In this document: in pieces, positions 1 to 64,000 of the stretch
Layout of the letters: each line of letters opens with the position of its first letter
How positions within the stretch are numbered: position 1 is the stretch's first letter
Assembly (NCBI GenBank): GCA_025358085.1
Contig: JANYKT010000043.1
Coordinates: forward strand, 1 to 64,000
Length of the DNA stretch: 64,000 bases
Direction of reading: 5' to 3'
From: Deltaproteobacteria bacterium
Lineage (GTDB): Bacteria > Myxococcota > Myxococcia > Myxococcales > 40CM-4-68-19
The notes under the pieces: generated by a model
What the model saw: only the letters and a program-made list of their open reading frames with translations
Database searches by the model: none
Told to the model about the DNA's origin: nothing
Program-made: the position numbers and the translations under genes

Positions 1-2
1 TG

Positions 3-3000
3 CGCACTGAAATCACCATTCAGGGGCTGACCGCGGTGCAGGCGTTTGCCGGTGGAGCCGGGCAGGGTGGGTGGACGGTGTCGCCATTCCAGGGCCGCTC
101 CGAAGCCGAGCACAGCTCCGCCGACGAGGCGAAGAACTTCGCGCAAGACGCCGACATCGCCGGTCCGCTGGTCGACCTTCAGCAGAAAGGCAACCGGGTC
201 GAATACCTCGGAACCGAGGACGTGGACGGCACCGCGGCGCACAAGCTTCGCGTCACGCTGAAGGACGGCGACGTGGTCTATCTCTATCTCGACCCCGACT
301 ACTTCCTTGCCATCCGCGAAGTCCGCGAGCGTCACGTGCGCGGCACCGAAGAGATCACCGAGGCGGACCTGGGAAGCTACGGACAGGTGGCGGGCGTCTG
401 GATGCCGTTCAGCGTCGAGGAGGGACCCAAAGGACAGAAGCGCCAGGCACGCTTCAACATCGAGACCGTCGAGGCCAACGTCGAAGTTGACGATGCTCTC
501 TTCCTCTTTCCCTCCGGCAAGTCGCCGCGCTCGATCGTGGCCGGCGCTTCCCCGGAAAAGCCGAACTTCACCGCGCCGGGAAGCGCAGCCGCCAGGCGCG
601 CGCCGGTCCTGGACGCGGGCGTTATCTCCGGACTGGGCATTCGCAACATCGGTTCGGCGGCGATGAGCGGCCGCATCTCCGCGCTGGCCGCGCACGGCGA
701 GAAAGACGGCAAGATCACGCTCTATGTCGGTGCCGCCAGCGGCGGCGTCTGGAAGTCGCTCGACGGCGGCACGACGTTCAAGCCGGTGTTCGACAAGCAG
801 CCGGTACAATCAATCGGAGCCATTACCATCGACCCCTCGAATCCAAAAACCGTCTGGGTCGGCAGCGGTGAGGCGTGGACGCGCAACTCGGTCTCCATCG
901 GCGATGGTATCTACAAGTCGACCGACGGCGGCGAGACCTGGAACAACTCAGGGCTTCCGAAATCCGAGCGCATCGTCAAGATCCTGGTGAACCCGAAGGA
1001 CAGCGACACCGTCTATGCCTGCGTGCCCGGCCGTCTCTGGAGCGACAGTCCCGATCGCGGGCTCTATAAGACCACCGACGGCGGCAAGAGCTGGGACCTG
1101 ATCCTCACCGGCAAAGACCTCTCCACCGGCTGCTCGGGCCTGACCATGGACCCGAAGAACCCGGACGTACTCTTTGCCGGACTGTGGGACTTCCGGCGCA
1201 AGGGCTGGACTTTCCGCTCGGGCGGCGAGGGCCCCGATTCTCCCAGCGGCAGCGGACTGTTCCGCTCGGCCGACGGCGGGAAGAACTGGGCGCCCGTCGC
1301 GGGCAAAGGCATTCCGGAGCAGCCCTGGGGCCGGGTGGTGGTGGAAATCGCACCGTCTGATTCCAATATCGTTTACGCCATCATTGAATCGAAAGATTCG
1401 CATCTCTATCGCTCGGCCGACGGCGGGCAGACCTGGGAAGCGCGCGACAACAGCCAGTCAATGGTCTGGCGCGGGTTCTATTTCTCCCGGCTGATCATCG
1501 ACCCGTTGAACCCCGACCGGCTCTTCAAGCCCAGCTATTCATTGACCCAGAGCGAGGACGGCGGAAAGACGTTTGCCAGCAGCAGCGGCGGGGCGCACGG
1601 CGACTGGCACGACATCTGGATTGACCCGCAGAATTCCAAGCATGTGATTGGCGGCGACGATGGCGGCTTGTGGTTCTCGTTCGACGGCGGCAATCGCTGG
1701 TGGAAAAGCGGGAACCTGCCGATTTCGCAATTCTATCATGTCGCGGTCGATAATCGGGACCCCTATAAAGTGTATGGCGGGCTTCAGGACAACAGCTCGT
1801 GGTCGGGCGATTCCGCTTACGGCGGCGGTATCACAAATGGCACCTGGGAAAACCTCCTGGGCGGCGACGGCTTCTGGGTCGTGCCGGACCCTACCGATCC
1901 TGAGTCCGTTTATGCTGAATCGCAGGGCGGCAACATCAGCCGCGTCGACCGGCGCCTGCAGAACCCGCGCGATATCCAGCCGCGCGCGGGCTATCGCGAG
2001 AAGCTGCGGTTCAACTGGAATACTCCCATCCAGGCCAGTCCGACCGATCCCAAAACCCTTTATATCGGCGCCCAGTTCCTCTTTCGCTCGCACGACCGCG
2101 GTGACAACTGGGAGCGCATCTCCCCGGACCTGACGACCAATGACCCGGAGAAGCAGAAGCAGGAGGAGTCGGGCGGTATCACCGTAGACAACTCATCGGC
2201 GGAGATGCACACCACCATCTATTCGATCAGCGAGTCGCCCCTCGACGCGAAGTCCGTCTGGGTCGGCACCGACGACGGCAATCTCCAGCTCACGCGCGAC
2301 GAGGGGAAGAGCTGGACGAATGTCGTCAAGAACATAAAAGGTTTGCCTCAGGCGTCCTGGGTAAGCTGGGTGGAGGCGTCGCGCTTTGACAAGGGCACGG
2401 CTTATGCCGCCTTCGACCGGCATAGCTTCGGGGACTTCAATCCGTATCTCTATCGGACTACCGACTTCGGCAAGACCTGGACTCGCATCGTGGCGCCCGC
2501 GCAGGGCGTCCGGGGATATGCACACGTCATCAAGGAAGACACAGTCGAAAAGCAGCTGCTCTTCCTCGGCACCGAGTTTGGACTCTGGATCTCCGTTGAT
2601 GCCGGAAAGACCTGGGCGGCATTCAAAGGCGGGGACTTCCCCAGCGTGGCAGTACGCGACCTCCAGATCCAGCCGCGCGACGGCGACCTGGTGCTGGCGA
2701 CGCACGGCCGCGGCATCTGGATCATCGATGACCTCTCGCCGCTGCGCACGCTGTCTGCCGGGACGCTCCAGCGCGACGCCGCCTTCGTCGTGGGGCGGCC
2801 GGAGCAGCAGCGCATCCACGCGCAGGGCGGCTGGGCCGACGGCGACGCAACCTTCGTCGGGGAGAACCCGCCGGGCGGTGCGGTGATTACCTATTACCAG
2901 CGCACTCGACATCTCTTCGGGCCGCTCAAGCTCGAAGTGTTCGGGCCGGACGGCAAGCTGGTCGATACCATCCCCGCCACCAAGCGGCGCGGGTTGAATC

Positions 3001-3722
3001 GCGTCAGCTGGACCATGCGAGCGAAGCCGCCGCGGGTGCCGCGGGCTGCGTCCATCGCATTTGGCTCGTCGCAGGGGCCCCGCGTGGTGCCCGGCACTTA
3101 CACCGTGCGTATGACCAAAGGCGATCAGGTCATCGAGACGAAGCTGCCCATCGAGCTGGACCGGCGCGCGCCCTGGGATCTGGCTGCGCGCAAGGCAAAC
3201 TTCGACGCTGTGATGCGGCTTTCGGCGCTGTTCGGTGACATGAGCGCGCAGGTGGACAAGATCGACGCCACCCGCGCCGCGACCGAGCAGCGGATGACGG
3301 CGGCTACGGGCGACGCGGCGCTGTCCAACAAGCTGACTGCCGTGTCGGCGCATCTGGGAGAAGTGAAGAAGAAGATCGTGGCCACCAAAGAGGGCGGCGC
3401 CATCACTGGCGAGGAGCGCATTCGCGAGCACACTGACTACCTCTATGGCGCGCTCAACAGCTGGGAAGGCCGGCCCGGCAAGTACCAGCTGGAGCGCATC
3501 GAGGTGCTGGCGCGCGAACTCGAGGACGTAAGGAAAGAACTCGCGACCACGCTGGCGCTCGAGGTCCGCCCACTCAATGAGATGCTGGCGGCGCGCGGCC
3601 TCCAGCCGCTTCCGTCCACTGTCCCGGCCGCGCTGGGCACCATGCCTCTCGACGCCATCGCCCGCTGCCTCGCGGGCACCTGCGGCACTGCCTCGGTAGC
3701 CGCCGAGGTCGAGACTCGCTGA
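3..3722 (+). CDS. Asp-box (BNR/sortilin-like) beta-propeller exported protein, 5' end outside window
   Basis: The frame is open from the first bases of the window, and the residues before the first possible start (GTG at 36) still look coding, so the real start lies upstream. The first ~190 residues resemble an outer-membrane lipoprotein-sorting (LolA-like) domain. The rest is a long propeller with about eleven Asp-box motifs such as KSTDGGETW, RSADGGQTW and RTTDFGKTW, followed from about residue 1080 by a helical tail. Such proteins are often labelled glycosyl hydrolase or sortilin/VPS10, but Asp boxes are structural and do not prove an enzyme. Substrate unknown. A perfect 15-bp hairpin follows the TGA stop directly. 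Confidence 0.85.
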   Translation, partial: RTEITIQGLTAVQAFAGGAGQGGWTVSPFQGRSEAEHSSADEAKNFAQDADIAGPLVDLQQKGNRVEYLGTEDVDGTAAHKLRVTLKDGDVVYLYLDPDYFLAIREVRERHVRGTEEITEADLGSYGQVAGVWMPFSVEEGPKGQKRQARFNIETVEANVEVDDALFLFPSGKSPRSIVAGASPEKPNFTAPGSAAARRAPVLDAGVISGLGIRNIGSAAMSGRISALAAHGEKDGKITLYVGAASGGVWKSLDGGTTFKPVFDKQPVQSIGAITIDPSNPKTVWVGSGEAWTRNSVSIGDGIYKSTDGGETWNNSGLPKSERIVKILVNPKDSDTVYACVPGRLWSDSPDRGLYKTTDGGKSWDLILTGKDLSTGCSGLTMDPKNPDVLFAGLWDFRRKGWTFRSGGEGPDSPSGSGLFRSADGGKNWAPVAGKGIPEQPWGRVVVEIAPSDSNIVYAIIESKDSHLYRSADGGQTWEARDNSQSMVWRGFYFSRLIIDPLNPDRLFKPSYSLTQSEDGGKTFASSSGGAHGDWHDIWIDPQNSKHVIGGDDGGLWFSFDGGNRWWKSGNLPISQFYHVAVDNRDPYKVYGGLQDNSSWSGDSAYGGGITNGTWENLLGGDGFWVVPDPTDPESVYAESQGGNISRVDRRLQNPRDIQPRAGYREKLRFNWNTPIQASPTDPKTLYIGAQFLFRSHDRGDNWERISPDLTTNDPEKQKQEESGGITVDNSSAEMHTTIYSISESPLDAKSVWVGTDDGNLQLTRDEGKSWTNVVKNIKGLPQASWVSWVEASRFDKGTAYAAFDRHSFGDFNPYLYRTTDFGKTWTRIVAPAQGVRGYAHVIKEDTVEKQLLFLGTEFGLWISVDAGKTWAAFKGGDFPSVAVRDLQIQPRDGDLVLATHGRGIWIIDDLSPLRTLSAGTLQRDAAFVVGRPEQQRIHAQGGWADGDATFVGENPPGGAVITYYQRTRHLFGPLKLEVFGPDGKLVDTIPATKRRGLNRVSWTMRAKPPRVPRAASIAFGSSQGPRVVPGTYTVRMTKGDQVIETKLPIELDRRAPWDLAARKANFDAVMRLSALFGDMSAQVDKIDATRAATEQRMTAATGDAALSNKLTAVSAHLGEVKKKIVATKEGGAITGEERIREHTDYLYGALNSWEGRPGKYQLERIEVLARELEDVRKELATTLALEVRPLNEMLAARGLQPLPSTVPAALGTMPLDAIARCLAGTCGTASVAAEVETR

Positions 3723-3731
3723 TTGCCGCCT

Positions 3732-3772
3732 TGCTTCGGCCTCTCCCCGTCATCGGTGGAGAGGCCGAAGCA
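3732..3772 (+). terminator. Perfect 15-bp hairpin after the propeller gene
   Basis: Two 15-base arms (3732-3746 and 3758-3772) are exact reverse complements around an 11-base loop, starting ten bases after the TGA. No T-tract follows, so it is either a hairpin-only terminator or an mRNA 3' stabiliser. Position and perfect pairing are seen; function is inferred. Confidence 0.55.
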
Positions 3773-4044
3773 CGTTTGGCGGCGCGCGTGGCAAGCCCCT
3801 TCATGCAGCGCGCGCGGCTCTCGATACCAGCGACAGCGCGATTGGCGGGCACCGATCATTCAATTTGTCCCGGGACCTGGTCGCGAAGAATGACTTGTCC
3901 GAGTTGATGAAAGTATAAGTACCGTGGGCGAATCAAGCGCGCGGGCAGCGTTGGCACCCGGCGGTGAATGAGCGTCAGCAGCGAGGGGGCAGATCCTTGC
4001 AATCCAATCTCTTTCCACCTTCGGGAATCGCGAGGACTGAGGCC
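3773..4044. other. Non-coding gap before patatin gene
   Basis: Together with the hairpin this is the only gap over 300 bases in the first 32 kb. No convincing gene is seen. It should hold the promoter of the patatin gene; a TATAAG-like hexamer lies near 3915, but no -35 box at proper spacing was found. Confidence 0.4.
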
Positions 4045-6444
4045 ATGTCCACCGAGGCCGGGGGCAAACGGCGGAAGTTGGGTCTCGCGCTTTCGGGCGG
4101 CGGTTTCCGTGCGTCGCTCTTTCATATCGGAGTGTTTCGCAGGCTGGCCGAGCTCGACCTGCTGCGCGACTTGTCCATCATCTCCGCAGTCTCGGGCGGA
4201 TCGATCGTCGCCGCGCACTATCTGCAGCTGCTGCTGCCTCGGCTTGAGCGGTCGCACTCGCTGACGATGGATGAATATGTAGCGCTGGTCAGGGACGAGC
4301 TCGAGCCTCACTTCCGGGAAGGCGTGGCCCGGAACCTGCGTACCCGGCTCTTCTGGAATCCCTTGCAGAACCTCCGGATGCTCGTCACGCGGCACACCAT
4401 GGGCGAACGGATGGCGGCTCTTTACCAGCGGCACCTCTATGCGGGGGCCGTTCCCGAGAGCCGGAGACGAAGCGGCCTCGCGCTGCGCGAGCTGCAATTG
4501 TCCGGCGTGAGCGACATCGAGACGCACAACGCCGACCCGGCCCATGACACCGTTCCCAAGCTCCTGATCAACGCCACGACTCTCAATACCGGACGGAATT
4601 TCCGGTTCACTGCCGCCGAGATCGGCGACCCCGTCCTCGGCTACATTCGATACGACGAAGCGTGGCAGGTCCTGCTGCACAAGAGGCTGCTCCGGGCCGC
4701 GCGCAAGGGGGCGAACCCGGCGGCGATGATGGCCATCCGGAACGCCGACCCGGAGTCAGCGGAGGGCGCCGCGCTGCGAGCCGGGAACCCGGCCGACCCC
4801 GTCACGCGGCCGACCAGCGAATGGACCCTTCGGTGGTATCGATATGCGCTCGGGGAGGCCGCGGCGCCCGAGGCCACGGCTGGGTTGCGCCAGCTGCTGG
4901 TGGTGAACGAGCAGGCGCGGTCGCGCCTGGTCAACGCGGAGTTCGAGCTGCTCCGGAACGCCAAGCTGCGAGCCTGGTATCTCAATGTCGGAGGCCTGCG
5001 AACGCTGCCCGCGCTGGGAGGCACCGCCACGGCGGATCACCACGCAATGTTCTGGAGCGCCATCGCCGACATCGACAAGGGCCTCGCGCAGGATCTGCAA
5101 CCTTTTCAGGCCAGCCCCGTCGAGCTCTTCAATATCATCCTCGACCTCTACCTTTTGCGCAGCGCAGACGCGTTCGCGTGGACCGTAGCCGAGGCACTCG
5201 GCAAGCTGCGGGTGCCCGAGGCCGTTGCGGCCTCGGCCAACTTCCCGCCGGTGTTCGCCCCCTACGTCTTTTACGACCTGTACGATTCGAATACCGCCCG
5301 GCGCCTGGCGTTGACCGACGGGGGGGTCTTCGACAACCAGGGAATCACCGCCTTGCTGGAGGAGGGCTGCACCCGAATCATCGCCAGCGACGCCGGTGGC
5401 GGGTTGGACTGCGACAAGAGCCCGGCCCTGAACCGGGCGGGAATGCTTGTCCGCATGAGCGAAGTGTTCATGAACGAGGTGCGGAGTCTGCAGGTCGCGG
5501 CGCTGCGCGAAAACGTCCGGGTCACGAACGCTAAAACCGGTCCCGCCGCGAGCGCTGCGCTGGCGACGCGGTACTTCGTCGAGCGGTCCGCGTTCTTCCA
5601 TGCGGGTTCCCACCCGGACGATGCGATTCCGCAGCCTCCGGGCCTGCCGCCGTATGTCAAGGATGAGCAGGTGATCGGGAAGCTCCGGACCGATCTCGAT
5701 GGCTTCTCCGGCCTGGAGATGGACGCGCTGATCCACCAGGGGTATCGGCTCGCCGACCGCTTCGTGCGCACGTACGGGCTTGTCTCCGGCGTCCCTCCGC
5801 TGCCCGCTTCTCCGGTTCCGCTACCGCTCGACGAGGAGCGGACGACGGCGGTGCTCGCGGTGGGCGCGAACCGGATGATGCGCGCCCTGCGGATCATCGA
5901 CTGCGACGTGCGCGGGACTGCCGCGCTGCTCCTCATCGGCCTGCTCGCGCCCCTGTTGGTGTTCGGGGTCTGGGCAATCGAGGGTCCACTCCTAGATACC
6001 GTGGCGGCCTTCGGGGGGTTCCTGCTGCGCGGGCTTCTCTGGCCTGTCTCCCCTCCCCTGGCTGTCCACGCAAGCACCCGGACGGCGGTCGGCGTGGTTC
6101 TAGGAATAGCGGCCATCTGGCTCCTTTGGGCGCGCGTAGAAACCGAGCTGTCGCGTCTCCTGAAGCCCCGGAATGCGGCACGCATCGGGTTGTGGCGCAA
6201 CCAGGTCTGGTGGCTTTTTTACCTGTCGCCGCTCGCGCTCGCGCTGTTGGCCAGCGCGGCGGCGCTCGTGAGCCATGCACTGTTTACGTTCATTGTCTCG
6301 CCGCTCAGCGGCTCCGAAAACGGCGGCAATGCGAAGATTAACGCGCTCGTCAAATCGAAGGGGACACCCGCCATGGCAGCGAGCGCAACCGAACGCACGA
6401 TAACCTCGTCTTCCACGGCGGAAGGTGGCGTCGCGCTGCTTTAG
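4045..6444 (+). CDS. Patatin-like phospholipase with C-terminal membrane segments
   Basis: About 799 residues. The N-terminus carries the patatin oxyanion-hole motif (LALSGGGFRASL), a VSGGS nucleophile motif about 45 residues later, and the catalytic-Asp motif TDGGVFDNQG near residue 435, so the Ser-Asp dyad of the family is present. The final ~180 residues hold three or four hydrophobic segments, implying anchorage in the inner membrane; this tail is unusual for the family. The frame is open back to 3964, but ATG 4045 is preferred because AGGACTGAGG lies just upstream and the patatin fold begins right after it. It probably hydrolyses lipid acyl esters; substrate unknown. Confidence 0.82.
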   Translation: MSTEAGGKRRKLGLALSGGGFRASLFHIGVFRRLAELDLLRDLSIISAVSGGSIVAAHYLQLLLPRLERSHSLTMDEYVALVRDELEPHFREGVARNLRTRLFWNPLQNLRMLVTRHTMGERMAALYQRHLYAGAVPESRRRSGLALRELQLSGVSDIETHNADPAHDTVPKLLINATTLNTGRNFRFTAAEIGDPVLGYIRYDEAWQVLLHKRLLRAARKGANPAAMMAIRNADPESAEGAALRAGNPADPVTRPTSEWTLRWYRYALGEAAAPEATAGLRQLLVVNEQARSRLVNAEFELLRNAKLRAWYLNVGGLRTLPALGGTATADHHAMFWSAIADIDKGLAQDLQPFQASPVELFNIILDLYLLRSADAFAWTVAEALGKLRVPEAVAASANFPPVFAPYVFYDLYDSNTARRLALTDGGVFDNQGITALLEEGCTRIIASDAGGGLDCDKSPALNRAGMLVRMSEVFMNEVRSLQVAALRENVRVTNAKTGPAASAALATRYFVERSAFFHAGSHPDDAIPQPPGLPPYVKDEQVIGKLRTDLDGFSGLEMDALIHQGYRLADRFVRTYGLVSGVPPLPASPVPLPLDEERTTAVLAVGANRMMRALRIIDCDVRGTAALLLIGLLAPLLVFGVWAIEGPLLDTVAAFGGFLLRGLLWPVSPPLAVHASTRTAVGVVLGIAAIWLLWARVETELSRLLKPRNAARIGLWRNQVWWLFYLSPLALALLASAAALVSHALFTFIVSPLSGSENGGNAKINALVKSKGTPAMAASATERTITSSSTAEGGVALL

Positions 6445-6461
6445 ATCCGAAGCGAATTCGA

Positions 6462-6889
6462 TCAGGCTATCCTCGTCCAATACCCTCTGACCTGCAGTTC
6501 CACGCTGCCGCCGCTGCTGACCGGTTGGTTGTAGCAAATGACCAGCGAGCCTCCGACCAGCGTGGTGGACGCCTGGGTGGCCCAGTCCGACACTCCTTTC
6601 CAGCTCCCGACCGGATCGGAGTCGTCGCGCAGCAGCACGCGGCCGCGGCCGCCCCGTTCCCATCCATGAGGAAAGCCTGCACCCAGATGGTTCCATTCGA
6701 ATCGATAGCAACTTCGGCGCGGTACTAACCGCTCGAGTCTACCCGGCGACTGGAAGACTCGAACCGAGCCCGAAGGGGACCAGTCGCTGCCCGACCCGCG
6801 CCACTACTGGAACCAGACGTCGTGGCCGCGACGAGGAGCGCGAGAGCGACGCTCGGGCAAAGAGATCGACGAATGACCGGACAGCTCAT
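6462..6889 (-). pseudogene. Broken small secreted protein gene, last member of the redox cluster
   Basis: The ATG (6889-6887) overlaps the Rieske stop codon as ATGA, and the first ~25 codons read as a signal peptide (RRSLCPSVALALLVAATT). The same frame then meets TAG at 6727-6725. Coding-looking stretches continue in alternating frames: one with SVRVFQSPG, one with EVAIDSNGTIWVQAF, and one from about 6655 with GSWKGVSDWATQ running to TGA at 6464-6462. At least two or three frame changes are needed, one in the C4 run at 6652-6655. The product was a ~140-residue exported protein of unrecognised family. Genuine decay and sequence error are both possible. Confidence 0.6.
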
Positions 6890-7329
6890 GCAATCTTGAT
6901 GGTGATCCCGGTCGCGTCCACGGTGGCGGGAAAGGTCGCGAGCGACTCAATCGCGGGGCCGCGCAGGACGGTCCCGGCGGTCGAGTACTCCGATCCGTGG
7001 CAAGGGCAGATGAGCTTTCCATCGCCCGCCTGGTAACCCACGAGGCAGTGCGCATGCGTGCAAACCGCCGAGAGCGCGGAAGCCGTGGAAACGCCGGTCC
7101 GGATGACGATATAGGAGCCGCCCGAGTTGACCTCGATCACTGCGGCGCCTCCTACCGACCCCAGCTTGGGAAATTGCGAGAACGACAACGTCGCCTGGCC
7201 GTTTTGCACGGCGACAGTTCCGTCGACGGACGATCCTGAGCTTCCCCCGCATCCGTTCAAGACCGCGGGAATCGCTCCCAGCGCCACCGGCGCCAGCACG
7301 AGAAATCGCCGCCTGGTCATCTCCTCCAT
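6886..7329 (-). CDS. Rieske [2Fe-2S] protein, Tat-exported
   Basis: 147 residues. The N-terminus MTRRRFLVLAP is a twin-arginine signal, followed by LNGC, a possible lipobox. The cluster ligands are Cys90-x-His92 and Cys108-x-x-His111. The extra Cys95 and Cys110 match the disulphide pair of bc1/b6f-type (high-potential) Rieske proteins. No transmembrane anchor beyond the signal and no cytochrome b gene nearby, so it is not an ordinary bc1 subunit. It sits 18 bases after the di-heme cytochrome gene, and its stop overlaps the start of the next, broken gene. Role inferred: electron carrier outside the cytoplasmic membrane. The start could also be the ATG at 7320. Confidence 0.88.
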   Translation of the reverse strand: MEEMTRRRFLVLAPVALGAIPAVLNGCGGSSGSSVDGTVAVQNGQATLSFSQFPKLGSVGGAAVIEVNSGGSYIVIRTGVSTASALSAVCTHAHCLVGYQAGDGKLICPCHGSEYSTAGTVLRGPAIESLATFPATVDATGITIKIA

Positions 7330-7347
7330 GAAACGCTCCTCTGTGGA

Positions 7348-8037
7348 TCAAAATCCGACGTAATCCAGGATGTCGGCGATCTCTTGGTCGCTCAGGACCT
7401 CTATCGAGTACAACGGCATGATACCGCCGATGTTGAAAAACTTTCCGTGCCGAACTTTTTCAACAGCCACCTGGCGCGCAATGGTGGGAAAGACGGCCAG
7501 CGTGTCCTCCGGAATGATGCTGACCTTGGTGGACAAACGCCCGTTCCCGGTATGCGGGTCCCCGTGGCAGCGGCGGCACGATCGATCGTAGACGTCCTTG
7601 CCGTGTGTCTTGTCGCCGGGCAGGTTGGTCAGAGCAGTCACGTTCTTCACCACGGTGAGCGGCAGCAGGGGCGAAGGCGCGTCGGGGCTATTTGCGGCCA
7701 GGTATTCGTACAACTCGCGGGCGCTGTCCTCGTCGGGAGAGAGCGCCCGGCCGCCCATGAACTCCGTCATGCAATAGTTGATGGCGTCGATCAGCCTCGT
7801 CTCGTATCCGCCCCACAAAGCCGGGCGATGCACGACGTTGTAGAGGTTGTAGCCGGGGTCGTTGCGAGCCAGCGGAGATTTCGCGACTTGATGGCAGGTG
7901 GAACAGGAGGCGGCGTTGAAGGGACTGGTCGACAGCGAAGAATTGGAGAACTGGCGCTCGCCGAGCGTCGCCGCCGGCACCGTCTGCGTTCCACCGCAGC
8001 CGAACAGGACCACCAATGCGGTGCAGGAAACTCTCAC
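7348..8037 (-). CDS. Di-heme cytochrome c, putative lipoprotein
   Basis: 229 residues from a GTG start that overlaps the upstream stop as GTGA. A short hydrophobic N-terminus ends in LFGCGG, a possible lipidation site. Two c-type heme sites are visible: CSTCH (residues 45-49) and CRRCH (154-158). Axial Met candidates are GGIMPLY (Met207) and Met90/Met94 in the first half. The two-half layout recalls MauG/cytochrome-c-peroxidase proteins, but the match is loose and I do not assign that enzyme. With the Rieske protein next door it probably forms a periplasmic or surface electron path. Confidence 0.87.
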   Translation of the reverse strand: MRVSCTALVVLFGCGGTQTVPAATLGERQFSNSSLSTSPFNAASCSTCHQVAKSPLARNDPGYNLYNVVHRPALWGGYETRLIDAINYCMTEFMGGRALSPDEDSARELYEYLAANSPDAPSPLLPLTVVKNVTALTNLPGDKTHGKDVYDRSCRRCHGDPHTGNGRLSTKVSIIPEDTLAVFPTIARQVAVEKVRHGKFFNIGGIMPLYSIEVLSDQEIADILDYVGF

Positions 8038-8693
8038 GGACCCACCACGAAAGAGTAGGGCACCGGCTGCACGTAGGGGCCCTGGTTGATGTCGCCGCGG
8101 AAGAAAATCGCTCGCTCGATGGTGAGGGTGAGCGTCTGGCCCTGCCGACCCGCCATCGCCTTCTTCCAGACGGCGGCGTCCGGCGTAAATGAAACCTGCG
8201 AGAGCATGGCGCTGTAGACGGCGTTCGTCTCACCCGCGTGCATGAATCTGAAGAAGTAGTTCTCGCCGGTGATGGCGGCACAGTGGGCCTCGGCCGGCTT
8301 GATCACCAGCGCCAACACCGACTCCAAAGACCTCGACCAGGCCGGCTGCCCGGGCTCGAGGCAGCTGAAGCGGACTCCGCGCTCGCGGTGCAGCGCGCAG
8401 GTGGAATGGACCGCCGAGAAGGTGAAGAGCGGAGGCTGCACCGGGTCGAGCTTGCTGCCCGGGGCGGGGGCGGAGAGCGAGGGAGATTGGCAGGCATCCG
8501 GCTTCACGGTCCCCGCGCTGTCCGCCTCGATGAATTTGACATAATTCTCGTCGCTGGTGATCGCGCCGCCATCCGCGCCTTCGCAATTGACGATGTATTC
8601 GTCCGCGCCCGCGATGCTGGACGCCTTCGAACCGCAGGCCGAGACCGCCAGTGCGAGGAGCAGCGGATGCAGGAAGCACGCGCCGATTTTCAT
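8034..8693 (-). CDS. Putative lipoprotein of unknown function in redox cluster
   Basis: 219 residues. The signal ends LAVSAC with the lipidated Cys at residue 20. The mature part has several further Cys residues (for example CALHRE and VRFSC) and a C-terminal half rich in beta strands. No family recognised. It begins seven bases after the YVTN-like propeller gene and overlaps the cytochrome c start by four bases, so it is almost surely co-translated with them. An adaptor or cofactor-holding subunit is possible but unproven. Confidence 0.75.
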   Translation of the reverse strand: MKIGACFLHPLLLALAVSACGSKASSIAGADEYIVNCEGADGGAITSDENYVKFIEADSAGTVKPDACQSPSLSAPAPGSKLDPVQPPLFTFSAVHSTCALHRERGVRFSCLEPGQPAWSRSLESVLALVIKPAEAHCAAITGENYFFRFMHAGETNAVYSAMLSQVSFTPDAAVWKKAMAGRQGQTLTLTIERAIFFRGDINQGPYVQPVPYSFVVGP

Positions 8694-8700
8694 GATCCCC

Positions 8701-9942
8701 TCAAGGGATGAACGCCATGCCGTCCGGAAAGACGGCGAGCGGAACAGAGGAGGTGGTGGTCAGCGCCTGCAGATCGAGGAAGGCAAACGACCCCGGCCCG
8801 ATGTGGTCACCCTCGCAGACGAGGTAGCCGATCTTTCCGTCGGAGGAGAGGTTGAGGATGTGCGCGTTGAAGCAGTCTGCGTGGGAAAAGAGGATTTGAC
8901 CCGCCGGAGGGGGGGCTTGTCCGGGCCCTCCGGATTTGTAGACGCGGACCGCGTCGCGGGTGGCGGTGTTCATGCACCCTTGCTCCGGCACGTAAACGAG
9001 GTAGCCGGGCGCGCTCCCCGGCGCCGGTGCAAAGGAGGCAAAGAGGGCACGCCCGCAGAGGGAGATGCTCCGGCCTGGATCGAACTTGTTGGCGACCGGA
9101 TCGAAGACATCGACGCCCCCTCCGCCCGTCGTGCCTCCCCCCGCCCCCAGGCTCGAGACCCAGACCGCGCCGTCCGTGCCGACGCCGAGCGCATACGGAC
9201 AACGGTTGCAGGTCGGCGTCTCAGTCTGGTTTGGCAGCAGGACCCGCTGCACCGGGAAAGCCGGGTTGGACACATCCACCACCGCGATTTCGTCGGTGAG
9301 GCAAGTCGCATAGAGCGTGCGCGCATCGGCGGAGAGCCGCGTGCCGTGCGAGGCTGGACAGATCGGCACCTTCTTTGTCACCGTCATCGTCGCCGTGTCG
9401 ATCACCGCCAGGTTCGAATCGCCCTGTCGCAGATCTCCCGCCTGAGCACCCTTCCCGAGCTTCACCAGATCGTAGTGGGTCACGTAAAGAGTCTTGCCGT
9501 CGGGCGAGGTGACCAGGTCGCCCGGATTGGGATCGACCTGCGCGAACGCCGCCAAAGTTCCGTCGCTGGTCCGGAGCTTGAGGACGAAGCCGGGGATGAT
9601 GCCTGTCCCATGGGCGCCGTGGGGGCCGGAGCCGGAGCCAGCCACCGCCTCGCTCAGATTGAGGTAGACGAACTGGCCGCTCGGATCAGGCGTGATGTGG
9701 TGCGGGCCTTCCAACTCGACGGGGTTGAAGCCGACCGGGATGGACCACTTCACCGTCCGCGTCACCGGGTCCACCGCCGAGAGCAGATCGCTGCCGTTGT
9801 CGGTGGTGAGGAAGAGTCCATGGAGCGGGCCGGGCGGAGAGGGATCCGACTTGTAGTCGGCCATGGTGAACGAAGGCTTGTCGGTCTTGCCGCACGCGAT
9901 CCCCATCGCTGCCACGATTGTCCAACGCCAGGAACGGCTCAT
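8701..9942 (-). CDS. YVTN-like beta-propeller lipoprotein
   Basis: 413 residues. The frame is open further upstream, but ATG 9942 overlaps the previous stop as ATGA and starts a clear export signal (SRSWRWTIVAAMGIAC) with a likely lipidated Cys. The body has repeated beta-propeller blades of the YVTN/40-residue type (SPDGKTLYVTHYD, SADARTLYATC, SSDGKIGYLVCEGD). A CNRCPY pair of cysteines sits mid-protein. Such propellers serve as scaffolds or as heavy chains of quinoprotein enzymes; here the neighbours are a cytochrome and a Rieske protein. No catalytic site recognised. Confidence 0.82.
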   Translation of the reverse strand: MSRSWRWTIVAAMGIACGKTDKPSFTMADYKSDPSPPGPLHGLFLTTDNGSDLLSAVDPVTRTVKWSIPVGFNPVELEGPHHITPDPSGQFVYLNLSEAVAGSGSGPHGAHGTGIIPGFVLKLRTSDGTLAAFAQVDPNPGDLVTSPDGKTLYVTHYDLVKLGKGAQAGDLRQGDSNLAVIDTATMTVTKKVPICPASHGTRLSADARTLYATCLTDEIAVVDVSNPAFPVQRVLLPNQTETPTCNRCPYALGVGTDGAVWVSSLGAGGGTTGGGGVDVFDPVANKFDPGRSISLCGRALFASFAPAPGSAPGYLVYVPEQGCMNTATRDAVRVYKSGGPGQAPPPAGQILFSHADCFNAHILNLSSDGKIGYLVCEGDHIGPGSFAFLDLQALTTTSSVPLAVFPDGMAFIP

Positions 9943-11240
9943 GATCGACTCCGTCTGCCCAGCGAGAAGGCAAAGAGCGTCAACAGCGCCCATCCATCGC
10001 TGCCGACACTTCCACAATGGGAGCCGTCTTTCGCTGTGGATGGGGCGCCGGCGTCGACTGGAGGACCGGCGTCTGACGCAGGGGCGATGTTGAGGACCTG
10101 CTGGATGCGCTGCCAGTGCGCACTGCAAGCGGTCTGCACCGAAGCGCAGGTCAGCGGTCCGAGGATCTGCGAAAACCTCATCAGCGGCTGGAACGTCTTC
10201 CCTCCGTCATCGCTGGTGCCGACGCTGAAGTTGTCGAGGAACGAGTCCCCGCAGGCGTAGATTCGCGTCGTGCCCGGACGCTGCCCGAGGCAGCGCAGGT
10301 GCGGCGCTGCCTGCTTGCTGAAGGTGGTCGCGCCGAGGGGGCGAACGTAAAGGCTTCCCCCGATCTGTCCTGCGTAGAGCGTGCCGTCCGACGCACGCAA
10401 GAACGATGTCAAGGCGCCGGAGACGGTGAGGGCGGTCTGCACGTTCTGTCCGTCGGTGGTGATGCCGATGGAGTCGTTCGTGCCGGAGACCAGCCGCAGG
10501 TAGACGGTGTTGGCATCGATCGGATCGACGGCGAGGATGGACGGCTGGGTTCCATTGGGTCCGGGGATGGTCGCGGGCGCCGACCAATGGACGCCGGAGT
10601 CGGCGCTGCGAAGCAGTACGGCGGTGCTGGTGGTGCTCCCCGTCTTATGGATCGCAGTGGCATAGATCACCCCTGGCGTTGATCGCGAGCTCTCGATTCC
10701 CGTCAGCAGGTCGACCGTCGCATAGAGCGGTGGCGTCCCGAAGGTCTTTCCACCATCGTGAGAGGCGACGGTGTTTGTTCCGTCAATGGTCGCGATGATG
10801 GCGAGCGCGAACGTCGGGTCGACCGGATCGGCGAAGATGTCGCTCACCACCGCTCCCGTGACCGAGCCGCCCGAGGTGGGCCAGGTGCAGCCCACGTCGT
10901 CCGAGCGGGTCAGGTTCACCGAGTCCGCGAGGACGGCGCCGTCGGCGGTGACCTGGTAATAGCTGACGTTGGCCGACGACAAGGATGCCGTGGACCCCGT
11001 CGTCACGTAGGGCTCGCAGACGTATCGCCAGGTCGCGCCGTCGTCCTCGGAAACAACCAGGCCGAAGTTCGATCCCAACAGGAGCCGGTGCGGCGCCGAC
11101 GCGGGAAGATGAATGCTCAACTCGTCCGGAAAGGCGCCGTTGGCGCGCGCGGGTGAGGCGCCCGGGAGCGCGATCGCAGCTGCAATAGCGATCGCGACGC
11201 CCGGGCTCGGGGGAAATGGACGCGCGCGCTCTCTGAACAA
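9939..11240 (-). CDS. Asp-box beta-propeller protein with MYXO-CTERM tail
   Basis: 433 residues. I choose TTG 11240 because AGGGGG lies seven bases upstream and the signal peptide (SPGVAIAIAAAIALPGAS) follows at once; upstream residues in the open frame look non-coding. The body has Asp-box blades (SEDDGATWRYV, RSADSGVHW, TSDDGGKTF). The C-terminus has a Cys motif (SHCGSVGS), a hydrophobic segment and RRSRS, the MYXO-CTERM pattern expected to be processed by a myxosortase and displayed on the surface. It lies 40 bases after the LVIVD gene and overlaps the next gene by four bases. Confidence 0.84.
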   Translation of the reverse strand: MFRERARPFPPSPGVAIAIAAAIALPGASPARANGAFPDELSIHLPASAPHRLLLGSNFGLVVSEDDGATWRYVCEPYVTTGSTASLSSANVSYYQVTADGAVLADSVNLTRSDDVGCTWPTSGGSVTGAVVSDIFADPVDPTFALAIIATIDGTNTVASHDGGKTFGTPPLYATVDLLTGIESSRSTPGVIYATAIHKTGSTTSTAVLLRSADSGVHWSAPATIPGPNGTQPSILAVDPIDANTVYLRLVSGTNDSIGITTDGQNVQTALTVSGALTSFLRASDGTLYAGQIGGSLYVRPLGATTFSKQAAPHLRCLGQRPGTTRIYACGDSFLDNFSVGTSDDGGKTFQPLMRFSQILGPLTCASVQTACSAHWQRIQQVLNIAPASDAGPPVDAGAPSTAKDGSHCGSVGSDGWALLTLFAFSLGRRSRS

Positions 11241-11280
11241 ATGAATGCCCCCTGTTTGCGTTCCTGCGACTTCAGCCTGT

Positions 11281-12852
11281 TTAGCCAACCGGAGCGCGGC
11301 GCCGGCGGCGAAGGAAAGTGAGCAGGCCCAGGAGAGCCGTGGCCCCGAGGCCGTCGATGCTGCTGCAGCCGCCGTGGGGGCGCAGGTTGACGCTGAGCTT
11401 GGCCACCTGGAAACCGTTGTCCTGGGTGGTGAACCAGACATCTCCCGAGGTCATGCCGCGATCCTTCGGGAAGCTGGGCTTGGCCGGCGCCCAGTCGACC
11501 GGGTGGTCGAAGCCAGCGCCTGCGAACGTCCAGTACTGCGAGCCTGGCAGCGTCTTCGTGCCCTGCGCGGGCGGCTTGTAGTAGGCGACCTCCTTCGGAT
11601 TCTTCGGGTCGCGAATGTCGAAGAATCGCATGCCGGCGCTGAAGCAGCTGCAAGCCGCGATGGTCGCGTCGTCGGCGTCGTCGACGTTGCAGTAGTGGCA
11701 GGAGTGGCCGAAGATCGGGTTTCCCGGTCCGAACGGCGTGGTCCCGGTCGTGGCGATGCTGGCGAGCGCCTGGGTGCAGTGCGCGACGTCGGACATCTCG
11801 AGTTGAAGCTTGGAGACGATGGTGGGCTTGGTTGGGTCGCTGATGTCGATGAGCCGCGGGAAGCCGTTGACCGACTTGCCCGCCGCGCAAGCCGCTTTCG
11901 CCGCACCTGCTCCTTCGAGGTTCGGACCGAGCTCATCGGTGAAGAGGATGTAAGGCTTTCCGGCGATGGTCGTCGGCAACGCGTTCTGCGCGATCACGCT
12001 GCCGTCATCCCAGGTGACCTGGCCGACGATACGGATGGCGGGGCTGGCCTTGCGCGACTGGATGTCGCTGACGTCGAGGATGAGCAGGCCGTTGGTCCCG
12101 GGGGCCTGGTTGCCGAAACCTCCGATGATGGTGACGTAGGCCGTGTTGCCGTCCTTGCTGAACTCGAGGTCGTGGAAGATGGCATTCGTTCCGGAGGGTG
12201 GCGTGTATTGCATGAACACCTTCGGATTCGTCGTATCGCTGGTGTCGACAGCGACGAGGCTCGGAGCGTTGGTGATGGTGGTGACGTAATAGGTGTTGCC
12301 GTCCGGGGCCCACTGGCCGGCGTGTCCCTTGCTTCCCGGCAGGACGACGCTCGACTTGAGCACGGGGTGGCGGCAGTCGCCGGAGATGTCGTAGATGGCA
12401 AAGCCCGGCCCCGGCTGCTGCGCCCCGCCAAGCAGCTGGCGCTTGGCGTTCACCTTGAGCGACTCCCACGGATCGATCATCGCGCCCGACGCGTCGGCAA
12501 GGTGGTCGGTGATGACCGGATGGGCGGGATCGGTGACGTCGACGACGACGGTGCCGGGCTGTACTGGCTTGGTGGAGTTGTTCGCCTGATCGTAGTACGC
12601 GCAGTTCTTCCACGCGGCGAGTTGCCAACTGGTACCTTCGCCCTGCACCTGCCCGACCAGATCCGCGTTGCACGTGACGGCGCTCTTGTTCGCACCGCTG
12701 GTCACCTCGGCCTGGGTGGTCTCGCCCTGCAGTCCGGTCTCGATCTTATCGGTGCTGCGGCAACTCGCTTTCGGAACAGCCTGGGCCGATGCGGCCACGG
12801 GCAGGAGCAAAGCAATCCATCCCAGACGATGCAACCCGCTCAATCCGCTCAT
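11281..12852 (-). CDS. LVIVD-repeat propeller protein with MYXO-CTERM tail
   Basis: 523 residues. Signal peptide (LGWIALLLPVAASAQA) with AAGGGG a few bases before the ATG. Repeats of the LVIVD type (VVVDVTDPAHPVI, LLILDVSDI, RLIDISDPTKPTIV, FFDIRDPKNPKEV) form a propeller. A Cys/His-rich insert (GHSCHYCNVDDADDA then CSCF) near residue 390 could bind metal, but has no CxxCH heme motif. The end (GGCSSIDG, hydrophobic segment, RRRRR) is MYXO-CTERM. First structural gene of the seven-gene cluster. Function unknown; surface scaffold is the simplest reading. Confidence 0.85.
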   Translation of the reverse strand: MSGLSGLHRLGWIALLLPVAASAQAVPKASCRSTDKIETGLQGETTQAEVTSGANKSAVTCNADLVGQVQGEGTSWQLAAWKNCAYYDQANNSTKPVQPGTVVVDVTDPAHPVITDHLADASGAMIDPWESLKVNAKRQLLGGAQQPGPGFAIYDISGDCRHPVLKSSVVLPGSKGHAGQWAPDGNTYYVTTITNAPSLVAVDTSDTTNPKVFMQYTPPSGTNAIFHDLEFSKDGNTAYVTIIGGFGNQAPGTNGLLILDVSDIQSRKASPAIRIVGQVTWDDGSVIAQNALPTTIAGKPYILFTDELGPNLEGAGAAKAACAAGKSVNGFPRLIDISDPTKPTIVSKLQLEMSDVAHCTQALASIATTGTTPFGPGNPIFGHSCHYCNVDDADDATIAACSCFSAGMRFFDIRDPKNPKEVAYYKPPAQGTKTLPGSQYWTFAGAGFDHPVDWAPAKPSFPKDRGMTSGDVWFTTQDNGFQVAKLSVNLRPHGGCSSIDGLGATALLGLLTFLRRRRRAPVG

Positions 12853-12930
12853 GAGGTTCCCCTTGTCGGCTCGGTATCAGCTCCGATGGTTGGGGACCGT
12901 AAAGGAAGCAAGCGAAGGGCGTCTTCCACG

Positions 12931-12954
12931 TTCTTGCAGGCTTGCGAGTTCTTG
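12931..12954. promoter_or_regulatory. Candidate AraC-type direct repeat upstream of the redox cluster
   Basis: TTCTTG occurs at 12931-12936 and again at 12949-12954, with a CTTGC between at 12941. It lies 80-100 bases upstream of the LVIVD start and between it and the AraC gene. AraC-family proteins bind direct repeats, so this could be the operator. The evidence is only repetition and position. Confidence 0.25.
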
Positions 12955-12971
12955 ATCGCGGCGGCGTATTT

Positions 12972-13880
12972 CTACGCGCCTGCGTTCCGGTATGCGCCAG
13001 GGCTGACCTTCGCGATGCGGCGGAACACGGTGGCGAAGTGGCTCTGGCTTGCGAACCCAAGCCGCAGCGCGATCTCGGTGATCGAAAGCTTCGGGTCACC
13101 GAGAAGCAGCTTTGCGCGCGCGATCTTCTGGCGCAGGACGTATTGATGGGGCGCGAAGCCGGTGCTCTGCTTGAAGCGGCGGAGGAAGAGGAACGGGTCC
13201 AGCTGCGACAGGTCCGCCAGGCTCTGGAGCCGCAGGCTGGTGTCGACGTTATCGCCGATGAATTGCAGCACGCGACTGAGGACCTGGCTGGAGAGCCCGC
13301 CGCTCTTGGCCGGCCCCTGCCGGACTTCCGAGTACCGGCGCGCCAGGTGCGCGGCGAGCGCGGCGCCCATCGTCTCTCCGTAAAGTGGCCCCGCCGGGCT
13401 CCCGGAGCGGATATCGTCTTCGAGGGCCAGCACGCTCTGCGCGATCCAGGGGTCGTCGATGCCGAGGGCGGGGCGGAGCTCTACGTGAGTCTCCCTTGGG
13501 GCGACCGCCGCCAAAAGCTCCGGGGCGATCTCGACGAGGATGTTTTCCGCGGAGGAGAACCAACGTCCGGCGTGAGGGGTTCGCGCGGAGAGGACGTGGA
13601 TACCTCGCGTGCCGATCCGAACCTTTTTCCAACCCGCGCCAGCCCATCGCCACTCGCTCTCCATCGGCTGCGTCAGATGGAGGATCACCACATGCTTGAG
13701 CAGGTAGCGCTCGGAAAACTCTCCCGCACCGCCGAAGACGCGCTCCAGCCGGATGCCGTTCCAGCGATCCCCACTCGAGAGCCCGAGTCCGGCGGATTCC
13801 CGGAGCAGCCTCCGGCCCCCCGAGTCGACCTCGACGATTTCGATGTCCTTGTCACGCACCCTCATCGACGTCGCACCCAT
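12972..13880 (-). CDS. AraC-family transcriptional regulator
   Basis: About 302 residues from ATG 13880, chosen because a G6 run stands about eight bases upstream; the frame is open to 13943. The C-terminal ~100 residues are an AraC/XylS double helix-turn-helix: first helix pair at SLADLSQLDPFLFLRRF, and the family signature around ITEIALRLGFASQSHFATVF. The N-terminal part is a sensor domain with no ligand evident. It is on the same strand as, and 119 bases upstream of, the redox/propeller cluster, so it is the natural candidate to control it. Confidence 0.88.
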   Translation of the reverse strand: MGATSMRVRDKDIEIVEVDSGGRRLLRESAGLGLSSGDRWNGIRLERVFGGAGEFSERYLLKHVVILHLTQPMESEWRWAGAGWKKVRIGTRGIHVLSARTPHAGRWFSSAENILVEIAPELLAAVAPRETHVELRPALGIDDPWIAQSVLALEDDIRSGSPAGPLYGETMGAALAAHLARRYSEVRQGPAKSGGLSSQVLSRVLQFIGDNVDTSLRLQSLADLSQLDPFLFLRRFKQSTGFAPHQYVLRQKIARAKLLLGDPKLSITEIALRLGFASQSHFATVFRRIAKVSPGAYRNAGA

Positions 13881-14061
13881 GCTGCTCGCCCCCCCGAGGG
13901 TGAGAGCGATTACACGCAACCTTTTTGCCGAGAGGATCGTCAAGCCGCAGCGCGTTGTGGAAGCACCGTCCCGGCGGCCAGGCCTCGGTCGGACGTCCGA
14001 CGCGCAATCATCAAGGCTCGCGCACTATGGCCCAGGCCGCCACGCTGCCGAAAGGGTACGT

Positions 14062-15486
14062 ATGCGAATTCATTCCATCCTCGTCGTCGCCGCTCTCCTC
14101 CCCGCAGCCGCCCTGGCGCTCCCGCGCGGCGTGCAGCCCATGCGCGCGCCCCGCGCTGAGCAGAGCCAGATGATCGGGACCATCTCCAGGGCGGCGGCCC
14201 CGGCAAACGCGCTGCTCAACTATTACGGCGGCCACGTCCTCTCTAATGTCCATATCGTCCCGGTCCTCTGGGGCGCGAACGTTCCGTCCGAGGTCGCGAA
14301 TGGCATCGGGCCGTATTACGCCGCCATTGCCGACAGCACCTATTTCGATTGGCTGGCCGAGTACGATACGGACCTCACCGCATTCGGCGGAGAGACCGGC
14401 ACCGGCCAGCACATCGGCCGTGGCACTGCCGAGGCAACCATCACCATTCATCCGTCGATGATCTCGACCAGCATCACCAATGATCAAATCGTCTCCGAGC
14501 TGCAGGCGCAAATCAACGCCGGCCACCTGCCCAGGAACAACGCCAATTCGCTCTATATGTTTCACTTCCCGGCCGGAATGAAGATCACGATGCCGGACGG
14601 CAACGGCGGCACCGCGGGCTCGTGCACGCAATTCTGCGCCTATCACAACACCATCGCCGCGAGCCCGGTGAACATCTTTTACGGCGTCATGCCCAACGTC
14701 ACCAGCGACGGCTGCGAGGCCGGCTGCGGCCCCATCGGTGGCGGCTTCAATAACACCACTTCGGTCGCTTCTCACGAGCTGATTGAGACCGTCACCGACG
14801 CTGAAGTCGGCCTCGCGCAGAACAGCGCGCCGCCGCTGGCCTGGTACGATCCGCAGGGCTCGAACGGGGAAATCGGTGATATCTGCAATGGCGATCAGGG
14901 CACGGTCAGCTCGCACGGCCAGAGCTGGACGGTGCAGAACGAGTACTCGAACAGCAAGGGTACCTGTATCGCCAGCTCCCAGGCGCATGACTTTGCGTTG
15001 CGCATCGCCCCGGGCAACCTGGCGCTCGCCGCAGGCGCGAGCGTGAAGTACTCGGTCACCGCGGTGGGCATCGGCGGCGGGGCCGGCACAATCACACTCG
15101 ATAGCAGCGGCTTTCCGGCCGGCCTGACCGCCTCGCTCAACAAGACCAGCATCTCCATCGGCGACACCGCGACGCTGACCGTGTCGGCGACCACCGCCGC
15201 GGCCAACGGCGCCGCCGTCTTCAGCATTCACGGCACCGCCTCGGGGATCACCAACCGGGCCAAGGGCACGGCCACTGTCTCCGGCGGCGGCACCGGCGGC
15301 GGCGGCCCCGGTACCTGCCCGGCTGGCACCATCAATGTCGGCGGCGTCTGCGTCCCGATTCCCGCCGGCGGCGGGGGCTGCTCCACCACCGGCTCCAGCT
15401 GGCTCGCGCTGCTCGGGCTCGGCGCCGTGCTCTTCGCGCGCCGCTCGCGTCGCCAGCATTCAAGTGCGAGCCATTCAATCCGGTAG
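14062..15486 (+). CDS. EXORDIUM-like secreted protein with MYXO-CTERM tail
   Basis: 474 residues from ATG 14062 (AAAGGG eight bases upstream; the open frame extends earlier but looks non-coding). Signal peptide IHSILVVAALLPAAALA. The central part (LNYYGGHVLSNVHIVPVLWG, SVASHELIETVTDAE, NEYSNSKGTC) resembles the EXORDIUM / phosphate-induced-protein-1 family, known from plants and found in bacteria; the HELIE stretch could hint at a metal site but is not a proven protease motif. An immunoglobulin-like beta domain follows, then a Gly-rich linker and a MYXO-CTERM end (GGGGCSTTGSSW, hydrophobic segment, RRSRR). Divergent from the AraC gene. Confidence 0.8.
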   Translation: MRIHSILVVAALLPAAALALPRGVQPMRAPRAEQSQMIGTISRAAAPANALLNYYGGHVLSNVHIVPVLWGANVPSEVANGIGPYYAAIADSTYFDWLAEYDTDLTAFGGETGTGQHIGRGTAEATITIHPSMISTSITNDQIVSELQAQINAGHLPRNNANSLYMFHFPAGMKITMPDGNGGTAGSCTQFCAYHNTIAASPVNIFYGVMPNVTSDGCEAGCGPIGGGFNNTTSVASHELIETVTDAEVGLAQNSAPPLAWYDPQGSNGEIGDICNGDQGTVSSHGQSWTVQNEYSNSKGTCIASSQAHDFALRIAPGNLALAAGASVKYSVTAVGIGGGAGTITLDSSGFPAGLTASLNKTSISIGDTATLTVSATTAAANGAAVFSIHGTASGITNRAKGTATVSGGGTGGGGPGTCPAGTINVGGVCVPIPAGGGGCSTTGSSWLALLGLGAVLFARRSRRQHSSASHSIR

Positions 15487-15521
15487 ACCAGCCGGTAAGT
15501 GCCGGCGCAGCCTTGCGCAGT

Positions 15522-17327
15522 TCAGGGCAACAGCAACAGCGAACTGAAGCGACCGACGGTGGCAATCACCAGCTGGCTGGTGGCGCGGGTGGCAGCAACA
15601 TAGAGCGCCCGCCGCGCCTCCGCTGTGTCTGGATAAGCCACCTGCGAAACGTCGGGCAAGATGGCGACATCAAACTCAAGACCTTTGACTTCCTGCACGC
15701 AAGTGACATTGACGCCGGGACCAAAGAGAAATCTCCCGTCAAGCGCCAGCCGGCAGTCGAGGCCATGCCGCAGGTCGCGCGCGAGGCTCCGCGCCGCGTC
15801 CGGCGAGCGGCAAATGAGCGCCACGCTCGCGCCCGGATCCTGGCGCTGGAGTTGGTCGATCTCTTCGAGGAGCCAGGCCGCGCGGTGAAAGGCAGTCTCC
15901 AGACAATGCGCCTGCAGGCGGCATGGCTCCCCCTTGAGGATGCCCCGCGCAAAAGCGGTCACTTCCGGCGGACAGCGATAGTTCATCTGCAATACCGCGC
16001 GCTCGGTCTCAGGCACTCCCAGCTCGGAGAGCGTGAGTTCCCAGCCGCCAAAGAACGATGCCGGATCCACCTGCTGCGCGGCATCGCCAGATACAATCAT
16101 CGTTCCTTTGGTAGTAAGCGCGCGGCCGACCAGCGCGAGCTCCACCGGCGCCAGCTCCTGCGCCTCGTCCAGCACCAGGCACGAATAGCGTTTGGGCCGC
16201 ACCGCGCGCGTGCCGTGGCGAAACCGGTCGAGCTCGAACAGCAGCGCGTAATCCTCCGCATCGATCGTCCCCGCGTCCTCGAGCGGCGTGCCCGAGTCGA
16301 TGGTGCGGCCGTCCACCGTCACCAGCCGCTCCGCATCGACATGCGCGTGCTCGCGCTCGGTGGTCTCGCTGAACTGGACGTGCGTGTGCTGAAGCGTGTC
16401 GCGCAGTCCCCCGGCCGTCAGTACGGGGCCAAGCTGTTCGAGCACCGCGCTGTCGCCGAACAAATGCTCGAGATCGCTCCGCCGCACCGGGCCCACGAAG
16501 CTGCGCCCGATCTGCGACAGGAGTGGCCGCAAGAGCGGGTTGCGCTTCAATGCCATGGTCGCGCTGCTGGTATTGACGCTCTCGCGCCGCGGCAGCCCGC
16601 GAAAGGCGCGCCGGGCCTGCATCTGCGCAAAGCGCTCGTATTGCCAGACTTCGATGGATCCTGCGCCCCGCCCGTCGCCGGCAAAGCCATTCCCCGCGCT
16701 GTCGCGCTCGATCAACCGCACCACCAGCTGCCGCAAGCCTTCAGTCGGTACGATCACCGCGGCATTGAATTTGCGCGCAGCCGTGCGCCGTAGCGCGAGC
16801 AGCCGATAGAGCGCCACGGTGGTCTTGCCGAAGCCGGCCTCGCCGAGGATCAAGACGTGGCGCCGCGGCGGCAGGTCCACGATGCGCTGCTGCTCCGGGT
16901 CGAGCTCGAATTCACTCGCGCGCCGGGTAGAAGGCCGCAGCACCGCGGGGGCCGCGCGAGGCCTGGGCTCCCAATCCGCGGAGCGCTCGAAGACCTCCGC
17001 CTCGGTCACCACCCTCACCAGCTCCCCAGAGGTGAAGGCGAGCAGATTTTTCTCCAGCAGCCTGCCACTCGCGACGCGGCCGTCGATCTCGATCTCGTAC
17101 TCTCCGCTTTCCGAGGCAGCGAAGAAGATTTCGGCGAGCGGCGCGGTCTGCCAATGAATAAGAACGGCACCATTCGCCGATCGGTTGTCCGCGCCCAGCA
17201 GCACGTCGCGCACGTGGCCTTCCGTCTCGATGCGCAAGTGCGCGAAGCAAGGCGGCCCCTCCTGCGGCAGGACCGGCGAGGCCGCCTGCAGGACCTCAAG
17301 AATGCCGCGGATGCGCTCGGGGATCAC
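15522..17327 (-). CDS. HelD/UvrD-like superfamily 1 helicase
   Basis: About 601 residues. Walker A GEAGFGKTT near residue 155, Walker B LVLDEAQE, a QMNYRCP motif, VKGLEFDVA and the C-terminal LYVAATRA motif are all in the order of UvrD/Rep/HelD helicases. The N-terminal ~140 residues have the length of the HelD-type accessory domain rather than a UvrD 1A start. HelD proteins can act on stalled RNA polymerase; whether this one does is inference. GTG 17327 is chosen because the frame upstream overlaps the divergent cNMP gene; only 18 bases separate the two starts, so their promoters must lie inside each other's coding sequence. Confidence 0.8.
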   Translation of the reverse strand: MIPERIRGILEVLQAASPVLPQEGPPCFAHLRIETEGHVRDVLLGADNRSANGAVLIHWQTAPLAEIFFAASESGEYEIEIDGRVASGRLLEKNLLAFTSGELVRVVTEAEVFERSADWEPRPRAAPAVLRPSTRRASEFELDPEQQRIVDLPPRRHVLILGEAGFGKTTVALYRLLALRRTAARKFNAAVIVPTEGLRQLVVRLIERDSAGNGFAGDGRGAGSIEVWQYERFAQMQARRAFRGLPRRESVNTSSATMALKRNPLLRPLLSQIGRSFVGPVRRSDLEHLFGDSAVLEQLGPVLTAGGLRDTLQHTHVQFSETTEREHAHVDAERLVTVDGRTIDSGTPLEDAGTIDAEDYALLFELDRFRHGTRAVRPKRYSCLVLDEAQELAPVELALVGRALTTKGTMIVSGDAAQQVDPASFFGGWELTLSELGVPETERAVLQMNYRCPPEVTAFARGILKGEPCRLQAHCLETAFHRAAWLLEEIDQLQRQDPGASVALICRSPDAARSLARDLRHGLDCRLALDGRFLFGPGVNVTCVQEVKGLEFDVAILPDVSQVAYPDTAEARRALYVAATRATSQLVIATVGRFSSLLLLP

Positions 17328-17345
17328 GCGCGGTATGCTTGCCGC

Positions 17346-17780
17346 ATGCCCGACCTTGACGTCAATGAAATGGCGAAGGTGTCCCGCCTCTTCGAGGCAC
17401 TTGACAACACCGGCCGCCGCCGGCTGCTCGACCTCGCCGGCAAGCGCGAGGCCGCGGAAGGCGAAGTCATTTGCCGCGAGGGCGAGAAAGGCGGCGAATT
17501 TTACGTCATCGTCAAAGGTGAAGTGCGCGTGTCCTGCGACAGCCTCGAGGGCGAGAAGGAGGTGGCGCGCCTGACCCACGGCGCCTTCTTCGGCGAGATG
17601 GCCGCGCTCAACGGCGACCATCGCAGCGCCACTTGCACCGCCGTTTCCCCGACCGAACTCATCGTCTTCCCCTATGCCGCCGTTGAGCAGTTGTTTTCGG
17701 AATACCCGGGCGCGCGCGAGCTGCTGGTCAAGACGTCAGTGCTGCGCAGCGAGCGCATGTTGGAGAAGATGATGGAGTAG
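17346..17780 (+). CDS. Cyclic-nucleotide-binding domain protein without HTH
   Basis: 144 residues. One CNB (cAMP/cGMP-receptor type) fold with the hallmark phosphate-binding cassette FFGEMAALNGDHRSATCTA and the upstream strand pattern VICREGEKGGEFYVIVKGEV. The chain ends soon after the C-helix (SERMLEKMME), with no DNA-binding domain, so it is not a complete CRP-type regulator. It may act as a stand-alone sensor or partner subunit. Divergently placed 18 bases from the helicase start. Confidence 0.85.
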   Translation: MPDLDVNEMAKVSRLFEALDNTGRRRLLDLAGKREAAEGEVICREGEKGGEFYVIVKGEVRVSCDSLEGEKEVARLTHGAFFGEMAALNGDHRSATCTAVSPTELIVFPYAAVEQLFSEYPGARELLVKTSVLRSERMLEKMME

Positions 17781-17807
17781 CATCCCGCCGCCGCGCGCGA
17801 CCAATTT

Positions 17808-18905
17808 TTGCGCGCCTTGAGCCCCGGGGTTTTCGTGGTCCAAAGAAGCTTGCTGGTCGTTGGAATTGTCGTGCTCGTCGCTTGTGGAAAGAAGGAGTCG
17901 GAAGGCGCGCTGGCGAACAAGGCGGCAGAGGCGCCGCCGGTCGTAGTCAAGCTGGCCGCGATCGAACAGCGGCCCATGCCGCGCTTCCTCGCCGTGACCG
18001 GGTCGTTGAAAGCCGAGCGCGACACCGAGGTCGCCGCCGACGCCGCCGGCAAGGTGCTGGAGACGTTCGTCGAGCGAGGGAGCGTGGTGGCGCGGGGCGA
18101 TCCGCTGGTCCGCCTCGATGTCCGCACCGCGCGGCTGGGCGAGACGCAGGCGCGGGCACAGGCTCACCTCGCCGAGCAGAACGCCGCCTTCGCGCAGCAG
18201 GAGTGCACGCGCGCAGACAGCCTCTTCAAGTCCGGTGTCATTCCCCAGGCTGAATACGATCGCCGCAAGACGGTTTGCCAGACAGGCGACGACTCGGTCC
18301 GCGCCGCGCACGCCGTGGCCGCGCTGGCCGAGAAGGGTGTCAATGACACGCTCGTCCGCGCGCCCTTCGCAGGCGTGGTGGGCGAGCGCTTCGTCAATGT
18401 GGGTCAATATGTCAGCCCCTCCTCGCGAGTCGCTTCGGTGTTTGTCATCGACCCGCTGCGGCTGGAATTGACGGTCCCTGAGTCCGAGGTCTCCGCGGTG
18501 CACCGCAATCAGCCAGTCGAGTTTCGCGTCGCTGCCTGGCCCGACGCCACTTTTGCTGGAACTGTGAAGTTCCTCAGTCCGAACCTGCGCGCGCAGAGCC
18601 GTGATCTGGTGGTCGAGGCGGTGGTGCCCAACAAAGATGCACGGCTCAAGCCCGGCATGTTCGCTTCGGTCAAACTCGACGTCGGCGAAGCGCCGGTGCC
18701 GGTGGTGCCCGCGGCGGCGCTGCGCCGGGGCGAGGTCGCCTCGAGCGTATTCGCAGTGGTGGACGGCCGCGCCAGCGAGCGCGTGGTGGAACTGGGCGAG
18801 CCGCGCGACGGCGTGGTGCCGCTGCTCTCGGGCGTCAAGGCCGGCGAGAAGGTCGTGCTCTCTCCCGACGAGAAGCTGCGCGACGGCACGCGGGTCACGG
18901 AGTAA
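17808..18905 (+). CDS. RND efflux periplasmic adaptor (membrane fusion protein)
   Basis: About 365 residues. Lipoprotein signal ending LVVGIVVLVACGKK. The biotinyl-lipoyl domain halves flank a hairpin: GSLKAERDTEVAADAAGKVL and DTLVRAPFAGVVGERFVNVG. The beta-barrel and membrane-proximal domains follow. It would link the RND pump three bases downstream to an outer-membrane channel, which is not encoded nearby. A TTG start at 17808 is used; GTG 17835 is an alternative that leaves the signal intact. No strong Shine-Dalgarno at either. Confidence 0.88.
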   Translation: MRALSPGVFVVQRSLLVVGIVVLVACGKKESEGALANKAAEAPPVVVKLAAIEQRPMPRFLAVTGSLKAERDTEVAADAAGKVLETFVERGSVVARGDPLVRLDVRTARLGETQARAQAHLAEQNAAFAQQECTRADSLFKSGVIPQAEYDRRKTVCQTGDDSVRAAHAVAALAEKGVNDTLVRAPFAGVVGERFVNVGQYVSPSSRVASVFVIDPLRLELTVPESEVSAVHRNQPVEFRVAAWPDATFAGTVKFLSPNLRAQSRDLVVEAVVPNKDARLKPGMFASVKLDVGEAPVPVVPAAALRRGEVASSVFAVVDGRASERVVELGEPRDGVVPLLSGVKAGEKVVLSPDEKLRDGTRVTE

Positions 18906-18908
18906 TCG

Positions 18909-21900
18909 ATGCAATGGCTCGCCGACATCTGCGTGCGCAGGCCGGTCTTTGCGACCGTCCTCATCCTCGTCATCTGCGTCATCGGTGCTTTTGGATATGG
19001 GAAACTAGGCGTTGATCGCTTTCCCAAGATCGACCTGCCCATCGTCACCGTGACGACGCGGCTGCCAGGCGCCGCTCCCGAAGACGTCGAGACCGAAATC
19101 ACCGACAAGGTGGAAGAGGCCGTCAATACCATCTCGGGTATCGACGAATTGCGCTCGGTGTCGGCCGAGGGCACCTCGCAAGTCTTTATTACTTTCCTGC
19201 TGGAGAAGGACGGCGACGTCGCCGCCCAGGAGGTGCGCGACCGCTTGAACACCGTGATTCCCGACCTGCCGCGCGGAATCGATTTGCCCCTGGTCACCAA
19301 GCTCGACCCCGACTCGTCGCCGGTGCTGTTCATTGCCTTGGAGGCGCCGGGCAAGGACGTGCGCGAGGTCACCGAAGTGGCCGACAAGCGCGTGCGTCGC
19401 TTGATTGAGAGCATCTCGGGAGTGGGCCGCGTCGCCATCGTCGGCGGTCGCAAGCGTCAAATCAATATTCAATTGGATCCATTGAAGTTGCGCAGCCTGC
19501 AGCTGACCGCCGCCGACGTGCAGCGCACCATTGCGACGCAGAACCTGACCGTTCCAGGCGGGCGCATGGAGAGCGGACCTTCCGAATTGACCCTGCGCGT
19601 GCACGGCCGCGTGGGCCGCGCCGCGGAGATCGGCGACCTGGTCATCCGCAGCGTCAATGGCGCGCCGCTGCGCATCCGCGACGTGGCCGTGGTCGAGGAC
19701 ACCGCGGAGGAGGAATCGTCGGTGGCCGAGCGCAACGGCGCGCCCACCGTGCTGCTCACCGTGCGGAAGCAGTCGGGCTCCAATACCGTCGAGGTCGCCG
19801 GTCAGGTCCGCGCCCGCCTCGAGGGCGTGCAGAAATCCTTGCCTGCCGGCTATTCGCTGCAAGTGGTCCGCGATGACTCGGGCGTGATCAAGACCAGTGT
19901 CGACGCGGTCAAGGAGCATTTGATTGCGGGCGCCATCCTGGCCGCGCTGGTGGTGCTGCTCTTCCTCGGCAACTGGCGCAGCACCATTATCGCGGCCATT
20001 GCGATTCCCACTTCCATCATTGGCACCTTCGCGCTGATGTGGCAGCAGGGCTTTACCCTCAATACGATTACGTTGCTGGCTCTGGCGCTGGCGGTCGGTA
20101 TCGTCATCGACGATGCCATTGTCGTCCTGGAGAATATTTTCCGCTTCGTCGACGAGAAGGGCGTGAAGCCATTCGAGGCCGCCATCGAAGCGACGAAAGA
20201 GATCGGTCTCGCGGTGCTCGCCACCACGCTCTCGCTGATTGCCGTCTTTCTTCCGGTCGCGTTCATGGCCGGAATCCCGGGACGCTTTTTGAAAAGCTTC
20301 GGGGTGACCATGGCCTTCGCCATCACGGTCTCTCTATTGGTCAGCTTCTCCCTGACTCCCATGCTCGCGGCGCGCTGGCTCAAAGAGCGCCCGCTCGATC
20401 ACGGCACGCGCAAGAAGCCGTTCCTCGAGCGCATCGTTGATGTCTTCTATCGGCCCATCGAGCGCTTCTATATCCATGTCCTGGGCTTTTCGATGGCCCA
20501 CCGCTGGGTCATCGTCGTGGCTTGCGTATTCACGCTTGGGTCCTGTTTCCCCTTGGCCGGACTGGCGCGCAAAGGCTTTTTGCCGGTCAATGACGAGGGG
20601 CAGTTTGAAGTCAATGTGCGCGCTCCCGAAGGCAGCAGCATTGCCGCCACGCGACTCATCGGCGACCGCATCGCCCGGCAGATCCGCGCGCTGCCCGAGG
20701 TGGACCAGGTGGTCCTCCGGGCCGGCGACGACGAGCAGCGAACGCCCAACCTCGCGAACGTCTATGTGCACCTGACCGATCCGCGCGACCGCAAGCTCAC
20801 GCAGGACGAGGTCAAGGCGGTGGTGCGCGAGAAGATCGTCGCGCCGCTGCTCACGGATCTGCGCATCTCTATCGGTGATATCTCGGCCTTCGCGGGCGGC
20901 GGCTTCAGCACGGCCAAGATTCAATATGCCATTTCCGGGCCCGACTTAGGGGTGCTCGAGCGGATCAGCAACGACGTCCTGACGAAGTTACGCAAGGTGC
21001 CGGGCGCGGTCGATGTCGACAGCTCGCTCATCTCCGGAAAGCCCGAGTTGGGCGTCTATGTCGATCGTGGACGGGCTGCCGACCTGGGCGTGCAGGTCGC
21101 CGACATTGCCAATGCGCTGCGGCTGCTGGTCGGCGGCGACAAGGTCGGCACCTACGAGGAGAAGGGCGAGGAGTATGAGATCCGCGCGCGCGCCGCGCAC
21201 GGCTATCGCGCTGACGAGGCGGGCCTGCGGGTCATTACTGTCCCTTCCACCAGGGTGGGGCAGGTCGAACTGGCGGATGTCGTCCAGCTGCGCAAGTCGG
21301 TGGGCCCCGCGGCAATCAATCGATTGAATCGCCGCCGGCAAGTGGTGATCTATGCCAACCCGGCGCCCGGCTTCGGCGAAAGCCAGATCGCCGAGCCGCT
21401 GGCGCAGATCATCGCCGGCGAGAAGCTCTCCGGCGAATACGTCGCCGCGGCGGCTGGCAACACCCGCGAGACCGCGCGCACGGCGCAGAACTTCGGACTC
21501 GCCTTCCTGCTGTCATTCATCTTCATGTACCTGGTGCTGGCCGCGCAATTCGAATCCTGGCTGCACCCGATTACGATCCTCATCTCCCTGCCGCTGACGC
21601 TGCCGTTCGCCATCGCCTCGGTCATCCTCTTTCACCAGGCGCTGGATATCTTCTCGGCGCTCGGTATCCTGGTTCTCTTCGGCGTGGTGAAGAAGAACGC
21701 AATCCTGCAAATCGACCATACCAATGGTTTGCGACGCCACGGAATGCCGCGGCTGCAGGCAATCCTGACCGCCAATCGCGATCGATTGCGGCCTATCCTG
21801 ATGACTACGCTCGCTTTCGTCGCGGGGATGATTCCATTGGTGCTCTCGCGCGGCGTCGGCTCGGGATTCAATCGTGCTACTGCGGGCGTGGTGGTGGGCG

Positions 21901-22052
21901 GGCAGGTGCTCTCCTTGCTGCTGACGCTGCTGGCGGCGCCAGTCTTCTATTCATTGTTCGATGACCTGTCGAAAGTACTGCGCCGCCTGTTTCGCCTGGC
22001 GCCCAGCACTGAATTCGCGCCCGACACGCCGCGGGCGGACGGGACGGCGTGA
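18909..22052 (+). CDS. RND-family inner-membrane efflux transporter (AcrB/HAE-1 type)
   Basis: 1047 residues, the full usual length. Twelve-segment layout with two large periplasmic loops. The paired Asp of the proton relay are in TM4 (VGIVIDDAIVVLENIFR), and the TM11 region has FGVVKKNAILQIDH. The N-terminus LADICVRRPVFATVLILVI is typical. It pairs with the adaptor gene just upstream and would pump hydrophobic compounds out of the cell with proton influx. Substrate not predictable. Its stop overlaps the next start as GTGA, so the HAD gene is co-translated. Confidence 0.93.
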   Translation: MQWLADICVRRPVFATVLILVICVIGAFGYGKLGVDRFPKIDLPIVTVTTRLPGAAPEDVETEITDKVEEAVNTISGIDELRSVSAEGTSQVFITFLLEKDGDVAAQEVRDRLNTVIPDLPRGIDLPLVTKLDPDSSPVLFIALEAPGKDVREVTEVADKRVRRLIESISGVGRVAIVGGRKRQINIQLDPLKLRSLQLTAADVQRTIATQNLTVPGGRMESGPSELTLRVHGRVGRAAEIGDLVIRSVNGAPLRIRDVAVVEDTAEEESSVAERNGAPTVLLTVRKQSGSNTVEVAGQVRARLEGVQKSLPAGYSLQVVRDDSGVIKTSVDAVKEHLIAGAILAALVVLLFLGNWRSTIIAAIAIPTSIIGTFALMWQQGFTLNTITLLALALAVGIVIDDAIVVLENIFRFVDEKGVKPFEAAIEATKEIGLAVLATTLSLIAVFLPVAFMAGIPGRFLKSFGVTMAFAITVSLLVSFSLTPMLAARWLKERPLDHGTRKKPFLERIVDVFYRPIERFYIHVLGFSMAHRWVIVVACVFTLGSCFPLAGLARKGFLPVNDEGQFEVNVRAPEGSSIAATRLIGDRIARQIRALPEVDQVVLRAGDDEQRTPNLANVYVHLTDPRDRKLTQDEVKAVVREKIVAPLLTDLRISIGDISAFAGGGFSTAKIQYAISGPDLGVLERISNDVLTKLRKVPGAVDVDSSLISGKPELGVYVDRGRAADLGVQVADIANALRLLVGGDKVGTYEEKGEEYEIRARAAHGYRADEAGLRVITVPSTRVGQVELADVVQLRKSVGPAAINRLNRRRQVVIYANPAPGFGESQIAEPLAQIIAGEKLSGEYVAAAAGNTRETARTAQNFGLAFLLSFIFMYLVLAAQFESWLHPITILISLPLTLPFAIASVILFHQALDIFSALGILVLFGVVKKNAILQIDHTNGLRRHGMPRLQAILTANRDRLRPILMTTLAFVAGMIPLVLSRGVGSGFNRATAGVVVGGQVLSLLLTLLAAPVFYSLFDDLSKVLRRLFRLAPSTEFAPDTPRADGTA

Positions 22053-22720
22053 CCCGCTTGCGCGCTGCCGCCTTCTTCGACCTCGACGGAACGCTGCTGA
22101 CCGTCAATTCGGCCAAGCTCTGGATCCGGCGCGAGCGGCGCCTGAATCGCGTGCGCAAGCGGGACATGGCCCAGGCCGCGCTGCTGCTGGGCGGCTATTC
22201 GCTCGGCTTTCTCGATATGGAGCGGGCCTTGAAGACCGCGCTCGCGCCGCTGCGCGGCCGGCCCGAAGCGGAGATCCGCGCCGAGACGCAGATCTGGTGG
22301 CGCGAGGATGTGCGGAACTTCATCGCGCCCGGCTGCCGCGCGGTGCTGGACGAGCACCGGCGCCGTGGAGATCTTCTGGTCCTGCTGACCTCGAGCTCCC
22401 GCTATGCCTCCGAAATGGCCCGCGAGGAGTTCGGCCTCGATGAATGCCTGTTCCAGAAGTATGAAGTCATCGACGGCCTCTTCACCGGCCGGCCACTCTT
22501 GCCCATCTGTTATGCCGCCGGCAAAGTAACCGTGGCGGAAGAATGGGCGCGCTCGGCCGGGGTCGATCTCGCCCTCTCCAGCTTCTACAGCGACAGCACC
22601 ACCGATCTGGCCATGCTCGCGCGGGTCGGCCATCCCTATGCCGTCAATCCGGACCCGCGCCTCTGGCTCGCCGCACGCCTGCGACGCTGGCCCCGGCTCG
22701 ACTGGCGCCGCGAGCTCTAG
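22049..22720 (+). CDS. HAD-superfamily (IB) phosphatase
   Basis: 223 residues from a GTG that overlaps the pump stop. HAD motif I FFDLDGTLLT near residue 8, motif II LLTSSSRYASEM, and the motif III/IV region KVTVAEEW...YSDSTTDLAML. The cap between motif I and II fits the SerB/PSPase-like IB subfamily, which includes lysophospholipid and phosphoserine phosphatases. Translational coupling to an RND pump is unusual and may point to a lipid-related substrate, which is inference only. Confidence 0.85.
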   Translation: MTRLRAAAFFDLDGTLLTVNSAKLWIRRERRLNRVRKRDMAQAALLLGGYSLGFLDMERALKTALAPLRGRPEAEIRAETQIWWREDVRNFIAPGCRAVLDEHRRRGDLLVLLTSSSRYASEMAREEFGLDECLFQKYEVIDGLFTGRPLLPICYAAGKVTVAEEWARSAGVDLALSSFYSDSTTDLAMLARVGHPYAVNPDPRLWLAARLRRWPRLDWRREL

Positions 22721-22775
22721 CAAAAGGGAGGAGGCCCCCGGGCGTGACTTCTACGTTCGCTGTAGGCTGCGCCTT

Positions 22776-23543
22776 ATGGCCAGGCTGGAGGTTAGCGCCG
22801 TCTCCCTCCGCTTCGGCGGCGTAAACGCGCTCCGCGAGGTGAGCTTCTCCGTCGCCGACGGCGAACTGGTGGCGCTGATCGGGCCCAATGGGGCAGGGAA
22901 GACCAGCCTGCTCAACTGCATCAGCGGAGTCTGCCGGCCGCAGTCGGGCAAGGTGTTGATCGACGGCGAGGACTTTACTTCCCTCCGTCCCCACCAGCGC
23001 GCGCGGCGCGGGCTCGCCCGCACCTTCCAGAATTTAGGCCTGTTCAAGGGAATGACCGTCCTTGAAAATCTCCTGGTCGGACGGCACACGCACCAGAAGT
23101 CCTCGGTCCTCGCCGGAGGTCTCTGGTTCGGCCGCGGCCGCCGCGAGGAACAGGGGCAACTCGAGGCGGTGCTTGCCATCATCGAGTTTCTCGAGCTGGG
23201 CGACCTGCGCGATCGGCTGGTCGGGACGCTCGCCTATGGCCTGCAGAAGCGGGTCGAGCTGGGCCGGGCACTTTCGCTGGAGCCCAGGGTCTTGCTGCTG
23301 GACGAGCCGATGGCAGGGATGAACTCCGGGGAGAAGGACCAGCTTGCCCGCCTCATCATCGAGGTCAACGAGCGGCGCCGCACCACCATCGCGATGATCG
23401 AGCACGACATGGGGATGGTGATGAACCTCTCGCACCGCATCTGTGTGCTCGACTTCGGCGCCAAGATCGCCGACGGAACGCCGGAAGAGATTCGCAACCA
23501 TCCCGGCGTGCAGGCGGCTTATCTGGGGCAGAAGGCTCACTGA
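22776..23543 (+). CDS. livG: Branched-chain amino-acid ABC transporter ATPase
   Basis: 255 residues. Walker A GPNGAGKT, Walker B VLLLDEPMAGMN, and the LivG-type signature region LAYGLQKRVELGRAL in place of LSGGQ. Typical LivG hallmarks are FQNLGLFKGMTVLENLLVGRH and the C-terminal PGVQAAYLG. ATG 22776 chosen over the longer open frame because the family's N-terminus (LEVSAVSLRFGGVNAL) begins there. First gene of a five-gene import operon; its stop shares a base with the livH start. Confidence 0.92.
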   Translation: MARLEVSAVSLRFGGVNALREVSFSVADGELVALIGPNGAGKTSLLNCISGVCRPQSGKVLIDGEDFTSLRPHQRARRGLARTFQNLGLFKGMTVLENLLVGRHTHQKSSVLAGGLWFGRGRREEQGQLEAVLAIIEFLELGDLRDRLVGTLAYGLQKRVELGRALSLEPRVLLLDEPMAGMNSGEKDQLARLIIEVNERRRTTIAMIEHDMGMVMNLSHRICVLDFGAKIADGTPEEIRNHPGVQAAYLGQKAH

Positions 23544-24430
23544 TGGAGCTCTTCCTCCAGCTGCTCCTGAACGGGCTCGTGGTCGGCGGCATCTATGCGC
23601 TGGTCGCGCTCGGGTTCGTCATCATCTACAAATCGAGCGGCCTGCTGAACTTTGCTCAAGGCGAGTTCCTCATGCTGGGCGCCTACGTCTGCCTCGCCAT
23701 CCTGGAGGAGACGCGCGTCCCGTTCGTGGCGGCCTTTCTTCTCACGCTCGTCTTCTCCGTGGCGCTGGGCCTCCTGCTCGAGCGCGTCGTCCTCCGCCCG
23801 CTGCTCGGCCAGCCTCTTATCTCGGTGATCATGGTGACGCTCGGCCTCTCCAGCGTGCTCAAGGCGGTGGTTCAAGCCCTCTGGGGGAGCCACACCCGGC
23901 CTTTCCCGCCGGTGTTCGCTACCGAGCCGGTGATGCTGGGGCCGCTGCCGGTCTCACAGGGGTATCTATGGAGCCTGGGCTGCGTCGCGCTGCTGCTGGT
24001 CCTGCTTACCTTGTTCTTCCGCTTCACCCGGCTGGGGCTCGCCATGCGCGCCACCGCCTTCTCGCAGCAGGTCGCGCTCTCGATGGGCATCCCGGTGCGG
24101 CGTATCTTCGCGCTCTCCTGGAGTATCGCGGCGGCCGTCTCCGCGGCAGGCGGGATGCTGCTGGGCGCGATGCGCGGCGGCGTGGACGGGTCCCTCGCTT
24201 TCTATGGTCTCAAGGTGATTCCGGTGGTCATCCTCGGCGGCATGGACAGCATCAGTGGCGCCATCGCGGGCGGTCTGATCATCGGCGTGCTGGAAAACTT
24301 CTCAGGCGGATATCTCGACCCGCTGGTGGGTGGGGGCGCCAAGGACGTAGCTCCATTCGTCGCGCTGGTGCTCATCCTCATGGTCAAGCCCCACGGTCTG
24401 TTCGGCACCGCCCATGCGAGGCGCGTGTGA
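23543..24430 (+). CDS. livH: Branched-chain amino-acid ABC transporter permease
   Basis: 295 residues with about eight hydrophobic segments. The family start NGLVVGGIYALVALGFVIIYK and the conserved GGMDSISGAIAGGLIIGVLE are both present. It would form the membrane channel with LivM. ATG follows the livG stop with a one-base overlap (TGATGG), and its own stop overlaps the livM start as GTGA. Confidence 0.93.
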   Translation: MELFLQLLLNGLVVGGIYALVALGFVIIYKSSGLLNFAQGEFLMLGAYVCLAILEETRVPFVAAFLLTLVFSVALGLLLERVVLRPLLGQPLISVIMVTLGLSSVLKAVVQALWGSHTRPFPPVFATEPVMLGPLPVSQGYLWSLGCVALLLVLLTLFFRFTRLGLAMRATAFSQQVALSMGIPVRRIFALSWSIAAAVSAAGGMLLGAMRGGVDGSLAFYGLKVIPVVILGGMDSISGAIAGGLIIGVLENFSGGYLDPLVGGGAKDVAPFVALVLILMVKPHGLFGTAHARRV

Positions 24431-25440
24431 CCCCGCCTTCGCTCCGGCTCTTCCGCACGCGAGCGGGCCTCCCTGCGCTGATGGCCTTCTGTCTCGCGCT
24501 CTGCAGTCTCCCCGCCTTCGCCTCCTCCTATTGGCTCGACGTGCTCTGCCGCATCGGCATTGCCACCATCGGCGCGATGGGCCTGAACATCCTCACCGGC
24601 TCGACCGGGCAGATCTCGCTCGGAAACGCGGCTTTCCTCGCCGTCGGCGCCTATGCGACCGCGGCACTCGCGGGCCGCTTCGAGCTGCCCTTCGTCGTGG
24701 TCATCCCGCTCTCCGGCGCCATCGCGGCAGTCACGGGGATGCTCTTCGGCATTCCCTCCCTGCGCCTGCGTGGGCTCTATCTCGCCATGGCGACGCTCGC
24801 CGCGCACTTCATCGTCATCTTCATCGCGGTGCACTGGGAGTCGGTCACCGGCGGCGTCAACGGCCTCGCGGTCCCGGCGCCCAGCCTCTTTGGCATCGAG
24901 CTCGACGACGACCGGCGCCTGTTTCTCCTCATCCTGCCCCTCGCCGTCCTGCTCCTTCTCTTCGCGCGCAACCTCGCGCGCACCCGGCCCGGCCGCGCCT
25001 TTATCGCCATCCGCGACCAGGACATCGCGGCCGAGGTCATCGGCATCGACGTCTTCCGCTACAAGCTCATCTCGTTCGCGGTGAGCTCGTTCTATGTCGG
25101 CGTGGCGGGCTCGCTGCTCGCCTACCAGGCGCGGCTGATCAGCCCCGAAAACTTTCCCATCACGCTCGCAATCGATTACCTGGCGATGATCATCGTCGGT
25201 GGCCTCGGCAGCGTGCTGGGCTCCGTGCTCGGCGCGACCTTCATCACGGTCTTGCCCGAGGCGCTGCGCGTCGGCAGCGGGTCGCTTTCCGGTCGTTATC
25301 CGGCAATGGTGGAGCTGTTTGCCTCGCTGAAAATGGGCGTCTTTGGCCTGACCATCATCCTCTCGCTCGCTTTCCAACCACAGGGGATGGCGGCGAGGTG
25401 GCATTCCTCGAAAATTTGGCGGAAGGTACCCGCCTCCTGA
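24427..25440 (+). CDS. livM: Branched-chain amino-acid ABC transporter permease
   Basis: 337 residues from GTG 24427, which overlaps the livH stop; upstream open frame ignored. LivM hallmarks: GLNILTGSTGQISLGNAAF, GLYLAMATLAAHF, and the cytoplasmic loop RDQDIAAEVIGIDVFRYKL that contacts the ATPases. About ten hydrophobic segments. Ends with an apparently extra basic stretch after the last membrane segment. Confidence 0.93.
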   Translation: MTPPSLRLFRTRAGLPALMAFCLALCSLPAFASSYWLDVLCRIGIATIGAMGLNILTGSTGQISLGNAAFLAVGAYATAALAGRFELPFVVVIPLSGAIAAVTGMLFGIPSLRLRGLYLAMATLAAHFIVIFIAVHWESVTGGVNGLAVPAPSLFGIELDDDRRLFLLILPLAVLLLLFARNLARTRPGRAFIAIRDQDIAAEVIGIDVFRYKLISFAVSSFYVGVAGSLLAYQARLISPENFPITLAIDYLAMIIVGGLGSVLGSVLGATFITVLPEALRVGSGSLSGRYPAMVELFASLKMGVFGLTIILSLAFQPQGMAARWHSSKIWRKVPAS

Positions 25441-25452
25441 AAGGGGTGCCCG

Positions 25453-26637
25453 ATGAACCGCAAGCTCTTTTTTTTCTGTCTCTGCTTCCTCTTCGCGAAC
25501 GTTGCGCGCGCGCAGACAGGCGCCGAAATCAAGGTGGGCGGCCTCTTCGACCTCACCGGCATCACCTCGGACGTGGGCAAGCCCTACGCCCAGGGTGTGC
25601 GCGACGGCGTCGCCTGGACCAACGCCAACGGCGGCATCAACGGCAAGTCGATCAGGCTCATCGAGGCGGACTACGGCTACAAGGTCCCCGAGGCGGTGGC
25701 GGCCTACAAGCGCATGGTCGCCGACGATAAGGTCATCATGATCAATGGCTGGGGCACCGGAGACACCGAGGGTCTGAAGGAGTTCGTCAACAAGGACAAG
25801 ATCCCCTACTTCTCGGCGTCGTTCTCCGCGCACCTCACCAACCCGGCCAAGACGCCCTACAACTTCTTCGTCGCGCCGACCTATTCGGACCAGTTGCGCG
25901 CCTGGCTCAAGTGGGTGAAGGACGACTGGAAGGACAAGAGCCGCAATCCGCGCGTGGCCTTCATGTATGGCGACAATGCCTATGGCAAGAGCCCCGTCGA
26001 GGCCGGCCGCCAGTATTGCAAGGAGATCGGCGTGGACCTGGTGGAAGAGACCATCTTGCCGGGCGCGTTCCAGGACGCGACCAGCCAATTGCTCGGTATC
26101 AAGCAGAAGGGCGCCGATTACGCCTATATCAACGTCACCACCACCGGAACCTCCACGGTCCTCAAGGACGCGCGCAAGCTCGGGCTGCCGATCAAATTTG
26201 GGTCCAATCCTTTCGGCTTCAGTGAAGCGCTGCCGCTCGTCGCCAAGGAGGCGGCCGAAGGCGTGGTAGGCGTGATGCCGGACGTGCCGTTTGGCGAGAA
26301 GGTTCCCGGCATGGCGCGCATTACGCAATTCCACGAAAAGAACCATCCCGCGGATATGCACGACGCCATCTACGTCCGCGGCTGGACCTATGTGCTGGTC
26401 TGGTCCGAGGCGCTCAAGCGCGCAGACAAGAAAGGCGCGCTCACCGGTGAAGGCGTCAAAGCCGCCATGGAGACTTTGAACAACTTCGACCTGGGCGGTC
26501 TCACCGACAACGTGACCTACACCCCGACCGACCACCGGCCGGCCACGCGCACGCCCATCTACACCATCAAGGGCGGCAAGCTGGTCAAGCTGAACTCGTA
26601 CGATATGCCGCGCAAGCCGGAGTGGCTGGGGCTCTGA
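25453..26637 (+). CDS. livK: Periplasmic branched-chain amino-acid-binding protein
   Basis: 394 residues. Signal peptide LFFFCLCFLFANVARA, then a Leu/Ile/Val-binding fold (IKVGGLFDLTGITSDVGKPY, NGGINGKSIRLIEADYGYK). The domain belongs to the type-1 periplasmic binding family. The binding profile cannot be read from sequence; related proteins bind amino acids, amides or aromatic acids. It lies between livM and livF, which fits an ABC importer with one dedicated receptor. Confidence 0.9.
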   Translation: MNRKLFFFCLCFLFANVARAQTGAEIKVGGLFDLTGITSDVGKPYAQGVRDGVAWTNANGGINGKSIRLIEADYGYKVPEAVAAYKRMVADDKVIMINGWGTGDTEGLKEFVNKDKIPYFSASFSAHLTNPAKTPYNFFVAPTYSDQLRAWLKWVKDDWKDKSRNPRVAFMYGDNAYGKSPVEAGRQYCKEIGVDLVEETILPGAFQDATSQLLGIKQKGADYAYINVTTTGTSTVLKDARKLGLPIKFGSNPFGFSEALPLVAKEAAEGVVGVMPDVPFGEKVPGMARITQFHEKNHPADMHDAIYVRGWTYVLVWSEALKRADKKGALTGEGVKAAMETLNNFDLGGLTDNVTYTPTDHRPATRTPIYTIKGGKLVKLNSYDMPRKPEWLGL

Positions 26638-26639
26638 GC

Positions 26640-27419
26640 GTGCCGGCCCCGCTGCTCAGACTCGACGCGGTAGAAGTCGTGTATGACGGCGCGATCCTGG
26701 TGCTGAGAGGCCTGTCGCTCTCGGTGCCGGAGGGCAGCATCGTCGCGCTGCTGGGCCCCAACGGGGCGGGCAAGAGCACCACGCTAAAGGCCATCTCCGG
26801 GCTGCTGCGCGGCGAAGGCGGCAAGGTCACCAGCGGGAGCATCGAGTTCCTCGGCGAGCGCATCGACGGGCTGCCTCCCGAGGACCTGGTCCGGCGCGGC
26901 ATCTTCCACGTCATGGAAGGTCGCCGCGTCTTCGAAGAGCTCACCGTCGAGGAAAACCTGGCCATGGGCGGGTATACCCGGCACGACCGGCCAGGCCTGC
27001 GTCGCGACCAGGCGCGCTGCTACGAATACTTTCCCATCCTCGGCCAGCGGCGGCGGCAGCTGGCAGGATATCTCTCCGGCGGGGAGCAGCAGATGCTGGC
27101 GCTGGGCCGCGCGCTGATGGCGCGGCCGCGGCTGATCCTGCTCGACGAGCCGTCGCTGGGCGTCGCACCCATGGTGGTGGAGGAAATCTTCCGGCTGCTT
27201 CGCCGCATCAACGAGGAGGAGAAGACGACGTTGCTCCTGGTCGAGCAGAACGCGCGGGTGGCGCTGGCGATTGCGCACCACGGTTATGTGATCGAGAGCG
27301 GCCGGATGGTGCTCGAGGGAAAGGCGGCTGACCTCGCTGGCGACAAGACCGTGCAAGACGCCTATCTGGGCGGCGGCCAGCAGGCGGGGCGCCGCGCTCG
27401 AACATCGCTTATTAGTTGA
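26640..27419 (+). CDS. livF: Branched-chain amino-acid ABC transporter ATPase
   Basis: About 259 residues from GTG 26640, two bases after the livK stop; GTG 26622 inside livK is an alternative. Walker A GPNGAGKST, signature LSGGEQQMLALGRALM, Walker B LILLDEPSLGVAP and the H-loop region VEQNARVALAIAHHGYVIE are all typical of LivF. Completes the importer with LivG, H, M and K. The next gene downstream is a damaged acyl-CoA dehydrogenase. Confidence 0.92.
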   Translation: MPAPLLRLDAVEVVYDGAILVLRGLSLSVPEGSIVALLGPNGAGKSTTLKAISGLLRGEGGKVTSGSIEFLGERIDGLPPEDLVRRGIFHVMEGRRVFEELTVEENLAMGGYTRHDRPGLRRDQARCYEYFPILGQRRRQLAGYLSGGEQQMLALGRALMARPRLILLDEPSLGVAPMVVEEIFRLLRRINEEEKTTLLLVEQNARVALAIAHHGYVIESGRMVLEGKAADLAGDKTVQDAYLGGGQQAGRRARTSLIS

Positions 27420-27470
27420 GATGCAGGGAATTCGCCGGGGCACCGCCCGGACGTTTGCCGGGAGTTTTCC

Positions 27471-27962
27471 ATGACCGATACGCAATCGAGCATCGACCCA
27501 AGCGATCGGGTCCGCGACTCTACCGTGCGCTTCCAGCGTTTCCTCGAAGAGGAGGTGGCTCCGCTCGAGAAGGAGCTCGCCGGCCTCCGGGTCGGGACGC
27601 CAAGCCAACCGCACCACGACGAGGCGGGCCGCATGCATCCCGCGGTCTGGGAAGCCAGGCGGGAGGTGCAGCGGCGGTCGGGCGCGCTGGGCTTCTACGC
27701 GCCGCACATCGGGACCGCGTCCGGCGGCGGTGGCTTCAACCGGGTGGAAATGCATTATGTCGAGGAGTACGTCTATCGCCATTCGGGGCTAGGGCTCGGG
27801 CTCGCCGCGCTGGCCTGGACCGAGGGTCCTTATCCGGCCACCGAGCGCATCTCGGCGGGCTTGCGCGAGCGATACCTGCGCCGCTGGTCAAAGGGCAGCT
27901 GACGCTCGCCTTCGCCAACACCGAGGCACGAGGGGGAAGCGACGTGCTGGGAATGACGGCGC
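27471..27962 (+). pseudogene. Truncated, frameshifted acyl-CoA dehydrogenase
   Basis: The N-terminal ~135 codons from ATG 27471 read as the N-terminal helical domain of an acyl-CoA dehydrogenase (FQRFLEEEVAPLEKEL, LGFYAPHIG, EYVYRHSGLGLGLAAL). Near 27885 the frame breaks: the natural continuation PLVKGQLTLAFANTEARGGS DVLGMTA is one frame over, which fits a one-base loss. After DVLGMTA the sequence stops being dehydrogenase at about 27955-27965 and joins a different gene. The flavin, substrate and catalytic-base regions (about 250 residues) are missing, so it cannot work. Confidence 0.8.
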
Positions 27963-28313
27963 ACGCCACGCCTGCTGGAAGCGCTGCTGCGGGACCGCCC
28001 TGCCTCCGGGCGCGTCACCATCGTTCCCTTCGACCTCGCGCGTCCCGGACTCTGGCCGCATTACGTCCCCCTCTCGGCACGCCAATACGTCCGCGCTTAT
28101 GGCGATTGGGAGCGTTACAAGGCGCAGCAGCTCGAGAGGGCGGGATAGGTTGTGAAGTTGCTGTATGGCGACCCGCACGGCCGCATCACTGCCAGCGAGA
28201 TTCGCGCGCAAATGCAGGCGGGCGGCCGCGGCTGGCATTCGCTGGTCCCTCCCGCCACCGTATCGCTGCTCGACGAGCTGCTCGCCCGCGTGCCGATGGG
28301 AGAACGGACATGA
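27963..28313 (+). pseudogene. 5'-truncated NMN-adenylyltransferase-like nucleotidyltransferase with internal amber stop
   Basis: In one frame the text reads RLLEALLRDRPASGRVTIVP, YVRAYGDWERYKAQQLERAG, then TAG (28146-28148), then VVKLLYGDPHGRITASEIRA and GWHSLVPPATVSLLDELLA to TGA. Removing the stop gives a smooth C-terminal half of an archaeal-type NMN adenylyltransferase (compare the family's 'EAGYEV' strand and SGTEIRRRM motif). The TAG stands where Tyr is expected, a one-base change. The N-terminal half with the HxGH site is absent, lost at the junction with the dehydrogenase. A 53-codon frame from GTG 28152 could still be read but is only the tail. Confidence 0.6.
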
Positions 28314-29646
28314 GGCCCGCGGGCTATGGAGAAGACCAGCCGCGCCTCGACGATGACCGGCTGCCGGTGGTGCTAGTCGTCCTGGACGGGCTGGGAGACA
28401 GGCCGATCCCCGAGCTGGGCGGCCGCACGCCGTCCGAAGCCGCTGCCACCCCGGTGCTCGACCGCCTCAGGCGCCGCGGCGCTTCCGGCTGGCATTTGCC
28501 GTTCGGCTGGGGGCCCGCGCCCGCATCGGAGCTGGCGCACTGGGCGATGTTCGGGTTTACCGGCGTGCCGTTTCCCGGTCGCGCCGTGCTGGAAGGAATC
28601 GGGGCAGGGCTGGACCTGCCGGTCGGCCTGGCGACGACGTTCGCGGCGCTGCGCACCGCGGAGGTTGTGGATGGACGGCTGTGGATCACCGGCCGTACCG
28701 CGCGCGACGACGAGCCGGATGCGACCTCGCTGCTCGCATCGCTTGCGCCAGTCCTGGAAAAGCATTCGGTCGAGCTCCACCTCCTGGGCCGCGGCGAGGC
28801 GCTGCTGCTCTTCAAGCGCTTTCCGCGCGGGAATGTGACCGACTCCGACCCCTTCTTCGAGGACTTCCATCCCTGGCTTCGCCTCCGCGCGACCGACGAG
28901 ACCACGCTTGAGCTGGCGGCTTCGATGAATGCGTTCCTGCGCGACGTCCGCGCCCATGCTGCTCGAAAGCCCCGTGAACCGCGCGCGCCGCGACGCGGGC
29001 AAGCCTGCTTTTAATGTCCTCACCACCAAGTGGTCGGGCGCGCGGGAGTCGATTCCGGGCTTCATCGAGCAGTGCGGCGTAGCCGGCGCCGCCGTCACCA
29101 GCACCCGGATGTACCGGGGGCTGGCGGGACTCCTCGGGATGGCGCAGCGGCACCTGAAGCCGCAGGGCCGACCTGGGCAAGGACATATCCGGTCGCATCG
29201 AAGCCGCCGGCCAGCTCATCGCCGCTGGCGCACGATTCGTCCACGTCCACACCAAGGCGACCGATGAAGCCGGGCATACCAAGGATCCCCTTGCAAAGCT
29301 GAAGGTGCTCGAAGCGCTCGACGCGGGCCTGGGTGGCCTCGAAGAGCTGGCGAGCCGCGCGATTGTGGCCATTCCCGGAGATCACGCGACGCCATCGGTC
29401 GACGGTGTGCTGCATACCGCGGACCCGACGCCGCTGTTGCTGGTGGGACCGACCGTGCGCGCCGATCAGGTGGTCCAGTTTGGCGAGCAATTCGCGCGCT
29501 CCGGTTGGTATGGAGTCGTGCGTGCAGAGGAATTGCTGCCGCTCTTGTTCGGGCACGCGAATCGACCCATGTTCCTGGGGCACCGTGCGACGCCGCGGCA
29601 ACCTCTGGCGCTCCCGGACGACCCCGAGGCAATGCCGCTGACCTGA
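28310..29646 (+). pseudogene. Archaeal-type 2,3-BPG-independent phosphoglycerate mutase-like gene with two frameshifts
   Basis: ATG 28310 overlaps the previous stop as ATGA. The start VVLVVLDGLGDRPIPELGGR TPSEAA matches the metal/active-site start of ApgM-family phosphoglycerate mutases. The frame changes near 28950 (onward as [38 protein letters not shown]) and again near 29160 (onward as [20 protein letters not shown] and [16 protein letters not shown]) to TGA at 29646. All domains appear once and in order, so only small indels are needed. It would interconvert 3- and 2-phosphoglycerate if intact. Sequence error is a real alternative. Confidence 0.7.
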
Positions 29647-29701
29647 GCAGCGCTGACCGAAGCAACGGCCACCGGATAATCGACTCCAGTGAACGACGGC
29701 A

Positions 29702-29962
29702 TTACTTCGATAGTTGCGGATAGGCGATGCGGCCGGCACACAGCGCGACGAGCCCGTTGTTGCCGGCGTTGCGCACCTCGATTTCGAAGAGCGCCGTGCG
29801 CCGGGTCTGGTGGCGCTGCCGTGCTTCGGCGACGAGGCGATCGCCCAGCCGCGAAGGCCGGAGAAAGTTGATGTCGCCGCCGGTCGCCACGGCGAGCGGG
29901 CCCTCCGCGTTGCAAGCGTAGCCGAGCGCGCTCCCGGCCAGCGTGAAGACGACGCCACCGTG
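29702..29962 (-). pseudogene. C-terminal piece of a PaaI-type hotdog thioesterase
   Basis: In frame to the stop at 29702, about 86 residues read [40 protein letters not shown] and [20 protein letters not shown], the second half of a PaaI/PaaD acyl-CoA thioesterase with its HGG active-site strand. No start codon is present; at about 29951-29964 it runs into the mutase gene in another frame. The first ~45 residues are missing. Confidence 0.72.
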
Positions 29963-31377
29963 GTCTCCTCGCCGCGCTCGATCTTCTCCTGGAAAGCCAG
30001 CGCCGACTGGCCGAGCATCGATTGCACCAGACCCGATTGGACCGCCTTGTACATGCCGCCGGCAGCGTCGACGCGCGCGATGATTTCGACCATCCGCGCC
30101 TCCATCTCGTCAGTCAGCTGCTCGACGTAATACGAGCCACCCAGGGGATCAATCACGTCGGTGAGGTGCGCCTCGTCGCGCAAGATATTCTGCGTGGCCA
30201 CCGCGATGCGGGCCGCGCGCTCGGTCGGCGAGCTGAGCACCTCGTCATAGGCATCGACGTGCAGCGATTGCAGGCCGCCGAAGATGCCCGCCATGGCCTG
30301 GATGGTGGCGCGCGCGACGTTGTTGAGTGGCTGCTGGCGCGTGAGGTCGACGCCCGAGGTCTGCCCGTGGAATTTGAAGCGCCAGGAGCGTTCGTCCTTC
30401 GCGCCGAACCGCTCGCGGACGATCTTCTGCCACAGCCTGCGCCCGGCGCGGAACTTGGCGGCCTCCTCGAAAAAACTGATCGAGATGTCGAAAAAGAACG
30501 TGAAGCGGGGCAGGAACGCATCGGGCTCGAGCCCCCGCCCGACGCAGTCCTCTGCATATTGGATCGCGCTGCAGAGCGTGAGCGCCATCGCCTCGGCAGG
30601 TGTAGCGCCGGCCTGCTGCATGTGCTGGCCCACTACCGAGAGCGGGTTCCAGCGCGGCACACGCTGCGAGGTAAAGGTGATGTGATCCATCAGGACGCGC
30701 CGGGCCCCCGGCAGGTCGAGGCGGAAGAACATGTGGTTGGCCACGTAATGGGAGAGATAATCGCTTTGATTGGAAGTGCCGCGAATCTGCGTCCAAGGCA
30801 CCGAGCGCCGCTCGGCTACGACCAGCAGCAGCGCCAGGAGCGTGAACGGGCTGGGGTCGTTGACCGCGGTGGACACCTTGGCGAGGTCCACGTTTCGCAA
30901 GCAGACGTCCATGTCGTCGACCGTGTTGACGGTGACGCCGCAGGTGCCCAGCAGGGGCGGCTCGACCTCGTCCACGTCGAAGCCGCGATAGACGGAGTTG
31001 CAGGGGATCAGGCTGATTGCATTTGCACCCGCTTGAATCATCCGCAGCAGGCGGGCGTTGTGCTCCTCGGGCGTCCCCAGCCCGATCAGCTGCCGCTGGC
31101 TCCAGCGCTGCCCTCGGTGCATGGTCGGGTAAATGCCGCGGGTCATCGGCGCCTGGCCCGGGAAACCGAGGCGCTCGCTGTATTCCCCGGCGCCGGGATC
31201 GCCGGGCTTCGGGCTGTAGAGGGGGTCGATCTCGATTCCCGAGCGATTGATGACCGCGGCGCCGTCGGGAAGGTCGCGTTGATAGGCGGCGCGCCACCGC
31301 GCCTGCTCCTCCGCCAGTGTCTCGTTGGGCGCCTTCGCCTTCTGCGCCGGCTGCCCGGCGGCGTGCGGTCCGTTCAT
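29956..31377 (-). pseudogene. Methylmalonyl-CoA-mutase-type large subunit, 3' end lost at a fusion junction
   Basis: ATG 31377 overlaps the B12-subunit stop as ATGA. About 470 residues are sound: [79 protein letters not shown] and [20 protein letters not shown] are all acyl-CoA mutase TIM-barrel motifs. Directly after [11 protein letters not shown] the sequence switches to a PaaI thioesterase in another frame, so the last ~60-100 residues are missing and the frame then runs on antisense to the downstream genes until 29095. The separate small B12 subunit fits archaeal-type McmA1/A2, Icm or Hcm mutases. Substrate (methylmalonyl, isobutyryl or 2-hydroxyisobutyryl-CoA) undecided. Confidence 0.78.
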
Positions 31378-31829
31378 GGGGTGAATCCTCCGTTGGCTTC
31401 CTCGCGAGCCTTTCGCGCGAGCTCGGCGACGCCGTTGACGATTTCGTCTCGCGCGCTGCCGGGATGGAAGACGCGCGCCACGCCTGCCGCCAGCAGATCC
31501 CGCTCTTCCTGGGGCGGCACGATGCCGCCGACCACGACGCGGACGTGAGGTAGGCCGGCCTCGCGAAGCAGGGCCACCAGCTGCGGCAGGAGCAGGTGAT
31601 CGGTAGCAAGCGAGCTGACGCCGACCACGTCGACGTCCTCCTCCAGCGCGAGCTTCACCACCGTCGAGAGTTTTTGCCACGGTGGGGTGTAGACCACGTC
31701 CATCCCTGCGTCGCGCAGGTAGGCCGCGACGATGCGACTCCCGCGGTCGTGGCCGTCGAGGCCGATCTTGGTGACCAGGACCCGCGGCGGGCGAACGCGC
31801 GTCGTGTCATCGGTTCGGAGAGTGATCAC
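31374..31829 (-). CDS. B12-binding small subunit of acyl-CoA mutase
   Basis: 151 residues. The cobalamin-binding motif [20 protein letters not shown] (DxHxxG) followed by VVGVSSL and VVVGGIVPP is the standard B12 Rossmann domain, with His acting as lower cobalt ligand. It starts with GTG overlapping the TetR stop (GTGA) and its stop overlaps the large-subunit ATG, so all three are coupled. Intact, though its partner is broken in this sequence. Confidence 0.9.
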
Positions 31830-32422
31830 GTTTTTCTCGCTCCCATCAGCAAGAGGACGATGTTGCGCGCGATCTGGGGCGGCCGGAGCTTGCCGGTCTG
31901 GTGGTACCAGGTAGGCACCGCGTTTAAGGTACCCAGCAGCGCGAGGCGGAAGATGGTGCGTTGGGGCGGAGCGACGGCGCGCGCGATCAGGCGCTTGAAG
32001 CGGGTTTCGTAGCTGTCCCGGACCTCGAGCAACGCAGCCTCCGCACCCTCCACATCGCCAGGCAGCACCCGAACCACGACGGAAGCATAGTCGCCCCCTT
32101 CGAGCAGGGCAGTGAGGTGTGCCGAGCAGGCGGCGATCAGCATCGGCACCGGCTCGCCGGCCGGCGTGACGGACGATTCGACGGCGTCCACGATGCGCCG
32201 CACCCCTTCGCGGTAGACCGCCAGCAGCAGGTCGGCCTTGGAAGGGTAGTGGCTGTAGAGCGCACCGGGGGTGGCGTCGATGGCCCTGGCGATCTCACGC
32301 ACCGAGGTGCCGTGATAACCGTGCGCGCGGAAGAGCCGGGCCGCCTCGTCCAGCAGCGTGTCGCGGCGGCTGTTGCCTCGAGTCCGGACGGCGGGAGCGA
32401 TGCTGGCGGCCACGATGCCCAC
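31826..32422 (-). CDS. TetR-family regulator
   Basis: 198 residues from GTG 32422, with AGGGGG about twelve bases upstream. The N-terminal HTH (FRAHGYHGTSVREIARAIDA and TPGALYSHYPSKADLLLAVY) is classic TetR. The C-terminal half is a ligand pocket of the type used for acyl-CoA or lipid regulators, without identifiable residues. It heads the mutase operon and a palindrome stands 27 bases upstream of its start, so autoregulation and control of the mutase are likely. Ligand could be an acyl-CoA of branched-chain catabolism (inference). Confidence 0.88.
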   Translation of the reverse strand: MGIVAASIAPAVRTRGNSRRDTLLDEAARLFRAHGYHGTSVREIARAIDATPGALYSHYPSKADLLLAVYREGVRRIVDAVESSVTPAGEPVPMLIAACSAHLTALLEGGDYASVVVRVLPGDVEGAEAALLEVRDSYETRFKRLIARAVAPPQRTIFRLALLGTLNAVPTWYHQTGKLRPPQIARNIVLLLMGARKT

Positions 32423-32442
32423 GTTGCAAAAACCCCCTTAGC

Positions 32443-32465
32443 TAAGTGAACGTACGTTTACCTTA
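32443..32465. promoter_or_regulatory. Palindromic operator candidate for the TetR gene
   Basis: A perfect 10-base palindrome AACGTACGTT (32449-32458) sits inside a longer imperfect one, TAAGTGAACGT / ACGTTTACCTTA. It lies 21-43 bases upstream of the TetR start codon, exactly where a self-regulating TetR protein would bind. Confidence 0.6.
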
Positions 32466-32640
32466 CTGACGAGTCCGGTGCGTGTCAAATGGAACGCAAG
32501 CGCCCGGACCCGCCGCATCGTTTCTGTCGCTCCTCTCCGGCACGCCGACCGCCAGCTCGACGGTCATCTCGATTCCGCTGAAGCTGGCGTTGTCTGTAAG
32601 CTCGTCGATGCGCTGCCCGTCGGTGACCACGAGCCCGCGT
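32463..32640 (-). pseudogene. Relic: C-terminal tail of a second molybdopterin oxidoreductase
   Basis: The minus strand reads DGQRIDELTDNASFSGIEMT V, nearly the same as the tail of the intact oxidoreductase 1.2 kb away (EQRIDELTGNASFSGVEVTV). At DNA level 32571-32628 and 33822-33879 agree at 49 of 58 bases. Nothing of the rest of the enzyme is recognised upstream. It looks like the last piece of a duplicated or displaced paralog. Confidence 0.65.
32571..32628. repeat. Direct repeat copy A (tail of molybdopterin oxidoreductase)
   Basis: 58 bases that match 33822-33879 with nine differences and no gap, same orientation. The differences are mostly silent or conservative in the shared reading frame, which suggests an old duplication of coding sequence rather than a mobile repeat. 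Confidence 0.6.
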
Positions 32641-33272
32641 CTTCCGCCTGAGGCTGCACACTCTCGGTATGACAGGGTCCGACCTGTTCCCGCTGCTGGC
32701 CCAAGGTACGTTGATCGCAACGCTCAACCCGTCGCGCTTTACCTAAAGGATTGATGCTCGAGGAATGAGCCGCCCGGCTGACGGGACGTACTTCGCGACG
32801 CAGCCGTTCGTTGTGCGCGGTGGAGAGCAGGCGTTGATCGGCCAGCCTGCAATCATGCCCCCCGGCGGACTTGAGAAGGGCCGATTGCTTGAATACGAGG
32901 AGAGCGTTTGGCGGGCGTGGCTCGTCCAGATTTTCATTCCATCGCGCGCTCCCCGGACCCCTCGTTGCTGGTTGCTGTCGAGTGCCCGAAAGATGCTTGG
33001 GGTAATCTAAAGGGTCGCGTCGGGCTGGTCGCGAGGAACGCCGCCAGAGCCGGGGGGACGAACGGCCCATCGATCTGGTTCGGTGCGGCGACGGTGCCTT
33101 CGACGATCATTTAACGGAAGCCCGGCCGGTTTATGAACGAGTACCCGGAAAGCTTAGGTGACGTCGAAGGTGGGACTTGTCCCGGGACAAGTTGCGCACG
33201 GCCTCGCCGAGCGCGCCGCGGCAAGCGCCGGCCCGCAGCACGGTCCCGCCTGAGCTATCGCTGAATGGCGAC
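32641..33272. other. Intergenic stretch with no confident gene
   Basis: About 630 bases between the oxidoreductase relic and RidA. Open frames occur on both strands, for example plus-strand 32765-33010 (FATQPFVVRGGEQALIGQPA) and 32908-33114, and a minus frame starting near 33112, but none has a family match I can name, a ribosome site, or consistent coding on one strand. It may hold further relics. A promoter for ridA should lie at its right end. Confidence 0.4.
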
Positions 33273-33656
33273 GTGCTCACGCTGCGGCATGCGCTAGAGG
33301 CCGCGCCGAAGGCGATAGGCCCCTACTCCCAGGCGGTCGTTGCTGGGAACATGATCCTCACCAGCTCCCAGATCGGGCTCGACCCCGAGACCCAGGCAAT
33401 GGTTCCCGGTGGCATTCGCGGTCAGACCGAACAGGCGCTCAAGAATCTCGAAGCGGTGCTCTCCGGCGCGGGCGCCAGCTTCTCCGACGTTGTCAAGGTG
33501 ACCATCTTCGTTGCTGACCTGTCCGACTATGCCGCCGTGAACGAGATCTACGCCAAGAGCTCTAGCAAGGACGCGCCGGCGCGAAGGACCGCGCAGGTTA
33601 CTGAGCTTCCCAAGCTGGCGCGGGTCGCTATTGATATGATCGCAATCAAGCGATAG
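33273..33656 (+). CDS. ridA: RidA-family reactive-intermediate deaminase
   Basis: About 127 residues from GTG 33273, the usual family length; the frame stays open back to 33177 but those residues are not conserved. RidA hallmarks are KAIGPYSQAVVAGNMILTSS QIG, RGQTEQALKNLEAVL and the catalytic-Arg region PARRTAQVTELPKLARVAID. RidA hydrolyses reactive enamine/imine intermediates made by PLP enzymes to 2-oxo acids plus ammonia. It converges on the oxidoreductase gene with a hairpin between them. Confidence 0.85.
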   Translation: MLTLRHALEAAPKAIGPYSQAVVAGNMILTSSQIGLDPETQAMVPGGIRGQTEQALKNLEAVLSGAGASFSDVVKVTIFVADLSDYAAVNEIYAKSSSKDAPARRTAQVTELPKLARVAIDMIAIKR

Positions 33657-33673
33657 GAAGCGCAACCAGGGCG

Positions 33674-33703
33674 GCGGGGCTCTGCACCGCACCGCTGCCC
33701 CGC
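33674..33703. terminator. Possible bidirectional hairpin between ridA and oxidoreductase
   Basis: GCGGGGC at 33674-33680 pairs exactly with GCCCCGC at 33697-33703 around a 16-base loop, in the gap between two converging genes. No T-run on either side. Confidence 0.35.
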
Positions 33704-33740
33704 AGAACTTGTTCAATCGCTCCGCCTCGCGACTCGAGCT

Positions 33741-35885
33741 TCAAAGTGGCCCCGCAACTTCAGCCATTGGAGAGAGTGTCGAAGTCACCTGCGCGGCAAT
33801 CGCCGGTGCGACGGTGACCTCGACGCCGCTGAAGCTGGCGTTGCCGGTGAGCTCGTCAATGCGCTGCTCGTCGGTGAGGTCATTGAGGCTTACGCCTGCG
33901 TGCGCGCCCGCGATGCGCAGCTGGGTTCCGGCTCGCCCGTGACCCCAGCCGTGCGGCAGGCTGACCACGCCGCGCCCGACATCGGCGGTGAGGACCAGCG
34001 GTGCGCTCACGCTGCCGACCCGGGAAGTCACCGTCACCTGCGACCCGGCCAATAGACCGTGCGTGGCGGCGTCGTCCGGATGCATCAGCAGAGTGCAGGC
34101 GGCAGGGCCTTTGACCAATCGTTCGCTGTTGTGCATCCACGAATTGTTGCTGCGCAGCGCGCGGCGGCCAATCAGCACCAGTCCCTTTGGCGCCTGGTCG
34201 AGCCGTGAGTCGAGACGCGGCAGGTCGCCCAGAAATACCTTTGGCGCAAGCTGCAGACGCCGGTCGCGCGTCTGCAGACGTTCGGGGAGTTGCGGCAGGA
34301 GCGGTCCCAGATCGATGCCGTGCGGCTGCGCGCGCAGCTTCGCCAGAGAAAGCCTGTGCGGTCCGAAGCGGAGCAATAGATCGAGCGCGCGCTGCGGGCC
34401 CAGGAGGCGAGCCGTCTTCAGCGCGATCCGCAGCCTGGAGTTCTGCTTGCCGCCGCCGTGCGCCTGCACCGAAAGGGCGAGGTCGAGCAGCGTCTCAAAG
34501 TCGCCGCGCACGCCCGGCGGCGGCTCGACCAGCTTTTCGACATAGCGCGCGGCATTGCGCACCGCGAGCGTATAGAAGACCAGGTCATAATGATCCCGCT
34601 CGAAGCCGAAGCTGGTCGGCAAGAGAAGATCGGCGTGGCGCGTCGTCTCATTCCGATAGAGATCGATTGAGACCATGTATTCGAGACCTGAGAGCGCCTG
34701 ATCGAGCCGGGCGCCATTGGGCGTCGACAGAACCGGGTTACCAGCCACGGTAATGAGGGCCTTGATTTGCCCCACTCCTTCCGTCTCGAGCTCGTCGGAC
34801 AGCGTGGCCACCGGAAGCTCGCCGCCGAACTCGGGCAGCTTGCGCACGCGCGAGCGCCACTTGTCGAAATGGCCGCGGTCACCGAGGCGCCCCGTCAACG
34901 AGACCAGGTCCGCCGCGGGCGTGGTCAGCATCGCGCCGCCCGCGCGATCCAGATTGCCGGTGATCGCATTCAATGCCACCACCAGCCAGGAAGCGAGCCC
35001 GCCGAACTCCTGTGTGGAGGCCCCGACGCGCGCGTAGGCCACCGCGCTCGGCGCCGCAGCGAAGTCGCGCGCGAGAGCGCGAATCGCTTCCGCCGCCAGA
35101 CCAGTCCGCGCCGCCACGCGCTCGGGCGCATAACGCGCCGCCACCTGCCGAAGCTCGTCGAGGCCGTCGGCGAAAGACTCAAGGTGACGCAGGTTGATCG
35201 TTGCGTCAGCAAAGAGAGTGTGCAGAACGCCCAGCAGAAAGAACGCATCGCCGCCGGGCCGGATGGAGAGGTGTTGATCGGCAAGGGCCGCCGTCTCCGT
35301 GCGCCGCGGGTCGACGACGACGAGCTTTCCTCCACGCGCCTTCAATGCCTTGAGCCGCGCGCCGATACCGGGCGCCGTCATCAGGCTGCCATTCGACGCC
35401 AGCGGGTTCGCGCCGAGCATGAGAAAGAATTGCGTCCGGTCTACGTCGGGCACCGGCAGCAAGAGCTGGTGCCCGAGCATCTGCTGCGCTGCCAGCATCT
35501 GCGGCAATTGATCGACGCTAGTCGCCGAGAAGCGCGCGCGCGTGCCCAGTGCGCGGGAGAAAAATGGAATCGCCAGCATCGACGAATAGCTGTGGACGTT
35601 GGGATTGCCGAGATAGATGGCCACCGAGTCGCGGCCGTGGCGCCGTTGTATGTCGGCGATACGCGCGCCGGCCTCGTCCAGCGCCACCGGCCACGCCACC
35701 GCCTCGCCTGACTTGCGCCGCGGCTCCCGCACCCGGTCGGGGTCATTCATTACATCGGGTATCGCGGCTGCCTTGGGACAGAGATGCCCGCGGCTGAAGG
35801 GGTCGTCCGGATCGCCCCGGACCGTGCCTTCATTGACGATCACGCCGCAGACGGCCTCGCAAAGCATACAGGTATGAAGCGCCAT
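33741..35885 (-). CDS. Molybdopterin-dependent oxidoreductase with N-terminal [4Fe-4S]
   Basis: 714 residues. The N-terminus CMLCEAVCG followed by HLCPKAAA gives the C-x2-C-x3-C-xn-C [4Fe-4S] site of the formate-dehydrogenase/nitrate-reductase (DMSO reductase) family. Molybdopterin motifs follow (FLMLGANPLASNGSLMTAPG, VVVDPRRTETAALADQHLSI RPG), and the C-terminal domain has PHGWGHG. No Tat signal, so cytoplasmic. It belongs to a group annotated as molybdopterin oxidoreductases of unknown substrate. Its start lies 56 bases inside the end of the glycosyltransferase gene, an unusually long overlap. Last gene of the minus-strand run. Confidence 0.87.
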   Translation of the reverse strand: MALHTCMLCEAVCGVIVNEGTVRGDPDDPFSRGHLCPKAAAIPDVMNDPDRVREPRRKSGEAVAWPVALDEAGARIADIQRRHGRDSVAIYLGNPNVHSYSSMLAIPFFSRALGTRARFSATSVDQLPQMLAAQQMLGHQLLLPVPDVDRTQFFLMLGANPLASNGSLMTAPGIGARLKALKARGGKLVVVDPRRTETAALADQHLSIRPGGDAFFLLGVLHTLFADATINLRHLESFADGLDELRQVAARYAPERVAARTGLAAEAIRALARDFAAAPSAVAYARVGASTQEFGGLASWLVVALNAITGNLDRAGGAMLTTPAADLVSLTGRLGDRGHFDKWRSRVRKLPEFGGELPVATLSDELETEGVGQIKALITVAGNPVLSTPNGARLDQALSGLEYMVSIDLYRNETTRHADLLLPTSFGFERDHYDLVFYTLAVRNAARYVEKLVEPPPGVRGDFETLLDLALSVQAHGGGKQNSRLRIALKTARLLGPQRALDLLLRFGPHRLSLAKLRAQPHGIDLGPLLPQLPERLQTRDRRLQLAPKVFLGDLPRLDSRLDQAPKGLVLIGRRALRSNNSWMHNSERLVKGPAACTLLMHPDDAATHGLLAGSQVTVTSRVGSVSAPLVLTADVGRGVVSLPHGWGHGRAGTQLRIAGAHAGVSLNDLTDEQRIDELTGNASFSGVEVTVAPAIAAQVTSTLSPMAEVAGPL

Positions 35886-37272
35886 TTTTGTCCGCGCATC
35901 CTACGCTTGCCGCCGCGGGTAGCAACGCATTCGCATGAAGCACTCGCACTTTCCGCTGCGGGTGCCAATCAATGCGCCCGCGCAGGAAGGCGACCCAGCC
36001 CAGCAAGGCACCGAGTTGGCGAAGGAGCTGGAATCCGAACGGCTCGGTGAGCGTGGCCAGGAGAGCGCGGGCGCCTCCGATGCGCTTTCCTTGCCAGCGT
36101 CCGTAGAGGCGAAATGCGTAGAAGTGGCAGGAGAGGTCGAAGAGCAGCTTGAAGACGAGCAGCGCCAGGATGAAGCGATCAATGCGCTTGCCGGAGAAGG
36201 CGAAGGCGATCAAGGCGCTGAAAGCCAACAGCCCATAGATGGGCAGCAGCAAATCAATCGTCTTGAGCCGCAGGTGCCAGGTCCCCAGGCGGCCGTAGGC
36301 GCTGCTCCCGACCAGGTCCCGGTTGCGGATGATCGTCTCGATGAAGCCGGCGAACCAGCGCGTGCGTTGCCGGAGGAAGATCCCGGGTCGTGCTGGCGCG
36401 TCGGTGGTGGCGCGGGCCTCACCGACCACGCGTGCTTTCAAAGGTTCACCGGTCTGCAGGCTCTTGCGGTGCAGGCGAAACATCAACTCATAATCTTCGA
36501 CCAGACTCGTTGGGTCGAAGCCGCCGACCTCCTCCAGCCGCGTGCGCCGGAAGGCCGCGAAAGCGCCGGAGATGAGCACCAGTGTGTCATCGCGCATCCA
36601 GGAGAGTCGCCAGAGGAACCCGCGCAGGTATTCGAAGGTCTGGTAAAGCTGGAATGCCCGGGAGTAGAAGCCAGGCTGGCAGACCGGCGTCAGCACGCCG
36701 CAGGCCGCGGCCAGCGCGGGCTCGCGCGCAAAGGCGGCGCGCAGGGCCTGCAATGCGCCCGGCTCCATACAAGTATCCGCGTCCAGGGTGATCACCAGCT
36801 CTTCCTGGACCAGGCGCAGCGCCAGATTGAGCGAGCGCGCCTTGCCGCTGTTCGGCTTGCGCAAGAGCTGCAGCGAAGGGTGCATCGAAGACCGCCCATT
36901 GCTCTGGACGCCATACCGATCCTGCAGAAGCTCGACGGTGCCGTCGGTCGAGCCGTCGTCGATCACCAGCACCCGATCTCCCGGCTGGACTTGCAGCAGG
37001 ACCGCGTCCAACGCCATCGGCAGCACACTTCCTTCGTTGCGTGCGGCAATCAGCACTGCTGCCGAGGGGCCCGATCCGGAGGGCGACGGTGGCTCGACTC
37101 CGAGCAGCGCGGCGCGGCTTGCGCGCACCATGTGCAAGAGCAGCCAGGTGTCGTAGGCGATATAGGAGATGCCGATCATCCACGAAAGCGGCGGCGGCAG
37201 GGCGACCGCAGCAGCGAGCGTCAGCACGAGCAGGAAGGCGGCACCGCCGAGAAGGAGGGAAAAAGAATTCAA
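35830..37272 (-). CDS. Membrane-bound family 2 glycosyltransferase
   Basis: 480 residues. One or two hydrophobic segments at the N-terminus, the GT2 core (VLVIDDGSTDGTVELL, ITLDADTCMEPGAL, EDYELMFRLHRK) with the RQRTRWFAGF motif equivalent to QxxRW, and three or four C-terminal membrane segments. This matches processive or cellulose-synthase-like / poly-N-acetylglucosamine-synthase-like enzymes that make surface polysaccharide. The donor and polymer are unknown. It starts 27 bases after the acyl-CoA synthetase stop. Confidence 0.87.
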   Translation of the reverse strand: MNSFSLLLGGAAFLLVLTLAAAVALPPPLSWMIGISYIAYDTWLLLHMVRASRAALLGVEPPSPSGSGPSAAVLIAARNEGSVLPMALDAVLLQVQPGDRVLVIDDGSTDGTVELLQDRYGVQSNGRSSMHPSLQLLRKPNSGKARSLNLALRLVQEELVITLDADTCMEPGALQALRAAFAREPALAAACGVLTPVCQPGFYSRAFQLYQTFEYLRGFLWRLSWMRDDTLVLISGAFAAFRRTRLEEVGGFDPTSLVEDYELMFRLHRKSLQTGEPLKARVVGEARATTDAPARPGIFLRQRTRWFAGFIETIIRNRDLVGSSAYGRLGTWHLRLKTIDLLLPIYGLLAFSALIAFAFSGKRIDRFILALLVFKLLFDLSCHFYAFRLYGRWQGKRIGGARALLATLTEPFGFQLLRQLGALLGWVAFLRGRIDWHPQRKVRVLHANALLPAAASVGCADKNGASYLYALRGRLRRDRQ

Positions 37273-37299
37273 GTTGAGATGGTAAGGCGTGAGCCGTCG

Positions 37300-38934
37300 C
37301 TATGCAGTCTTTTGCGCGGCCGCCTTTTCCAGCCCCAATTCGCTGATCGACGCATCGCGCATCTTGAACTTCTGTATCTTTCCCGTGACCGTCATCGGGA
37401 AGGCGTCGACGAACTTCCAATAGCGCGGAATCTTGTAGGTGGCGATCCGGCCGCGGCAGAACGCATCGAGTTCTTCTCCGGTGACCTGCGCGCCGGGCTT
37501 GAGCTTCACCCAGGCCATCACCTCTTCATAGTAGCGCTCGCTCGGTACCCCGATGACCTGCACGTCGCTCACGGCCGGGTGGCCGTAGAGGAATTCCTCC
37601 AGCTCGCGTGGATAGATCTTCTCGCCCCCGCGAATGATCATGTCCTTGATGCGGCCGACGATGTTGAGATAGCCCTGCTCGTCCATCACGGCGAGATCAC
37701 CCGTGTGCATCCAGCGGGCCTGATCAATGGCGGAGCGGGTGGCCTCCTCGTTGTTCCAATAGCCGAGCATGACGCTATAGCCGCGGGTGCAGAACTCGCC
37801 GGAGGTGCCGCGCGGCACGGTGGCTCCCGTCTCGGGGTCGATCACTTTGACCTCGATATAGGGATGCACCCGGCCGACGGTGCCCGTGCGCTTCTCGATG
37901 GGATCGTCGGTCGCCGTCTGGGCCGAGACCGGCGAGGTCTCGGTCATGCCGTAGCAGATGGTCACCTCCGGCATATGCAGTTTCGATTGCACCTTCTTCA
38001 TGACCTCGACCGGGCAGGGGGACCCAGCCATGATTCCGGTGCGCAGGCTCGAATAGTCGAACTCCCCGCAGCGCGGGTGGTCGAGCATGGCAATGAACAT
38101 GGAAGGGACGCCGTATAAAGACGTGCACTTTTCGCGCGTCGCGGTCTCCAGCACGGTGAGCGCGTCGAACGCCTCGCCCGGGACCACAATGGTCGCACCG
38201 TGCGTGGAGCAGGCCAGGTTTCCCAGCACCATTCCGAAGCAATGATAGAAAGGGACCGGGATACAGACGCGATCCTTATCAGTGTAGCGGCAGCCCTCGC
38301 CGATGAAGAAGCCATTGTTCAGGATGTTGTGGTGCGAGAGCGTGGCGCCCTTGGGAAAGCCGGTGGTGCCCGAGGTGTACTGGATATTGATGGGGTCGTC
38401 GGTGAAGAGCTGCGCCTCGCGCTGCTGCAGATCCTCTTCGGGGACGCCGTGGCCGATCAAGGCCTCCCAGCTGGTCTCGAGGACGATCTGCTCGCGCAGG
38501 TCCGGACACTTCGGCCCCACCTCGCGCGCCATCCCTTCAAAGTCATTGGTGCGGAAAGCTCTCGACAGGACGAGGACGCTCACGCCTGATTGCTTGAGCA
38601 CGTATTCGAGTTCAGCGGTCTTGTAGGCCGGATTGATATTGACCAGGACCGCGCCCATGGTGGCCGTCGCGTATTGAAGCACTACCCATTCTGCGCGATT
38701 GGGCGACCAGATGCCGACACGGTCGCCCTTCTTGACCCCGCGCGCCATCAGCCCGCGCGCACAGGCGCGGACCTGCTCTTCCAGCTGCTGCCAGCTGTAG
38801 CGCACGCCCTGCGGCGGAACAATCAAGGCGTCGCCATCGGGAAAGCGCGCCACTGTCCGGCGGAAGTTCTGGCCGATGGTCTCCCCGAGCAGCGTCTGTG
38901 GCGCGGTGCCGTGAGAATACGAAAGAAGCTGCAT
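37300..38934 (-). CDS. Fatty-acyl-CoA synthetase (AMP-forming)
   Basis: 544 residues. The adenylate-forming motifs are all present: [61 protein letters not shown] and the C-terminal Lys in GKIQKFKMR. The motif spacing is that of medium/long-chain acyl-CoA synthetases (FadD-like/AcsF-like). It converts a carboxylic acid, ATP and CoA to acyl-CoA. It is 32 bases downstream of glcF; its link to glycolate use is not obvious. Confidence 0.9.
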
Positions 38935-38966
38935 TGTAGCCTCCGGGGCCAGCCTGCTCAGAGTGC

Positions 38967-40301
38967 TTATGTCAGTGAAGTACCCCGGATGGAAGCGTCG
39001 AGGATCTCAATGGGGTGCGCGGCTCGCAGCGCTTTGCCGCCGCGATCGCGGAGGATCTTCCGGATCTGCAGCGTGCAGCCCGGATTGGCGCTGGCGAGCA
39101 GGTCGGCCCCGGTTGAAAGAACATTATCGACCTTTCGATTGCCGATCTGGTCCGCGCTCCCGGGCTGTACGAGGTTATAGATGCCCGCGCTGCCACAGCA
39201 CTGCTCGGAGTCGGGGATCTCCAGCAGCTCGACGCCGGGAATCGCCGCCAATAGCGCGCGCGGCTGGGAGCGGATGCGCTGCGCGTGCGCCAGGTGACAA
39301 GCGTCGTGCATGGCGATCTTGAGATTCAGGGGATGCCGCTTCGCGCGCGGGGGCAGATCGGCGAGGTATTCATTGATATCCCGCACCTTCGCCGAGAATG
39401 CGCGCGCCCGGTCGGCAAACAGTGGGTCTGCTACCAACAGACGCCCGTAGTCCTTCAAATGCGAACCGCAGCCGGCCGCATTGATCAGCACGAAATCGAC
39501 CGCATCGCGCTCGAGTCTCGAAATCAGGGCCCGCGCGAAGTCAAGCGACTCATGGTCGCGTCCGGCGTGCATCGACAGAGCGCCGCAGCAGCCCTGACCG
39601 GGCGGCACCAGCACCTCGATGCCTTCGGCCGAGAGCACCCGCAGTGTCGCTTCATTGACCCCCGGAAAGAAGACGCGCTGCACACAGCCCGCCACCAGCG
39701 ACACCCGCCCGCGCTGCTGCCCTTCGGCGGGCACGCGCTCGGGCAGGGTTGCCACCAACTGGTGCCCGCTCAATGGCGGCAATAATTCTTCCAGATTGCG
39801 CAGCCGCGCGGGCAACAGCCTGGTCAGGCGGACCGCGTGAACCAGCCAGCGCGCGCCGGTGAAGACATAGACCATCAGGAAGGCGAGCATCGCCTTCAAT
39901 CGCCGAGGATAGGGAAAGAGCGAGAAGATCATTCCGCGCGTGAAGCGGTCATAAGCGCCGCGCTGGTAGTTGCGCTCGATGAAGCCGCGTGTCTCTTCGA
40001 TCAAGACGTCGTACTTCACGCCGGAGGGGCAGGCGGTCACGCAGGCCATACAGCCGAGGCACTTGTCAAAATGCCCGACCACGGTCGCGGTCAATGCGGT
40101 GTTGCCGCTGCGGATACCGCGCATCAAGTCGATGCGGCCGCGCGGCGAGTCCATCTCCTCGCCCCAGTTCTGGTAGGTGGGGCAGGTTGGCAGGCAAAAG
40201 CCGCAATGGACGCAATCATCGATCAGCTCACGCTCGGGCGCTTTTGCTTGCGTCTGCCCCGCGCCCTGCTTCTCCGCTAGTTCCTCGATCTGGACGGCCA
40301 A
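38967..40301 (-). CDS. glcF: Glycolate oxidase iron-sulfur subunit
   Basis: 444 residues. Two ferredoxin-like clusters near the N-terminus ([14 protein letters not shown] and [15 protein letters not shown]) and two CCG motifs further on ([13 protein letters not shown] and [12 protein letters not shown]), the exact GlcF layout. It carries electrons from the FAD subunits to the membrane quinone pool. Its start is one base after the glcE stop. Confidence 0.93.
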
Positions 40302-40302
40302 G

Positions 40303-41373
40303 CTAGATGCCTCCGATGAAGCGACCGGGTGCGAGCAGGTCCCGCGGGTCGAAGCGCGCCTTCATGCTTTGATGGACCCGCAGGGAGTCAGGTGGCGCAC
40401 CATAGGCGCTGCCACTGGGCGCGGCTTCCACCGTCAGTGAGCCACCGAGCGCGGCCAGTGTGTGTCGCGCCGATTCGAATTCAAATGAGCCCATTGCGAA
40501 GCCGAGTCCGAGCGTTGGATACCAGCAGAGGCGCTGTTCCGCTGGCAGGGCGCTCACTACCTGCTCCAGCTGCGACGGGAGCGCCGCGACCTTGACCCGC
40601 GCGTCCCCCGCGGTGCGGAACGCCGCGTGCGCGGCCCAGACGCTGTCGCCCTCGTCTTCAAATGCGCCCAGCGTGCGCAGCTTTTCTCTCTGTTGCTTCA
40701 CGCCAGACTCGAACCCTTCGAAGCGAACGACGATTTCCCAGGTAGTCTCTTCACGCGTCGCGACCATCGCCGCCGGCTCGAGCTGTGCCGCGCGCATCGC
40801 CTTGACCAACGCAAAGACGCCGGATGCCGGGAGGCCGCGGGCGACAAGCGTGGCGTGACTCTCCGGGAGCGGATGCACGCGAAACGTGGTCGTTGCAATC
40901 AAGCCCAGCGTGCCCAGCGAGCCGCACATCAGCTTGGGTAAATCAAAGCCCGCTACTGTCTTGACGACCTTGCCGCCGCCCTTCGCGCGGGTGCCGTCGG
41001 CGCGGACGATGGAAACGCCAATGATCAAATCGCGCACCGAGCCGAATCTCGTTCGCAGCGGGCCAAAGGAATTGGCGGCGACAATACCCCCCAGCGTTGC
41101 CCGCTCGGGCAGCGGCGGATCCAGCGACAACCGCTGTCCTTGCTTGTTGAGGTGCTCCTGTAATGCAGCGAGCGTCACCCCGGCCTCGACGGTCACCACC
41201 TGATCGGAAGGGGCGTAATCGACGATTCGATTCAGCAAGCGAGTGCTGAAGAGCACCTCCGGCGCGGGCCCCAGCCCCAGCTGCGTTCCGCCGCCAACGA
41301 ACATCACGCGCTCGCGAAGGCTACGGAGCATGCTTTCCGCCTCTTCAATACTTGAAGGCGTGAGCGTGTTCAT
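40303..41373 (-). CDS. glcE: Glycolate oxidase FAD-binding subunit
   Basis: About 356 residues from ATG 41373, which overlaps the glcD stop as ATGA; the open frame extends upstream but is not conserved. FAD-binding type-4 domain (VMFVGGGTQLGLGPAP, LGGIVAANSFGPLRTRFGSV RD, KTVAGFDLPKLMCGSLGTLG). GlcE is the shorter flavin subunit beside GlcD and is needed for activity. Confidence 0.92.
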   Translation of the reverse strand: MNTLTPSSIEEAESMLRSLRERVMFVGGGTQLGLGPAPEVLFSTRLLNRIVDYAPSDQVVTVEAGVTLAALQEHLNKQGQRLSLDPPLPERATLGGIVAANSFGPLRTRFGSVRDLIIGVSIVRADGTRAKGGGKVVKTVAGFDLPKLMCGSLGTLGLIATTTFRVHPLPESHATLVARGLPASGVFALVKAMRAAQLEPAAMVATREETTWEIVVRFEGFESGVKQQREKLRTLGAFEDEGDSVWAAHAAFRTAGDARVKVAALPSQLEQVVSALPAEQRLCWYPTLGLGFAMGSFEFESARHTLAALGGSLTVEAAPSGSAYGAPPDSLRVHQSMKARFDPRDLLAPGRFIGGI

Positions 41374-42887
41374 ACCCGCACCGCATCGCCCGAAAGTTCC
41401 GACGCGTGGGGCTTGTGGGGCCCGGGCTTGTCGCCGCACAGCCGCGGCGTGGGGAAGACCTTTCCGGGATTAAAGCGCGCCTCGGGATCGAAGGCGCAGC
41501 GCAGCTTTCCCATGGTCTCGAGATCGCCTTCGCTGAACATCTCACCCATATAGATGGCTTTATCGGCGCCGACGCCGTGCTCGCCGGTGATCGACCCTCC
41601 ATATCGCAGGCAGATGCGGAGGATATCTCCGGCGAACTCTTCGGCCTTCTTCTCCTCGCCGGGCACGCGGGCGTCGTAAAGCACCAGCGGGTGCAGGTTG
41701 CCATCGCCGGCGTGGAAGACGTTCGCAACGCGCAGGCCGGTCTTCGCGGCCAGCTCGGCGATTTCGCGCAGCACTTTGGCGATCTCGCTGCGTGGAATGA
41801 CGCCGTCCTGGACCAGGTAGTTGCGCGAGATCCGTCCCACCGCCGCGAATGCGCTTTTGCGGCCTTTCCACATCAGATCCCGTTGATAGGCATCGCGCGG
41901 CACGCGGACTTCCAGGGCTCCGGCCTCGCTGCACAGCCGGCTGGCAATGGCAGAAGTGTGCTCGCACTCGGCGAGCGGGCCGTCCACATCCATCAGCAGC
42001 GCGGCGTTGACGTCCGGCCAGTCCACCCCGGTGGCGGCCTTGGCTGCGACGATGGCGAGCTTGTCCATCATCTCAATCGCCGCCGGAACGATACCCGAGG
42101 CGATGATGGCGCTGACGGCGTTTCCGGCCTCGGTGGTCGAGGGGAAGGTGGCAAAGAAGGTGCGAGTTGCTTCAGGCTTGCGCAGCGCCCGCAGCACCAC
42201 CTCGGTCACGATGCCGAGCATTCCTTCGCTGCCGACGACCACTCCAGTGAGGTCATAGCCGGGCTCGTCCAGCACCGGACCGCCCAGCTTGACGATGCTG
42301 CCGTCGCCGAGGACCACAGTCAGCCCCAAAACGTGATTGACCGTGAATCCATACTTGAGGCAATGCGCACCGCCCGAGTTCTCGGCTACGTTGCCGCCGA
42401 TGGTGCAGACGCTTTGCGAGGAGGGATCGGGAGCATAATAATAACCGCCCGGCCCGATATGTTTCGAGACATCGAGGTTGATGACGCCCGGCTGGACGCG
42501 CAAGAACCCGTTATCGAGGTCGACCTCGAGGATCTTCTTCATCCGCGACAGCCCGATGAGGACGCAGCCCGGAATGGGTAGCGCGCCGCCGGACAATCCA
42601 GTCCCGGCCCCGCGCGCGACGATGGGGAGGTTCGCCCGCTGCGCGATGCGCACGACCTGCGCGACTTCTTCGGTGCTGGCCGGCAACACCACCACGCCCG
42701 GCGTCGCGCGAAAAGAAGCGAGGCCGTCGGACTCATAAGTGCGCAGCTGCTCGACCTCGCGAATGCAATTCTTTTCACCGACCACGGACGCGAGCTGCAG
42801 CAAGACGTCGTGTAGAACCGGCTGCGCGGGCGCCTGCATCGTGGCGTGGGTCGCGCCCGGTGTCGCCGGTTGGATATCCGCGTCCAT
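41370..42887 (-). CDS. glcD: Glycolate oxidase catalytic FAD subunit
   Basis: 505 residues. FAD-binding type-4 fold (PIVARGAGTGLSGGALPIPG, NVAENSGGAHCLKYGFTVNH) and the C-terminal FAD-oxidase domain with NVFHAGDGNLHP and GEHGVGADKA, typical of GlcD/D-lactate dehydrogenase. With GlcE and GlcF it oxidises glycolate to glyoxylate. Starts exactly where malate synthase ends. Confidence 0.93.
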   Translation of the reverse strand: MDADIQPATPGATHATMQAPAQPVLHDVLLQLASVVGEKNCIREVEQLRTYESDGLASFRATPGVVVLPASTEEVAQVVRIAQRANLPIVARGAGTGLSGGALPIPGCVLIGLSRMKKILEVDLDNGFLRVQPGVINLDVSKHIGPGGYYYAPDPSSQSVCTIGGNVAENSGGAHCLKYGFTVNHVLGLTVVLGDGSIVKLGGPVLDEPGYDLTGVVVGSEGMLGIVTEVVLRALRKPEATRTFFATFPSTTEAGNAVSAIIASGIVPAAIEMMDKLAIVAAKAATGVDWPDVNAALLMDVDGPLAECEHTSAIASRLCSEAGALEVRVPRDAYQRDLMWKGRKSAFAAVGRISRNYLVQDGVIPRSEIAKVLREIAELAAKTGLRVANVFHAGDGNLHPLVLYDARVPGEEKKAEEFAGDILRICLRYGGSITGEHGVGADKAIYMGEMFSEGDLETMGKLRCAFDPEARFNPGKVFPTPRLCGDKPGPHKPHASELSGDAVRV

Positions 42888-44462
42888 CTATTCGAGTTGC
42901 TGGTAGGCGGGGAGGGTGAGGAAATCGAGGAAGGCGCCAGAGGCCAACTGGTCCAGCAGCTTGACCGCCGCGTCGAGCTGGCCGCCATGGCCGAGCTTGC
43001 CCACTTCCTCGTCGCGGATCTTCTGGTACAACGCCTTGTCGAAGACCCGCCCGTCGGCGAGCTTTGCGCTGTTCGTGATCCATTGCCAGAGCTGCGCGCG
43101 TGAGATTTCGGCGGTGGCTGCGTCCTCCATCAGGTTGTTGATGGCCACCGCGCCATTCCCGTCCAGCCAGCCGCTCATATATTGAATCGCGACGCTGATA
43201 TTGTTGCGAACACCGGCTTCGGTGATGGTGCCGTGGGGGAGCCGCGTATCGACCAGCTGGGAAGCCTGGATGTGCACCTCGGGCCGGGTGCGGTCCTTCT
43301 GGTGCGGCTTGTCGCCGAGCACGCGGTCGAAGACTTCCATCGCCGTCGTTACCAGATCGGGATGGGCGACCCAGGTTCCGTCAAAGCCATCGTTCGCCTC
43401 GCGCTCCTTGTCGTCCCGTACCTTGGCGAGCGCGGCCTCGTTGATCTCCGGATTCTTGCGCGAAGGAATGAACGGCGCCATTCCGCCCATCGCGTGCGCT
43501 CCCCGCTTGTGGCAGGTCTGCACCAGCAAGTCGGTATAGGCGCGCATGAATGGTGTGGTCATGGTGATCTGTCCGCGGTCGGGCAGGATCAGGTCTTTTC
43601 GATTCCGCAGTTTCTTGATCAGCGAGAAGATGTAATCCCACCGGCCGGCGTTGTGGCCGCTCGCGTGCTCGCGCAATTCATAGAGGAATTCGTCCATTTC
43701 AAAGGCCGCCGGCATCGTCTCAATCAAGCAGGTAGCCCGGATGCTGCCGCGCGGAATGCCGAGCCTCGCCTGGGCAATCAAGAAGGCTTCGTTCCAGAGC
43801 CGGGCCTCGAGATGACTCTCCTGTTTCGGCAGGTAGTAATAGGGACCGCTGCCGCGTTTCAACAGCTCGGCTGCGTTGTGGAAGAAGTGCACGCCGAAAT
43901 CGAAGAGGCTGGCCGAGACCTGCGTGCCTTCGACGGTGACGTGCTTCTCATTCAAGTGCCAGCCGCGCGGCCGGACGATGAGCGTCGCCACTTTCTCATT
44001 CAGCTTGTATTGCTTGCCAGCACCCCCCGGCGCCGGAGCCTCAAAGCTGATGGTGCGGCGGACCGCGTCGAAGAGGTTCTGCTGCCCTTCGACGATGTTG
44101 GTCCAGGTAGGCGAGAGCGAGTCCTCGAAGTCGGCCATGAACATCTGCGCACCGGAGTTGAGCGCATTGATCATCATCTTGCGTTCGGTCGGGCCGGTGA
44201 TCTCCACGCGTCGCTTCTGCAGGTCGGCCGGGCAGGAGGCGACCTGCCAGCTACCCTCGCGGATGTTGCGCGTCTCCTCGAGGAAAGTGGGCAGGTGGCC
44301 TTGATCGAATTGCAACTGCCGGGCGGCCCGCGCCGCCAGGAGCTTCTGGCGGGTGGGCTCCAGCTTTCGGTGCAACTCTTCCACCAGCGCCAGTGCGTCC
44401 TGTGACAGCATCTTCCCGGAAGCGGCGCTCTCCGCTCCGAATACCTGGATATCAGTGGCCAT
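42888..44462 (-). CDS. aceB: Malate synthase A
   Basis: 524 residues from ATG 44462. Malate synthase A signatures: [77 protein letters not shown] and [12 protein letters not shown]. It condenses glyoxylate with acetyl-CoA to malate, so it consumes the glyoxylate made by GlcDEF. No isocitrate lyase is nearby, so the local pathway is glycolate assimilation rather than a full glyoxylate shunt. Confidence 0.95.
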
Positions 44463-44473
44463 ACGCGTGCTCC

Positions 44474-46138
44474 TTAGTTCGGAACCATTCCGGGGAATAC
44501 GTAAGCCTGGAGCAAAACCAGGCAGCCGACCAGACAAGCGAGCACGAGGCTGTGCCAGAAGACGTAGCGAAGAATTTCACCTTCGCCCCCCTGCTGGCCG
44601 GTGGCCACGCCCGCGACCACGATGCTCTGCGCGTCGATCATCTTTCCCATCACGCCGCCCGAGCTATTAGATGCGGCGGCGAGAATGGGACTGATACCGA
44701 CCTGCTGCGCGGTGATTTGCTGCAGGTTGCCGAAGAGCACGTTCGACGAAGTATCGGAGCCCGTCAGGGCTACTCCCAGCCAGCCGAGCAGCGCCGAGAA
44801 GAACGGAAATGCCTTGCCGGTCGACGCGAAGGCCAGACCCATGGTCGCGTCGGAGCCGGCGTAGCGGGTGGTGAAGCCCAGCGCGAGCATGGCTGCAATC
44901 GTAAGCAGTGAGAAGCGAACGCGCTTCAGGGTTCCGAGATAAATCTGCACCAGCTTGCCGAACGAGAGGCCCAACAGCAGGCCAGAGAGGAGTCCGGAGA
45001 GGAGCAGCGCGGTGCCGGTGGCCGACAGCCAATTGAGGCTGAACTTGGCGGGCTCGGGGGAGGGCTTGGCCACCACCGGCGGGCCGCGCAAGACCTGGTT
45101 GTGCAGTCCCGCCACTTCCCAGGTGGGGTTGGTGAACCCGGCCCACGAATACCTGGTCTTGCCATCCTCTCCGTTCAAGAGGCCCTTCACCTTGGGCGTG
45201 CCCCAGGCGAAGACAAAGACCGAGAGGATGATCCATGGCATCCACGCGCGGCGCGCGGCGGAAGGGGTGGGTTTTTCGTGATGCGCAAGGGTGCCGTGGT
45301 CCTCTCCCGGAAAGCGCCAGACCTTCTTCGGTTGCCAGAACTTGAGCAGCGTATAGGTCGCACCGATAGAGACGAGCGCGGCGACGATATCGACCAGCCA
45401 GGGACCGTGGTAGTTGCTGACCAGGAATTGAGGAATAGCGAAGAAGACCCCGGCGACCAGGCAAGCCGGCCAGACTTCGACCATGCCGTCAAACCCGGCC
45501 ATGGCCCAGATGAGCCAGAAAGGGATGATGAGCGAGAAGAAAGGAAGCTGGCGGCCGATCATGGCCGATAGCTTCTCGATCGGCAGGTTGGTCACCTTGG
45601 CGAGCGCGATGACCGGCGAGGCGAGCGCACCGAACGCGACAGGCGCGGTGTTGCCAATCAGCGACAGGCCGGCCGCGGGCAACGGCTTGAAGCCAAGGCC
45701 GATGAGCATGGCCGCACAGATGGCGACCGGCGTGCCGAAGCCGGCCGCGCCTTCGATGAACGCGCCGAAGCTGAAAGCGATCAGCAGCACTTGAATGCGC
45801 CGATCGTTGGCCAGTCCAGCAATGGTTTGCTTGACCACCTCAAACTGCCCGGTGTTGACGGTGATGTCGTAAACGAAGATGGCGTTGAGGACGATCCACC
45901 CGATCGGGAAGAGGCCATAAGCCGCGCCGTCGAATGCGGACGCGAATGCCATCTGCGCGGGCATACGATAAATGAACATCGCTATCAACAGTGCGGCGGC
46001 GAGGCCAAGTAAAGCCGCTATATGCGCTTTGATGTGGAAGAAGGCGAGCGCGCCCAGCAGCACCACCACGGGGATGGCTGCAACGAGCGCGGACAGGTAG
46101 ATGTTTCCAAGCGGGAAGTAAGCCTGCGTCCAGGTCAC
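44474..46138 (-). CDS. Glycolate/L-lactate permease (LctP family)
   Basis: 554 residues, about thirteen hydrophobic segments. LctP-family signatures include [54 protein letters not shown] and the C-terminal [15 protein letters not shown]. coli members LldP and GlcA take up lactate and glycolate; its position just before malate synthase and glycolate oxidase favours glycolate (GlcA-like). First gene of the minus-strand run, so the operon promoter lies at 46139-46263. Confidence 0.9.
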
Positions 46139-46263
46139 GAGTAACCTCCGCGGCGGCGAGTTCTGCGGAGTTAGCCATACGGTCGCCGACTTGTCACGCA
46201 GGCGTCCGGTGCCAGTCCTATTGGTGACGCAATACTTTGCGCGGGAGTCCGTTCTCTTACCAA

Positions 46264-46304
46264 GTGTTGCTGCGAGCCGGCGGGCGCCGCGCTCGTCGCA
46301 ACAC
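46264..46304. terminator. 41-base compound hairpin between response regulator and permease genes
   Basis: GTGTTGC at 46264-46270 pairs with GCAACAC at 46298-46304, and CGAGC at 46273-46277 pairs with GCTCG at 46291-46295, separated only by a TG/TC mismatch, with a GC-rich apex. It lies 37 bases after the response-regulator stop on the minus strand. No T-run, so terminator or regulatory RNA structure in front of the glycolate operon are both possible. Confidence 0.45.
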
Positions 46305-46341
46305 TCGTTCGGCCGCGGCGCAAACTTGAGCCCCGCGGCGC

Positions 46342-46725
46342 CTACTTCGTGATCGGTACCAGCTTGTTCACCACGAAGAGCATCTCGGTAACGGTGAAGG
46401 GTTTAGGAAGCGTCGCCGCTACGCCTTGCGCCTGCAGCGAGCGGGCCTGCGGGGCGACCGCGCTCATCACGATGATCGGCACGTCGCGCATGCGAGGGTC
46501 GGCTTTCACCGCGGCCACGACTTCCCAGCCGTCTTTCTGGGGCATCAACAGATCGAGCAGGATGAGCGCGGGTGGCGAGCCGCGGCGCAGCAGGGCCAGC
46601 GCCTTCTCGCCATGCGCGAGCGCCACGGTCGAGTAGCCGACGCGGTCGAGCTCCTCGCAGACCGACTCACGCAGGTCGGCTTCGTCCTCGATGACGTACA
46701 CGGTCGGTTTCGCCTTCTTGGTCAT
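46342..46725 (-). CDS. Single-domain response regulator (CheY-like)
   Basis: 127 residues from ATG 46725, with GGGAG about ten bases upstream. Receiver domain with the acidic pair in VIEDEADL, the phospho-acceptor Asp in [16 protein letters not shown], Ser in IIVMSAV and Lys in TLPKPF. No output domain. Partner kinase not nearby. Divergent from the exonuclease gene. Confidence 0.9.
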
Positions 46726-46803
46726 GAAGCCGTTCTCCCTTGGGAGTGCCACGCACGGAAAGGTTCACCCGCGGCAAGGTTTGAGCTGCGCTACTCTTCT
46801 AGC

Positions 46804-47619
46804 GTGAAGATCGCAACCTGGAACGTCAACGGTATTCGTGCGCGCGCCCCCGAGGTGCTCGCTTTCATCGAGCGCGAGCAGCCCGACGCGCTCTGCCTGC
46901 AGGAGATAAAGGCGGACCCGTTGAAGGTGCCCGAGCCGCTGCGGACCCTGCCGGACTACGAGTGCTATTGGCATGGCCACAAGGGGTATTCGGGAGTGGC
47001 GATGCTGCTGCGGCGGGCCTCCCTGTCGGGCGCAGTGTTCGGGCACCCGCCCTTCGACCACGAGACGCGCATCGTTACCGCGCGGCTGGGCGATCTCCTG
47101 CTCGCTTCCATCTATGTGCCCAACGGGGGCCGCGACCTCGGGGTGAAGCTTCGATTTCTCGAGGAGCTCTCGGCGTTCGCCGCGGCCGAGCGCGCAGCCG
47201 GGACGCGCGTGGTGCTGTGCGGTGATCTCAACGTCGCGCGCGAGGAGCGGGACGTGCACCCGACTTTGCGCAACGCAAACCAGGTGGGCCAGACTCCGCA
47301 CGAGCGTACGCTCCTTGAGGGAATCATTGCTCACGGCCTGGTCGATCTGGGGCGCCGTTTCAAGCCGGACGATGACCGGCTCTTCACCTGGTGGGCGCCG
47401 TGGCGGAACATGCGGGCGCGCAACATTGGCTGGCGGCTCGATTACGTCCTGGCAGGCGAGAGCATCCCGGCGAATTCCTGCGAAAGCCTGCGCGAGACAG
47501 GGACGAGCGATCACGGACCGGTGGTGGCGCTGCTCGACATTCCGCCTCTGAAGCTGGCCGCGCCTGTGGCCGATTCTGCCGCGACGCCCGCGGCGACAGG
47601 TCAACTTGCCTTCTTTTAA
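46804..47619 (+). CDS. xth: Exodeoxyribonuclease III family AP endonuclease
   Basis: 271 residues from GTG 46804. Motifs of the exonuclease III/APE1 family: KIATWNVNGIRAR, CLQEIKAD (catalytic Glu), ASIYVPNGGRDLGVKLRFL, VVLCGDLNVAREERDVH, and SDHGPV (catalytic Asp-His). Acts on abasic sites in base-excision repair. The end carries a short extra Ala-rich tail. Confidence 0.92.
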   Translation: MKIATWNVNGIRARAPEVLAFIEREQPDALCLQEIKADPLKVPEPLRTLPDYECYWHGHKGYSGVAMLLRRASLSGAVFGHPPFDHETRIVTARLGDLLLASIYVPNGGRDLGVKLRFLEELSAFAAAERAAGTRVVLCGDLNVAREERDVHPTLRNANQVGQTPHERTLLEGIIAHGLVDLGRRFKPDDDRLFTWWAPWRNMRARNIGWRLDYVLAGESIPANSCESLRETGTSDHGPVVALLDIPPLKLAAPVADSAATPAATGQLAFF

Positions 47620-47642
47620 CCTGGCCAGAGTGGTGCCTGGGC

Positions 47643-48554
47643 TTGCCCGAGGTCGCATTGCAAGTCGTTGATCCCGCCTTGCCGCAGGCGGGAATCTATC
47701 TCGCCCACAAGCGCCGCGGCGAGACCAGCTTCTCGCTCGTGCACGAATTGATGGAGGCGGTACGGCTCGCCGGTATCCGCAAGCTGCCGGTCTGCCACGG
47801 CGGCGCGCTCGATCCCTTTGCCGAGGGGCTGGTGCTGCTGCTCGCGGGACCGGCGACGCGGCTGATGGAATTGCTCCATCCGGTGCCCAAGACCTATAGC
47901 GCGCTCATCGAATGGGGTACCGAGACCGACAACGGCGATCTGCTCGGCCGCGTGGTCGCCAGCGGTGATTGCTCGGCATTGACGCCCGCGCTGCTGGACG
48001 CCGCGCTCGCGCCGCTCCTGGGCTGGACCGAGCAGGTGCCGCCCGCTTTCAGCAACAAGCGCGTTGACGGCGAGAGGGCTTATCTGAAAGCGCACCGCGG
48101 CGAGGAGGTGGTGGTGCCGCCGTCGCGGGTCTATCTGCACGAGGCGCGCTTCCTTTCGCACCAGCTGCCATTGAGAAGCTCTTTGTCGCTGACCTGCCGC
48201 GGCGGGTATTACGTGCGTTCGCTGGCGCGCGACCTGGGACGGGCACTGGGCTGTCGCGCGCATCTCTCGGCGCTGCGGCGGACGGCGATCGGGCCGTGGC
48301 TCGACCCGGTCGATCGGGTGCACCTCGACGGCGAGGCGCTGCTGCCGTGGCTCCCATCGCGGCTGCTCACCGATCGGGAAGAGAAGCTGGTCGCCATGGG
48401 GAAGCCGATCGGTATCGGGGCGCTGCACCCGCCATCGTGGCCGCTGCCCGAGGGCTTTCCCGGCGAGCCGCGGGTCCGGGCACTGCATCGATCGAAGCTC
48501 GTCGGCATCCTCGGGCTCGACGGAGCGACCTTGTTGCGCCTGCGGCCTGTCTAG
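47643..48554 (+). CDS. TruB-like tRNA pseudouridine synthase
   Basis: About 303 residues. The catalytic-Asp motif HGGALDPFAEGLVLLL corresponds to the TruB GTLDPxATG motif; YSALIEWGTETDNGD, PPAFSNKRVDGERAY and RGGYYVRSLARDLGRAL are further TruB signatures. TruB modifies U55 of tRNA. The start is unsure: I use TTG 47643, the first possible start after the exonuclease stop; no good ribosome site is visible. The motif has GALDP rather than GTLDP and the C-terminal region is long, so it may be a TruB paralog. Confidence 0.75.
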   Translation: MPEVALQVVDPALPQAGIYLAHKRRGETSFSLVHELMEAVRLAGIRKLPVCHGGALDPFAEGLVLLLAGPATRLMELLHPVPKTYSALIEWGTETDNGDLLGRVVASGDCSALTPALLDAALAPLLGWTEQVPPAFSNKRVDGERAYLKAHRGEEVVVPPSRVYLHEARFLSHQLPLRSSLSLTCRGGYYVRSLARDLGRALGCRAHLSALRRTAIGPWLDPVDRVHLDGEALLPWLPSRLLTDREEKLVAMGKPIGIGALHPPSWPLPEGFPGEPRVRALHRSKLVGILGLDGATLLRLRPV

Positions 48555-48619
48555 CGTTTCGAGCAGCTCATCCAGCTCGTCCCCGGGAGCGTCATCGTCC
48601 GGCGGCGGCGGAGCCGACC

Positions 48620-48865
48620 GGGAATACCCATTCCATTGCTGATCTGCTGGACGGGACGCAGCTGGGTGACACCTCGCCGACGCTGTCTGTCGCCGATAAT
48701 GGCTGGTCGAAATCGGTGACGTTCACGCTGCCCTGGCCGGGTTCGGGCCGGAGCTGGTATCGCGTGATGGACGACGCCACCTGGAACCAGGGAGCGAACA
48801 CGGTGGTGGCTCCGGGAGCGGCCACCCGCGAGGCAATCCTGCCTTTTTGGACCCCGCGCCGATTC
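48620..48865 (+). pseudogene. Relic resembling the C-terminal domain of a glycogen-debranching/isoamylase enzyme
   Basis: In one plus frame the stretch between TruB and the MFS gene reads LLDGTQLGDTSPTLSVADNG, SVTFTLPWPGSGRSWYRVMD and NQGANTVVAPGA, which resembles the terminal beta-sandwich of bacterial GlgX/isoamylase proteins. There is no start codon and the frame runs into the MFS gene without the expected ending. The rest of the 336-base gap (48555-48619 and 48866-48890) shows nothing. Confidence 0.4.
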
Positions 48866-48890
48866 ACCGGCCGTGGCATCCGATGCGCTT

Positions 48891-50078
48891 ATGAAAGTCC
48901 GCGGGCTCCTCTGGCTTCTTGCGATCGCGGCCGGCGTGACCGTCGCGAATATCTATTATTGCCAGCCGCTATTGGCGATGATGGGCGAGACCTTCGGCGC
49001 CTCGGCGCACGGCATCGGGCTGGTCGCCGTCCTGACCCAGGCCGGATATGCGGCCGCGATGCTCTTCATCATTCCGCTCGGCGACAGCGAGGAGCGCCGG
49101 CGGTTGATCGTGCTGGCGGCCGGAGCCTCGGCGGTGGCGCTGCTCGGTGTCGCACTCGCGCCCTCGCTCAAGGCGCTTTGTCTCGCAAGCCTCGCGCTCG
49201 GCCTCACCACCGCCGTCCCGCAGCTCGCGGTGCCTTACGCGGCGGGCCTGGTGCCGGCGGCGGATCGCGGCCGCTCGGTAGGCAAGGTGATGAGTGGGCT
49301 TTTGATTGGCATACTATTGTCACGTACCGCGAGCGGCCTCGTGGGGCAGCAGCTTGGCTGGCGCGCGACCTTCCTGCTCGCGGCCGCGGCCATGGCCGTC
49401 TTCACCGTGTTGCTCAGGTTGCTGTTGCCTGCGCAAGAGCCGCCCCGCCGCATCGCTTATGGCGAGCTGTTGCGATCGCTGCCGTCCCTGCTGCGACGCG
49501 AGCCACTGCTGCGCCGTCACGCCCTGCTGGGTGCGCTGGCGCTCGCGGCCTTCAGCGCGTTCTGGACCACGCTCGTTTTCCTGCTCGCTACGCCGCCGTA
49601 CCATTACGGCGCGGGTGTGGCCGGCCTCTTTGGACTGGTGGGCGTAGCCGGCGCGCTGGTGGCTCCGGTGGCGGGCAAGCTCGCCGACCGCCACGGCACG
49701 CGCATCGTGAACCTGCTCGCGCTTTGCTGCGTGTTGGTGTCGTGGGCGGTCTTCGCGCTTCTCTGGCGTTCTCTCCTGGGCCTGGCAACAGGCGTGGTGC
49801 TGCTCGACCTCGGCGTACAAGCCAATCACATATCGAATCAGACTCGCGTTCTCGGGCTCTCTGAAGGAGGACGCAATCGATTGAATGCCGTCTATATGGT
49901 CTTCTACTTCTGCGGTGCGGCAGCCGGCTCGTTCCTCGGCGCGAGCGCCTGGTCGGCGTACGGTTGGGCCGGCGTGACCGGGCTTGGATTTGCGCTTGCG
50001 CTCGCGGCGCTGGCGGCGTTCTTCACTGTGGAGCCGCTTGCTGCGCGCGCGGCGGACGCGCATTTGATTCGCATCTAA
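48891..50078 (+). CDS. Major facilitator superfamily transporter
   Basis: About 395 residues, twelve hydrophobic segments. N-terminal half VTVANIYYCQPLLAMMGETF and the loop PLGDSEERRRLIVLAA correspond to the drug:H+ antiporter/YgaY-like MFS group. C-terminal half includes GKLADRHGTRIV (MFS loop 8-9 motif). ATG 48891 used; GTG 48873 also in frame. Substrate unknown. Confidence 0.87.
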   Translation: MKVRGLLWLLAIAAGVTVANIYYCQPLLAMMGETFGASAHGIGLVAVLTQAGYAAAMLFIIPLGDSEERRRLIVLAAGASAVALLGVALAPSLKALCLASLALGLTTAVPQLAVPYAAGLVPAADRGRSVGKVMSGLLIGILLSRTASGLVGQQLGWRATFLLAAAAMAVFTVLLRLLLPAQEPPRRIAYGELLRSLPSLLRREPLLRRHALLGALALAAFSAFWTTLVFLLATPPYHYGAGVAGLFGLVGVAGALVAPVAGKLADRHGTRIVNLLALCCVLVSWAVFALLWRSLLGLATGVVLLDLGVQANHISNQTRVLGLSEGGRNRLNAVYMVFYFCGAAAGSFLGASAWSAYGWAGVTGLGFALALAALAAFFTVEPLAARAADAHLIRI

Positions 50079-50089
50079 GGGGCTGGACT

Positions 50090-50262
50090 TCAAGCGTCCA
50101 TACAACTGCTCCGCTGCGTGCTGCTTCTGCGCGCGACAGAGCAATCGGATCTCATCCACCTCGTGAAGATGCGTCCGCGCGAAGCCGTTCAAGCAATCAA
50201 ATTCCAGCGCTCCCGTCTCGGTGCACCTCCGGCCGCGAGGGCCCTCGAACGTGGGTAGCGGT
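50090..50262 (-). pseudogene. Relic of an HNH endonuclease
   Basis: The minus strand reads RCTETGALEFDCLNGFARTH LHEVDEIRLLCRAQKQHAAE QLYGR, matching the C-terminal HNH domain common in Myxococcota proteins (LEFDHV..., then RLLCRAHN). The first catalytic His after 'LEFD' is Cys here and the second motif has CRAQK for CRAHN. No start or proper end, and the upstream sequence is not recognisable. The surrounding gap 50079-50363 holds nothing else. Confidence 0.5.
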
Positions 50263-50363
50263 ATTCGTCCGGCCTCAGGCGGCAATCGTCCGGCCGCCGC
50301 AAAGGCTCTTGCGAGATTGACGAGATCGAATTCTGACAGCGCGCAGGCACGGGCGCCGCCGGC

Positions 50364-51716
50364 TCACTCCAGTGAAGAAGGTCCGACGGGGAGCGACTCG
50401 TTCCCCGCCGCGTCCGCGTTGGCCACGGCGAAGACCTGGTTGTCGGGCGGCAAGTTCGCGAGCACTACGCGATCGACCTTGCCCAGGCTGTCCTCGCGCT
50501 GCCACGCAACCACGTCGGCGCGGCGGCGATAGAGAACGACGTCGGCGATGCGCGGGTCGCCCGGTTCAGTCCAGCGCAATTTCGTGTCGGGGCTGACCGC
50601 GCCGCCCAGGACCACCTCGCGAGGGGCCGCGGGCGCGAACGAAAGCGACGCCACCGCCGCCAGCAATCCGCGGCAGAGGCGCGCGGCATAGACAGCATCG
50701 AAGTGTGCGAGGTCGTCTCCGTAGGGGCGGCCCTGGACAGTGCGGACGTCCTGGTGCTGGCGATCGTAGTGCTCGCGCGCTTCCGAAAGGCGCAGCGCGG
50801 GAAAGCCCGCTGCGCTGAAAGAGGAGTGATCCGAGCCACGCGCAATGCGATCGCGCCGCAGCATGGAGATGAATTCCAGTTCATCCACATACCGCTCGCC
50901 GACGCGCTTGACATACCGTGCCCACTCGCGCGCGGGGCTGTCGTTCTCGCTGCCAAGCTGTTCACGCAACTTCTTCTGTGCCTCGCTCTCCACTGCCGGA
51001 ACACCTTCACTGAAGAGCCGCGCCCGCCCGCTGTCGCGCACGCCGTCCTGTCCTTCGGAGTTGCCGGCTATGTCCACGCTGACCATCGCGATGACCTGCA
51101 CGCCTTCAGCCTTGAGCCGCTGCGCCAGATGCTGGGATCCGATCAGGCCCTGCTCCTCACCGGCGACCGCGACGAGATAGAGGGTAACCGCCGGCTTCTC
51201 TGTGGCGAGCAGGCGCGCCAGTTCCAGCGCCATCGAGACGCCGCTGCCGTCGTCGACCGCTCCCGGCGCGTCGCTCTTTGCGTCCATCACATCGGAGGCG
51301 CGGCTGTCGTAGTGGCCGGTGACGACGATGGCTTCCCTGGAGCGCGCGGGGTCGGTGCCCTGCACCACCGCGCCGACGTTGACCAACTCGACAGCTTGAA
51401 GAATGCGCTTGCCGGGTGGCGCCGTGAACCGGTCCTCGAATGGCCGCGCGCCCGTGGCCGCGAACTGCACCTGAAGCCACTTGCGCGCGGCGCCGATACC
51501 GCGCGTGGCCGAACTCGCGTCCGAAAGCGTGTTGCGGGTGCCGAAGGAGACCAGATGCGCGACCGTCTCCGTGAGCCGCGATGGCTCGACTTTGTGGACC
51601 AGCGAAACAATGCGTGGATCGCGACGCGCGCTGGCCGCGGAAGGGAGAGGCCAGAGCACAGCAACGGCGGCGAGCGCGAGCGCTCGCAGGGGCTTGAAGA
51701 CAGGCGCGGCCATCAT
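50364..51716 (-). CDS. Secreted M28-family zinc aminopeptidase
   Basis: 450 residues. Signal peptide PLRALALAAVAVLWPLPSAA SA. The M28 metal set is complete: TGHYDSR (His), GAVDDGSGV (bridging Asp), VAGEEQGLIGS (catalytic and zinc Glu), MVSVDIAGN (Asp) and SDHSSF (His). A fibronectin-III-like beta domain forms the last ~90 residues. Probably cleaves amino-terminal residues from peptides outside the cell. Its ATG overlaps the preceding stop as ATGA. Confidence 0.92.
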   Translation of the reverse strand: MMAAPVFKPLRALALAAVAVLWPLPSAASARRDPRIVSLVHKVEPSRLTETVAHLVSFGTRNTLSDASSATRGIGAARKWLQVQFAATGARPFEDRFTAPPGKRILQAVELVNVGAVVQGTDPARSREAIVVTGHYDSRASDVMDAKSDAPGAVDDGSGVSMALELARLLATEKPAVTLYLVAVAGEEQGLIGSQHLAQRLKAEGVQVIAMVSVDIAGNSEGQDGVRDSGRARLFSEGVPAVESEAQKKLREQLGSENDSPAREWARYVKRVGERYVDELEFISMLRRDRIARGSDHSSFSAAGFPALRLSEAREHYDRQHQDVRTVQGRPYGDDLAHFDAVYAARLCRGLLAAVASLSFAPAAPREVVLGGAVSPDTKLRWTEPGDPRIADVVLYRRRADVVAWQREDSLGKVDRVVLANLPPDNQVFAVANADAAGNESLPVGPSSLE

Positions 51717-51967
51717 TCTTCTTCAGCGTCGTGGGCGTGCGCGATGGCCGCGCGGACCTTGGGGTCGAGCTTCTTCGGGTCGACAAGCACCTTGTGCTCG
51801 ACCACTCCCACGATTGCATCATCGGGGATGAGCACGTCGCCCTTGTTTTCGATATCGACCACCAGATGGCCGTCGGAGAGGATCTCGCGAACCGCTCCGA
51901 ATTCCTCCTCGCCATCGCGGGCGAAGACCTGGTACCCGATCTCGATGCCTCTGCTGTTCGTTGACAT
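51713..51967 (-). CDS. Small PRC-barrel/DUF2171-like protein
   Basis: 84 residues from ATG 51967. Pattern: VFARDGEEEFGAVREILSDG HLVV, then GDVLIPDDAIVGVVEHKVLV, like the PRC-barrel/DUF2171 proteins with one small beta-barrel, followed by an acidic tail. Function unknown. Coupled to the M28 peptidase by a four-base overlap. The open frame continues upstream over low-complexity antisense text that is not part of the gene. Confidence 0.7.
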   Translation of the reverse strand: MSTNSRGIEIGYQVFARDGEEEFGAVREILSDGHLVVDIENKGDVLIPDDAIVGVVEHKVLVDPKKLDPKVRAAIAHAHDAEEE

Positions 51968-52088
51968 GGCGAGAGGATGCGCGCCGAACGTCGGCAATTC
52001 AAGCGAGCTCCCGGCGAAGCAGAAAGCGACCCGACCTGAGAGCGTCGAGTCGCCTTCTGATTGTCTGCTTTTGATTGATTGACTTCGG

Positions 52089-52754
52089 TTAGTGCGGGTT
52101 GCTCGGATTTGTCGTGGTGGTGTTGGAAGTTCCGTTCGTGCTGGTGGTGCCGTTCGCGTTGGTAGAGGTGTCGCCGGTGTGGACAGTGCTGTCGGTGCCC
52201 TTGGGGCTGCTGCCGGTGGTCGCGCTCCCCGAGCCCGAGCTGCCGGTGGTCGCGCTGTCCGACGACGGAGAGCCGAGGGTGGCCGAGCCGCTTCCTGTCG
52301 AACCGGTGGTGGCCGAGTTGTCGGTGGGCGAACCGGTGGTGGCCGAGCCGCTGCCGCTTGAACCGGTGGTGGCCGAGCCGCTTCCGGCTGAACCGGTCGT
52401 GGCCGAAGTGTCGGTTCCGCTGCCCATGGTCGGGCTGCCGCCGAGCGAGCCACTGCCAGACGCGCCGCTGCCCGCCGTCCCGGACCCGGCCGTTCCGCTG
52501 CCGGCTGTCCCGCTGCCGATCGAGCCCGCGCCGTCCGTGCCCGTGGTGCCAGTCGAGCCGGTGCCGGTGCTACCCGTCGCGCTGCTTCCAGCACCGCCCA
52601 TTCCGGTCGTGGGAGCTGCGGAGCCTGAGGTCCCGGAGCCCGCCGAGCCCGAGCCCGACGCGCTTCCCGCGCCGCCGGCGCCCGCCGATTGCGCGAATGC
52701 CGCGCCGGTGAAGCCCAATGCAGCCGCGACCACGATTGCCTTCATTCTGTTCAT
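52089..52754 (-). CDS. Secreted low-complexity Gly/Ser/Thr/Ala repeat protein
   Basis: 221 residues. ATG 52754 with GGGAG seven bases upstream; signal peptide MKAIVVAAALGFTGAAFAQ. The mature protein is nearly all Gly, Ser, Thr and Ala, in imperfect repeats such as SGTAGSGTAGSG and SATTGSSGSGSATTGS, turning to Asn/Thr-rich at the end. No fold expected; it may be a flexible wall, spore or matrix protein. The opposite strand has a long Val/Pro-rich open frame as a by-product of the repeats. Confidence 0.7.
   Translation of the reverse strand: MNRMKAIVVAAALGFTGAAFAQSAGAGGAGSASGSGSAGSGTSGSAAPTTGMGGAGSSATGSTGTGSTGTTGTDGAGSIGSGTAGSGTAGSGTAGSGASGSGSLGGSPTMGSGTDTSATTGSAGSGSATTGSSGSGSATTGSPTDNSATTGSTGSGSATLGSPSSDSATTGSSGSGSATTGSSPKGTDSTVHTGDTSTNANGTTSTNGTSNTTTTNPSNPH
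52215..52500. repeat. Tandem degenerate repeats within the Gly/Ser/Thr protein gene
   Basis: Units of about 33-36 bases (coding on the minus strand for xSATTGSxGSG) and shorter nine-to-fifteen-base units (SGTAG) are repeated with point differences. Typical substrate for slipped-strand length change. Confidence 0.6.
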
Positions 52755-52837
52755 TTGTTCTCCCGGTTAGATGGAAACTCCAATCGCTGAGGATGGGGAG
52801 CGTGTGGCTGCGCCGCAACGCACGATAGAGTCGGGGC

Positions 52838-54427
52838 ATGGCTACCCACGACGTCCTCAATCAGCCCCCTCCTCTCCCACTCGATCCCTATAGGACCGAT
52901 GGCACCCTGAGCTCGGCTCTCGTGCGCGAGGGCGCCGCCTGGGCTGACAACGATTTGCGCGACTTCGCTCGCGAGGCCTGCAGCGCGCAAGCCCAGCAGT
53001 GGGCCGCGCAGGCAAACGAGAACCCCCCGCGCCTGCGCACGCACGACCGCTACGGGAATCGCATTGATGAAGTCGAGTTCCATCCCGCCTGGCACGAGCT
53101 GCTCCGGGTGAGCGTCGCTTATGGCCTGCAGGGCCGGCCGTGGCGCGAGCCGCGCGAGGGCGCGCACGTTGCTCGCGCGGCGATGATGATGGTTGCCTCA
53201 CAGAATGAGTTCGGCCACGGCTGCCCCATCTCGATGACCTATTCGGCATATCCCGCGCTGGCGAAAACGCCCGCGCTGCAGGCCGAGTGGGGCCCACGCA
53301 TCACGGGCGAGACCTACGATCCGCGCTTCTTGCCCGCGGCCCAGAAGAGCGGGGCGCTCATCGGCATGGCGATGACCGAAAAGCAGGGGGGTTCGGACGT
53401 ACGCGCGAACACCACGCGCGCCGTGCGGGGCGACGGCCATTATCTCCTCACGGGACATAAATGGTTCTGTTCCGCGCCGATGTCCGACGCCTTTCTGGTG
53501 CTGGCGCAGGCGGACGCGGGACTCACCTGTTTCCTGCTGCCACGCTTCCTGCCTGACGGTGCGCGCAACCGGTTCTTCCTGCAGCGCCTCAAGGACAAGC
53601 TCGGCAATCGCTCCAATGCCTCGAGCGAGATCGAGCTGGACTCAGCTCACGCCGAACTGGTGGGCGAGGAAGGCCGCGGCGTGCAGACCATTCTCGAGAT
53701 GGTCAATCACACCAGGCTTGATTGCGTGATTGGCTCATCGGCAATGATGCGCCGCTCGCTGAGCGAAGCATTGCACCATGTCCGGCATCGCAAGGCCTTC
53801 GGGCGGCTGTTGATCGACCAGCCACTGATGCGCAACGTGCTCGCCGATCTTGTGGTCGAGTCGCAAGCCGCAACCCTGCTGATGATGCGGCTCGCCCGCG
53901 GGTACGATCGCAAGGAGGCGCCCTTCCGCCGCCTCGCCACTGCGGTGAGCAAATTCTGGATCTGCAAGCGCGCGCCCGCGTTCGTGGCTGAAGCGCTCGA
54001 GTGTCTGGGCGGCAATGGGTACATCGAGGAGTCAGGCCTGCCCCGCATCTACCGGGAGGCGCCGCTCAACTCCATCTGGGAGGGCTCGGGCAACGTGATG
54101 TGCCTCGACGTGCTGCGCGCGGTGGCAAAGGAGCCGGACTCGCTGGCCGCGGTGCTGGAGGAGATCCGGCTGGGCGCGACGGCGGACCGCAGACTCGATG
54201 CCTTCGTGGACGTGCTGAGCGAGCGCCTCTTGCGGCCCCAGGAGAGCGACGCGCGCCGCCTCGTCGAGGGACTCGCGCTGGCGTTGCAAGGTTCGCTGCT
54301 GGTTCGATTCGCGGCGCCGGCAGTCGCGGACGCGTTCTGTGTCGCGCGGCTGACGGGCGATCGCGGGCAGGTCTTCGGCACGCTGCCGGGACAGGTTGAC
54401 GCGGCTTCCATCGTCAATGACGCATGA
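52838..54427 (+). CDS. AidB-like acyl-CoA dehydrogenase
   Basis: 529 residues, longer than ordinary acyl-CoA dehydrogenases (~380) and near the AidB length (~540). AidB-like features: ISMTYSAYPALAKTPALQAE W, GMAMTEKQGGSDVRANTTRA, HKWFCSAPMSDAFLVLAQA, ECLGGNGYIEESGLPRIYRE APLNSIWEGSGNVM. E. coli AidB is part of the adaptive response to alkylation and binds DNA; an isovaleryl-CoA dehydrogenase role is also discussed. No ada or alkB is nearby. Confidence 0.87.
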   Translation: MATHDVLNQPPPLPLDPYRTDGTLSSALVREGAAWADNDLRDFAREACSAQAQQWAAQANENPPRLRTHDRYGNRIDEVEFHPAWHELLRVSVAYGLQGRPWREPREGAHVARAAMMMVASQNEFGHGCPISMTYSAYPALAKTPALQAEWGPRITGETYDPRFLPAAQKSGALIGMAMTEKQGGSDVRANTTRAVRGDGHYLLTGHKWFCSAPMSDAFLVLAQADAGLTCFLLPRFLPDGARNRFFLQRLKDKLGNRSNASSEIELDSAHAELVGEEGRGVQTILEMVNHTRLDCVIGSSAMMRRSLSEALHHVRHRKAFGRLLIDQPLMRNVLADLVVESQAATLLMMRLARGYDRKEAPFRRLATAVSKFWICKRAPAFVAEALECLGGNGYIEESGLPRIYREAPLNSIWEGSGNVMCLDVLRAVAKEPDSLAAVLEEIRLGATADRRLDAFVDVLSERLLRPQESDARRLVEGLALALQGSLLVRFAAPAVADAFCVARLTGDRGQVFGTLPGQVDAASIVNDA

Positions 54428-54638
54428 GAGCCAGGCTGGGACTCGTTCAAAAGGCGCAGTTGTCGCCGCGCGGCAGTGAACTACGACGTCAATCAGTGTG
54501 CGGCTGTTCTTCGATATCTTCCACTTTGAGCCCCCTCGGCTGCACGCAACAAACTTGCGTTTGATAATTCTGACGCCGAACCCGCGATTCCGCAAGCCGT
54601 CTACTTCACCTTGGAGAATCGCGGCGTCCGCGGCATGA
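54428..54638. other. Convergent intergenic gap, nothing identified
   Basis: 211 bases between the AidB-like gene and rsmE, which converge. Lower G+C than its surroundings. No gene, tRNA or convincing terminator hairpin seen. Confidence 0.4.
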
Positions 54639-55334
54639 CTATCGGAGTGCGCCCAGCAGATACGGGACCGCCACCTCGACGCGCAGGACGCGAGGGCCCA
54701 GGGAGACGGCGGTGAAGCCCTGCGCCGCAAGCAACTCCAGCTCGAACGGGACCCAGCCGCCCTCGGGCCCGATGGCCAGCGTCGCGGGCGCGCGCCGCTC
54801 CAACTGCGCCTGCGCGAGCGGATGCGCCACCAGTCGCAGGTCCTTGCGCAACAGCCCCTCGAGCTCATCCTCTACAAAGGGCCGGAACCGCTCCCGCAGC
54901 AGCACCCGGGGCGGACGCGTGTCGCGCGCCTGCTCCAGCCCCTGCGCAAGGAGCGCGTCGATCTCGCGCAGCACCGCCGACTGGAAGTAGCTTTTCTCCA
55001 CGCGCGCCGCGTTGACCAGCACCAGCGTGTCCACGCCCAGCGCGGCGATCGCGGGCAGCACTTTGCGCAGCGCCTTGGGCCGCGGAAGGGCCAGCAGCAG
55101 ATCGATGCCGGGTCGCGGCGGCGGCTCGTCGGTGAGCGCGGGCAGAAGCACCAGCTCGTCCGCGGTGATGCTGAGAACGCGCGCGGTCCCGACGCGGCCT
55201 CGCAGCAGCCCCACGCGCAGGGTATCGCCTTCCGCTGCCCGCAAGATCTGGAGGGCGTGGGCGAGCCGCCGGTCGCGCAGTCGAGCGGTGCCGTCGGCCG
55301 CAAAATCCTCTTCTGTCAAGAGCAGGAGGTTCAT
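54639..55334 (-). CDS. rsmE: 16S rRNA (uridine-1498-N3)-methyltransferase
   Basis: 231 residues from ATG 55334, directly after AGGAGGTTC in the opposite sense of reading; upstream frame not conserved. SPOUT-type signatures of RsmE: LLLALPRPKALRKVLPAIAA LGV, RVEKSYFQS, LAIGPEGGWVPFELELL and LGPRVLRVEVAVPYLL, which form the trefoil knot binding SAM. Methylates U1498 of 16S rRNA. Divergent from bpt with 34 bases between starts. Confidence 0.93.
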   Translation of the reverse strand: MNLLLLTEEDFAADGTARLRDRRLAHALQILRAAEGDTLRVGLLRGRVGTARVLSITADELVLLPALTDEPPPRPGIDLLLALPRPKALRKVLPAIAALGVDTLVLVNAARVEKSYFQSAVLREIDALLAQGLEQARDTRPPRVLLRERFRPFVEDELEGLLRKDLRLVAHPLAQAQLERRAPATLAIGPEGGWVPFELELLAAQGFTAVSLGPRVLRVEVAVPYLLGALR

Positions 55335-55368
55335 GGCAGGAGCCGGCAACTCTATTAGAATGCCGTAA

Positions 55369-56091
55369 ATGGTGCGCCTGCTGCAGCATCGCATCTCCGA
55401 GCCCGAGCCTTGTCCCTACCTGCCGGGGCGCGAGTCGACGACCGAGACGATGCTGATGACTTCGGTCTCCGCGGCCCAGCTTGAGCGGCTGCTCGAGCAG
55501 GGCTTCCGCCGCTTTGGCCCGCTCTACTTCCGGCCGGTCTGCGCCCAATGCAGCGAGTGCGTTCCGGTGCGGGTGCCGGTGGCGAGCTTCGCTCTTTCGA
55601 AGAACTTGCGCCGGGTGCTGGCAAGAGCGCAAAAGGTCCGCGTCGAGGTGGGCCTGCCGCGCGTGGACGACCAGCGCCTCGCCTTGTACCGCCGCTGGCA
55701 TGCGCTGCGAGAGGGCGATCGCGGTTGGAAGCCCGACACGCTGACCGAACAATCTTATCAGATGCAGTTCGCTTTCCCGCACCCCGCCGCGCGCGAGTAC
55801 AGCTATTGGCTCGACGGCGCGCTGGTCGGCATCGGCATCATGGACGAGCTGCCGCACTCGATCTCCGCGGTCTATTGCTTTTATGAGCCCGCGCACGCGG
55901 CTCTTTCGCTGGGGACCTTTAACGTGCTCACTGCTCTCGCGAACGCGCGCGCGGCAGAGAAGCAGCATGTCTATCTGGGATATCGCGTCGAGGACTGCCC
56001 ATCGCTCAGCTACAAGGGCCGCTTCGTGCCGCAGGAGCGCCTCGAAGGTCGTCCCGAAACCGGCGAGGCACCGCGCTGGATGCCGTCGTGA
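55369..56091 (+). CDS. bpt: Aspartate/glutamate leucyltransferase
   Basis: 240 residues. Family signatures: CPYLPGRESTTE, GFRRFGPLYFRPVCAQCSEC VPVRVPV, and YLGYRVEDCPSLSYKGRFVP. Bpt adds Leu from Leu-tRNA to proteins with N-terminal Asp or Glu, marking them for ClpS/ClpAP (N-degron pathway). Length normal. Stop overlaps the yjbQ start. Confidence 0.93.
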   Translation: MVRLLQHRISEPEPCPYLPGRESTTETMLMTSVSAAQLERLLEQGFRRFGPLYFRPVCAQCSECVPVRVPVASFALSKNLRRVLARAQKVRVEVGLPRVDDQRLALYRRWHALREGDRGWKPDTLTEQSYQMQFAFPHPAAREYSYWLDGALVGIGIMDELPHSISAVYCFYEPAHAALSLGTFNVLTALANARAAEKQHVYLGYRVEDCPSLSYKGRFVPQERLEGRPETGEAPRWMPS

Positions 56092-56504
56092 AGGTGCACC
56101 AGGAGACGGTCGAAATCGAGGCGCGGGGCGCGGGCCTGCACGATGTCACTGAGCGAATCCTTTGGGTGGTGCGGCTATCGGCCATCCGCACCGGGCTCTG
56201 CACCGTCTTTATTCAGCACACCAGCGCATCGCTGCTGATTCAAGAGAATGCAGACCCGGCCGTCCAGCGAGATCTGGAGAAGTGGATTGCGCGTTTGGCT
56301 CCGGAAGGCGCTGGCTATGAGCACGATGACGAGGGCGCGGATGACATGCCCGCGCATCTCCGGTCGGCGATGACCCGCACCACGGAAACGATCCCGGTGA
56401 GCGGCGGCGATCTCGCTCTCGGCACCTGGCAGGCGCTTTACCTCTGGGAGCACCGCCGCGCGCCGCACCGCAGGCGACTCGTGATCACCATCATCGGAGA
56501 CTGA
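56088..56504 (+). CDS. yjbQ: YjbQ/UPF0047 family protein
   Basis: 138 residues from GTG 56088, which overlaps the bpt stop (GTGA). Family signatures: TGLCTVFIQHTSASLLIQEN, EGADDMPAHLRSAM, LGTWQALYLWEHRRAPHRR. Members are trimeric beta-sandwich proteins; some show weak thiamine-phosphate-synthase activity, but the physiological role is unsettled. Confidence 0.92.
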   Translation: MKVHQETVEIEARGAGLHDVTERILWVVRLSAIRTGLCTVFIQHTSASLLIQENADPAVQRDLEKWIARLAPEGAGYEHDDEGADDMPAHLRSAMTRTTETIPVSGGDLALGTWQALYLWEHRRAPHRRRLVITIIGD

Positions 56505-56543
56505 ATTCAAGCTGGGCTTTTGCTCTGCCCGGCCACCCGGCCT

Positions 56544-57290
56544 CTACTCGCGGTGGCGTTCGCTGAAACGAGCCGCGCCAGGCCCAGCCTCGGTGGCGAG
56601 CGCGCGCAGGCCCAGGCGCAGCTCGTTTCGCATGGCTTCGTCGAAGGAGAGATCGGTCTGCTCCAGCGCCGAGCGCCGGTCGCCGCGCAGGCAGATCTGC
56701 GGCAGCGCCGCCAGCTCTCGCGCCAGCTCTTCAGCGGCGGCACGCGCGGCACCTCTCGGCACCACGCGGTTCGCGAGACCCATCGCCAGCGCCTCGGCGG
56801 CGAGGACGGGCCGGCCGGTGAGGATGAGATCCAGCGCGCGCGACAACCCGATCAGCCGCGGCAGCCGCACCGTGCCCCCGTCGATGAGCGGTACCCCGAA
56901 ACGGCGGCAGAACACGCCCAGCACCGCGTCCTCCGCGACCACGCGCAGGTCGCACCAGAGCGCGAGCTCGAGTCCGCCGGCGACCGCGTACCCTTCGATG
57001 GCTGCGATCACCGGCTTGTCGAGCAGCAGGCGCGTGGGACCCATCGGACCGTCGCCGCACGGCTCTACGCGGTTGCCCCTGCCTGCGGCGATGGCTTTGA
57101 GGTCGGCGCCGGAACAGAAGGTCCCGTGAGCGCCCGCGAGCACGGCCACTCGAGCGCCGTCGTCGCTCTCGAAAGCGCGGAAGGCGTCAGCGAGTTCCTG
57201 CGCAGTACCGCGATCGACTGCGTTCCGCGCCTCGACGCGGTCGAGGATGACCGTCGTGACTTCCCCATTCTTTTCAACATGTACGGCCAT
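56544..57290 (-). CDS. Enoyl-CoA hydratase/isomerase family protein
   Basis: 248 residues. Crotonase fold with the oxyanion-hole strands HGTFCSGADLKAIAAG and YAVAGGLELALWCDLRVV. In the active-site stretch FGVPLIDGGTVRLPRLIG the first catalytic Glu position has no Glu, and no clear second one is visible, so the reaction could be isomerase- or other crotonase-type instead of hydration. Convergent with yjbQ, divergent from the DUF3332 gene. Confidence 0.88.
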   Translation of the reverse strand: MAVHVEKNGEVTTVILDRVEARNAVDRGTAQELADAFRAFESDDGARVAVLAGAHGTFCSGADLKAIAAGRGNRVEPCGDGPMGPTRLLLDKPVIAAIEGYAVAGGLELALWCDLRVVAEDAVLGVFCRRFGVPLIDGGTVRLPRLIGLSRALDLILTGRPVLAAEALAMGLANRVVPRGAARAAAEELARELAALPQICLRGDRRSALEQTDLSFDEAMRNELRLGLRALATEAGPGAARFSERHRE

Positions 57291-57332
57291 GCGCTGTTGT
57301 AGCAGCGCCCGCCGAGGGAAAGAGTACGCCGC

Positions 57333-57842
57333 ATGAAAAAAGCTCTCTCGTTGGCAATGGTCCTCGCATTCACTTCCGCCTGCTTCGGCAGCTTCGGCCT
57401 CACCCGCAAGCTCTGGACGTTCAACAAGGATGTCTCGAGCGAGAAGTTCGTCCAGGAGCTCGTGTATCTGGGCTTGGTGATCATCCCGGTCTACGAGCTC
57501 GCCGCTCTCGGCGACGCGCTCATCTTCAACTCCATCGAGTTCTGGGGCGGGAAGAATCCCGTGCTCAGCGGAAGCGACACCAAGGGCGATCCGGTCGCCG
57601 TGTTGCGCACCGATCGCGGGATGCGCCTCGAGACGGCGGGCGGCTCGTTCGACGTCGCCATCGGCAGCGACTTCGTCGAGGTGCGCGACGGCTCCGGCAG
57701 GCTCCTGCGCCGCGTGGCCGCGGTGGACGGCGTCGCCATCGCCACCGGTCCCGACGGCCGGATGCGCGCGCTCGGCAACCTCGACGAGCTCTGGGCGGGA
57801 ACTTTCGGCGACCGCGGCAGCCTGCTTGCCAACGCGCGCTGA
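57333..57842 (+). CDS. DUF3332-family putative lipoprotein
   Basis: 169 residues. Signal with Cys at residue 17 (SLAMVLAFTSACFGSFGL). The family core FGLTRKLWTFNKDV, VIIPVYELAALGDALIFNSI EFWGG is clear and includes a hydrophobic stretch. The rest is a small beta-rich domain. Function unknown in all members I know. Confidence 0.82.
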   Translation: MKKALSLAMVLAFTSACFGSFGLTRKLWTFNKDVSSEKFVQELVYLGLVIIPVYELAALGDALIFNSIEFWGGKNPVLSGSDTKGDPVAVLRTDRGMRLETAGGSFDVAIGSDFVEVRDGSGRLLRRVAAVDGVAIATGPDGRMRALGNLDELWAGTFGDRGSLLANAR

Positions 57843-57965
57843 GTCCCCAGCGCCGGTGTGGCCAGGCTAGCGAGCAGTGCTGCGGCGGCGTCGCGAGGCC
57901 TGGCGCGCGACCGCCCAGCAATTTCGCTGCGCGCGAGTTCCTGAGGCGCCTTATCCTTCCAGGTC

Positions 57966-58472
57966 ATGAGGCTGAACCGCCGCATGGAGCGCTACCTGGT
58001 TGACCTGCGCAGCCGGCAGGTCGACGCGGCCCCCCTCGTGCCAGGCCGGCCTCCGGACGTGGAGATCGTCGAGGCTGGCGGCTGCTTCCTCCTCGGTCGC
58101 TTCGTTCGCAAGCCGCACCTGCATATCGCTGACTTTCGCGACGCCACCGGGCTCGAATGTAGCGCCAACAAGATACCGATGGCGGGCCTGGTCAACCCGC
58201 GGCTCTCCGCTGCCGCTCCGCTGCTTCTGCTCACCGCGGGCCTGCTCACGGCGCAGGCCCTCTCACGCGAACTCGCTCGCTATCCAGGTATCTTCAACAT
58301 CATCGTTTCGTATGACGGCGAGAGCTGCGCGGTCCGCTTCCACCGGCTGCGTGCGGGGCAGCGCTGGCTCGCCGAGGACCTCGACGATTACGTCGACGAG
58401 GGCGTCCTGGTGGTCGAGGCTGGCCAGGGAGCGAAAGGCAAGGGGCTCGCGCAGTTGGCGGCCGCTGTCTAG
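57966..58472 (+). CDS. Hypothetical protein, no recognised family
   Basis: 168 residues, coding-looking throughout. The sequence has conserved-seeming patches (LVPGRPPDVEIVEAGG, FRDATGLECSANKIPMAG, IFNIIVSYDGESCAVRFHRL) and one moderately hydrophobic segment around residue 80. No signal peptide. ATG 57966; an internal ATG at 57987 (MERYLVDL) is an alternative. Flanked by a DUF3332 lipoprotein gene and, convergently, glpD. Confidence 0.6.
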   Translation: MRLNRRMERYLVDLRSRQVDAAPLVPGRPPDVEIVEAGGCFLLGRFVRKPHLHIADFRDATGLECSANKIPMAGLVNPRLSAAAPLLLLTAGLLTAQALSRELARYPGIFNIIVSYDGESCAVRFHRLRAGQRWLAEDLDDYVDEGVLVVEAGQGAKGKGLAQLAAAV

Positions 58473-58490
58473 GTAGAATCAAATCAATGC

Positions 58491-58507
58491 GTAGGGTGTC
58501 CCCCTAC
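58491..58507. terminator. Small hairpin between convergent genes
   Basis: GTAGGG pairs with CCCTAC around a five-base loop in the 45-base gap between the hypothetical gene and glpD. Short; no T-run. Confidence 0.3.
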
Positions 58508-58517
58508 TCGCTCTTCC

Positions 58518-60131
58518 CTATCGTTGATGAACTGCGAAGTATTCGTTGATTTTCGCGTCTGCTTCGTCACCGAAGAAGATGCGGCAGGCCTCGCGCAGTC
58601 CGGCCGCGCGCTGGATCTCCTCGCGCCGCACCACCAATGAAATCTTCGAGCGGCGGCGAAGGAAATCCTCGAGCTTCACCACCATCTCGCGTCGCTCGGC
58701 CTCGTCGATCTCGCAGCGCAGATACTCCGAGCCCTCAATGAGCACCTCGGCCATGGAGGGGTCGCGCCGGATGGTGTCCAGCAGCGAGAGCGCCTCCGCG
58801 CCGTAGCGCCGCCAGAGCCGGGTCGCGAGCTTTTCCGAGGCGAGCTCCGAGGTCATGGCGTCCAGATCCATCAGCCGCGCCTGGTGAAAGTATTCGTCGC
58901 GCACCGCCGCGGATGGCTCGCCGTACCAGACCCGCCCGGCATAGGGCAGCGCGATGCCGAGCCTGGTGATTTCCGTGCAGATCTCCTCGCCGACATTGAG
59001 GCAGTCGGTGAGCTTGCCGCCGAAAATGGTGACGTGCGCGTCGGGTCCGTTCACGTCGATGGCATGCTTGCGCGAAAGCTGCATCCAGTCGCGGCCGCCG
59101 CCTCCTTCCGCAGTGACCGCGAGAGGGCGCACGCCGCAGCGCTCGGCGATGATGTCCGCATCGGTCAGGGGGTGCGGCAGGCGCAGCCGCTTGTTGATGT
59201 TCTCCAGCACGAAGCGCCGGTCATCTTCGGTCACCGCGACCTCGGGCCGCTCGACGCGGGTATCGGTGGTGCCGATGCAGGTCCGGGGGCCCATCGGGAT
59301 GACGAAGAAGAGCCGGCCGTCGTCGGCAAAGAATGTCAGAACGCGCCGGTTGGGCGTGAGCTTGTCCACCAGGATGTGGATGCCTTTGGAGAAGACGTGC
59401 CGGTGCTCTGTCTTCTGGCCGAGCAGCGCGTTGTGCTCGTCGGCGTAGGGGCCGCAGGCATTGACGATGGAACGGGCCCGCACGTTGAATGTGCGGTCGG
59501 AGATGACCTCGCGGGCGCGCGTGGTCCAGATGCCGTCCATGCGCGTGGCGCCCAGAGACTCGACATAGTTCGCCGCCGCGCAGCCGTAGTTCAGCGCCGA
59601 GCGGATGAAACCCCAGACGAAGCGCGCGTCGTTGTCGTGCAGGAAGGCGTCGCTGTATTCGAAGCCCCCGTCGAGCAGGCCGGGCGCGATGATGGGCTCC
59701 TCGCGCGCCATGGCTTTCAACGACAGGAGCCGTGGCGCGCGCGTAAAGAAGTTTCCCAGGACCCAATAGAGGAGGGTGCCGAGGAAAAGCTTCACCCGCC
59801 CGTGGCGGAAGCCGCGCTCGTGCGAGGTGTAGAAGCGGATCTCCTGCACCGTGGACGGGTAGCTGCGCAAAAGCTTGTTGCGCGCCGAGCAGAGCTTGCG
59901 AACCAGCCCGAACTCGTAGGTCTCGAGGTATTTGATGCCGCCCCAGGCGAGGTTCGACGTGCTTTGTGAGGTCACGCCCGCGAAGTCGCCGCGGTCGATG
60001 AGCGCCACCCGGGCGCCGCGCGCCGACAGCGCCGCGGCCGAGACCGCGCCGTTGATTCCGCCACCCAGGATCAGGACGTCGAAGATTCCGCCGCCTTCGA
60101 GCTTTGCCAGATTCGTCCCGCGGAGCCGCAC
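58518..60131 (-). CDS. glpD: FAD-dependent glycerol-3-phosphate dehydrogenase
   Basis: About 537 residues from GTG 60131; longer upstream frames would run into the divergent TerB-like gene 30 bases away. FAD-binding start DVLILGGGINGAVSAAAL with ARVALIDRGDFAGVTSQSTS NLAWGG, and IVNACGPYADEHN and IPMGPRTCIGTTDT further on are DAO/GlpD signatures, with the GlpD C-terminal helical domain at the end. Oxidises sn-glycerol-3-phosphate to dihydroxyacetone phosphate, feeding electrons to quinone. No glpK/glpF here. Confidence 0.9.
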   Translation of the reverse strand: MRLRGTNLAKLEGGGIFDVLILGGGINGAVSAAALSARGARVALIDRGDFAGVTSQSTSNLAWGGIKYLETYEFGLVRKLCSARNKLLRSYPSTVQEIRFYTSHERGFRHGRVKLFLGTLLYWVLGNFFTRAPRLLSLKAMAREEPIIAPGLLDGGFEYSDAFLHDNDARFVWGFIRSALNYGCAAANYVESLGATRMDGIWTTRAREVISDRTFNVRARSIVNACGPYADEHNALLGQKTEHRHVFSKGIHILVDKLTPNRRVLTFFADDGRLFFVIPMGPRTCIGTTDTRVERPEVAVTEDDRRFVLENINKRLRLPHPLTDADIIAERCGVRPLAVTAEGGGGRDWMQLSRKHAIDVNGPDAHVTIFGGKLTDCLNVGEEICTEITRLGIALPYAGRVWYGEPSAAVRDEYFHQARLMDLDAMTSELASEKLATRLWRRYGAEALSLLDTIRRDPSMAEVLIEGSEYLRCEIDEAERREMVVKLEDFLRRRSKISLVVRREEIQRAAGLREACRIFFGDEADAKINEYFAVHQR

Positions 60132-60161
60132 GCGAGAGAGGATACACGCTACAATGCAAGC

Positions 60162-60560
60162 ATGACGGACATTGAGCAGGCTGAGCATGTGATCGAATTG
60201 ATGGTGCTCGCAGCCTGGGCAGACGGGCGGGTGGAGGGCTCCGAGGCGCACGCTGTCCAACGCCTGGCCTCGAAGGAGCCACTCTTGAGCGGACACGGTC
60301 CGGTCGGCGAGGTGAGCAAGGTCACCCACCAGCGCCTGGTTCGCGAAGGCATGGAGCAGTGCCTGCTGGCCTCGGTGCGCGGGCTCAAGGACAAGCCCTA
60401 CCGGGAACTCGGCTTTCAGTGCGCTGCGAAGGTGATGGGCGCCGACAACCGCGGTGACGTCGAGGAGGACCGCATGCTGAGCCGTCTGCAGACCATGTTT
60501 GGCTTCCAGCCGGCGGACGTCGAGCGCCTGCTGGTCGTCGCTGCCGCTGAGCCTCGCTAG
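60162..60560 (+). CDS. TerB-like domain protein
   Basis: 132 residues. All-helical with the TerB/DnaJ-associated pattern IELMVLAAWADGRVEGSEAH and CAAKVMGADNRGDVEEDRML SRLQ, two repeats of acidic helices. TerB proteins can bind metal ions at the membrane edge; stand-alone copies like this one have no known job. Divergent from glpD. Confidence 0.78.
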   Translation: MTDIEQAEHVIELMVLAAWADGRVEGSEAHAVQRLASKEPLLSGHGPVGEVSKVTHQRLVREGMEQCLLASVRGLKDKPYRELGFQCAAKVMGADNRGDVEEDRMLSRLQTMFGFQPADVERLLVVAAAEPR

Positions 60561-60690
60561 CCCGCCGCGCCAGCCCCTCCTCGCTGGGCTGCTCAGGGGG
60601 CTACCAAAACGACATTTTGTCAGGGATTACAGAGCGCGCGCCATTTCCGCGGACAAAAGTGGCAACTAGCTGTCAACTTGGGGGGACATC

Positions 60691-61356
60691 ATGGAACCGG
60701 TCCCGTCGATCAAGCTCGCGCTCGTGGATGACCATCGACTTTTCCGCGAAGGGCTGCGGTCGATGATCATGAGTCAGCCCGACTTCACTGTCGTCGGCGA
60801 GGCGGCCGACTCGAACGAAGCCTACCAGATGATTGAGGCCACCTCGCCCGACGTGCTGGTGCTCGATCTCGCACTCCCGGGGGCGACCGGCGTGACCGTG
60901 GCGCGCGAGGTGCTACGCCGCAATCCGCGCATGCGAATCCTGCTGCTCAGCATGCTGGTGGACGAGGAGCATGTCGCGCAGGCGCTGGAGGCAGGCGTCG
61001 CCGGTTACGCCGCCAAGGTGCAGTCGGCGGACGAAGTCTTTGAGGCCATTCGCGCGGTGAGCGCAGGCAAGTCGTATCTGTCGCCAATGATCTCCCGCTT
61101 CGTCCTCGACGAGTACATGCGGCTGCGCAAGGGAGGCGAGACTGCTCCCGCGCCGCTGCGCGCCCTCACTCGCCGCGAACGGGAGATCTTCGACCTCTGC
61201 GTGCGCGGGCTGTCGAACGACACCATCGCCACCCAGCTCTTCATCAGCAAGCGCACCGTCGAGACGCACCGCGGGCGCATCATGCGCAAGCTTGGAGTTC
61301 ACTCGGCTTCCGACCTGGTCCGCATCGCGGCCAGACACGGGCTCCTGCAAGTCTGA
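60691..61356 (+). CDS. NarL/FixJ (LuxR-type) response regulator
   Basis: 221 residues, GGGGGG eight bases before ATG 60691. Receiver domain with Asp-Asp in LALVDDHRLFREGL and phospho-acceptor Asp in VLVLDLALPG, then a LuxR HTH (LTRREREIFDLCVRGLSNDT, FISKRTVETHRGRIMRKLGV). Twelve bases precede the CheR-PAS gene, and a histidine kinase follows, so the three likely form one signalling operon. Confidence 0.92.
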   Translation: MEPVPSIKLALVDDHRLFREGLRSMIMSQPDFTVVGEAADSNEAYQMIEATSPDVLVLDLALPGATGVTVAREVLRRNPRMRILLLSMLVDEEHVAQALEAGVAGYAAKVQSADEVFEAIRAVSAGKSYLSPMISRFVLDEYMRLRKGGETAPAPLRALTRREREIFDLCVRGLSNDTIATQLFISKRTVETHRGRIMRKLGVHSASDLVRIAARHGLLQV

Positions 61357-61368
61357 TAGAGCGCTTGT

Positions 61369-63333
61369 ATGTCCAAGCGAAGCCGGGATCTCGCACAGGA
61401 AGACCACGAGGTCGACGCGGTCCTCGACCACATCCGCGAGGCGCGGAGCTTCGACTTCCGCCACTATAAGCGCGCGACCCTGCGTCGCCGCATCGAGCGG
61501 CGCATGCTGGACCGCCGCTGCCAGAGCCTGGCCGAATACAGCGCGGTGCTCTCGCGCGATCCAATCGAGTTCCAGGCGCTCATCTCATCGATGCTGATCA
61601 AGGTGACCTCATTTTTCCGCGACCCGGAAATGTGGGAAAAGCTTTCGAGCCAGGTCATCCCGGAGCTGCTCGCCAATAAAAAAGAGGGCCAGGAACTTCG
61701 GGTCTGGTGCGCTGGCAGTGCGACCGGAGAGGAGGCCTATTCCGTCGCCATCCTGATCGCAGAAGCACTCGGCTCTACGCGCCCGATCCCGGAGGTCAAG
61801 GTCTTCGGCACCGACCTGGACGAGAACGCCATCGCGCACGCGCGGCGCGGCATCTACCCGGTGACCGCGCTGTCCTCGGTCTCGGCCGAGCGGCGCGAGC
61901 GCTGGTTCATCCAGGAGGCTGGCGGCTGGTCGATGCGCAAGGAGATCCGGCGCAGCGTGGTCTTCGGCGTCAACAACCTGGTCAGTGACGCGCCCATCTC
62001 GCGCCTGGATCTCCTGCTCTGCCGGAACGTCTTCATCTACCTGGACAGCCAGCTGCAGAAACGGGTGCTCACGCGCTTTCACTACGCGCTCCGTCGCCAC
62101 GGCGTGCTGGTGCTGGGCCGGAGCGAGCTCATCCCCTTCGCTGCGCGCATCTACCAGCCCATCGATCTTACCCGGCGCATCTACCGGAAGAACGGCCACG
62201 GCGAGCCCGCCGTCGGGGAGGAGCCGCTGGTTTCTCCGCCAGAGCCGATCGCGCGCGTGGCGTCAAGTACAGTGCAGCCGCTGCACAGCGACGTGCTGCA
62301 TTCGCTGCCCCTGCCCATGGTCGCGACCTCCCTTGACGGGACCATTCTTTTCTGGAATGCGGCGGCCGGAGCGCTCTGGTCGCGCGGCGAAGGCGAGGCC
62401 ACCGGCAAGAAGCTGGTTTCGCTCAACCTGGCCGGTCTGAGCGGCGAGCAGCTGGTGCAGCAGAGCCAGGCAGTGCGCGAAGGCCGCGTCGATTCGGCCG
62501 AGGGTCTGGGCAGCTTCATGCGGCAGGGGGCCGAAGCGGCGGGGCAGCGGCTGCGCGTTGCCATCGTGCCGCTGCGAGACACCGAGGCGAAGGTGACCGG
62601 GCTGCTCTACACCTTCCATGACGTGACCGCGCTGGTCGACGCGGAGTCCGAGCTGCGCAAGGTTACTGAAGAACGATTGGCGGCGCTGGAGGAATTGCGC
62701 ACGTCGAATGAAGAGATGCAGTCGTCCAACGAAGAGTTGGAGACGACGAATGAAGAGCTGCAGTCTTCGAATGAAGAATTGCAGACCACCAATGAAGAGC
62801 TCCAGTCCACCAATGAAGAACTGGAGACGACGAATGAAGAGCTGCAGTCGACCAATGCCGAGCTGGACGCGACCAATCGCGAGCTCGCGCACCGCACCGA
62901 TGAGATGAACCGGCTGGGCTTCTACCAGCGCACCATCATCCGCTCGCTCTCGGCGGCAGTGATCGTGGTTGACGCGGGGGCGCGCATCACGCTGTGGAAC
63001 CTGGCGGCGGAGAGGCTGCTGGGTTTGACCGAGAACGAGGCGCTCGGCCAGGTGCTGTGGACCCTGCATGTGCCGGCGCTGGCGCGAGCGGTCCTGCAGA
63101 AAGTCCGCAAGGCCCTGACGAGCAAGCTGGGCCTGCGGCTCGACGACGTCGAGTACCAGCTGCCGACGGGCGGCTTCGGCCGGGCCACGGTGGTGGCGGT
63201 GCCCCTCATCGATGGCGGCGCGCCGCTGGGCGCGGTCATTCTTTTCGAGGACGGAACCCGCGTGGCTTCGTTGGTCACCGAAATCGCAAGACTAAAAGTT
63301 AAGAAGAACCGTGGCCAGGCAAACCAGACCTGA
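61369..63333 (+). CDS. CheR-type methyltransferase fused to a coiled coil and PAS domains
   Basis: 654 residues. Residues 1-275 are CheR: helical N-domain (FDFRHYKRATLRRRIERRML), SAM site RVWCAGSATGEEAYSVAI and DLLLCRNVFIYLDSQLQKRV. A PAS-like domain follows (TSLDGTILFWNAAAGAL), then a regular coiled coil of repeated NEELQ(S/T)TNEEL-type heptads at residues 443-505, then a second PAS domain (SAAVIVVDAGARITLWNLAA ERLLG). Usual large relatives are CheB-CheR-PAS-kinase fusions; this protein lacks CheB at the front and the kinase, which is in the next gene. Role: methylation-based or PAS-based signal sensing. Confidence 0.9.
   Translation: MSKRSRDLAQEDHEVDAVLDHIREARSFDFRHYKRATLRRRIERRMLDRRCQSLAEYSAVLSRDPIEFQALISSMLIKVTSFFRDPEMWEKLSSQVIPELLANKKEGQELRVWCAGSATGEEAYSVAILIAEALGSTRPIPEVKVFGTDLDENAIAHARRGIYPVTALSSVSAERRERWFIQEAGGWSMRKEIRRSVVFGVNNLVSDAPISRLDLLLCRNVFIYLDSQLQKRVLTRFHYALRRHGVLVLGRSELIPFAARIYQPIDLTRRIYRKNGHGEPAVGEEPLVSPPEPIARVASSTVQPLHSDVLHSLPLPMVATSLDGTILFWNAAAGALWSRGEGEATGKKLVSLNLAGLSGEQLVQQSQAVREGRVDSAEGLGSFMRQGAEAAGQRLRVAIVPLRDTEAKVTGLLYTFHDVTALVDAESELRKVTEERLAALEELRTSNEEMQSSNEELETTNEELQSSNEELQTTNEELQSTNEELETTNEELQSTNAELDATNRELAHRTDEMNRLGFYQRTIIRSLSAAVIVVDAGARITLWNLAAERLLGLTENEALGQVLWTLHVPALARAVLQKVRKALTSKLGLRLDDVEYQLPTGGFGRATVVAVPLIDGGAPLGAVILFEDGTRVASLVTEIARLKVKKNRGQANQT
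62697..62883 (+). repeat. Tandem coding repeats of the CheR-PAS coiled coil
   Basis: Repeated 21-base units centred on AATGAAGAG/AATGAAGAA encode about eight heptads (NEELETT, NEELQSS, NEELQTT, NEELQST). The high sequence similarity between units makes copy-number change possible. Heptad repeats of this kind are a known feature of the family. Confidence 0.8.
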
Positions 63334-64000
63334 TCCTCCGCGGCGGAGCCGGCAGCCCCCCCTGCGGCTTGAAGCTTCGGCGCCGACGGTGCTCATACGC
63401 GCCGAGGACGATCAAGACTCGCTGCGCGACAAGTACCAGCAGCTCGCGCGTAAGTACGCCTCCCTGGTGCAACGCCTGGAGCACGCCACCGAGGCGAAGT
63501 CGGCCGTCTACCGCATGGGCTGGTGGGGCCTGCAGGCAAGCGAAAGCGGGCTGGCGCTGGTTCGAGACGGGAAGATCGATCTCTCCAACGCGCGCTGGGC
63601 CGGCCTGGACGGGCTCGGGAGCTGGTTGTTGCTTCCCCGCGATGGCGAGAAAGTTCGCGGCTACCGCACCCTGAGCGAGCTGGCTGTGGGCGAGGCAGCG
63701 CGCGTTCTGGTGCACGAGGACACCGCGCGCGTCGAGCGCTTCGAGCAGCCCAGCCACGACCATGCGCTGGAGGTGCGGGCCGTGCAGATGGACGAGCAGC
63801 GGCTCCCTCTGGTGGTGGTGCTGGCGCAGGACGTGACCGAGACGGTGCGCAGCGAGAAGGAGCTGACGCGCACGCGCGAGGCCCTTTTCCAGAAGGAGCA
63901 CCTGCGCGTGCTGGGTGAGCTTGCATCGGCTGTGGCGCACGATCTCGGCAGCACGGTGCGCAGCATGGAGATGCGGCTGATCGCGCTCGAGCGATCGACG
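63311..64000 (+). CDS. PAS/histidine kinase, 3' end cut by window
   Basis: From GTG 63311, overlapping the CheR-PAS stop by 23 bases, a frame stays open to the last base of the window (230 codons). It reads a basic start, a short coiled coil (SLRDKYQQLARKYASLVQRL), a PAS-like domain (GWWGLQASESGLALVRDGKI DL ... VVVVLAQDVTETV), and an H-box GELASAVAHDLGSTVRSMEM RL, whose His is the autophosphorylation site. The ATPase domain must lie beyond the window. It is the expected kinase for the LuxR-type regulator two genes upstream. Confidence 0.82.
   Translation, partial: MARQTRPDPPRRSRQPPLRLEASAPTVLIRAEDDQDSLRDKYQQLARKYASLVQRLEHATEAKSAVYRMGWWGLQASESGLALVRDGKIDLSNARWAGLDGLGSWLLLPRDGEKVRGYRTLSELAVGEAARVLVHEDTARVERFEQPSHDHALEVRAVQMDEQRLPLVVVLAQDVTETVRSEKELTRTREALFQKEHLRVLGELASAVAHDLGSTVRSMEMRLIALERST

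Follow-up and report, generated by a model that had tools for sequence, protein, structure and literature searches.

The window, a 64,000-nucleotide stretch of DNA, carries six intact genes for exported proteins and one broken gene on its minus strand, all of them downstream of a gene for an AraC regulator, and a check of the open reading frames confirmed both this count and the coordinates given in the initial annotation. The genes are as tightly packed as had been claimed, with four-base overlaps at the Asp-box/YVTN, lipoprotein/cytochrome and Rieske/gene 7 junctions, and gaps of 7 bp between the YVTN and lipoprotein genes and 18 bp between the cytochrome and Rieske genes. Profile searches confirmed the families HTH_18/AraC, LVIVD, BNR (under its curated cut-off), beta_rpt_yvtn, Cytochrome_CBB3/Cytochrom_C and Rieske, with the features arranged as follows.

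12972..13943, minus strand: AraC-family regulator (PF12833, E 6.9e-20), 119 bp upstream of the LVIVD gene on the same strand
11281..12852, minus strand: accessory LVIVD-repeat exported propeller with a Cys-helix-Arg, MYXO-CTERM-like tail (PF08309, E 1.2e-7)
9939..about 11240, minus strand: Asp-box/BNR propeller with a MYXO-CTERM-like tail (PF02012, E 1.9e-5, under the curated cut-off)
8701..9942, minus strand: seven-bladed YVTN propeller, a lipoprotein and the proposed catalytic subunit, which would bind the metal (TIGR02276, E 2.1e-9)
9697..9702, minus strand: YVTN His81-His82 codons, PHH motif (conservation in 33 sequences)
9610..9621, minus strand: YVTN His108-x-x-His111 codons, GPHGAHGTG motif (conservation in 33 sequences)
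8034..8693, minus strand: lipoprotein of a family not recognised by Pfam or NCBIfam (syntenic relatives)
7348..8037, minus strand: diheme cytochrome c lipoprotein with a SoxA/TsdA-like N-terminal domain (PF21342, E 4.2e-4, under its cut-off) and a class I cytochrome C-terminal domain (PF13442, E 1.1e-11)
7891..7905, minus strand: cytochrome heme 1 CXXCH, CSTCH (translation, alignment)
7771..7773, minus strand: cytochrome Cys89 codon, predicted distal ligand of heme 1 (alignment with the SoxA/TsdA-type Cys)
7564..7578, minus strand: cytochrome heme 2 CXXCH, CRRCH (translation, alignment)
6886..7329, minus strand: Tat-type, lipobox-bearing Rieske protein with a disulphide pair (PF00355, E 3.4e-11; b6f-type NCBIfam model, E 3.6e-19)
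about 6470..6889, minus strand: gene 7, a broken small exported gene (six-frame reading)

The Asp-box gene probably starts at a TTG codon, and its product has six conserved cysteines. The Rieske protein has both cluster boxes, complete with the additional pair of cysteines (CTHAHC...CPCH), and bears a twin-arginine signal as well as a lipobox-like LNGC. Gene 7, which overlaps the Rieske stop codon through ATGA, is disrupted twice, once by a stop in frame and once by a change of frame. The window cluster contains no cytochrome b or quinol-oxidase gene, consistent with the initial annotation, and no copper chaperone.

A three-gene core across Myxococcota

Across Myxococcota the lipoprotein, the YVTN propeller and the diheme cytochrome c recur together as a core. 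The YVTN family is found in 79 of the 195 genomes searched and in nearly all genomes of one large family, with no matches in plasmids and none in 40 relatives of the genome that carries L001, an 11-kb relative. In 77 of 84 YVTN-family copies the cytochrome lies directly downstream on the same strand, with a median gap of 20 bp. At the 33 loci examined, the cytochrome was present at 27, the lipoprotein at 24 and an Asp-box gene nearby at 18, the commonest order being Asp-box–lipoprotein–YVTN–cytochrome. Because order and adjacency are kept in dozens of genomes, the cluster is beyond chance. Most YVTN, lipoprotein and cytochrome members carry lipobox-like signals.

This conservation also bears on whether these could be surface proteins for adhesion, predation or recognition that have no redox function in common, the cytochrome being a neighbour by history. 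Surface display would fit the MYXO-CTERM-like tails and Asp-box propellers, and the lipoprotein diverges fast (20–28% identity to syntenic relatives, 76% to L001), but the YVTN propeller and the cytochrome are the best-conserved members of the cluster and stay adjacent in 73 of the 79 genomes, making this explanation very unlikely. Conserved linkage and surface-type signals instead uphold the earlier proposal of an envelope redox module.

The seven genes, initially annotated as one unit, do not travel as one: the core remains clustered in relatives, Asp-box propellers with MYXO-CTERM-like tails join it in most of the one large family, and the LVIVD and Rieske genes vary as additions. The Rieske gene is a lineage-specific addition: among the loci compared, the window and L001 alone have it in the cluster. 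These two share YVTN–lipoprotein–cytochrome–Rieske at 70–80% identity; L001 has no cytochrome b and no counterpart of gene 7 after its Rieske gene. None of the other loci examined had an AraC gene. The window's Asp-box protein is 26–31% identical to that of Myxococcaceae-like operons. On both the LVIVD and Asp-box propellers a cysteine, a hydrophobic helix and an arginine-rich end are visible, and this architecture is clear in most Asp-box relatives; the tails previously assigned to MYXO-CTERM are present in form, but the window pair gave no TIGR03901 match at E<=0.1.

The LVIVD gene is accessory, not core. Among 183 genomes (E<=1e-25), its relatives at 42–63% identity occur only in G002, with eight matches, and G118. 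LVIVD-like genes near some Myxococcaceae-like operons matched at E about 1e-9 only and were not counted as orthologues. In G002 the LVIVD protein pairs with an Asp-box protein beside other multiheme cytochromes, and in G070 a copy of the core adjoins apparent cbb3 oxidase genes (as judged from their translations). Both arrangements would suit a general outer-membrane electron conduit serving respiration with extracellular acceptors, with the propellers as scaffold only. The core, however, has two hemes only and no porin–cytochrome barrel, it is near-universal in a family resembling the aerobic Myxococcaceae, and scaffold propellers would not need the eight conserved histidines described below; we regard a conduit as decidedly unlikely.

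Propeller histidines and cytochrome ligands

Eight histidines are invariant over 13 YVTN members. Across 33 sequences, His81 is present in 100% and His82 in 88%, with Glu in the other four; His108 and His111 are likewise present in 88%, replaced by Glu and Met, respectively, in the four divergent members, and His156 is Cys in three of the four. His380 is missing in about a quarter of members. By repeat anatomy all eight fall in DA and BC loops, which would place them on one face of the seven-bladed propeller. AlphaFold2 models built from two-sequence alignments were of low confidence (mean pLDDT of 41.5 for the YVTN protein and 37.6 for the lipoprotein) and unusable, so the clustering of the histidines is read from repeat anatomy. 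Since the divergent clade swaps four of them for Glu, Met or Cys, the histidines look like metal ligands, and the propeller probably holds a metal, with copper as our best guess. On the other side, this clade lacks the core cytochrome family next door, and two of its loci have other diheme cytochromes in its place. A PDB search with the YVTN protein returned generic YVTN relatives only.

The 229-residue cytochrome has two CXXCH motifs. PF21342, the SoxA/TsdA-like family, was detected in 9 of 13 members, and comparison of the N-terminal domain with PF21342 members gave a profile–profile probability of 96.8, with Cys89 matched. Cys89 is conserved in 100% of 27 members and is predicted from this alignment to be the distal ligand of heme 1, giving His/Cys ligation. 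A substrate-binding Arg is invariant in TsdA and SoxA, and a Ser in TsdA (PMC4423706); in the cytochrome family Ala takes the place of the Arg (Cys minus 4) and Phe that of the Ser (Cys plus 4). These replacements disfavour thiosulfate as a substrate, and identity with the TsdA enzyme was rejected on the same grounds. PF03150, describing a CCP/MauG-like start, matched 13/13 members, and MauG and CCP chains were also matched.

In the lipoprotein, Cys37, His137 and Trp176 are invariant. The window protein matched nothing in Pfam or NCBIfam, and across the members Pfam gave a single hit, with DUF5620 matching one of them (E 0.13).

Several of these features could also be turned towards surface metal handling, in which the His-rich propeller would serve to take up, store or detoxify the copper or zinc that it binds while the cytochrome sets the redox state of the metal or modifies a partner, much as the diheme protein MbnH modifies its partner MbnP. 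The histidines, the CCP/MauG-like start of the cytochrome, the invariant Trp and His of the lipoprotein and YtkA-like proteins near related loci are all in keeping with such a role. The propeller AztD, which binds zinc and has a conserved disulphide (PMC6689063), provides a precedent for zinc hand-over, and its NCBIfam model gave weak matches to 5 of the 13 YVTN members. The cluster, however, lacks a transporter, a metallophore and a metal-responsive regulator, and the lipoprotein reaches the cut-off of no Pfam family. We judge metal handling unlikely.

A candidate envelope oxidoreductase and its known relatives

We favour, at a little short of an even chance, an envelope-anchored oxidoreductase that combines a metal propeller, perhaps a copper one, with a Cys-ligated diheme cytochrome. 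Three lipoproteins made together, the YVTN propeller, the small lipoprotein and the diheme cytochrome c, would form its core. Histidines in the one-face loops of the propeller would bind the metal, most plausibly copper, at which a small substrate would be oxidised or reduced, and electrons would pass through the SoxA/TsdA-type Cys-ligated heme to the second heme. In the window lineage the Tat-exported Rieske lipoprotein may lengthen this electron chain, and the Asp-box and LVIVD propellers, with their MYXO-CTERM-like tails, may position the complex at the cell surface or dock it there. The sequences themselves show the gene content, the conserved linkage, lipoprotein signals in most members, the histidine pattern, Cys89 and the missing TsdA substrate residues; that the parts form a complex, the metal and its identity as copper, the His/Cys heme ligation, the direction in which electrons flow and the substrate are inferred. 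The propeller-based dehydrogenase with a cytochrome partner suggested in the initial annotation is plausible, and its outline is sharpened by the histidine pattern and the SoxA/TsdA-like domain.

A probable new propeller metal site coupled to a Cys-ligated heme would be a rare combination, known mainly from sulphur enzymes. A bolder and, in our estimate, unlikely proposal is that the propeller belongs to a new oxidoreductase family, anchored at the surface, bearing a metal (copper) and present in nearly all members of one large myxobacterial family. Such enzymes would have a thiol or another sulphur compound as substrate and would work through a Cys-ligated diheme cytochrome of their own, and a divergent clade would have replaced His ligands by Glu, Met and Cys. 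If the favoured reading is right, it would give a redox function at the cell surface to bacteria that have been studied above all for their motility, predation and development. Because nearly all genomes of this large group keep the operon, seemingly including genetically tractable species, deletion and purification are feasible.

No published description of the cluster was found in the literature searched, in agreement with its annotation as an undescribed system; the M. xanthus curA copper operon (PMC3707914) and the NmpRSTU oxygen regulon (PMC11841059) have different gene sets and were rejected as matches. The Rieske protein resembles those of cytochrome bc1/b6f in its cluster boxes, disulphide cysteines and Tat signal, but has no cytochrome b and a short lipobox-bearing N-terminus. 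Quinohemoprotein amine dehydrogenase and hydrazine synthase beta/gamma likewise encode a YVTN propeller and a diheme cytochrome together and gave weak profile matches, attributable to the common YVTN repeat; the cluster has neither a CTQ subunit nor hydrazine synthase alpha. MauG, MbnH and bacterial cytochrome c peroxidase share with the cytochrome two hemes and the start 'LG.qLF.dp.LS....SCaTCH', but they have 300 or more residues against about 230, and only the first 30 or so align. As for MbnP, the partner of MbnH, the lipoprotein matched no known Pfam family.

Like the YVTN protein, NosZ, whose CuZ site has seven His ligands (PMC11573801), and lactonase-type L-NosZ have seven blades in their propeller, two consecutive histidines and others contributed by several blades. 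Identity with either was rejected: the match scored 19.2 bits against the L-NosZ cut-off of 700, and the 413-residue YVTN protein ends with the propeller and has no C-terminal CuA cupredoxin domain. A separate NosZ-like gene lies elsewhere in the window's genome (G000:C26).

SBP56/methanethiol oxidase (MtoX, SELENBP1) and the YVTN protein are both propellers of seven blades that contain an HH motif, an HxxH motif and acidic residues. Profile–profile comparison with SBP56 members gave a probability of 94, pairing His81 with the first His of the SBP56 HxxH and His361 with the C-terminal PHQ; the YVTN HH is thus aligned with the SBP56 HxxH, though the YVTN protein has both motifs, and its own lie in a single blade with 26 residues between them, unlike the SBP56 spacing. 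None of 13 YVTN members reached the cut-off of PF05694, the SBP56 family; four matched (best E 0.029), the window protein not among them. In bacteria, mtoX lies with SCO1/SenC and with a gene for a diheme cytochrome of MauG-like type (PMC5739008, PMC10362175), whereas the cluster has no SCO1 neighbour, a SoxA/TsdA-like cytochrome of 229 residues and a YVTN protein that is a lipoprotein. The cytochrome shares with TsdA and SoxA an N-terminal CXXCH domain with the aligned heme-ligating Cys and a class I second domain, but it is a lipoprotein partnered with propellers in a cluster without Sox genes. Sulphur chemistry is our best guess at the activity only by virtue of these likenesses to TsdA/SoxA and to SBP56, a copper thiol oxidase.

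Organization and conservation of the cluster

Translation and profile matches bore out the layout proposed in the initial annotation: the minus strand carries seven genes for exported proteins, six intact and one broken, downstream of an AraC-type gene. In transcription order, starting from the AraC-type gene, these are:

12972-13943 (-): AraC-type gene
11281-12852 (-): LVIVD propeller
9939-about 11240 (-): Asp-box propeller
8701-9942 (-): YVTN propeller
8034-8693 (-): lipoprotein
7348-8037 (-): diheme cytochrome c
6886-7329 (-): Rieske protein
about 6470-6889 (-): disrupted small exported gene

Junctions within the cluster are tight, with ATGA-type overlaps at three, so cotranscription is likely, starting at the LVIVD or Asp-box gene. 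A patatin-like phospholipase with C-terminal membrane segments (3964-6444, +) is convergent with the cluster, and an exported protein with a MYXO-CTERM-like tail (14062-15486, +; TIGR03901 E 0.002; no Pfam match) is divergent from the AraC-type gene.

A DNA scan turned up a single close relative, an 11-kb contig (L001; JANXPQ010000052.1, filed as a Betaproteobacteria MAG), with the order Asp-box (end), YVTN, lipoprotein, cytochrome and Rieske at 70-80% identity to the window. This contig is likely a mis-binned myxobacterial one, because its Asp-box tail is of the MYXO-CTERM type and the YVTN family occurs in 0 of 40 relatives of the genome holding it. Searching with the lipoprotein found distant relatives in family f4 (Myxococcaceae-like, a name we infer partly from gene content), whose neighbourhoods carry an Asp-box-lipoprotein-YVTN-cytochrome operon, and the core order lipoprotein-YVTN-cytochrome was found in families f7, f13 and f25. 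Across the phylum, the YVTN profile matches 79/195 genomes and the cytochrome profile 77/189, with the cytochrome directly 3' of the YVTN gene in 77 of 84 copies. This adjacency, together with the operon order kept in these families, argues against scattering of the core genes among relatives and upholds the core as a conserved cluster.

The initial annotation had treated all seven genes as one unit, which stands for the core but not for the Rieske gene, found inside the cluster only in the window and L001, or for the LVIVD gene, whose close relatives occur only in genomes G002 and G118. An unrelated gene follows the cytochrome in the close relative G001, and the nearest other Rieske protein (G006, 49% identity) lies in an unrelated genomic place. 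In G002, LVIVD is paired with Asp-box at several loci, where a cytochrome c554-like protein with five hemes and small proteins resembling YtkA lie alongside; LVIVD and Asp-box thus form a surface module serving more than one cytochrome set, and the window adds the YVTN core to it, along with a Rieske protein.

In G002 (L151 and L152), several loci combine LVIVD and Asp-box with small YtkA-like exported proteins, with the five-CXXCH c554-like protein added at L151, and these related surface redox clusters constitute an expanded family. A core copy in genome G070 (L091) has lost the heme 1 motif (the initial Cys is missing, leaving ATCH), has a disrupted YVTN frame and adjoins genes resembling a cbb3 oxidase operon. 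Directly 3' of the cytochrome gene in genome G017 (L062:9556-15696) is a 2046-aa exported protein sharing an 'AH.NG.P' style N-terminus with Asp-box proteins.

Candidate catalytic features of the YVTN propeller and cytochrome

Eight histidines are invariant over 13 YVTN members; among 33 members, conservation is 100% for H81 and H199, 94% for H361, 91% for H156, 88% for H82, H108 and H111, and 76% for H380. Repeat counting, aided by local strands of a low-confidence AlphaFold2 prediction, gave seven blades with all eight histidines in DA or BC loops, and hence on one face of the propeller. C195/C214 and C357/C376, which occupy matching positions of blades 3 and 6, look like disulphides. In the four f9 members, Glu occupies positions 82 and 108 and Met position 111 in place of His; three of them also carry Cys at 156. 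Such swaps among metal-ligand residues are as expected for a putative metal site. Divergent members in which Glu, Met and Cys take the place of conserved histidines lie at L068-L071 (genomes G019, G024 and G028). Those at L068 and L070 have a further diheme cytochrome next door, together with a CXXCH protein; at L068 the CXXCH protein has no Pfam match and YtkA-like proteins lie nearby.

Propellers known to carry such metal sites are NosZ, SBP56 and AztD. Profile scores ruled out membership of NosZ or SBP56, and AztD matched the YVTN family weakly. Comparison of SBP56 members with the YVTN profile gave a probability of 94, with two SBP56 copper-site histidines matched. Elsewhere in the window's own genome is a NosZ-like gene (G000:C26:2249-3241, L122; L-NosZ profile E 1.2e-45, below cut-off).

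The N-terminal half of the cytochrome starts like CCP/MauG and continues like the SoxA/TsdA domain. Profile comparison with 16 PF21342 proteins from Myxococcota (probability 96.8) aligned Cys89, kept in 27/27 members, with the heme 1-ligating cysteine of TsdA (PMC4423706, PMC9562282). Because the thiosulfate-binding Arg (Cys minus 4) and Ser (Cys plus 4) of TsdA are replaced by Ala and Phe, the cytochrome should not, judging from its sequence, be a thiosulfate dehydrogenase. Heme 2 probably takes Met207 (GGxMPxYS) as its second ligand. Short PF21342 cytochromes of Myxococcota (L101-L107, L110), which keep the heme-ligating Cys with Met instead of the catalytic Arg, are predicted to form another uncharacterised Cys-ligated group.

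Proposed mechanism and relation to known systems

Beyond gene content and conservation, we infer a mechanism in which three lipoproteins (YVTN, the small lipoprotein and the cytochrome) would assemble into an envelope complex, held at the cell surface by the Asp-box and LVIVD proteins. Metal and substrate would bind at the YVTN face, and electrons would pass to the Cys-ligated heme, to heme 2, and then to the Rieske protein (in the window's lineage) or a soluble carrier. By analogy, we favour sulphur compounds as the substrate class, since both catalytic parts have sulphur enzymes as their nearest mechanistic relatives. The main alternative to this mechanism is a role in metal handling.

The initial annotation had put the system forward as a candidate undescribed one, and the searched literature, which covered a minority of subscription journals, gave no description of this gene combination or its near-universality in a major group. 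Every fold in the cluster is already known; what appears undescribed in this literature is their combination, near-universally present in a major myxobacterial group.
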